Source: a virus. From it: a stretch of 24,844 nucleotides of DNA. The position numbers and the translations under genes were made by a program. The notes below the pieces were generated by a model. The model was not told the DNA's origin and did not search any database. It saw only the letters and a program-made list of their open reading frames with translations. Positions 1-24,844 of this stretch are shown piece after piece. The stretch is from positions 1 through 24,844 of the IMG/VR virus record IMGVR_UViG_3300028897_000746. One strand, written 5' to 3'. Position 1 is the first letter of the stretch. Each line of letters begins with the position of its first letter.

Positions 1-314
1 ATGGAGAATTTTGGGTTTTCAAACCCTGGTCTTAAACAATAGTCAAACACACGCCCTGCTGCGTTATTATCTTCATCACCAAAAACAACTTCCGCTTCTC
101 CTTTCTTAGCAGGGAAATACTTGTAAAACTCTCTTAAATCTATAATAACTTCTTCCTTTGTGTCTTCAAAGTTATAATATTTTTTAAGCTTCAGAAACTC
201 GTCGTCATTCCAAAGTTCATTAACGAATTCTTCAGCTGTAAGTTCATCTGCGTGAACAGTAAGAATGAAAGATGTTGATGAGCTGTTCGTCACAAAGTCA
301 GTTTTTAGTCGCAT
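1..314 (-). CDS. FVTNSSSTSF N-terminal-motif protein A (partial, runs off the left edge)
   Basis: The first 104 residues are visible and the 3' end lies outside the window. The protein starts MRLKTDFVTNSSSTSFIL, the block shared with three other genes just upstream in the same operon. The rest is acidic and probably helical, with an Asp/Glu-rich central part and no recognisable domain. The ATG at 312-314 is chosen because a good AGGAGA ribosome site lies about 6 nt upstream and because the motif then begins at residue 1, as in the paralogues. Position: last gene seen in the leftward operon, 9 bp after gene B. Function unknown. The conserved N-terminus with divergent bodies suggests a shared recognition tag, but that is inference. 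Confidence 0.85.
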   Translation of the reverse strand, partial: MRLKTDFVTNSSSTSFILTVHADELTAEEFVNELWNDDEFLKLKKYYNFEDTKEEVIIDLREFYKYFPAKKGEAEVVFGDEDNNAAGRVFDYCLRPGFENPKFS

Positions 315-323
315 CTCGTCTCC

Positions 324-740
324 TTATCTTGGAACGTCTGCGCAAATTTCTCCAATTTGTGGATTTCTAATACCAATCTTTCGCAAAGATCTTCGAATCT
401 CTGCTTTGAATTCTCCTAAAGTTTGATGTTCTTCCATTGCAAATGGAGACTTTCCAACAAAGAAAGCTCCTATTTCAAAGTCACTTGCGTAGGTTAAATC
501 TGTTTCCTCTTCTAAAAAAGTCATGAAAACTTCAGCGAATATTTGTATGTCACTAAGAAGTTCTTCTGGTGTTTTATACTCAAGAAACACTTCTGGAAAA
601 ACATGAGTTGAAGAATATTTATCCCAGATGCGATTCAGTAACTTTTTCTTTCTCTTGATTTCAGAGATATTTAAGTCAATTCCCCACGCAACAAAGCTAG
701 TACTACTCGAGTTAGTTACAAAATCACACCTTATTTTCAT
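324..740 (-). CDS. FVTNSSSTSF N-terminal-motif protein B, 138 aa
   Basis: Starts MKIRCDFVTNSSSTSFVA. A longer in-frame reading back to 866 exists. I reject it because the internal ATG at 738-740 has a GGGAG site upstream, forms a TAATG junction with the preceding gene's stop, and puts the family motif at residue 1. After the motif come charged helices, then a segment reading roughly IGAFFVGKSP, then a C-terminal part with TLGEFKAEI and a short GIRNPQIG tail. Protein C has a matching order (a hydrophobic VG strand, an E-x-x-E/K helix, then a G/NI-x-x-P-x-I tail), so B and C are the closest pair. No catalytic motif seen. Function unknown. Confidence 0.85.
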   Translation of the reverse strand: MKIRCDFVTNSSSTSFVAWGIDLNISEIKRKKKLLNRIWDKYSSTHVFPEVFLEYKTPEELLSDIQIFAEVFMTFLEEETDLTYASDFEIGAFFVGKSPFAMEEHQTLGEFKAEIRRSLRKIGIRNPQIGEICADVPR

Positions 741-1222
741 TATGCACTCCCAGTTTCTTTTCTCTTTTCTCGGAAAATCCGTCTTTCTATTTGTATTGCC
801 ATCGCTTTCTTGGGAATAACCCCAGCAAGCGTAACTCTTTTTTGAACTCTTCCTCCTCCCGTCCAAATCTCATGACATCTTTCGAGTCGTCCTCTAATAA
901 CATCTTCTGCTTGTTCAGGGTCAACTGGATCAAGAACCGAACGTCGAGCAAAACCAAAATAACCGACTCCATTGTTGGTGTACATTTCAGCAAAAGTTAT
1001 GTCACCTTCGTCTTCAGGGAGAGGAATACTCCAAATCTTAACTTCAGTTATCTCGCTATCCCGCCTAAGAATTTTTCCATTATTCCTTTTCGCCTCCTTT
1101 TTTGAAGGAGGAATGCAAGGAAAAACATAATCCATAACCCTTACACATACGTCTTGGTGTTGGTCAGAAACAAGTTTGCCCTTCTCCCTCTTATCTTTTT
1201 TCTTCCTTCGTCTTGATGACAT
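740..1222 (-). CDS. Hypothetical protein, 160 aa, basic N-terminus
   Basis: I do not recognise this gene. The ATG at 1220-1222 follows an AAGGAGA site. The first 17 residues are very basic (RRRKKKDKREKGK), which could bind nucleic acid or be an unstructured leader. The body is alpha/beta in character, with an acidic PLPEDEGD stretch and a segment VLDPVDPEQAEDVIRGRLER that reads like an Asp/Pro turn leading into a helix. The C-terminus is again basic. It lacks the NSSSTSF block even though it sits between two genes that carry it. Its stop overlaps the start of gene B (TAATG), so translation of the two is probably coupled. Confidence 0.8.
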   Translation of the reverse strand: MSSRRRKKKDKREKGKLVSDQHQDVCVRVMDYVFPCIPPSKKEAKRNNGKILRRDSEITEVKIWSIPLPEDEGDITFAEMYTNNGVGYFGFARRSVLDPVDPEQAEDVIRGRLERCHEIWTGGGRVQKRVTLAGVIPKKAMAIQIERRIFREKRKETGSA

Positions 1223-1253
1223 TGAACTTCTCCTTTTGTTAAAGTTTTACACC

Positions 1254-1661
1254 TCACGTGTTAAACCAATTTGTTAAGATTTTGGGTCTCGACTTTATGT
1301 TAAACTTGTCTTTCGCTAACTTAAGCACTTCTCTCAACTCTTTCATTGAGAATTTCTCTTCTCTGTACTCGATAAGTTCGTCATTTGCTATAGAAATTCT
1401 CATTCCAACAAGTATAGTATCTTCATCTGGTGCGCCATGTTCCTCGCCAATCTGAAAACTTATTCCGTTATAACCAAAATGTCTTAGGTCATTGAATAAG
1501 TCTTCAGCATCTTCATCACTTAGTGTTTTAGGATCTTTTCCAAAAACTTTCGAAACTAATTCCTTTTGTCTTGAATAGACGTTAGGAAACTCTACCGCCC
1601 ATCCAATCATAACAAAGCTCGTGGAAGAGCTATTTGTTATAAAACAGCTTCTTAGTTTCAT
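1254..1661 (-). CDS. FVTNSSSTSF N-terminal-motif protein C, 135 aa
   Basis: Starts MKLRSCFITNSSSTSFVM, a slightly diverged copy of the family block (D to C and V to I). The start at 1659-1661 is chosen over an upstream in-frame ATG at 1707 because it aligns with the other family members and has a TGGGGA site. The body contains an acidic segment (DPKTLSDEDAEDLF), a strand around TILVGMRISI and a C-terminal helix followed by IKSRPKI, resembling the end of protein B. The first 32 bases overlap the end of gene D in another frame. Function unknown. Confidence 0.85.
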   Translation of the reverse strand: MKLRSCFITNSSSTSFVMIGWAVEFPNVYSRQKELVSKVFGKDPKTLSDEDAEDLFNDLRHFGYNGISFQIGEEHGAPDEDTILVGMRISIANDELIEYREEKFSMKELREVLKLAKDKFNIKSRPKILTNWFNT

Positions 1662-2112
1662 CAGAAATCCCCATTTCTCTGAAAAGTCTACCCATTTCTT
1701 CATGGTCACGTTGACGACCAGTTTTGGTCTTAAAGTCTCCTAAGTCCAAAAAGAAGGACTTTTCACGAAGAGCATATCCTTCTTTTTCTGTATCTACAAA
1801 TTGCGAAATTCTAAGTCCTCTGTGACTCCAGTCAGTATTGTTACATGTATCTACTCGGACATGAAACCAATCCCGATAAATGTAAGTCGTATAATTGGTT
1901 GTCCAAGGAATGATTATATTTCCACCGAACGTTTTGTTTCGCTTTAAGAACTGATTCATCCTCCTTTTTGACGGGTGCGTTTCTCTCCAATCTTCTTTCC
2001 ATTCAGCAAAGAAAATCTTTAACATATCTCTAGCAACTTCTATTGGAGTCGTATATCTGATTATGAATGAAGTGTTAGAGCTATTAGTTACAAAATCAGT
2101 TCTTAGTCGCAC
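1630..2112 (-). CDS. FVTNSSNTSF N-terminal-motif protein D, 160 aa, GTG start
   Basis: Starts at a GTG (2110-2112) and reads (M)RLRTDFVTNSSNTSFII, the family block with one Ser to Asn change. The GGAG site 8 nt upstream lies inside the end of the alpha-CTD gene, which overlaps by 10 bp. The body differs from A-C: it is rich in Trp, Arg and Asn/Thr (for example WTTNYTTYIYRDW) and looks mostly beta in the middle, with a helical C-terminus. No known domain recognised. Its 3' end overlaps the start of gene C by 32 bp, unusual even for this compact operon. Confidence 0.85.
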   Translation of the reverse strand: MRLRTDFVTNSSNTSFIIRYTTPIEVARDMLKIFFAEWKEDWRETHPSKRRMNQFLKRNKTFGGNIIIPWTTNYTTYIYRDWFHVRVDTCNNTDWSHRGLRISQFVDTEKEGYALREKSFFLDLGDFKTKTGRQRDHEEMGRLFREMGISDETKKLFYNK

Positions 2113-2564
2113 TTGACATCTCCTATACTCATTCCTAGTTCGAGGTCCTTCTCTTTCAGTTTTTCTACAACTTCAGTCAAGCTTTTCCTGCCAAACTTCT
2201 GAGTTGCTAAGAGCTCTGGCATAGTTTTTCTTACAAGTTCTCCAACTGTCTCAATCCCTGCATGACGAAGACAATTAGAAGTTCTTACAGAAAAATCAAA
2301 TTCATTAACATGTACATTAAGTATTGGCAAACTCTCTTTTGAAAACTCTTTCTCAAGGAACTTAAACAACGTTTCCCAAAGACTAGAGAAGTTAACTTGT
2401 TTACCTCGAGTAAGTCGTTCACCTGTACCGGCTTTCTCTCTAAAAACGCATACCCAGACTTTTTCACCTGATGATCCACTAATTTCTATATGTTGGTCTC
2501 CATGAGTAGCGAAAAAACAGTCAGCTTTCATTCTTACTCTCTTTTCTACTTTTGGAAAGTCCAT
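2103..2564 (-). CDS. Phage RNA polymerase alpha C-terminal-domain-like protein, 153 aa
   Basis: Residues about 80-147 match the C-terminal domain of bacterial RNA polymerase alpha, the part that binds UP-element DNA, activators and sigma region 4. Reading against E. coli alpha: VRTSNCLR (93-100) equals VRSANCLK, so R94=R265, N97=N268 and C98=C269. FGRKSLTE (124-131) equals LGKKSLTE, so G125=G296, K127=K298 and S128=S299. The 31-residue gap from R94 to G125 equals that from R265 to G296. Acidic E88/D90 fall where E. coli has D259/E261, the sigma-contact patch. The N-terminal 80 residues are not the alpha assembly domain and are not recognised. The ATG has a strong AGGAGG site. Likely role: a transcription modulator acting on host RNA polymerase or promoters; this part is inference. 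Confidence 0.88.
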   Translation of the reverse strand: MDFPKVEKRVRMKADCFFATHGDQHIEISGSSGEKVWVCVFREKAGTGERLTRGKQVNFSSLWETLFKFLEKEFSKESLPILNVHVNEFDFSVRTSNCLRHAGIETVGELVRKTMPELLATQKFGRKSLTEVVEKLKEKDLELGMSIGDVKCD

Positions 2565-2573
2565 AACATCCTC

Positions 2574-3554
2574 CTATAATCCATAAGGACAAGTCGTTGG
2601 ATTTTTAGACAATTTCTCTCTAACTTTTTGGAAAGGTTCTCCTGATTCCCAACAAGTTTTGATGTTACTTTTATCAAGAGGTAACCCATGAATATTCGAG
2701 TCAGCAAAAGAGCAAGGAACTAGCTTCATGTTGGGCGTGATATACACAGACATTCGACCACTTTCGCAAGAATCTAAGTACAATTTCTCTTCTTCTGTTA
2801 ACCTACTCACTTTATTAACTCTATTCACTAAACAACTATCCATCCCCACTTTAAACTTACATAGTCCTTTTCGAGCGAGTTTAATAAAGTGACTTACCAT
2901 ACGATCCTCAACTTGCCAGTGACCTAAGTTCTTAGCTCTACCTTGAGGTTTGAATAGCAAGAATATCACAGCGTTTAGTCGATCAACGTCAACCATTCCT
3001 CTCCATACATCTTCACCTTTCAATATTTGTAAAACTCGAATAAAAGAAGAAGAAGAAAAAAGAAAATGGATATTTGTTTTAATTCCTGCATCCATAAGAG
3101 CTTCTAGAGCCATGTAAGTGTAAGTTTGTCTGTAATCAGAAACAGCTACTGCGCCACATTGTTTAGAGATTTCAACTTCATCTTTGGTAAGAAGTCTTCC
3201 AGATGTAGTGTAGTTGGGGACAACTATATTCTTAACTGAATATTCCACTATCTCTTTGAAGTTCTTGTGTTTATTTGGATCTCCTCGACCGCCTAAAGCT
3301 ATCTGGTTTACAAAAGGTTTACCTTCGTTAATGATACGCTTGTAATCCCCTAACTCCATGTTTGTCTCGTTCTTATCACCCTGGTAACAAAAATAACATT
3401 CGTTGTGACAATGGCCCATTATACCACAGTCAATCATACATGGAAAGTCAAGTCGAAAAGGATCTGGGTGACCATTTATTCCTTGTATAACTTCGAATCC
3501 AGTTTCCGTATCAAAAATTGTAGAATAAGTCTCGGTTCTGAACAACTTGATCAC
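2574..3554 (-). CDS. Radical SAM enzyme with SPASM-like C-terminal domain, 326 aa
   Basis: Carries the radical SAM iron-sulfur motif CxxxCxxC as C49-x3-C53-x2-C56 (CHNECYFC), followed by a GGRGDP segment (88-93) where the SAM-binding GGE motif belongs. The C-terminal third has six cysteines (232, 241, 263, 281, 301, 322), including CESGRMSVYITPNMKLVPC, typical of the SPASM/twitch auxiliary-cluster region of peptide-modifying radical SAM enzymes. The GTG at 3552-3554 is preferred because it lies 6 nt from AAAGGAGG; a TTG two codons earlier directly abuts the site. Family knowledge: such enzymes usually modify peptides or RiPP precursors. It is the second gene of the leftward operon, 9 bp before the alpha-CTD gene. 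Its substrate is unknown; the neighbouring NSSSTSF proteins are a testable guess. Confidence 0.88.
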   Translation of the reverse strand: MIKLFRTETYSTIFDTETGFEVIQGINGHPDPFRLDFPCMIDCGIMGHCHNECYFCYQGDKNETNMELGDYKRIINEGKPFVNQIALGGRGDPNKHKNFKEIVEYSVKNIVVPNYTTSGRLLTKDEVEISKQCGAVAVSDYRQTYTYMALEALMDAGIKTNIHFLFSSSSFIRVLQILKGEDVWRGMVDVDRLNAVIFLLFKPQGRAKNLGHWQVEDRMVSHFIKLARKGLCKFKVGMDSCLVNRVNKVSRLTEEEKLYLDSCESGRMSVYITPNMKLVPCSFADSNIHGLPLDKSNIKTCWESGEPFQKVREKLSKNPTTCPYGL

Positions 3555-3566
3555 AACCAACCTCCT

Positions 3567-3767
3567 TTAAAGAAACCGTTCTTTTCCAAATGGTTCTACT
3601 TCAACTAATTTTTTGCTACGTAGAAATTCTAGTAACTCCCTGCTAAGTATATCTCTTCTCTGTGCGTGAAATGATATCAATGCTTGTTGGACAACTAGCA
3701 ACTTCCCGATAGTAAATCCTTCCCAATTAAACTCGTTTCGTCCGCGCTGTACTCTTTTAATTTGCAT
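3567..3767 (-). CDS. Hypothetical small protein, 66 aa (first gene of the leftward operon)
   Basis: Two ATGs lie side by side (3768-3770 and 3765-3767). The second is preferred because it is 5 nt from the GGAGG site, while the first is only 2 nt away. The protein is basic and helical, with RGRNEFNWEGFTIGKLL near the start and LSRELLEFLRSKK near the end. No domain is recognised. It is the first gene after the divergent spacer and lies 12 bp upstream of the radical SAM gene, so it is probably co-transcribed with it. Confidence 0.75.
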   Translation of the reverse strand: MQIKRVQRGRNEFNWEGFTIGKLLVVQQALISFHAQRRDILSRELLEFLRSKKLVEVEPFGKERFL

Positions 3768-3900
3768 CATCGCCTCCAGTTAAAAAAATAAACAAACCAT
3801 TTTCCTATTCAAGTATTAATATATATAGTTTTTTCTTCCTTTAAATAATCTAACTTTAACATAACCATAGAACAAAATAAAAACCTAAAGGAGTTAAATA
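3768..3900. promoter_or_regulatory. Divergent intergenic region between the leftward and rightward operons
   Basis: A 133-bp, very AT-rich spacer separates two divergent operons, so it should hold a promoter in each direction. The rightward side carries a copy of the GAACAAA-ATAA-AA motif (see 3870-3883). On the leftward side I see AT-rich runs (ATATATATTAATAC on the minus strand) but no clear -10/-35 pair or copy of that motif. The left operon may therefore use a different promoter class, perhaps an early one. No hairpin terminator is present. Confidence 0.6.
3870..3883 (+). promoter_or_regulatory. Candidate phage promoter motif, diverged copy (GAACAAAATAAAAA)
   Basis: This stretch resembles the identical 15-mer GAACAAATAATAAAG found upstream of the terminase and of the hub candidate. 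It sits 17 bp upstream of the first gene of the rightward block, a distance similar to the other two (20 and 27 bp). It is one base shorter and less well conserved, and the region is AT-rich, so a chance match is possible. Confidence 0.35.
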
Positions 3901-4173
3901 ATGGATGTTCAGAAGAAGTTACAGGAGATTTACGCCAGAGAACAAAGAGGAAAAGGACAGCCAGTGGCTGGAACAGGCGGAACTGATTACTGTACATGTC
4001 CTAATAAGAACTGCGAATTATATAAGAAACTTATTGCTCACAAAAGAGGAGTTCCATGTAATGTGATGAAATGTAAATCTTGTGGGCAACCATTAACTGG
4101 CGTAGGAACAATAGGAACAAAACTAAAGGTGGGTGAAAGTTCCTTTCTAGACAGTTACTTAGAGAAACTATGA
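3901..4173 (+). CDS. Small zinc-ribbon-like protein, 90 aa
   Basis: First gene of the rightward block, with an AAAGGAG site 6 nt before the ATG. Cysteines at 31, 33, 38, 53, 58 and 61 plus H47 form a pattern CTCP-x3-C ... H-x5-C-x4-C-x2-C, which strongly suggests one or two bound zinc ions. The segment HKRGVPCN followed by CKSCGQPLTG is typical of zinc-ribbon proteins. The N-terminal 30 residues are a charged helix and a Gly-rich linker. Its stop overlaps the start of the HAD phosphatase gene (ATGA), so translation is coupled. Role unknown; DNA binding or assembly are both possible. Confidence 0.82.
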   Translation: MDVQKKLQEIYAREQRGKGQPVAGTGGTDYCTCPNKNCELYKKLIAHKRGVPCNVMKCKSCGQPLTGVGTIGTKLKVGESSFLDSYLEKL

Positions 4174-4799
4174 TCATCGACCATTACCTAGAGCAAATAC
4201 AAGCAGATGAGCAAACTTCTGCTGCTTCAGGAATCACTGGCTTTGAAACGCCCCATAAACGAAAAGTTCTTAGAACTTATTATCCTAGACTTTTAACACA
4301 AAAGAAAGATGAAGAAGACGAAGAAGATGAATCTCTACCACATAAAGTTATGGGGTATCAACCATCGCCAGCTCCTATACATTTTGAGGCTAAATCGTCT
4401 GAAAATAAACGGTTAATGGTAGACTTCGATAGAACGATTCATAAGTACTCGAAAGGTTACCATGATGGAACTATCTATGACGAGCCAATTCCAGGAGCTA
4501 AAGAAGCTCTTGACATACTTCACAATAGAGGTTACGAAATTGTAATTTTTACTGCTAGAGGTTCTAGTGAAAACGAAGATCGAACATCTCAGGTAAAAAA
4601 TGTAGAAAAATGGTTGAAAAAGTACGGGATTTATTACGATAGAATAACATCTGAAAAACTTCCAGCTTTTGCCTATATAGATGACCTAGCAATCAGGTTC
4701 AAAGGAAATTGGAGAGATACTCTCAGAGATATAGTTGGGACAGAGATAACGATCAAAACTAAAAGGTACATAAGTGCTGATGATTACGCTTTTTACTAG
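4170..4799 (+). CDS. HAD-family phosphatase with acidic N-terminal extension, 209 aa
   Basis: Residues about 80-190 carry the haloacid dehalogenase motifs. Motif I is DFDRT (nucleophile D85, acid/base D87). Motif II is the threonine in FTARG (T128). Motif III is probably K163. Motif IV is the DD pair 171-172 in YIDDLAIRF. The short insertion between motifs and the SQVKNVEKWLKKYGI helix resemble small phage and bacterial HAD hydrolases that act on nucleotides or sugar phosphates; the substrate cannot be read from sequence. The first 80 residues are an unrelated, probably disordered region with an acidic run (KKDEEDEEDE). Translation is coupled to the zinc-ribbon gene through ATGA. It lies 14 bp before the tail tube gene, an odd place for a phosphatase. 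Confidence 0.85.
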   Translation: MIIDHYLEQIQADEQTSAASGITGFETPHKRKVLRTYYPRLLTQKKDEEDEEDESLPHKVMGYQPSPAPIHFEAKSSENKRLMVDFDRTIHKYSKGYHDGTIYDEPIPGAKEALDILHNRGYEIVIFTARGSSENEDRTSQVKNVEKWLKKYGIYYDRITSEKLPAFAYIDDLAIRFKGNWRDTLRDIVGTEITIKTKRYISADDYAFY

Positions 4800-4813
4800 G
4801 GAGGTACAATAAA

Positions 4814-5536
4814 ATGAAGTACTCTTTTGCGGAGTTAGGCCAAAACATACTTACGCGAAAATTTGGTGGGACAACTGTAGGAGTAGCTGATCCTTATGTT
4901 ACCGGTTATCACTTTGTTTGGTTTGATAGGCTTCCTCCTAAACTAGCTGACTACGTAAAGAATGGAAACTCTGGAATTTCTGACAACGGTCAAATCAAGA
5001 ACGTCCTAGCAGCTTCCTGTCTTTCCGTTACTCCTCCTGGCGGAACCCTAGCAAAAATTGAATATACTGGACTTGGTGGCATAAAATGGTCCGTTCCTGG
5101 GAATATCGATTATGGAAACACTGTTACTGTGAAATTCTTAGAATTCAATAAAACTCCAATTCTCGACATTATGCACGGTTGGGTAAAACTAATTAGGGAT
5201 TACAGAACAGGAATAACTGATCTAAAAGACGATGAACAAGGAGAAGGATACACAAAGAAAGAATATGCTGCTTTGATGTACTACTGGACTACCGCGCCTG
5301 ATGCTCAAACAGTAGAATATTACGCAGCCTATGATGGAATGTTCCCTGCGAAAGATCCACAAGATCTTTTCACTAGCGACGTTGAAACAGTAGGAAGACT
5401 TGATGTTGAGATCGAGTTTAACGTAGACTATGCTTGGCATGAACCTTGGGTAAAAACGAAATGCGCATCTTTCGTAGAGACATTTATGAGTGCTAAAACA
5501 GTTGTTCAAGGTTATGGCGAAAGACAAAGTCCATAA
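4814..5536 (+). CDS. Probable tail tube protein, 240 aa
   Basis: Length and character fit myovirus tail tube proteins (T4 gp19-like fold): mostly beta with many Gly/Thr/Val turns, a central helix-containing insertion (TKKEYAALMYYW), and an ending rich in beta strands and acidic residues (VGRLDVEIEFNVDYAW). A GGGAGG site precedes the ATG. It opens the tail/baseplate block, and a tube gene ahead of baseplate genes is a common order. No tail sheath gene is in the window; it would be expected nearby outside it. The call rests on overall look and context, not on a decisive motif. Another tail or baseplate structural protein is the main alternative. Confidence 0.6.
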   Translation: MKYSFAELGQNILTRKFGGTTVGVADPYVTGYHFVWFDRLPPKLADYVKNGNSGISDNGQIKNVLAASCLSVTPPGGTLAKIEYTGLGGIKWSVPGNIDYGNTVTVKFLEFNKTPILDIMHGWVKLIRDYRTGITDLKDDEQGEGYTKKEYAALMYYWTTAPDAQTVEYYAAYDGMFPAKDPQDLFTSDVETVGRLDVEIEFNVDYAWHEPWVKTKCASFVETFMSAKTVVQGYGERQSP

Positions 5537-5567
5537 GTAACTTCTAGTTATTAAGGAGGACGTTAAC

Positions 5568-6782
5568 ATGTTCCAGGTAAATGAAGTTAACACTTCTGAG
5601 TCAATTCTTTTTCTAGGATGCGCCAGAGTTACTCTTTCAGAGATGATTAAGGCGTCTTTGGTTAAAGAGAAGAAAGAACTTTCGAGTTTCGTTTTAAATG
5701 AGGCTTCAGACTACCAAATTATGAGTTTACTAGTAGAAGGGGAACTTCCAGACAAGAAAAGCGATATCTTCGAAGAGGAGCGCTTGTTTGACGATCTTAA
5801 AGATCTTATCACAAACAACTATCTCGAGCTTTCAGAGTTAGTTAACGGAGATGTACTCAACACTTTCGTGCATGAAGTTGGTTCTATCGCTCCAAAAGGT
5901 ATGAGTTCCGCTCTTCCTCTTCTAGAATTCGCGATCGAAAGAGGCCCAGTATCAGAGGAGTATTTTTGGAAAAGAGTTCAGGAGCAATTTCCAGGCGAGG
6001 AGTTGGGTTCATTAAAAGGTGGTGTAACTCCAGAAAAGATAAAAGCCGCTATAGCTACTACGAAAGCTGCTTATGCTGCTGCACAGAACAAACTAGGTCT
6101 CGCTAAAGATGGCCTCAAAACGCTTTTGGCGAAGAAAACAGCTGGAGTTACTGGAGCGCAAGCTAAGGCTTTAACAATGCAAATATCTCACCAGAAAGAG
6201 AAAATTGCCACTCTCACAGCTAAAACTAACACCATCGGCGCAACATTGAGAACTCTAGGTGGACAACTTAAAGCTGCTCTCGCCAAAGGGGCTACTGCTG
6301 GAGTTGCTGGCGCTAAAGCTGCTGCTGCGAAAGGGGCTGTTGCTGCTAAAGCTGCTGCTGCGAAAGGGGCTGTTGTTGCTAAAGGTGCTGCTGCTAAAGG
6401 TGCTGCTGCTGTTACGCCCGCGCTACAAGCAATCGGAACGAAAACTGGTGCTGCTGGCATCGCCGCTAAGTTTGGGGTTGGATCTGCAGGCGCTGGTGTT
6501 GGCGTTCTAGGCGCCGCTGCTCTAGCTGCACTTCTAGCTTATGCTGCGGTAAAAACTTATAGGAGATACTTTAGTCAAGCAGGAAAAGCTTGTAGAGGGA
6601 CATCTGGTGCAGAGAAAACAGCTTGCTTGAAGAAATATCGAATAGGCGCTTTGAAAGCTCAGTTGGCAGACCTCAAGAGAGGTTCAGCTGCTTGCGCAAA
6701 ATCTAAAGACCCAGCTGGTTGTAAGAAGATGATGGCAGTTAAAATGGCCAAAGTCCAGAAGAAGATGGCGAAAGCAGCTTAA
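5568..6782 (+). CDS. Ala/Lys-rich membrane-associated protein with four-Cys C-terminal module, 404 aa
   Basis: Four parts can be seen. Residues 1-150 are a soluble, Leu/Glu-rich helical domain of unknown identity. Residues 155-240 are helical and probably coiled-coil. Residues 240-285 are a low-complexity Ala/Lys/Gly repeat (units such as AKAAAAKGAV). Residues 300-330 are a Gly/Ala-rich hydrophobic stretch compatible with a membrane helix. The last 75 residues hold C342, C353, C376 and C385 in a basic helical hairpin. This module, starting YRRYF, is duplicated in the next gene with identical cysteine spacing. A GGAGG site precedes the ATG. Function unknown. Position in the tail block suggests a virion or assembly protein, and the repeat and hydrophobic region suggest contact with membrane or DNA. 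Confidence 0.75.
   Translation: MFQVNEVNTSESILFLGCARVTLSEMIKASLVKEKKELSSFVLNEASDYQIMSLLVEGELPDKKSDIFEEERLFDDLKDLITNNYLELSELVNGDVLNTFVHEVGSIAPKGMSSALPLLEFAIERGPVSEEYFWKRVQEQFPGEELGSLKGGVTPEKIKAAIATTKAAYAAAQNKLGLAKDGLKTLLAKKTAGVTGAQAKALTMQISHQKEKIATLTAKTNTIGATLRTLGGQLKAALAKGATAGVAGAKAAAAKGAVAAKAAAAKGAVVAKGAAAKGAAAVTPALQAIGTKTGAAGIAAKFGVGSAGAGVGVLGAAALAALLAYAAVKTYRRYFSQAGKACRGTSGAEKTACLKKYRIGALKAQLADLKRGSAACAKSKDPAGCKKMMAVKMAKVQKKMAKAA
6312..6410 (+). repeat. In-frame tandem repeat coding for the Ala/Lys tract
   Basis: Two consecutive 33-bp units (6312-6344 and 6345-6377) differ at a single base near the end. They are followed by two shorter decayed units starting GCTAAAGGTGCTGCT (6378 and 6393). 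The unit length is a multiple of three, so copy-number change keeps the reading frame. The near identity of the first two units suggests recent expansion. Confidence 0.9.
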
Positions 6783-6793
6783 GAAGACCAAAT

Positions 6794-7174
6794 ATGTCTC
6801 CTAAGATAGAAACTGAGAGTAGTTTTGAAACAGCTGTTGTAGTCGGTGCATTAGTTGCAATGTGGACATTCAGAGCGATTAGTTTGTATAGAATGTACTT
6901 TAACGAAGCAACTAGAGCTTGTAAAAAGTATAAAGGTCAAGCAAAAGAATGTTGCATAGCGAAGTTTAAAGTAAGAGCTTTACAAATCCAAATAAACGAA
7001 CTTAAGAAAGGATTACCTGAATGTCGAAAATCTAAAAATCCAGAAAAATGCAAAAAACTATTGACCTCTAAAATAACTAACATCCAAAAGAAGCTGAAAG
7101 AAGCTGAAAGAGATGTACTTTATGATTGTTTCTACGACGGCAGATTTCATGGTCATGACGTTCTAAGGAAATAA
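6794..7174 (+). CDS. Short paralogue of the four-Cys membrane module, 126 aa
   Basis: Residues 13-31 form a likely membrane helix (AVVVGALVAMWTF). YRMYF and a basic helical region then match the C-terminus of the preceding gene. Cysteines 43, 54, 77 and 86 reproduce the spacing C-x10-C-x22-C-x8-C exactly, and KSKNPEKCKK aligns with KSKDPAGCKK. An extra cysteine (C53) sits beside C54. The gene begins 12 bp after the previous stop with only a weak AAGAAGA site, so it may be translationally coupled. It is essentially the preceding protein's C-terminal module on its own. Function unknown. Paired cysteines on a helical hairpin suggest disulfides or a metal site. Confidence 0.8.
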   Translation: MSPKIETESSFETAVVVGALVAMWTFRAISLYRMYFNEATRACKKYKGQAKECCIAKFKVRALQIQINELKKGLPECRKSKNPEKCKKLLTSKITNIQKKLKEAERDVLYDCFYDGRFHGHDVLRK

Positions 7175-7212
7175 AATCCTATTAGAGCTCAGAAAGAAAG
7201 GAGATCAAAGAA

Positions 7213-8004
7213 ATGCCATTCACCGGGTTCAATTTGAAATATCCTGAGTACGAAGTGATTACGCCACAAACTCATTTATCTTTCCAGGTTAGGTCACTAA
7301 ACGTACAAGAAGAAGAACGATTTAAAGGAAGCTTAGTTACTCCAGCAAAAGTTACTGACCACTTGAATAAGTGTTTATACGAAACAATTGTAAAGAAACC
7401 CGATTCAATTAAAGACTTTGATACTTTTTTAAAGAACGTTACTTTGAAAGACAGAGACGCTCTTCTTTATGGTCTTTTCCATATAACCTACGAAGAAATT
7501 AGAAATTATGACGTTCGTTGCGGTGCGTGTGGAAGAGATTATTCAGTTACAGTTGCTGCGTCGAGCACATTTAATTACAATTCTTATCCAGGAAAAGATG
7601 TACTAAAGAAAACAGAAAAACTTCCTCTTAAAGTTTCGAAAGGTGTTACAGTCTATATCAAGCAACCAGCACTTATAGACGAAACTGAATCTTTAAGAGA
7701 CTTAGCTATTATTCCTGGATCTAATATCGATGTAATAACAGAAACTCTAATCATTGACAGATTCGAACAAGACCTACCGGAACAGACAGAACCCTATGTA
7801 GTGAAGGATAGAAGTGATGTTATCGACGCTTACTTAAGTCTTCCTGCGAAGGACAAGAGAGATATACATCAAGAGTATTACGAAAAATTTGGAAAATATG
7901 GAATTGATCTAAAAATGAAATGTGCTTGTACAAACTGCGGTAACGAAGAGGTAATAGACATTGACATTGTAACAAACTTTTTTCGCATGGTGTTTACAGC
8001 ATGA
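7213..8004 (+). CDS. Baseplate assembly protein, T4 gp26/gp51-like, 263 aa
   Basis: The protein resembles the T4-type baseplate hub assembly family. It has an N-terminal beta segment, a helical middle (LKDRDALLYGLFHITYEEI), then a zinc site split between C103-x2-C106 (RCGACGRDY) and C237-x-C239-x2-C242 (KCACTNCG). Such split zinc sites are common in this family in large myophages. An AAAGGAG site precedes the ATG. It lies immediately upstream of gp25. The last codons contain a run of six T (7978-7983), after which a second reading frame continues coherently (see 7985-8188), so a longer product made by frameshifting is likely. I am more confident of an assembly role than of the exact T4 equivalent. 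Confidence 0.6.
   Translation: MPFTGFNLKYPEYEVITPQTHLSFQVRSLNVQEEERFKGSLVTPAKVTDHLNKCLYETIVKKPDSIKDFDTFLKNVTLKDRDALLYGLFHITYEEIRNYDVRCGACGRDYSVTVAASSTFNYNSYPGKDVLKKTEKLPLKVSKGVTVYIKQPALIDETESLRDLAIIPGSNIDVITETLIIDRFEQDLPEQTEPYVVKDRSDVIDAYLSLPAKDKRDIHQEYYEKFGKYGIDLKMKCACTNCGNEEVIDIDIVTNFFRMVFTA
7977..7984 (+). promoter_or_regulatory. Candidate programmed frameshift site (C TTT TTT C)
   Basis: Codons AAC TTT TTT CGC lie seven codons before the stop of the baseplate assembly gene. A +1 or -2 shift here enters the frame of the downstream extension, which is open from 7973. The -2 option resembles phage Mu's known slip site, a run of six G followed by C. No pseudoknot was searched for. Confidence 0.5.
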
Positions 8005-8188
8005 TAGAATTGAAGAATTTCGAAAAACTCTCAGCGAAAACATTTTCTCTTGTATGGAGTTAATGTCAACGTTACATCTTGATGTCATGTTTATGCCAGT
8101 TAAAAGGTTCTATGACCTTTTGAAATGGAAAACCACACTCGAAGAAGAACGAAGAAAAATTATAGAAGAGGGTCCTCCACGGAAATAG
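7985..8188 (+). CDS. Frameshifted C-terminal extension of the baseplate assembly protein, about 67 codons
   Basis: After the T run this frame stays open to the TAG at 8186-8188 and encodes a coherent helical segment: HDRIEEFRKTLSENI, then MELMSTLHLDVMFMPVKR, then a charged LEEERRKIIEE end. The MPVKR-type turn between helices is the kind of ending I associate with tail-assembly chaperone and hub-assembly families in large myophages. No ATG, GTG or TTG with a ribosome site opens the frame. The only internal ATGs (8054, 8063) have no Shine-Dalgarno sequence and would lose the first helix. Fusion to the upstream protein would give about 324 residues. Alternatives: a separate 44-codon gene from 8054, or a sequencing error of one base at the homopolymer. 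Confidence 0.6.
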   Translation, partial: AWCLQHDRIEEFRKTLSENIFSCMELMSTLHLDVMFMPVKRFYDLLKWKTTLEEERRKIIEEGPPRK

Positions 8189-8199
8189 GAGGAAAATAA

Positions 8200-8637
8200 T
8201 TGGCAAACCTTCTAGATAGATTCAAAAGAGCTGGGGTTGGTTCAGCTGGCAGGATAGCTGATTTTCTTCCAAAAGTAGCACCTTATGGAGACTTTACAAG
8301 AACCACTGACCTCAATACAATCCTGGCCTCTTGGAACAATATTCTGCTTACTCCAACTAGAACTTATACTCACGATCCTGAATATGGAACTAACTTGATA
8401 AGGTATATTTTTGAACCAGCAACAACAGAAACTTTAAACAAAATTAAGAGAGAAGTTGAGTACAAACTTACCACTTATGACGACAGAGCAACAATTACTA
8501 ATATAGAAGTTTTCTTCTTGCAAAACAAGAAAGGGTTTGTAATTAATATCTATGTAGATTATGAAGGAGAACGCGCTGAACTTAGTGCTTCGATTGATGA
8601 AGAGACTTACTTTAACTTCTTAAGAGCCTCACAGTAA
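8200..8637 (+). CDS. Baseplate wedge protein, T4 gp25-like, 145 aa
   Basis: Family hallmarks are clear: THDPEYGTNLIRYIFEP (the dPeFGs-L-yLFEP signature), then helix TLNKIKREVEYKLTTY and ITNIEVFF, ending in beta strands. Length is close to T4 gp25 (132 aa). In T4 and other contractile systems gp25 binds the gp6/gp7 wedge and sits near the sheath start. It uses a TTG start (8200-8202), supported by AGGAGG 7 nt upstream and by absence of another in-frame candidate at the right spacing. It is followed 12 bp later by an unknown gene and, two genes on, by the gp6-like gene, the expected neighbourhood. Confidence 0.93.
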   Translation: MANLLDRFKRAGVGSAGRIADFLPKVAPYGDFTRTTDLNTILASWNNILLTPTRTYTHDPEYGTNLIRYIFEPATTETLNKIKREVEYKLTTYDDRATITNIEVFFLQNKKGFVINIYVDYEGERAELSASIDEETYFNFLRASQ

Positions 8638-8649
8638 GGAGAATAAATT

Positions 8650-9156
8650 ATGGATTTTTACTACTGCGTTTTAAAGGCATATAAAGGTCTTTTCAAGAAG
8701 AAGCACATTGGAAACTCTCATTTCTTCGCTTCTCCAATAAGTAAAGGTGAGTTTCTAGTTCTGGGTTTAATTGGCGAATTTGTTAAACTTGAGAACTTAC
8801 TTGCTTGTGTTTTAATTGCAAGAGGACCACTAGAGCATCTAGAAGAAGCTGTTGACTCACAAAAAGAATTCTTTAAAGGAAGGTTTGAAGTTGTAGAAAA
8901 ATTGCCGTGCGTAGCTAAAGATCTTGGTCAAGGGAAGTACAAAGTAAGCTTCCCAAGAAAAGGGAAGTTTATTAAGTCTGATTTAGCTATAGCTTTCGAA
9001 CCTGAGTATAGTGATTCGCAAACTCGTATGTACTCTGTTGCTGGCGAAATTGAAATTTTTGTAGGAGAAAAAGTCACTCCCCAAACAGCAAAAATGCTAG
9101 CTCTAAAGAAAATGGCCTTCATAGGCCCACGAGCTATGTTTACATTAGGGAGATAG
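8650..9156 (+). CDS. Hypothetical protein in the baseplate cluster, 168 aa
   Basis: Not recognised. An AAGGAG site precedes the ATG. The first half has alternating hydrophobic and basic stretches (LKAYKGLFKKKH, then FLVLGLIGEF). The second half looks like beta strands and ends IGPRAMFTLGR. It has two cysteines in the first half, no signal peptide and no catalytic motif. It lies between gp25 and the gp6-like gene with only short gaps, so a structural or assembly role in the baseplate is the best guess from context. Nothing in the sequence proves it. Confidence 0.75.
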   Translation: MDFYYCVLKAYKGLFKKKHIGNSHFFASPISKGEFLVLGLIGEFVKLENLLACVLIARGPLEHLEEAVDSQKEFFKGRFEVVEKLPCVAKDLGQGKYKVSFPRKGKFIKSDLAIAFEPEYSDSQTRMYSVAGEIEIFVGEKVTPQTAKMLALKKMAFIGPRAMFTLGR

Positions 9157-9160
9157 TCTT

Positions 9161-9805
9161 TTGCAAAAGTACGAGAGACTATACGCCTATATCCACGATT
9201 ACCAAAGATTAGTTTACGATTTTTATAGTAAACACGCTATTGCATTTCTTACAACGTACTACAACATTTGCCCAGAAGAAACAGTTTGGGATGACGAAAA
9301 CTTACTTGGTGGTTCTTATGAGCCAATCGGAGAACTGTCAGGAATTAAATGGAATAAATACCTTCTTCTCCCTGTGTACTTTATAGAAGACATCTCAACT
9401 GTATTTAGTGGCGAAGAAACAGGATACATAAAGGAAGGCGAAACGAATATTGTTATTCCGAGTACTTACGGGATTACTCCTTTGCCTAGAGATATTGTAA
9501 AACTAGAACAAGAATATCTAAGACCAAGCAATGATGTGTACCCTATTTTCTCAGTTACAGGCGTTGAGAAGTCGGCAAACACAGATAGAACTTTTTGGAA
9601 GATGAAGTTGATGGTAGAACAAAGCAGAACCACCACCGAAGTAGAGCAACAACTTAACAATACATACGTTTTTTATGATTACGACAAGAAAGTTCATTCT
9701 GTAGATGGAGCTACTTTCTTAACAAACATGTTGTTAAAAAACGAAGAGTTGAGATCGTACTTAAAAGACCTTTTTGATTATAACGCTGGTTATTACTTTA
9801 CGTAG
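9161..9805 (+). CDS. Hypothetical baseplate-region structural protein, 214 aa
   Basis: Starts at a TTG (9161-9163). The AGGGAGA ribosome site lies within the last codons of the preceding gene, whose stop is 4 bp upstream, so coupling is likely. The first 35 residues are a Tyr-rich helix, followed by a largely beta domain with a conserved-looking ETVWDDENLLGGSYEPIGEL segment and PLPRDIVKLEQEYL. The C-terminus is a helix ending LFDYNAGYYFT. No known domain is recognised. Position directly before the gp6-like gene suggests a wedge or tube-baseplate connector protein. T4 has gp53 in this functional neighbourhood, but I see no LysM-like segment that would support that equivalence. Confidence 0.75.
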   Translation: MQKYERLYAYIHDYQRLVYDFYSKHAIAFLTTYYNICPEETVWDDENLLGGSYEPIGELSGIKWNKYLLLPVYFIEDISTVFSGEETGYIKEGETNIVIPSTYGITPLPRDIVKLEQEYLRPSNDVYPIFSVTGVEKSANTDRTFWKMKLMVEQSRTTTEVEQQLNNTYVFYDYDKKVHSVDGATFLTNMLLKNEELRSYLKDLFDYNAGYYFT

Positions 9806-9816
9806 GTAAATTAAAA

Positions 9817-12294
9817 ATGCCAACTGACAACACTCTCTCAAACCAAATCTATTTATCAAGAGACCAGATCCGCAGTCAAATCTCTGACTACATTAAAAGT
9901 TACTTAGAGTTAGAGAATGTAGATCTTACGAAATCATCTTTCTTATCGTACTTAATTGATATCGTTTCCACTCTTACTGGAAACTTAATGTTTTACCAGA
10001 CTTCAGTTTATAGAGAGTTTTTCTTAACCACTGCACAACTACCTGAGACTATTTTTAACCTTTCCGCATTTCTTGGGTATAACACTCAAGAAGCACAATA
10101 TGCTACTGCTAATATTTTGGTTACAATTCCTCTCGGGTTTCCAGACGCAGATACGTCGTTTACAATCCCAGAAGGTCACAAATTCTACGCTGGAAGTATT
10201 GAATTTGTGACTTACTATTCAACTTCTATCAGAATTGTTAATAACGCCTCAGTTATGATAACTGTAACAGAGGGAAATAAAATATACAATCTTCCGGTGA
10301 GCGTAGATACCACAGCAAATAATCAGTTTTCTTTCGTTTTGCCAGCTAGACAATATAAGGAAACGATTCAAGAATTTCAAATCGACGCTGACTTACAACT
10401 TTACCAATTTACTACGATAGATGTTCCACTTGATGGAAAAGTAGCTACTATGATAGTAGAAGTTAGGGACCCAGGTGGGTCATCTTGGAGACTATATACA
10501 GAGTACGAGAGTTTGTATTTGATGACATCTTCTACCTACGGATACGTTTCCAGAAGAACTGATGACGGGAGGAAACTATATTTTGGTAATGGTTTGATTG
10601 GAGTACAACCACTTCCAGGATCTACCGTTAGAGTAACAGTAAATGAAACTGAAGGAGCAGACGGTAATGTCATAGCTGGCGCAATAACAAGTGGAGAAAG
10701 AATCTACAACGTTACAGACGCAGGAGTAACTGAACTAGTAAACTATACGGTTATTAACTCATCTCCTGCAACAAACGGCGAAGATGAAGAGTCCATAGAA
10801 GACATACGAAATAACGCTATCACTAGCTTAACTGCTTTAGGAAGACTAGTAAGCGAAGGCGACTACCAGAATGCTGATGTTGTTATTGAAGGCTCACCAA
10901 TTGCCCCCAACTCTATCCCTGTTCTGAAGAGATCAGACGTTAAATGTAATGAGATTGAGTTATTTACAATCTTACAATATAATGGTAGCATAGTGCCAAC
11001 AAGAAATGCAAAACACCAAGTTCCCATAACAAACACTTACTTAGCAAGAGGAACTGAAATTACAATTGGTGGGGAGCAATTCCAAACGCTTTTTGACCTA
11101 ACTCTTGATACAATTAATCTTTCCGCTTCTTATCACTACATTATGTACGAAATTCAACAAACTGTAGCTCTTGTTAGAAGTTATGGATCTACTTATAACT
11201 TATCAGCTAGCGAGTTAGTAGTAAGAAAATCAGGATCTAATGCAATTTTCGAGTTATCTTATACAACTACAGAATCAGATTATGCTGGTTGTACTTGTGA
11301 ATTAATGATTCTAGAAACAAGCGAAACATTTAGTATGACAAATGACGCTGCGAATAAGAAATTCACTTATACTTTCGCCGATTATACCGATATCGTAGAA
11401 GGAGAACTAACTTATTATTTCACAATTAGTAGCCCAACAGAAACTATAGGAAGATGGTCTGCGTCCTTTGTTTTCCGACAAAACTTAGATCAATTCATGC
11501 TTTCTAATATACTCACAGACTCTACAAGCATAACAGTTTATGACATTCCGGTAATCCAGAAAAGTTACTATACTTCAATTAACCAAAGAACTTTCGAACT
11601 CCAAGTATTACAGACAATGCTATCTTCGATGGATTTTGTTGGGTACCGAATGCTAACAGACTTTACCAACGTTAAGTTTGCTAATACTATTGGTACGATG
11701 ACTAACATGCAACATAACACCGTCACAAAAGCTGACGTAATAGATATAGCTCCTCTAACGGTACCTACATCACCATCACTGGGAGATAGATACATTGTTG
11801 GAGGACATGAAGGCGGGGCTTGGACAGGGTACGAAGACTACTACGCACAATGTACTGATGCTACAAGTATAACTTGGGCATTTGTAGCTCCTGTTACTGA
11901 CGATATAGTTTACGTAGCAAATAAAGGAAAGAAATACGTTTATACAGATAGTGGTTGGGTTGTTCCAGACTACGAAATCCCGCTACAAATATCTATTGAT
12001 GTTTTCAGATCAGATGCTTTCGCTGGATCCGACGTAGAACTTGCAAATTCAATCCGAACAGCGATCGTTAATGCTTTCTCAAACAGGTTTGGTTGTAACA
12101 TTAACCTCTTTCGATCAGAGATTATAGATGTTATACAAAGTGTCACTGGTGTAGAGCATTGTCGTCTAATAACTCCTGAATCAAACATCTTCTTCGAATT
12201 TAATCTAAATGACTTTGACCAATTAGACTTACTAGAATATGGCCCAGAGTACATTTACTTTTCAACAAACGATATAGCTATAAGAGTTTTCTAA
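9817..12294 (+). CDS. Baseplate wedge protein, gp6/baseplate-J-like, with inserted domains, 825 aa
   Basis: The core is the baseplate J/gp6 type. An N-terminal helical part has LELENVDLTKSSFLSYLIDI and NLSAFLGYNTQEA. A beta core around residue 254 carries FGNGLIGVQPLPGS and ETEGADGNV. NGEDEESIEDIRNNA then GRLVSEGDY (about 318-352) is the typical start of the second half. The C-terminus has the ELANSIRTAIVNAF and VIQSVTGVEHC helices. Gp6 dimers form the ring that holds the baseplate wedges together. At 825 residues it is longer than T4 gp6 (about 660). The excess maps to an Ig-like beta region (about 455-558) and a module (about 648-716) containing GDRYIVGGHEGGAWTGYEDY, like those seen in tail fibres. 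It abuts the next gene (TAAATG). Confidence 0.88.
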   Translation: MPTDNTLSNQIYLSRDQIRSQISDYIKSYLELENVDLTKSSFLSYLIDIVSTLTGNLMFYQTSVYREFFLTTAQLPETIFNLSAFLGYNTQEAQYATANILVTIPLGFPDADTSFTIPEGHKFYAGSIEFVTYYSTSIRIVNNASVMITVTEGNKIYNLPVSVDTTANNQFSFVLPARQYKETIQEFQIDADLQLYQFTTIDVPLDGKVATMIVEVRDPGGSSWRLYTEYESLYLMTSSTYGYVSRRTDDGRKLYFGNGLIGVQPLPGSTVRVTVNETEGADGNVIAGAITSGERIYNVTDAGVTELVNYTVINSSPATNGEDEESIEDIRNNAITSLTALGRLVSEGDYQNADVVIEGSPIAPNSIPVLKRSDVKCNEIELFTILQYNGSIVPTRNAKHQVPITNTYLARGTEITIGGEQFQTLFDLTLDTINLSASYHYIMYEIQQTVALVRSYGSTYNLSASELVVRKSGSNAIFELSYTTTESDYAGCTCELMILETSETFSMTNDAANKKFTYTFADYTDIVEGELTYYFTISSPTETIGRWSASFVFRQNLDQFMLSNILTDSTSITVYDIPVIQKSYYTSINQRTFELQVLQTMLSSMDFVGYRMLTDFTNVKFANTIGTMTNMQHNTVTKADVIDIAPLTVPTSPSLGDRYIVGGHEGGAWTGYEDYYAQCTDATSITWAFVAPVTDDIVYVANKGKKYVYTDSGWVVPDYEIPLQISIDVFRSDAFAGSDVELANSIRTAIVNAFSNRFGCNINLFRSEIIDVIQSVTGVEHCRLITPESNIFFEFNLNDFDQLDLLEYGPEYIYFSTNDIAIRVF

Positions 12295-13401
12295 ATGGAT
12301 ACACTTACTAAGAAAGCAGATATCAATCTTCCAAAGTTAAGGAGATTCATACATAGAGTTACTGCAAAAGAAATGTCAGCGCTTTCGGAACCTTGTTACT
12401 ATCCAAAACTTAAGAAATACTACATCGAAATGCTTCACTTATGCAAGTTAAGTGAAAAGGACATCTCAGACTTTGTTAAACGGTTCTATGCTGGAACTCC
12501 AGCTTCTGGGTGGTTGCTTAATACTGACCCAACTACAAACTTCTTAATCTTCATTATGCATATTTTTCTCCAAAAAAGAGACATTATTGCGTATTCTTCT
12601 ACAATGACATACTTTACTATTAGGAACTATAATAACGTAATACGTAGGTTAATAAGGTATTGTAACCCTGATGTTTTTAGAACGGCTCTTGATTCTTTAG
12701 CAAAAACCCATTTGTTTGTCAGAGAAAGAACAATTGCTAACGCAATGTATTTTATATCTAAAGAGATGCAAAGAAGGAATTCAGAATTTATAAAAACTGC
12801 AGACGTAAAAGGAGTCGTTGCTTTTACTCAAGAATGTAGAACAAGAGTAGCTCAAAGCGTTCGATCCTTTGCGGAAACATACTATCGAATAAGCCAAGCA
12901 GGAACGGCTATTAGAACTCCTTATGAAGTAGGAGAAGAAGATACTTACCAACTTCAAACTCTAGAAAAAAGGTCAAGAGCTATTGACCAAGTAGTAAAAA
13001 AGATAACAGTCTACAGAGAAATAGATAAAGAGGCTCTTGAATTTGCAAGGAAACTAACTAAAATAAGAGCTTCTTTAGCAACACTTATAGTTAGCAATTT
13101 ATCTAACACAAAATACTCTGACGACGTAAGAATGGTATTAGAACTTTTTGTAAAAGACTTAACGTCAGTAAAAGCACTTTGTGGAAAAGAATATACTACT
13201 TTTGTCAGGAAGTTAATGGGAATTAAAAGAACTACACAAAAAATCTATTTCAAACAAGAAGTCCAAGTCTTACTTCTTAAAATTCTAAAGGATATTAAAT
13301 ATAAAGAGAAGTATGAGGAACTCACAAGACAAAGTCAATTTCTTATAAGCTCTTTTCTAGCTTACTATATCACATCTGTTCTAAGAAGGTTAGTCTGTTA
13401 A
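12295..13401 (+). CDS. Hypothetical helical protein, probably structural, 368 aa
   Basis: The ATG directly follows the gp6-like stop codon without a convincing ribosome site, so translation is probably coupled. The protein is almost entirely helical and basic, with repeated Arg/Lys-rich amphipathic helices (NNVIRRLIRYCN, DKEALEFARKLTKIRASL). A hydrophobic stretch NFLIFIMHIFL around residue 82-92 is too short to claim as a membrane segment. No family recognised. Being last in the rightward baseplate block suggests a baseplate or tail assembly role. Its stop codon overlaps that of the convergent gene at 13398. Confidence 0.78.
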   Translation: MDTLTKKADINLPKLRRFIHRVTAKEMSALSEPCYYPKLKKYYIEMLHLCKLSEKDISDFVKRFYAGTPASGWLLNTDPTTNFLIFIMHIFLQKRDIIAYSSTMTYFTIRNYNNVIRRLIRYCNPDVFRTALDSLAKTHLFVRERTIANAMYFISKEMQRRNSEFIKTADVKGVVAFTQECRTRVAQSVRSFAETYYRISQAGTAIRTPYEVGEEDTYQLQTLEKRSRAIDQVVKKITVYREIDKEALEFARKLTKIRASLATLIVSNLSNTKYSDDVRMVLELFVKDLTSVKALCGKEYTTFVRKLMGIKRTTQKIYFKQEVQVLLLKILKDIKYKEKYEELTRQSQFLISSFLAYYITSVLRRLVC

Positions 13402-14642
13402 GTAGGAATAAAGCCTGCTGCGTCTTCAGAAGACTTCGCAACCAAAGAATTTTCCATATTCTTATCCCCCGCCGACACTCTACTTTGAGCCTCTGTTTCG
13501 AACCCACTAGATGCTTGACTTCTTCTTGCTGTAAATGGATTTGGAATTAAAGCTATCTTTTCAGTCCTGCGATCTCTTACTGAGAACGGATTCCGGATGA
13601 GAGATATCTCACTCTTAGAAGCTTCATTAGGTGCTTTATAGATATCTTCAATAGGTTTATAATCTTCTAGAGCTTTTAAGTACGAGTTAAGAGTAGGTCG
13701 ATTTGCAAGTTTTCTATTTCCTTCTTCAGCAAGTATACTATTGTATAAACTTCCAAAGTCTATCCTAACGTCAACTATTCCCATTGTTTGCTTATGAGAA
13801 ATCTGTTGTTGGTCTCCACCTTTAACAACGGTAATATTGCTAATAAACGCTGGATTTAAGTTATAGATTCCTGGACACCGAATTTTATGCAAGAAAGGCC
13901 AGTTATAAGTGTCGCCATCTGACGAAATTGGAAGACCAAGGAGAAGTAAAGCAGCAAGCGGTCCAATAATATATTTTTTCGTGGCGGTATAATTTCCAGG
14001 CCTTGGGTTGTAAAGTCTTACAGTCATTGTATATGAAGGTGTAAATCCACTATTCTTCCAAACCTGAGGAAAGTCAACTCTAGCTCCTGCCATTAACCTA
14101 CCAGCAAGTCCTCCTACTTTATTAGCAATCGCTGCTTGAGTAGGTCCTGTTCTTGCAAAAGCTTCTCCGAGTTGCTCTATTTGCCTTCCCGCTTCTTGCA
14201 TTCCTCCGCCTATCATTCCTATTGTTCCACCTTGACCTTTTAACGTTTCACTTATATTCTTCAAAACTTCCCTAGCGTCTCTCCCACCAAAAAACTGACT
14301 AATAGCAGCAGCGCCACTTGAAGCTACATCAGTAAACCTCTGAAGAAAGCTTTCGCCATACTCGTTTGTAAAAGAATCAGTTGGAAAGTTGTCTGCTAGA
14401 AAAGCTACTTTAATTGGAGTTTCTGATAACGCGTAATCGTGTCCCCACAAAATATTGTTGTATTTCCTCCAACCTTCATCTTCATCTAATCGAAAGATCG
14501 ACATTCCAACTTGGAAATATGGCTGACAAGGTGTAATTTCGGCTATAGGTATAGAATTCCTTACTATACTATCACTAACATAAGTAGATGGAGGAAGTCC
14601 AATTATAGCTGGAACTTTCATTTTACCCATAGAAGTAGCCAT
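13398..14642 (-). CDS. Baseplate/tail-tube cap candidate (gp48/gp54-like), 414 aa
   Basis: The middle of the protein (about 190-300) looks like myovirus tube-cap or tube-initiator proteins: FTPSYTMTVRLYNPRPG, a hydrophobic IIGPLAALLLLGLPIS, then CPGIYNLNPAFISNITVVKGG and GIVDVRIDFGSLYNSI. Residues 105-185 are Gly/Ala-rich, helical and low in complexity (GAAAISQFFGGRD, IGMIGGGMQEAG), an unusual insert. The C-terminal 65 residues are probably disordered and contain a short internal repeat (LIRNPFSVRDRR and LIPNPFTARRSQ). A TAAGGAGA site precedes the ATG. It sits 11 bp downstream of the tape-measure candidate, where tube-cap genes are often found. The exact T4 equivalent is uncertain. Confidence 0.5.
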   Translation of the reverse strand: MATSMGKMKVPAIIGLPPSTYVSDSIVRNSIPIAEITPCQPYFQVGMSIFRLDEDEGWRKYNNILWGHDYALSETPIKVAFLADNFPTDSFTNEYGESFLQRFTDVASSGAAAISQFFGGRDAREVLKNISETLKGQGGTIGMIGGGMQEAGRQIEQLGEAFARTGPTQAAIANKVGGLAGRLMAGARVDFPQVWKNSGFTPSYTMTVRLYNPRPGNYTATKKYIIGPLAALLLLGLPISSDGDTYNWPFLHKIRCPGIYNLNPAFISNITVVKGGDQQQISHKQTMGIVDVRIDFGSLYNSILAEEGNRKLANRPTLNSYLKALEDYKPIEDIYKAPNEASKSEISLIRNPFSVRDRRTEKIALIPNPFTARRSQASSGFETEAQSRVSAGDKNMENSLVAKSSEDAAGFIPT

Positions 14643-14653
14643 CTTTGATCTCC

Positions 14654-17600
14654 TTAGTAAAGTCCGCCACCTAAAAGACCATGTAATTCTGCGTCATATT
14701 GCCCTTTTTTCTCTGCCATAGCAGATGATAGACTTTGGATAGAACTAGAGATAACATTTGTGACGTTTGTAATAAAAGTATTCATTACGCCCCTTTCTTC
14801 TTTTGCTTTTTCTATTGCTTTCTCTTGCATCTCCATTAGTGGTTTTGTTAGAGCCCTGGCTCTTAGTTCAGCTTCTTTTGCTTGCGCCCTAGCTATCTCT
14901 TTTGCCCTAGCTATAGCTTCGGGTGTCCTCTCAGCGATCACTCTTGCTTTCTCTTTAGCTATTTCAGATGCTTTAGTTATGGTCCCTGATCCTCTTTCCC
15001 TAAGTTTAGCAATCTTTTCTCTTAACATTTTTTCTTCATCTTCTAATCTAATTAACTCTTTTGCATTAGCTATCGCTTCTGGCGGTAGTTTCGTAATTGC
15101 TCCTTCTAGACTCTTCCCTATCGATTCATCGTATACGTCCCACTTAGCAAACTCTGCTGCTTTTGCTAAGGACTTTTCTGCAGCTTTGCGAGTAAAAAGA
15201 CCTTTAACTTTACCATAAAGAGACCCCACCACTGGAATTTTCTGGATCTTTTCTTCTAACCATAAAGCTACTCTTTTACCAAAGTCTTTTAAGAAGTTAG
15301 CAATTCTATCTATAAGTCCAGTTGTTTCGTCAGCAGCTTCTTTCGCTTTCTTCTCATTATCTTCTTTCTTCCCTATTAACCAGTTCCAAACCATTTTCCC
15401 AAGTTGACCCATTAGTTTAAAAGGATAGAAAATAACATCTTTAAGAACGCCAAGAAACTTCTTTACCCCATCCCAAACATACGAGATACCTTTAGCAATA
15501 TTTTCGCCACCGATATAACCCATAATCCCACCAGCAATCGCACCAACAGCACCTCCAATCGCAGTTCCAATCCCAGGAAAAATACTTCCAATCCCAGCCC
15601 CTAACGCTGCTCCTTTTAAAGCACCCGCTTTAGCGCCTGCCCACCCTTTTTCTTCTCCACCAAGAGCACCACCAATAGCTCCAGCCGCTCTTGAAACACC
15701 CCATTCTTCAGCTTTCTTATACCCTGCAATTCCACCTCTAGCCATTTCGTAACCGCCATAAGCTAAACCGATTGCTCCGGCGCCCAATCTCGCTGTGCCG
15801 CCTACACCAAGTCCTCGAATTTTAGTAAAGAGACCAGTAAATAGCTTACTCCAAGTCTTACTTCTAAAAAACGCACTTAAAGCAGGGCCTATTACCCTTG
15901 TTCCAAGTCTCAATATAAGACCTTTAACTGAACCGATAAGAGACCTCATAATTCCTATAAACATCAAAATGTATTTCCATACTTGCGATCCTACTTTCTT
16001 CAAACGGGTTCCCAATCCTTTAATCCCTTCAACCATTCTCTCTTGTAAACTTAACTTCTTCTTCTCAAATCTCCACCCTTTGTCCTCTAAAATAAGTGCT
16101 TTGTTCTCTATCTTTACTAGCTCAGTAACTTTCTCAGCAGTCGACTTGTATCTACTTTCTAATATTTTTAAGAAAAAATCTGTAAGCGCTTTTCTTACAG
16201 CTTCCTCAATAGTTTTCCGTAAATTTACAAGCTGTTCTTCCAACGTAGATACACTGGATAATCGCTTCGTTCCTGGAAGGAGACCTTTTGGCGTAACACC
16301 AAAAGGTTTAGTCCACTTAAATTCCCTTGCTCCTGTCCATTTTTCAATTGCTTCTTTAGAACCCCACTTTTTTACAGCAAGCTCAATAGGAGAAGCTATT
16401 GCCCTTATCATTTTCCCGGCAATACTCCACCCACCTTTTCCAACACCGGGAATAGTTTCGTATTTTGCACCAGTGACCGCAGAAGAAAGATCTCTTTGAG
16501 CAGTAGCACTAGCTTTTAGTACTTGTAAAATCTGGTCTAGTTTCCACATTCCAGTTGAGTATAACATACCAAGAACTTGAGTCATGTTAAAAAACATGTT
16601 CTTACTTTTCGGAAGATCTCCTATATAACCACCACGTGCTCTAAACATGTAAGAAAAGGGAAATTCAATTACATGTCTAAACGCTCTAAAAGTATAGACA
16701 GCAGCCCGCAGAACAGGATGCTCATACATCATTTTCTGCCAAATAAATCGCCATCTATTCGTTTCGCCAATTAACGAAGTTTTTAGTTCAAGTAGAGCTC
16801 TAAGCATTCTAACATTAGCAGGTGCTTCATGACGTTTCCATGATTGCTCCATTGCGTGGAAGAACCCTCTAATTATACCTCTTCGTCTCGTTGGTTCTTG
16901 AGCAACGTAAGTTTCTAGTCTCATTCCATGTCTAGTCATTCCATGGAGCGAAGAAACTAAGGACTTTACAACCTCAGAGGCGAAAGCTCTACTCTCATCT
17001 AACTTATCTAGAACTTTATCGATAGGCGCTACAATTTCGCCAGCATGAACCTCGGCCAGCCCACCCCTAGCTACTATACCACCACGCTGTAGTTTCGGAA
17101 TCTGAGCTTCTATAGACTTCAATCTTTCATTAACTTCAGAAGTTATTCGACCTTCTGCTGACATAGGAGTCTTCGTAGGTCTCTCTTTCTCCCTCTTAAA
17201 TATAGAAGTTGCCTTGCCCGCGATTCCTGAAACAAAATCTCTAGCCTTTCCCCAAGCAGTGGAAATCATACCGGAGAACTTAGCAGCTACTGTTGAGAGA
17301 GCACCACCAATTTTCTCTTTGATTTTCTGCGCCATATTCCTAAAAACGTCAGTTTCCATAAATTTCGCAGCAAAATATCCAAACAAGGGCGTAGCCCTCG
17401 ACAAACTCATCGCAATAATATTTCTTTTGTTGAAACTAATATCTTCACTTATAGCTCTTCCATATTGAGATATAGCTTCTTTCGTAGATTTTGCGGTAGA
17501 AATCGTAATAGCTTTTACACCCGACGTAAGAGCCCCTATAGTATCTCCAAGTTTAGAAAGAACTTTGCTTATAGAACCCGAAACTTCAGCTATTCCCTCT

Positions 17601-17761
17601 TCTCGGCCCACTTTCTTAATTTCGCCTACTCGTTTCTCAACATCTTGCTTCATTTGGTTAACAGCGTCAGAAACGCCACTAATTCCCTTCACTCTCTTAC
17701 GAACTTCCGTCTCAGCTCCCCTTTCTAACTCTTCAGGGGATTTGAACTCATCGTCTGGCAT
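14654..17761 (-). CDS. Tail tape-measure protein candidate, 1035 aa
   Basis: Longest gene here, mostly helical, located among tail genes. Two Gly-Gly motifs of the tape-measure type occur: GGIVARGGLAEVHAGEIVAP (227-246) and ARGGYIGDLP (375-384). Residues 651-756 form a long glycine-zipper, hydrophobic region (GAALGAGIGSIFPGIGTAIG) that could insert into membrane. Residues 885-1000 are a charged coiled coil with repeats of PEAIAxAKE. If it measures at the usual 0.15 nm per residue, the tail would be about 150 nm. The GE motif lies in the N-terminal quarter rather than near the C-terminus where I usually see it, which is odd. A GGGGAG site precedes the ATG. Alternative: a large internal or ejected virion protein. 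Confidence 0.65.
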   Translation of the reverse strand: MPDDEFKSPEELERGAETEVRKRVKGISGVSDAVNQMKQDVEKRVGEIKKVGREEGIAEVSGSISKVLSKLGDTIGALTSGVKAITISTAKSTKEAISQYGRAISEDISFNKRNIIAMSLSRATPLFGYFAAKFMETDVFRNMAQKIKEKIGGALSTVAAKFSGMISTAWGKARDFVSGIAGKATSIFKREKERPTKTPMSAEGRITSEVNERLKSIEAQIPKLQRGGIVARGGLAEVHAGEIVAPIDKVLDKLDESRAFASEVVKSLVSSLHGMTRHGMRLETYVAQEPTRRRGIIRGFFHAMEQSWKRHEAPANVRMLRALLELKTSLIGETNRWRFIWQKMMYEHPVLRAAVYTFRAFRHVIEFPFSYMFRARGGYIGDLPKSKNMFFNMTQVLGMLYSTGMWKLDQILQVLKASATAQRDLSSAVTGAKYETIPGVGKGGWSIAGKMIRAIASPIELAVKKWGSKEAIEKWTGAREFKWTKPFGVTPKGLLPGTKRLSSVSTLEEQLVNLRKTIEEAVRKALTDFFLKILESRYKSTAEKVTELVKIENKALILEDKGWRFEKKKLSLQERMVEGIKGLGTRLKKVGSQVWKYILMFIGIMRSLIGSVKGLILRLGTRVIGPALSAFFRSKTWSKLFTGLFTKIRGLGVGGTARLGAGAIGLAYGGYEMARGGIAGYKKAEEWGVSRAAGAIGGALGGEEKGWAGAKAGALKGAALGAGIGSIFPGIGTAIGGAVGAIAGGIMGYIGGENIAKGISYVWDGVKKFLGVLKDVIFYPFKLMGQLGKMVWNWLIGKKEDNEKKAKEAADETTGLIDRIANFLKDFGKRVALWLEEKIQKIPVVGSLYGKVKGLFTRKAAEKSLAKAAEFAKWDVYDESIGKSLEGAITKLPPEAIANAKELIRLEDEEKMLREKIAKLRERGSGTITKASEIAKEKARVIAERTPEAIARAKEIARAQAKEAELRARALTKPLMEMQEKAIEKAKEERGVMNTFITNVTNVISSSIQSLSSAMAEKKGQYDAELHGLLGGGLY

Positions 17762-17776
17762 ACTCTAGTACTCCCC

Positions 17777-18670
17777 TCATATAGCTCTAAAGGCTTGATA
17801 AATCTTTGATGAAAGTCTAACTTCAGAGAGGACAGCGACAACTTCTGATGGATAAATCAACTCTTGTATACAAAGAGTGCTTGGGGTTTTTGTGTCAAAC
17901 TGTCGTCTGTACGATTCATACAAAGGCGCTAGAATCATCCCAAACTTTCGTTGGACTTTCAAAAACATGTCTACGTCTTTTAAGTAGATCTTTATTACTA
18001 CAATATAAGCAGTTAGAATCTTCTTAAAATCTTCGTCGTTCAAACTTGAATAAGATCTTAACGTTTCTTCTAACAATTTATAGTATTGGACAAGTAGGGC
18101 GTTTGGACTTGAAACTTTTACAAGTCCTGCTTCCATCTTTCTAAAAAGAAACTGAACAATTGAGTCCATTTCTTTTACTTTTTTGTCTCCTAACTGAAAA
18201 ATTTTATTGAATACGAAGTAATAATATTTAGCCAAGTCGTCTCCAAAAATCGACAGAAACTTTGACGGATGCTTGCTTGCAAACATATGCATCCCTTCAT
18301 GTAAAGTAAGAGTCGCCAAAAAGTTATTTGAAGAAAAACCAAAAACCATGTTATTATCAATAAGTAAATATATTTTATTAGAAGGAGGATAGAAAAATCC
18401 CCTTATTGATTTGATTCCAGCTGGCGCGAAAATTTTAAAAGCTGTTAACCTAATAAGTCCTTTGTTTAACCAACACGGAGTTATTTCACCTTTATCTACT
18501 AACTTAAACAAAACTGGAACTACAGGCTTAGTATCTCGAACTTTCGCCATAGCCTTGAGGTATTTTATCTTTAAGTTCTTAGAGCTATAAAGCGGAATTC
18601 CATCTACGTTTGCAACATGACGAAGACCAACAGGTATAGCAAACATCTCCTGAACATCTGCTTCCTTCAT
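17777..18670 (-). CDS. Putative zinc metallopeptidase (HEGMH), 297 aa
   Basis: Residues 121-131 read LTLHEGMHMFA, a zinc-metallopeptidase HExxH motif (H124, E125, H128) on a predicted helix, preceded by beta strands (KIYLLIDNNMVFGF) as in many such enzymes. The third zinc ligand cannot be assigned; E residues in LLEETLRSY (about 200) are candidates. The rest is helical. An AAGGAA site precedes the ATG, and the gene starts 4 bp after the terminase stop. T4-like phages process their proheads with a serine protease, so a metallopeptidase next to the terminase is unusual. Roles in capsid or tail-protein maturation, or in the host, are possible. HExxH alone does occur by chance, but the flanking pattern is good. 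Confidence 0.65.
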   Translation of the reverse strand: MKEADVQEMFAIPVGLRHVANVDGIPLYSSKNLKIKYLKAMAKVRDTKPVVPVLFKLVDKGEITPCWLNKGLIRLTAFKIFAPAGIKSIRGFFYPPSNKIYLLIDNNMVFGFSSNNFLATLTLHEGMHMFASKHPSKFLSIFGDDLAKYYYFVFNKIFQLGDKKVKEMDSIVQFLFRKMEAGLVKVSSPNALLVQYYKLLEETLRSYSSLNDEDFKKILTAYIVVIKIYLKDVDMFLKVQRKFGMILAPLYESYRRQFDTKTPSTLCIQELIYPSEVVAVLSEVRLSSKIYQAFRAI

Positions 18671-18674
18671 AACA

Positions 18675-20303
18675 TTATTCCTTATAGAACTCTAAGATAT
18701 CTATATACCCGCCATAGTTAGTATCTTCTGTCATATGATCTTTCACTTCTTTCAAAATATTAGCGTTATTAACTTGCATAGGAACCATTTCGTTTAGTCC
18801 CATAATTTCCCTGAAAGACTCACCGTAGAAACGAGAACTATCAATCATCAATGGCGGATCCCACTTCCTAACATAAAAGGCTACGGCGCTACTAAGAGCT
18901 AAGTCGTCACTACTTCCTGTATCGCCTTCAACTTTACCGCTGGGTTTACTTACCAATCCTACTAACTCAAGAATTAATCTCTGAGACTTTACTGAGTCTG
19001 GATAGTCAGTTATGTAAGAATACAAGGCGTCAATCATTAGTGGCCTTGTCTTTGTATTCGTTGAAAGACCAGGAACTTTCTTATTTCCTCTGGTTTCGCT
19101 ATAAAGCATAGGAGCATATTGACTACTTCTAATCTCTTCAACTACTTGGTTACCATAAGAATTACTTTCAACAACTAATGTTCCTGGATACTGCGAGCAA
19201 GCAACTTTAACTACTTGTACAAAGTCTTTAACTGGTAATTTTCCTTGGTATTCCCAAACTTGTTGAACTGTTTCATAATCCCAAACCGTAATTGCAGACA
19301 TATCTTCGCCATGTTCTGGCGCAGTGTCAACCCCAATCAAGTAATATCTTGATGGAATTGGGTCAGAAAATTTCCACACTTCACCATTAAAGAGTCTAAT
19401 CTTTTCAATTGGTTTGATTTTAATATCTTGAAGTGCTTGTACTGTTTTCTCATCAAAGAAAGACCCAACTGCAGAGAGGAACTTAAGCTCAAGTTCTTGC
19501 TGAATCTTTCTTTCATCATTATCAAACAACTCACATTGAGTTTTATACCAGCTAGGATCAGTAGCTAGCTCTCTTACGTCTTTCCAATGAATAGTATATG
19601 GGAAGAAAATATGCTTACTAGAAATAGAAGCTACATATTTCTGATAGAACCACTTTCCTTTTCCAACTGTTTTATTAGGTGTCGAAAGAATAACAGTTCC
19701 AAAAGGAACACTTTGTTTTTGTGCGTGCATCTGGTTCGTAGAAAGGGCAGAGACCATTCCAGTCCAAGCTTCATCAATGTACTGAATAAAAGCGGCTTCG
19801 TCAATAACTAGGAAAGTAACAGATTTTCCTCGAAGAGTTTTTTCTGGAGCATTAGGGTTAACAGGAGAAGCATAACATTTACAACCATTCTCCAGAATAA
19901 AAGTTTGTTCTGTTCTTTTTGCAAACTTTGGTGCCATCCATGTAGGTAACTTATCTATCATTCCCATAATATGTCTAGCAAAATCAGTAGCTTCTGGTCC
20001 GTCTTTCGAAATAATCCCAATGACAACATTCTTAAAGAAAACGCATAAGTAAGTTACATAAGCTTGAATAACTGTCGAGACACCAATTTGCCTAGACTTT
20101 AATACGAGAACAAACCTCTCTTTACCAATATGTTTTATAAGAACGGACTGAGGCCTATACAGTCTAAGAGGAACATCTCCTCCTGGGAGTTCTATTTTTA
20201 TATAGTTTTCACAGAAATAATCAAAAGAATTCTTACATTTAAGGTATTCAGTAACGTAATGTTCCGTAGTATTTCTTAACTCTTGTTGTCTCTCTAATTG
20301 CAT
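18675..20303 (-). CDS. terL: Terminase large subunit (T4 gp17-like), 542 aa
   Basis: Packaging motor ATPase plus headful nuclease. ATPase: Walker A KSRQIGVST (69-77), Walker B VIDEAA (166-171, catalytic E169), coupling motif STPN (207-210). RNase H-like nuclease: first acidic residue D326 in IGVDTAP, second E379 in LVVES, third in GSSDD (D466/D467). All are in the expected order and spacing, and the length is typical. A GGGGA site precedes the ATG at 20301-20303. A conserved 15-bp promoter-like motif lies 27 bp upstream (20331-20345). No small terminase is visible beside it. The gene is intact and should be functional. Confidence 0.97.
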   Translation of the reverse strand: MQLERQQELRNTTEHYVTEYLKCKNSFDYFCENYIKIELPGGDVPLRLYRPQSVLIKHIGKERFVLVLKSRQIGVSTVIQAYVTYLCVFFKNVVIGIISKDGPEATDFARHIMGMIDKLPTWMAPKFAKRTEQTFILENGCKCYASPVNPNAPEKTLRGKSVTFLVIDEAAFIQYIDEAWTGMVSALSTNQMHAQKQSVPFGTVILSTPNKTVGKGKWFYQKYVASISSKHIFFPYTIHWKDVRELATDPSWYKTQCELFDNDERKIQQELELKFLSAVGSFFDEKTVQALQDIKIKPIEKIRLFNGEVWKFSDPIPSRYYLIGVDTAPEHGEDMSAITVWDYETVQQVWEYQGKLPVKDFVQVVKVACSQYPGTLVVESNSYGNQVVEEIRSSQYAPMLYSETRGNKKVPGLSTNTKTRPLMIDALYSYITDYPDSVKSQRLILELVGLVSKPSGKVEGDTGSSDDLALSSAVAFYVRKWDPPLMIDSSRFYGESFREIMGLNEMVPMQVNNANILKEVKDHMTEDTNYGGYIDILEFYKE

Positions 20304-20330
20304 CTAATCCCCTTTTAGTAACAAACTAAC

Positions 20331-20345
20331 CTTTATTATTTGTTC
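20331..20345 (-). promoter_or_regulatory. Candidate phage promoter upstream of terminase (GAACAAATAATAAAG)
   Basis: Identical 15-mer to 21639-21653, in the same orientation and at a similar distance from a start codon (27 versus 20 bp). It occupies the 64-bp gap between the hub candidate and the terminase, one of the few real gaps in this block. The distance fits a promoter with a short leader. It does not match a full sigma-70 consensus, so it may be a phage-specific promoter class or an operator. Confidence 0.5.
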
Positions 20346-20367
20346 TAAGTAAGATTTAGATTCAAAA

Positions 20368-21618
20368 TCAGATAGTCTTGTTAGTTCTCATAAGAACAAT
20401 TCTAGCAATAGACTGCCATTCTCCTTCGCGAGTAAAGAGTAAATCACTAGATTTCAAAATATATTTACCTATAAGGTCCTTAAACTCTAAAACTCTTGTA
20501 TCAAAATTTACTGGTTGTCCTACATCCATCAAGTTTAAAATTCTAAGATTCCGTTCTAAATTTATAGAAACTGTAGATAAATCAGCGATAGTTTTTGATA
20601 TCATAGTATTAGCAAACGCCCTAGTTTTTTCGTATCCCGTTTCTTCAATGTAATATCTAGTTCTATTTTCTAGAACAGAATCCATGTATATCGAAGCCTT
20701 CCTAGTATTTGGGCTTTTAGAAATTAACCCATATTCAGCGCAAACAGTAGCTAAATCTTGTTGAATCTCGTAGTACAAAGTATCTCTTGGTTTTACAATA
20801 TGTCTTAAGTTCTTAGCAAAAACTGAAAATCTAGTATTTCCAGAGTAAGAGTTATAGATATTATCGTAGGTATAGAAATTTTTACCATCGTAGCTCTTCT
20901 CTACAATATCTTTAGTTTTTCCAGAAATAGACAGCTGGTAAACATTAAAAACTGCGGCTTTCTTCATTCTAGAGGAAAGATTCCTTATTGTAATCTCATT
21001 ATTGTATTTAACAAACCCTTGGTTAGATGGGCCGTTATTATAGAGTCCAAACTTAGTATCAAGATACGAAATGCTCCTAGATAACGTAGTAGGTGGAATT
21101 ACGACTTGATCAATAACTTCTGTGTTTTCCCCATCAGCATCGTAGTCTAACTTAGCTCCAGTATTTTTAATAACAAGTTCCTGTATAATTTGTCTTAACG
21201 TTCTAGCAATAAAAACATCATTTACGACTGTAGCAGTTGTTCTAAACGGCTCTCTTGGAACAGTGATTAAAGAAACTTGAGTCCTGTCTTTTTGAATACC
21301 TTCAGACAACTGAGTTTTCATTGGAAGTTCTGAGCCTTGTTGTATATTCATAAGTTCAAAGTCTATTTGTTCATGTATATTTCCATCTTGTTCTAACAAC
21401 CTTACACTGAGCTTTATAGGATCTTGTCCGTAGATCTTCCTTAAAATCACATCGTTCGGATCAACGAAAATATCTAAAACGACTACTTGGTAAGCTGCTG
21501 TTAAGGTTGAAACAATTCTAACTCTTGACATATCTTGACTGTAGTCTTCTCCTTTGATCTTAAGCTGGAAATCATAACTTCTTCCCGGTATAAAATATCT
21601 AGATTTCTCTGTCGTCAT
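20368..21618 (-). CDS. Baseplate hub protein candidate (gp27-like), 416 aa
   Basis: Mostly beta with a pattern I associate with tail hub proteins: an N-terminal barrel-like part (YQVVVLDIFVDPNDVILRKI), then PREPFRTTATVVNDVF and a helix TLRQIIQELVI, then YLDTKFGLYNNG (a fLd-xFGlY signature common in gp27/gpD-type hubs), and a C-terminal barrel part with MDVGQPVNFD and LIGKYILKSSD. T4 gp27 is of similar size (391 aa) and forms the trimeric hub at the tube end. A GGAG site precedes the ATG. The gene begins a new unit after the terminator at 21669-21697 and has its own promoter-like motif. A different virion structural role remains possible. Confidence 0.5.
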   Translation of the reverse strand: MTTEKSRYFIPGRSYDFQLKIKGEDYSQDMSRVRIVSTLTAAYQVVVLDIFVDPNDVILRKIYGQDPIKLSVRLLEQDGNIHEQIDFELMNIQQGSELPMKTQLSEGIQKDRTQVSLITVPREPFRTTATVVNDVFIARTLRQIIQELVIKNTGAKLDYDADGENTEVIDQVVIPPTTLSRSISYLDTKFGLYNNGPSNQGFVKYNNEITIRNLSSRMKKAAVFNVYQLSISGKTKDIVEKSYDGKNFYTYDNIYNSYSGNTRFSVFAKNLRHIVKPRDTLYYEIQQDLATVCAEYGLISKSPNTRKASIYMDSVLENRTRYYIEETGYEKTRAFANTMISKTIADLSTVSINLERNLRILNLMDVGQPVNFDTRVLEFKDLIGKYILKSSDLLFTREGEWQSIARIVLMRTNKTI

Positions 21619-21638
21619 ATTTGTACTCCTATAAACCT

Positions 21639-21653
21639 CTTTATTATTTGTTC
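21639..21653 (-). promoter_or_regulatory. Candidate phage promoter upstream of the hub candidate (GAACAAATAATAAAG)
   Basis: Same 15-mer as at 20331-20345. It lies directly after an intrinsic terminator and 20 bp before the ATG of the hub candidate, just where a new transcription unit must start. That arrangement is the strongest argument that it is a promoter. Confidence 0.55.
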
Positions 21654-21668
21654 AAACGAAATTCAAAC

Positions 21669-21697
21669 AAAAAAAAGCCCAGTACCTCTACTGGGCT
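21669..21697 (-). terminator. Intrinsic terminator of the right-hand leftward operon
   Basis: On the minus strand, AGCCCAGTA, a GAGG loop and TACTGGGCT form a perfect 9-bp stem, followed by eight T residues. It begins 20 bp after the stop of the DUF932-like gene. On the plus strand the hairpin lacks a T run, so termination is directional. Confidence 0.93.
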
Positions 21698-21717
21698 CAG
21701 AAATTGTCTCTAGTTAC

Positions 21718-22596
21718 TTACTCGGTTTTCTTCCTTGAGTTGATAACAGAGAGGACAGTCATCATTTTCATAGGAACTACTAGGACGCTTTCTGCAACGT
21801 TCTCTAATAGAACCCTAACGTTCAGGTTATTTTGTATAGACGAGTATCTACAAATAACATGGAAAAGATCCCAACTTGTTACTCTCTTGTCTCCTGTTGC
21901 TTCTTCTAAAGAAGCTGAGATCTCAAGTCGTCTTTTCTTTCCAATTTTCTCCACAAGCTCAAGAGTTTTCATTATATCATCTTCTGTTAACTCGTTATTG
22001 AAGTTGTCCTCTATCAGAGAAACGATACTCTGCGAGAACACATTGATATAGTCACCTACCGCAGCAGACAAAACTGACTTTGATTTATCAAGGTGAACTT
22101 GTCTTATCGTTCCAAACTGCCTAAACCCAAAACCGAAGTTCGCGACTCCTCTGACGTTAATCCCAAAAATCACGCTAGCTGCTCTCATCCCATTATACGA
22201 ATTTCGAACAACTAGCTGGGGGTAGACATCTCCTACGCTTGGGACGTTAGAAGAGTTTTGGATTACAATCTCATTATACATTTCTGTATAGGGATAAGGT
22301 AGAAGAGTGTACTCTTTAAAGATCGGTGTTCCTACTTCTCCAATGGAATCTCTAATCCTTCCATTAACAGTTTCATTCCCAATAAACTGGTAAGCGTCAG
22401 AAACGTAACTTCTATAATCGTACAAGTCTTCAGAATCGTTTGGGCCTTTAGTAAAAATAGCCAAATAAGGAACTTTCTCCTCATCAACCGTCTGAAGTTG
22501 TTTGTATCTTACACAACTTAACTTATCACTGTAAGTAAAACATCCTGGTTTATCAATAGTCAAACCGGCTTTTAATGCTCTTTCTTCAAAACTCAT
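21718..22596 (-). CDS. DUF932-like protein of unknown function, 292 aa
   Basis: The segment VYPQLVVRNSYNGMRAASVIFGINVRG (139-165 approximately), followed by a conserved His in RQVHLDKSKS, resembles the core of phage/plasmid DUF932-type proteins, which typically have an NSxDG segment, a G-x-x-V-x-x-N strand and a later H. The C-terminal half is helical (DDIMKTLELVEKIGKK). The biochemical role of the family is unknown; members occur in phages and plasmids near replication and host-interaction genes. The start overlaps the upstream gene's stop (ATGA). The gene is the last of its operon and is followed by the terminator. Confidence 0.55.
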   Translation of the reverse strand: MSFEERALKAGLTIDKPGCFTYSDKLSCVRYKQLQTVDEEKVPYLAIFTKGPNDSEDLYDYRSYVSDAYQFIGNETVNGRIRDSIGEVGTPIFKEYTLLPYPYTEMYNEIVIQNSSNVPSVGDVYPQLVVRNSYNGMRAASVIFGINVRGVANFGFGFRQFGTIRQVHLDKSKSVLSAAVGDYINVFSQSIVSLIEDNFNNELTEDDIMKTLELVEKIGKKRRLEISASLEEATGDKRVTSWDLFHVICRYSSIQNNLNVRVLLENVAESVLVVPMKMMTVLSVINSRKKTE

Positions 22597-22814
22597 TTTT
22601 TCTCCTCTTCTGTTTTATTTACTCTTCTAAAAAAGTCGGCTGTCATCCTCTCTATAGCATCAGGATTGTCAATCAAATACTCGTCAAAAGCTATTTGAAT
22701 CGCTTCTGCTATCTCGTAAGGCACTTCTAAAATATGAGCTAAGTTATCAATTGGTGTCCTCTTAAATTCTTCTACTCCTGCTCTGATTAGCTCACGGTCT
22801 TCTTTAGAACTCAT
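22593..22814 (-). CDS. Hypothetical small helical protein, 73 aa
   Basis: Not recognised. An AGGGGG site precedes the ATG. The protein is acidic and entirely helical, with a segment NLAHILEVPYEIAEAIQIAF that could form a helix-turn-helix-like hairpin, although I see no clear recognition helix. The C-terminus is charged (NKTEEEKK). Its stop overlaps the DUF932-like start by 4 bp, so the two are probably made together. Confidence 0.75.
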   Translation of the reverse strand: MSSKEDRELIRAGVEEFKRTPIDNLAHILEVPYEIAEAIQIAFDEYLIDNPDAIERMTADFFRRVNKTEEEKK

Positions 22815-22823
22815 TGAAGCCCC

Positions 22824-23429
22824 CTATCGAATTCTTTTAGCAAAGAATCTTAAATAAATATCTCTTCCATCAAAAGAAAACTTTTCTTCTAAGTGGTTTA
22901 CTACAAATCTACCTTCTAATTGAAAAAAGTGATACACTCTTGCAGTAGTCCAAATACTAGCATGAGGCATCTCAGGTTCGTTTAGAAGTTCGCTTGTTGT
23001 GAGTATATCTTCTTTCTCAAAATTAGAATTACCAGTTCTCTCTTTTATTATCCTTGTAGCGAGAGTTTGGTAATCTGGAACGACGCAATCTACTTCTCCA
23101 CCAATCTCTAAAGCTGTTGAGAGTAAGTAGATAAAGTAGAGCACGTTAGTTCTCTTCACATGCTCCAAGAAGCGGTAAAGAACAATTCTACCAAAGGGAA
23201 TATGGTATCTCTCTAGAAATGTGAAAGCATTCTCTTTTAAGTAGAACTCAAAACTTTTATCGCCACCCTCAAGAAAAAACTGGTGCGCATCTATTACATC
23301 TTTAATCTCAAGAGTGTTACAATAGTAGGAAGAATCTACGTTAAGCAAAAACTTTGGTGCTTCTAACTTTTCATAACCTAGAGGTTTAAGTTTACCAGCT
23401 CCCAAATTCAAAATGGTAGTTCTTTTCAT
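22824..23429 (-). CDS. SAM-dependent methyltransferase-like protein, 201 aa
   Basis: The N-terminus ILNLGAGKLKPLGYEKL followed by LLNVDSSYY matches motif I and the acidic residue that binds SAM in small class I methyltransferases (LNLGxG ... vDxs). Later FGRIVLYRFLEHV, then GGEVDCVVPDYQTL, corresponds to the EH-V and PD-x-x segments of the type 11-like group. An ending with EPEMPHASIWTTARVYHFF resembles members associated with sugar or nucleotide modification. The substrate is unknown. AGGAGG precedes the ATG. It belongs to the non-structural operon that ends at 21669. Confidence 0.75.
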   Translation of the reverse strand: MKRTTILNLGAGKLKPLGYEKLEAPKFLLNVDSSYYCNTLEIKDVIDAHQFFLEGGDKSFEFYLKENAFTFLERYHIPFGRIVLYRFLEHVKRTNVLYFIYLLSTALEIGGEVDCVVPDYQTLATRIIKERTGNSNFEKEDILTTSELLNEPEMPHASIWTTARVYHFFQLEGRFVVNHLEEKFSFDGRDIYLRFFAKRIR

Positions 23430-23438
23430 ATCTCCCTC

Positions 23439-24170
23439 CTATACAAATTCAACTACTATCGATTCGGAAAATGGCCTAATATAAAAGTTAAAATACTGCT
23501 GTCTATCAATATCACTTGGATCCATAACTCTAGCCATACTTTCTGAAATCTCGATCTGCCCATAACGAATCAAGAAAATATTGTACTTTCCTTCGGACGT
23601 AGGAATAGCATATAGCATTGGGTCGTTAGAAGACATTACTTCGTCTTTTATCTTTTGCAAATCGCTAAAAACTGAAGTTTTCTTACCATAGTTTATCTTT
23701 ATTAACTTCTCATAGATTCCATCCATCCTAGGATACCGATAAGGCACCCCTTTTATCGAAATTTCAGACAATATACTATCGAAAGCTAAGAACTTCTTCC
23801 GGTCTATTGAAATCAGAAATGAGTCAAAAACGTTTCTAAGTTCAAGCGGAATATACTGATTTGACACTTCTGTTAGTTGCTTTGTAGTGATAAGTCCATC
23901 ATACTGACGAAGAACAACTTCGTCTTCTTTTATATTGTTCTTCAAAATACATTCGTCAATTAAGGACTTTGTTGTATTCCTTAATATACCAGTAACTCTT
24001 GGATTCTCTTTCATTAAGAGTCCGATTTTGATATTCCTTTCTTTCTTATTATCTCTCGGAATACCTGTTAAATCAAACCCTAATCTCTCAAGAATTACAT
24101 AATGACAAGCTGCTATATCGTACGAGTAAGCTATTCTTAGGAAAAACTTACAGTTCTTATTGATCTCCAT
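23439..24170 (-). CDS. Unknown protein with polymerase-palm-like motifs, 243 aa
   Basis: Not firmly recognised. The pattern is suggestive: IAYSYDIAACHYVIL (12-26) resembles a polymerase motif A (Asp on a strand followed by a helix), RNIKIGLLMKENPRVTG and the following helix could stand for motif B, VVLRQYDGLI (85-94) for the catalytic strand with Asp, and SIDRKKFLAFD for a K-x-Y/F segment. It ends MDPSDIDRQQYFNFYIRPF. It lacks room for an exonuclease domain and is far shorter than a phage DNA polymerase. It could be a split polymerase, a palm-domain relative or an unrelated family. Start ATG 1 bp after the previous stop, with GGGG close by. Confidence 0.75.
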   Translation of the reverse strand: MEINKNCKFFLRIAYSYDIAACHYVILERLGFDLTGIPRDNKKERNIKIGLLMKENPRVTGILRNTTKSLIDECILKNNIKEDEVVLRQYDGLITTKQLTEVSNQYIPLELRNVFDSFLISIDRKKFLAFDSILSEISIKGVPYRYPRMDGIYEKLIKINYGKKTSVFSDLQKIKDEVMSSNDPMLYAIPTSEGKYNIFLIRYGQIEISESMARVMDPSDIDRQQYFNFYIRPFSESIVVEFV

Positions 24171-24171
24171 T

Positions 24172-24549
24172 TTACCCCGCTTCTCCTAATGGAACTACTT
24201 TCTCAGCACAAATACAGTGTCTTCTAGTAACCTCTTCTATTCCCAACCGATATTTTGTTCCTACTGGGATTTCCATCCTTAATAAACATACAGTAGAGTT
24301 CCTATGGAAGTGGCCTTTCTTCGAATACATAAATATTCCAGGCGTCTTTTCCATATCAGACTCCGAAACTTCTCCAATCTTATAGGAAACAATTTCGCCT
24401 TTGTTTGTGTAGCCTCTTTGAACTAACCTAGCATGAGGCATCCATCGAGAGTAGAAAATTGAATAAATTAACTCTGGATGTGTAACTTCCTTAAATGCAA
24501 ATCTTCTTCTTTTTGTTCGTTTAATTTTCGTAGTAAACTTTACACACAT
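24172..24549 (-). CDS. Hypothetical protein, paralogue of the next gene, 125 aa
   Basis: The ATG at 24547-24549 with AAAGGAA about 8 nt upstream is preferred to an in-frame TTG at 24573. The C-terminal 70 residues align with the upstream neighbour: GEVSESDMEKTPGIFMY with GKLTKSEMPKTPGLYLY, and RRHCICAEKVVPL with GRHCICAEKIIPL. The N-terminus is very basic (TTKIKRTKRRRF). The shared HCIC cysteine/histidine cluster may bind metal. No known family recognised. It arose by tandem duplication and is the second gene visible in its operon. Confidence 0.78.
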   Translation of the reverse strand: MCVKFTTKIKRTKRRRFAFKEVTHPELIYSIFYSRWMPHARLVQRGYTNKGEIVSYKIGEVSESDMEKTPGIFMYSKKGHFHRNSTVCLLRMEIPVGTKYRLGIEEVTRRHCICAEKVVPLGEAG

Positions 24550-24550
24550 T

Positions 24551-24844
24551 TTAACATTCCTTTCTTTGGACAACTTTTAGTGGAATAATCTTCTCAGCGC
24601 AGATACAGTGTCTTCCTGCAACACCAAGTCCAAGGCGAATTTTTGTTTTACTAGGTATCTTAACTCGTAAGATACACTGACTACTATTAGTTTCTAGCGT
24701 TCTATAACGTTTGTACAAATACAAGCCTGGAGTCTTTGGCATTTCTGACTTTGTTAACTTCCCAAGATCATAAAATAACTCTTTCCCACATCCTTTGTGT
24801 ACCCAGTGGTTCAAACCGAATTGAGAAGTTCTATTTGCTGGTGG
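24551..24844 (-). CDS. Hypothetical protein, paralogue of 24172-24549 (partial, 5' end outside the window)
   Basis: The frame is open to the right edge, giving at least 97 residues beginning PPANRTSQFG. A TTG at 24812-24814 exists but has no ribosome site, and the segment before it still aligns with the paralogue (MPHARLVQRGY), so the true start lies outside the window. The core ends in GRHCICAEKIIPL. Its stop is 1 bp before the next gene's start. Function unknown. Confidence 0.75.
   Translation of the reverse strand, partial: PPANRTSQFGLNHWVHKGCGKELFYDLGKLTKSEMPKTPGLYLYKRYRTLETNSSQCILRVKIPSKTKIRLGLGVAGRHCICAEKIIPLKVVQRKEC

Follow-up and report, generated by a model that had tools for sequence, protein, structure and literature searches.

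Four tagged genes and a radical-SAM gene in a myovirus fragment

The window analyzed here is a virus fragment of 24,844 bases from IMG/VR that carries myovirus tail, baseplate and terminase genes. Four of its genes encode proteins, denoted P1 to P4, that start with a common block of 16 residues, M-[KR]-[LI]-[KR]-x-[DC]-F-[VI]-T-N-S-S-[SN]-T-S-F, hereafter the tag, followed by a tail that differs from protein to protein. A gene for a radical-SAM enzyme lies two genes upstream of P4 and in the same direction, with one gene between them. The features are as follows (tail clusters are those of the clustering described below):

3-314, minus strand, open at the window end: tagged protein P1, at least 104 aa; tag MRLKTDFVTNSSSTSF; tail cluster 19
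324-740, minus strand: tagged protein P2, 138 aa; tag MKIRCDFVTNSSSTSF; tail cluster 3, with 24 other proteins
740-1222, minus strand: untagged protein between P3 and P2, 160 aa; no family match and no homologue in other tagged loci
1254-1661, minus strand: tagged protein P3, 135 aa; tag MKLRSCFITNSSSTSF; tail a singleton
1630-2112, minus strand: tagged protein P4, 160 aa, GTG start; tag VRLRTDFVTNSSNTSF; tail cluster 25, with L059 and L098
2103-2564, minus strand: untagged protein with an RNA polymerase alpha C-terminal domain (Pfam RNA_pol_A_CTD, 2e-21), between the radical-SAM gene and P4; no homologue among the other tagged loci
2574-3560, minus strand: radical-SAM enzyme, 328 aa

The N-terminus of P4 reads (M)RLRTDFVTNSSNTSF. 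The listed start of the radical-SAM gene is TTG; a GTG in the same frame, two codons further on, lies at a better distance from the GGAGG.

The pattern F-[VIM]-T-N-[ST]x5-F matches three of the four window tags, with 0 matches expected (100 shuffles); the fourth, which has Asn at position 13, falls outside it. In pairwise comparison, the window tags are identical at 10-13 of the 16 residues and at only 24-36 of the 48 bases, and 4-9 of the identical residues in a pair are encoded by differing codons, which indicates that selection acts on the peptide. Across all tags, the serine codons are divided about equally between AGY and TCN at every serine (190/234, 262/162, 214/204 and 216/171). A nucleic-acid signal that incidentally encodes the block, such as a translation start context or a recombination hotspot, would agree with the location of the block exactly at the gene start, but the near-equal use of both codon types and the differences among the window tags (12-24 of the 48 bases) leave this explanation with a practically negligible probability; codon use contradicts such a signal and speaks against a recent duplication as well.

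An earlier note on this DNA had pointed out the four neighboring genes with the same N-terminal block, and these were indeed found, all on the minus strand. Its argument that the DNA does not explain the block holds as well, given the use of both AGY and TCN serine codons and of differing codons for the same residues. The near-complete divergence of the tails that it described stands in the main: the ungapped identities between the tails of P1-P4 (1-11 of 83 positions pairwise) are no more than expected by chance, the four tails belong to four different clusters, and the hhalign probability is at most 1.1% for any pair. The exception is P3, whose tail faintly resembles (6 bits) the P2 family, so that, judging by sequence, P2 and P3 may be distant paralogues. 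The single fold common to all four proteins that would have spoken against the note was not apparent from either the sequence or the profile comparisons.

Structure prediction covers P2 alone among the four tagged proteins of the window. In the AF2 model (pLDDT 87), residues 1-14 are of low confidence and the first strand starts at residue 16 (F16), which suggests that the tag of P2 is a flexible tail preceding a small alpha/beta domain. The P2 fold has no useful match in the PDB (best Z 3.9). A single weak viral match (E 3e-3) is to an uncharacterized Pithovirus protein, and with matches at this level the attempt to read the function of P2 from its fold was dropped. Searches of the tagged proteins against Pfam, NCBIfam, PADLOC and PDB sequences yielded no common family, and a tblastn search of isolated phages with P1, a zinc-finger-like tagged protein and a large-phage enzyme yielded no close relatives.

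Anatomy of the tag

A search for the tag, independent of the enzyme, with the pattern M-x4-D-F-V-T-N-[ST...]x5-F recovered more than 119 viral and at least 118 cellular stretches from phages, bacteria and archaea. The resulting profile is M-[KR]-[IVFLY]-[RK]-x-D-[FY]-[VI]-T-N-S-S-S-[STACV]-[SCAN]-[FY], with the Asp at residue 6 in 429 of the 436 candidates. Positions D6, F7, V8, T9, N10 and F16 were fixed by the search pattern, so that conservation there is partly built in. Ser, Thr, Cys, Arg and Trp were all permitted at positions 11-15, yet every one of the 352 matches to the pattern has Ser at both 11 and 12.

Among 70 diverse tagged proteins, only M1, T9, N10, S11 and S12 are invariant. 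No column of the tails is invariant, which makes a shared modification site outside the tag unlikely. In alphaproteobacterial plasmids, position 9 is Ser, so that the hydroxyl is kept. By contrast, positions 14 and 15 are variable and tolerate Ala, Val, Asn and Leu, which excludes both as the modification site. Many members have Ser or Cys at position 15, and formylglycine formation through a Ser/Cys exchange there appeared promising but was rejected because Ala, Asn and Leu are found at this position too. The tag is always N-terminal: in searches without a start-codon requirement, only a chance match had no start six codons before the Phe.

The radical-SAM enzyme

The window enzyme matches Pfam Radical_SAM with an E-value of 2.5e-6 and 28.2 bits, slightly below the gathering threshold. 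Its C51-x3-C55-x2-C58 motif, the CxxxCxxC of the radical-SAM superfamily, is invariant in a 29-member family alignment, as are C243, C265, C283 and C324, the cysteines expected of a SPASM/twitch auxiliary cluster. The window enzyme is of the twitch type, without the last SPASM cysteines, and its Pfam SPASM match does not exceed the cut-off; the match does so in the relatives L187, L168 and L164, and the cellular members of the family possess the remaining SPASM cysteines. In one clostridial clade, the first cysteine motif has a widened spacing.

The AF2 model of the enzyme (pLDDT 94.7) agrees with the partial TIM barrel of the superfamily and matches many radical-SAM structures. The closest are SuiB (Z 25.9, 306 residues aligned), which ranks first, SkfB (23.5), PqqE (20.7) and anSME (20.2), and also ChlB, all of which are peptide- or protein-modifying enzymes. 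SuiB is also the best sequence match by profile (E 1e-13). None of the NCBIfam radical-SAM maturase models accepts the enzyme (best scores 32-69 bits against cut-offs of 265-650). A PqqD-like leader-binding domain (RRE) was not detected in it by Pfam; the model has a small N-terminal beta sheet that aligns with the N-terminal part of SuiB. A quick tree places the window enzyme in a phage clade, which also holds one contig binned to Lokiarchaeota and adjoins a clade of clostridial and large-phage enzymes, and the enzymes of the NACHT operons described below form a third clade.

Enzyme and tag travel together

Across the domains of life, and between phages and their hosts, this N-terminal tag and a single enzyme family move as a pair. 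The evidence comes from searches started at either end. A search of viral contigs with the radical-SAM protein of the window, independent of the tag, gave 10 loci, 7 of which encode one or two MKxKxDFVTNSSSSSF proteins directly downstream of the enzyme; the other three (L004-L006) have the enzyme and no tag in the fragment. Conversely, with a profile built from eight phage radical-SAM proteins only, the enzyme was detected within 3 kb of the tag in 91 of 118 cellular and 78 of 118 viral stretches (169 in total, among the matches listed). Many stretches without a nearby enzyme end at fragment edges. Among cellular genes for proteins of at least 250 aa, 78 of the 267 located at most 2 kb from a tag belong to the enzyme family, compared with 0 of 155 beyond that distance (again among the matches listed). 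When 25 genomes whose tagged stretch was without the enzyme were searched in full, 16 were found to encode it elsewhere and the other nine, mostly draft metagenome assemblies, yielded none; 12 of the 20 viral records checked in this manner encode it elsewhere, including all six longer than 150 kb.

Within a single clostridial order, that of L187, the enzyme is present in 14 of 295 genomes (E up to 1e-25); the tag pattern occurs in 10, including one chance match with a stop codon in it. Each of the nine genomes with a true tag also has the enzyme (hypergeometric probability about 5e-14). As for the other five of the 14, two encode a variant tag next to the enzyme (DFVTNSSSVSY and DFVTNSSSTSY), two are cut at a contig end, and one is a weak, distant hit. 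A plasmid search with the enzyme only (34-37% identity) recovered Agrobacterium, Rhizobium and Rhodobacter records, and all four records inspected encode a MK[IL]K[ML]DFVSNSSSTSF protein, annotated solely as hypothetical, directly upstream of the enzyme. The pseudotevenvirus Lw1, which has a distant homologue of the enzyme (26% identity), encodes no tag anywhere in its 176 kb and was for this reason ruled out as a cultured model.

The earlier note had predicted that a recurring partner gene would name the recognizer of the block, and a single radical-SAM family, which is encoded in the window and adjoins tagged genes of phages, bacteria and archaea alike, answers this description. From the list of roles that the note considered, namely, leader, modification site, localization tag and binding epitope, this recurrent partner favors the modification site, possibly with a leader function. 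Its mention of a similar block in proteins of Firmicutes was correct but too narrow; archaea, Bacteroidota and phages, among others, have it as well.

Diverse cargoes in diverse genomic settings

Removal of the first 17 residues from 410 tagged proteins leaves tails that fall into 88 clusters, 53 of these singletons; in 190 profile-profile comparisons among the larger clusters, only one pair was clearly related. The tagged proteins range from about 60 to 919 aa, and most of the tails are of the size of a globular domain. A few cargoes contain BspA-type leucine-rich repeats (LRR), BRCT domains or a beta-propeller, single matches that show only that the cargoes differ, and most contain no known domain. 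In several unrelated tails, the sequence ends in His (HH, KH or HMG at the C-terminus).

The settings in which the pair occurs differ as well. The phage sets consist of one enzyme gene and from one to at least six tagged genes, in records of up to 504 kb. Lachnospiraceae and their relatives have two-gene enzyme-tag pairs, often adjoining a helix-turn-helix gene; in Ruminococcus and relatives, the tags are found on large LRR proteins and others. Clostridial operons combine the enzyme and a tagged protein containing a hydrophobic segment with two further conserved genes. A fixed four-gene operon encodes a NACHT/STAND ATPase, two small proteins of about 135 and 138 aa, the latter tagged, and the enzyme. 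This operon occurs at 22 loci of Firmicutes, Bacteroidota, Sulfurimonas, Omnitrophota and methanogens, and additionally, on plasmids of the alphaproteobacteria Agrobacterium and Rhizobium. The ATPase matches Avs2 models with an E-value of 1.7e-22 over residues 379-854, a region that includes the STAND/NACHT core; its match to the NACHT model itself (3.9e-5) is below gathering.

The presence of the same enzyme family and tag in these Avs2-like operons raises the possibility that the tagged sets of phages are a counter-defense that mimics the tagged component of the host NACHT operon or competes for its enzyme. Phage genomes with six or more tagged genes, as well as one pair of related large phage records that have tags and in which no enzyme was found, are in line with this scenario. 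However, nearly all large phage records have their own enzyme, the phage tails lie mostly outside cluster 0, that of the NACHT operon, and many cellular enzyme-tag pairs occur without a NACHT gene. Counter-defense, a reading that concerns the purpose of the phage sets and is compatible with the explanation preferred below, seems rather unlikely.

A probable substrate tag for a dedicated enzyme

In our view, the block of 16 residues is quite probably a portable tag at the N-terminus that marks proteins as substrates of a dedicated radical-SAM enzyme of the SPASM/twitch type, which modifies the TNSSS segment. Under this model, the enzyme encoded at 2574-3560 would bind the tag via its basic-hydrophobic-basic-x-Asp-aromatic part and introduce, by a radical-initiated reaction, a modification into Thr-Asn-Ser-Ser-Ser, the unstructured stretch that immediately precedes the folded domain. 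Many unrelated cargoes would be served by this one pair of enzyme and tag, from the small phage sets to the members of the NACHT-ATPase operon and large cellular proteins. From the genomic linkage and the enzyme family, we infer that the enzyme very probably modifies the tag, beyond binding it. The modification site most likely lies within Asn10-Ser13 because this is the only conserved stretch, is unstructured in the modeled P2, and structurally similar enzymes modify peptides. The candidate chemistries include formation of formylglycine by Ser oxidation, a ring with Asn or Ser closed through an ether or a C-C/C-N bond, and epimerization.

Two alternatives assign the block a role in binding only. 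According to the first, it is a leader (docking) peptide and the enzyme modifies residues elsewhere in each protein, in a RiPP-like manner. Known SPASM maturases such as SuiB, the best fold match of the window enzyme, use leader peptides, and the terminal His residues of unrelated tails could be a second site. The tail families, however, share no conserved column, most tails are domain-sized, with some proteins reaching 919 aa, and no dedicated peptidase, protease or exporter family recurs beside the enzyme-tag pair. Moreover, Ser-Ser-Ser is kept in place, whereas mere binding would tolerate more change. We regard a leader-only role as unlikely.

According to the second alternative, the block is an epitope for localization, assembly or partner binding that is read by the radical-SAM protein or a third party, with no chemical change. 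Tagged genes sometimes lie far from the enzyme gene within the same phage or bacterial genome, and four clostridial operons encode a hydrophobic, signal-like segment right after the tag, both of which would suit an epitope. Yet the only partner that recurs across all lineages is the radical-SAM enzyme, with its cluster-binding cysteines invariant, and an epitope of this kind is accordingly very unlikely.

Returning to the substrate tag, a role of the modified tail in conflict is plausible given the defense setting and the phage sets. We place only slightly below an even chance the broader proposition of a general protein-tagging system, unknown so far, in which one radical-SAM family adds a novel post-translational modification to the DFVTNSSSSSF tag of some 90 unrelated protein families from bacteria, archaea and giant phages, including a new NACHT defense operon, with phages deploying tagged sets of their own in this arms race.

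Through this linkage, hundreds of otherwise unrelated "hypothetical proteins" are tied to a single enzyme and a single tag, and a motif that had no explanation becomes a direct question for mass spectrometry. If the tag is modified, radical-SAM modification would extend to whole folded proteins in phages, bacteria and archaea, rather than belonging to a natural-product pathway; it might then play a part in phage biology and in NACHT-type immunity, and might be of use as a genetically encoded protein tag.

Comparison with known systems

Two PHROG families capture the two components separately: phrog_7293 (E 2.1e-25) is the radical-SAM family, and phrog_7397 weakly matches the tag region (E 0.014-0.22). 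Both are annotated as "unknown function" and are not linked in PHROGs. The motif string is absent from open-access full texts, and a search of the open-access literature found no description linking such a radical-SAM enzyme to NACHT operons or to phage tags; with the search confined to open-access papers, priority is uncertain. The large protein of the cellular four-gene operon is similar to Avs2 and other NACHT STAND proteins over the ATPase core; PADLOC matches the ATPase only, not the small tagged protein, and the phage fragment in the window has no NACHT gene.

The window enzyme resembles SuiB, SkfB, PqqE, anSME and ChlB in its fold over nearly the entire chain, the CxxxCxxC motif, the auxiliary-cluster cysteines and a substrate encoded next door. 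It differs in being only 10-15% identical to them and, in the phage, in lacking the last SPASM cysteines. The substrates differ too: SPASM maturases act on short precursor peptides, whereas here they would be whole folded proteins of 60-919 aa that have only the N-terminal tag in common. RiPP biosynthesis involves short precursors composed of a leader and a core, and a peptidase or exporter; the tails of the tagged proteins instead form 88 clusters and include folded domains, among them LRR, BRCT and beta-propeller, and neither accessory function recurs beside the pair. In its workings, the system resembles a SPASM maturase with a leader-like recognition tag and, by these tests, is not a RiPP pathway.

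Anaerobic sulfatase-maturating enzymes, which form formylglycine, are likewise radical-SAM enzymes that act on a Ser or Cys inside a protein, and position 15 of the tag is often Ser or Cys. The likeness is weak, given the other residues accepted at this position, and the C/S-x-P/A-x-R motif is absent from the DFVTNSSSSSF tag. In the sortase/LPXTG and exosortase/PEP-CTERM systems, a short terminal tag on many unrelated proteins is read by one dedicated enzyme encoded in the same genome; the tag described here differs from these in being N-terminal and usually cytosolic, and its partner is a radical-SAM enzyme, not a transpeptidase.

Other genes of the window

Between the gene for the radical-SAM enzyme and the genes for the tagged proteins, which carry the 16-residue N-terminal block, lies a gene without homologues in the other tagged loci, and two small adjoining genes are found at the far end of the window:

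2103-2564, minus strand: protein in which Pfam clearly recognises (2e-21) an RNA polymerase alpha C-terminal domain
24172-24573 and 24551-24814, minus strand: a pair of small adjoining proteins

The latter two products are tandem paralogues that share a C-terminal block, ...RHCICAEK[VI][VI]PL.

Tails ending in histidine

Several mutually unrelated families of tagged-protein tails end in histidine (KH, HH or HMG), as in loci L019, L028, L036, L061, L177, L199, L206 and others; in 8 of the 88 tail clusters, most members have a histidine within the last three residues. It is conceivable that this C-terminal histidine and the N-terminal tag form a composite site.

Variants and relatives of the enzyme

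Inserted residues broaden the first radical-SAM cysteine motif in L187 (C-x7-C-x6-C, with no match of this enzyme to Pfam Radical_SAM), L212, L228 and other clostridial enzymes, and likewise in the viral enzymes of L072 and L114. Two further phage genes belong here:

L013, 6548-8373: interrupted radical-SAM gene of a phage
L014 (Escherichia phage Lw1), 7929-9083: distant radical-SAM relative (26% identity)

The L013 gene is divided by an insert of ~0.7 kb with an endonuclease-like reading frame, which suggests a group I intron or homing insertion. The distant relative, annotated as radical-SAM, occurs in pseudotevenviruses including Lw1, the whole 176 kb of which encodes no tagged protein.

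Conserved operons

Two conserved operons combine the enzyme with a tagged protein:

L153, L174, L189, L214, L228: clostridial-type operon
L137, L139, L143, L158, L167, L168, L181, L188, L198, L211, L232, L239, L246 and L306-L309: NACHT-tag-radical-SAM operon

The clostridial-type operon encodes a multi-membrane-type protein of ~290 aa, the enzyme and a tagged protein in which a hydrophobic stretch directly follows the tag; a ~320 aa protein is also present, except at L189.

The other operon, found in bacteria, archaea and plasmids of Agrobacterium, Rhizobium and Rhodobacter, consists of four genes, for an Avs2-like NACHT ATPase, a small protein, a tagged protein and the radical-SAM enzyme, and looks like a so far undescribed defence system.

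Follow-up and report, generated by a model that had tools for sequence, protein, structure and literature searches.

A phage gene joining an RNA polymerase alpha-CTD to an N-terminal domain of no recognised family

What use would a phage have for a single domain of the RNA polymerase alpha subunit? The question is raised by a 153 amino acid protein encoded on the minus strand of a 24.8-kb fragment (24,844 nucleotides in full; hereafter the window). An earlier note, made from the letters alone, had read it as an alpha-CTD placed on a new N-terminal domain. The source is a large bacterial virus, and the features that matter here are as follows.

1254..1661, minus strand: gene with an N-terminal MKLRSCFITNSSSTSF motif, starting at an internal ATG (ORF, motif)
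1630..2112, minus strand: gene with an N-terminal MRLRTDFVTNSSNTSF motif, downstream of the alpha-CTD gene (ORF, motif)
2103..2564, minus strand: alpha-CTD fusion gene, 153 amino acids (ATG-start ORF, Shine-Dalgarno sequence, PF03118 match)
2124..2342, minus strand: alpha-CTD, residues about 75-147 (PF03118, phmmer against PDB, Foldseek, AlphaFold2 pLDDT)
2172..2192, minus strand: G125-E131, equivalents of G296, K298, S299 and E302, second DNA-contact loop (alignment)
2283..2285, minus strand: codon for R94, matching R265 of E. coli alpha (alignment)
2331..2528, minus strand: N-terminal domain covering residues about 13-78, with a predicted fold of beta4-alpha type (AlphaFold2 models)
2570..2575, minus strand: Shine-Dalgarno sequence AGGAGG, 5 nt 5' of the ATG (sequence)
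2574..3560, minus strand: radical-SAM protein gene directly upstream of the alpha-CTD gene (PF04055, phrog_7293)

The fusion protein and its neighbours

Judged by sequence and predicted structure, the C-terminal half is a genuine RpoA-type alpha-CTD, as the note had claimed. The Pfam family RNA_pol_A_CTD (PF03118) matches residues 75-138 over positions 4-67 of 67 (E=2e-21; 75.9 bits, cut-off 23.8), and solved alpha-CTDs in the PDB were matched at up to 7e-15 by phmmer; PHROGs gave no match to the fusion protein. An AlphaFold2 model built from 55 aligned sequences has a pLDDT of about 86-92 across residues 81-140, and Foldseek superimposed the predicted fold on the E. coli alpha-CTD with an rmsd of 0.5-0.8 Å (TM by target 0.81-0.97, tight pairs), the matches including a CAP-DNA complex and the alpha-CTD/sigma4/UP-DNA structure 3n97.

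Alignment to E. coli alpha equates R94 with R265, N97 with N268, C98 with C269, G125 with G296, K127 with K298, S128 with S299 and E131 with E302, the R-to-G spacing being 31 residues in both proteins. The contact residues and loop spacing listed in the earlier note are thus in place, and Foldseek returned alpha-CTD itself, not the generic helix-hairpin-helix fold with these residues buried that the note had named as the contrary outcome. The 265 determinant (R265, N268, C269, N294, G296, K298, S299, E302) is complete except at the DNA-contact position N294, which is lysine here (K123) and asparagine in 52 of 54 other phage copies. The 261 determinant is acidic (E88, D90), bearing out the predicted sigma-contact patch, and acidic residues occupy positions 259 and 261 in about three-quarters of the phage copies as well. 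The 287 determinant is retained only in part (T114, M115, P116, E117); neither this nor the change at N294 was in the note. The missing assembly domain was correctly called: the protein is only 153 residues long, profile searches gave no alpha-NTD match, and its best score of 80 does not reach the RpoA equivalog cut-offs of 227-523 bits.

Alpha-CTD matches in proteins other than RpoA occur in about a quarter of 40 genomes of Acidobacteria and Deltaproteobacteria, and score 22-47 bits. Since the window protein scores 77.7 bits, its copy seems still close to a working RpoA domain. The closest cellular alpha-CTDs among the matches listed belong to RpoA of these same two groups (up to 58% identical), a kinship to be taken as a guide only. 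A tree of so short a domain places the window copy weakly with other phage copies and names no donor.

For residues 1-78 no match was obtained in Pfam (at E up to 10), PHROGs or the sequences of the PDB, in agreement with the note's description of this part as unrecognised. Two AlphaFold2 models concur on four strands and one helix (beta4-alpha) with only moderate confidence (pLDDT 66 in one of them). The best Foldseek match in the PDB, to MRP1/2 (2gje, rank 1), has E=0.08; none is significant, and the top 50 also hold 2gia, 2gid twice, PURA, MoSub1 twice and WHY2. A viral structure library gave weak matches only. These models point weakly to a nucleic-acid-binding fold of the PC4/Whirly/PUR type, and we treat the likeness to PC4, Whirly, PUR and MRP as a lead and not a finding because this topology was already in mind before the Foldseek list was seen. 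Sequence comparison lent no support to membership of the PC4 family, since neither human PC4 nor MoSub1 showed any similarity.

The alpha-CTD gene starts 9 nt beyond the radical-SAM gene, with which it is presumably co-transcribed, and its stop end shares 10 bp with the gene at 1630..2112. The radical-SAM assignment comes from PF04055 (E=2.5e-6, slightly under the cut-off) and phrog_7293 (2.1e-25), and relatives of the protein, 46-52% identical, are found in 10 IMG/VR contigs. In one relative of the phage (L123, 3721-5546) the radical-SAM gene is interrupted by a stretch that encodes an ORF of 239 aa and may be a mobile element or carry an intron-borne endonuclease. Small proteins encoded at 1630-2112, 1254-1661 and 324-740 (minus strand) share an N-terminal MK(I/L/V)(K/R)xDFVTNSSSSSF-like motif, and proteins of this type come after the radical-SAM gene both in the window phage and in relatives (L117-L123). 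They belong to no Pfam family, and a literature search found the motif in no paper; one idea is that they might be a modification target of the radical-SAM enzyme. A motif common to the alpha-CTD protein (MKADCFFAT at M12) and these proteins was considered and dropped, M1 being the better start and the match short. Further along, a HAD-type phosphatase gene (4170-4799; phrog_1238), kept in relatives, adjoins the tail genes.

Other phage proteins with an alpha-CTD

The earlier note had known of no described system of this kind. As to publication this stands, for no study of phage-encoded alpha-CTD proteins was found in the open-access literature, and as a class such fusions are apparently undescribed; the protein is not a one-off, however, since at least 64 distinct IMG/VR proteins and one from Bacillus phage vB_BmeM-Goe8 share the domain. 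When IMG/VR was scanned by alignment, 182 viral contigs proved to encode an alpha-CTD. Eighty were retrieved (L005-L084), giving 64 distinct complete proteins; L058 and L072 were excluded from the class counts. None of the 80 loci has the look of a full RpoA. The median size is 154 aa, and the domain lies at the C-terminus in 50 of the 64 and at the N-terminus in nine.

PF03118 was confirmed by Pfam in all 54 proteins scanned. Nine of these also carry Sigma70_r4, while Mor, HTH_17, HTH_3 and KORA occur in one protein each; the partner domains that are recognised are mostly transcriptional. Sigma region 4 and the alpha-CTD contact each other at UP-element promoters. The loci L024, L032, L056, L059, L063, L074 and L080 join a sigma-70 region-4-like HTH to an alpha-CTD; at L060 (5069-5377) a 103-aa protein has four cysteines in a zinc-ribbon-like pattern ahead of it. 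R265 is retained in 53 of the 54 copies, and G296, S299 and E302 in every one. Because the search patterns covered the scored residues, each half was rechecked on the proteins that only the other half's pattern had found: 36 of 37 such proteins kept R265, and 9 of 9 kept G-K/R-S-E.

Dozens of other phages carrying similar fusions indicate that phages repeatedly reuse the alpha-CTD. None of the proteins of L005-L084 has the N-terminal domain of the window protein, and no close full-length relative of it was found in IMG/VR. In INPHARED the sole clear phage relative is the Goe8 protein, annotated 'RNA polymerase subunit alpha', with weaker ones in Microbacterium phages and Mycobacterium phage Zenteno07. 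Most INPHARED and plasmid matches were bacterial rpoA by annotation or inspection and were removed as host contamination. Another 50 phage records with an alpha-CTD were searched for a beta subunit gene (PF00562), and none has one; this suggests that such proteins as a rule act with the host polymerase and that the class as a whole needs no phage polymerase.

Relatives of the phage and their polymerases

The terminase identifies 25 relatives in IMG/VR at 48-65% identity, and some of their contigs measure 236-245 kb. PF00562 beta was present in five of five relatives searched, twice in four of them, the reading frames being about 1020 and 1370 aa long; these are one-piece beta genes, seen at L134 and L135 of relative G008 and also in G014, G021, G022 and G024. 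Eight of ten relatives have beta', and Pfam confirmed both subunits in G008. The relatives thus encode two multisubunit RNA polymerases, from which we infer that the window phage has its own. No alpha (PF01193) was found in ten relatives and no sigma70 region 4 in five. Polymerases of jumbo phages have been described as without alpha (PMC7598289), and the mReC jumbo phages of Weinheimer and Aylward (2020) encode beta and beta' of a multisubunit enzyme (PMC7481178); the lineage of the window phage resembles these, its beta and beta' being seen in relatives, outside the 24.8-kb window. This context, missing from the earlier note, bears most on the actions that the note proposed for the protein, namely competition at UP elements, tethering of another factor or redirection of polymerase.

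The alpha-CTD was found in none of 32 related records, most being fragments, and the relatives' polymerases therefore seem functional without it. Several relatives have the FVTNSSSSSF genes immediately after the radical-SAM gene, and in L119 what follows it is a different 94-aa gene with no similarity to our N-terminal domain; in the window the alpha-CTD gene occupies this place. Because the relatives vary here and none of the 32 records has the domain, the gene is most simply an accessory insertion at a variable site. Its GC and GC3 match the phage and give no sign of recent arrival.

Possible action and comparison with known systems

The alpha-CTD binds A/T-rich DNA in the upstream part of promoters through its minor groove and turns a face toward sigma region 4, and both surfaces are, by alignment and model, retained here. 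The small predicted beta4-alpha domain replaces the assembly domain, so the protein cannot enter core polymerase as alpha does. Our preferred reading, which we hold tentatively and at somewhat short of even confidence, is a DNA-binding, sigma-facing alpha-CTD mimic working at host promoters. As a separate protein it would bind upstream promoter DNA beside sigma4 and displace the host alpha-CTD there, altering the output of the host polymerase during infection, perhaps most strongly at genes driven by UP elements, rRNA operons among them; the N-terminal domain may add dimerisation or a second contact with nucleic acid or protein. We prefer this because the retained surfaces fit upstream DNA and sigma4 and because the relatives own polymerases: with two of their own, interference with the host enzyme need not cost the phage. 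DNA binding, sigma contact and competition with the host alpha-CTD are all put forward on this footing. The lysine at the N294 position counts against it. The gene lies among virion genes, so its expression might be late, poorly timed for taking over the host unless virions carry the protein in.

The same surfaces would serve an activator that draws the host enzyme to promoters of the phage, with the alpha-CTD resting on sigma4 and the N-terminal domain on phage DNA. The acidic sigma-facing patch agrees with this, as do the many other phage alpha-CTD proteins with a DNA-binding partner (sigma70 region 4, HTH, Mor), but here the N-terminal domain belongs to no recognised DNA-binding family and the relatives' own polymerases should lessen the need for host recruitment; we consider it rather unlikely. 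Those polymerases, with beta and beta' detected and alpha and sigma region 4 absent from the relatives searched, and with jumbo-phage enzymes described as lacking alpha, suggest instead a factor that serves the phage polymerase at promoters, the protein's N-terminal domain docking on the alpha-less polymerase while the alpha-CTD contacts upstream DNA. This seems unlikely, since the domain is absent from the relatives' records, though mostly fragments, and the other alpha-CTD phage records have no beta gene.

Still less probable is reuse of the domain simply as a compact helix-hairpin-helix unit that binds DNA and plays no part in transcription, which may be the case in BREX PglW. Bacterial non-RpoA proteins with alpha-CTD-like domains do exist, PglW included (PMC12839542), and the change at N294 together with the partial loss of the 287 determinant amounts to some drift; yet the bit score and the retained 261 patch put the protein much nearer RpoA than those bacterial proteins, and phage partners, where recognised, are mainly transcriptional. 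We give the least credence, regarding it as quite improbable, to a broader proposal in which these proteins are a widespread and so far undescribed group of phage transcription factors, the domain having been combined time and again with new domains, with HTH or with sigma region 4, and in which the window protein restores an alpha-like upstream contact to the phage polymerase.

For phages the alpha-CTD appears to be a movable part, present in dozens of distinct proteins and in some joined to sigma region 4. If it is true that the fusions act at promoters, they would be a compact means to capture or block bacterial transcription. The window lineage is the sharper case because no alpha was found beside the relatives' phage polymerases.

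Compared with bacterial RpoA (PF03118), the window protein has the full-length domain, its fold and, except for N294, its DNA-contact and sigma-facing residues; it differs in being phage-borne, in its 153 aa, in having neither alpha-NTD nor linker, and in its unrelated, predicted beta4-alpha domain. Phage T4 acts on this surface too, its Alt and ModA proteins ADP-ribosylating R265 of alpha. Phage Rac is reported to cleave host alpha (PMC7552054). All three resemble our protein in being phage actions upon the host alpha subunit, but they are enzymes that modify or cut it, whereas the window protein would be a non-enzymatic extra copy of one domain. BREX PglW likewise has an alpha-CTD-like domain within a non-RpoA protein (PMC12839542), but it is a large kinase/nuclease defence protein and the similarity is weak (NCBIfam E=0.038).

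Similar in design is the 210-aa protein of Goe8 (QDP42789.1), also phage-encoded and with its alpha-CTD C-terminal to a non-alpha part; it has another N-terminal domain, comes from another phage family, and no published study of it was found. In Bacillus phage SBSphiC this N-terminal part is a free 144-aa protein without an alpha-CTD, so that a modular build is visible in the Bacillus phages. The IMG/VR proteins (L005-L084) share with ours a mostly C-terminal alpha-CTD in a small protein, and differ in their partners, which vary from sigma70 region 4, HTH and Mor to domains of no recognised family.
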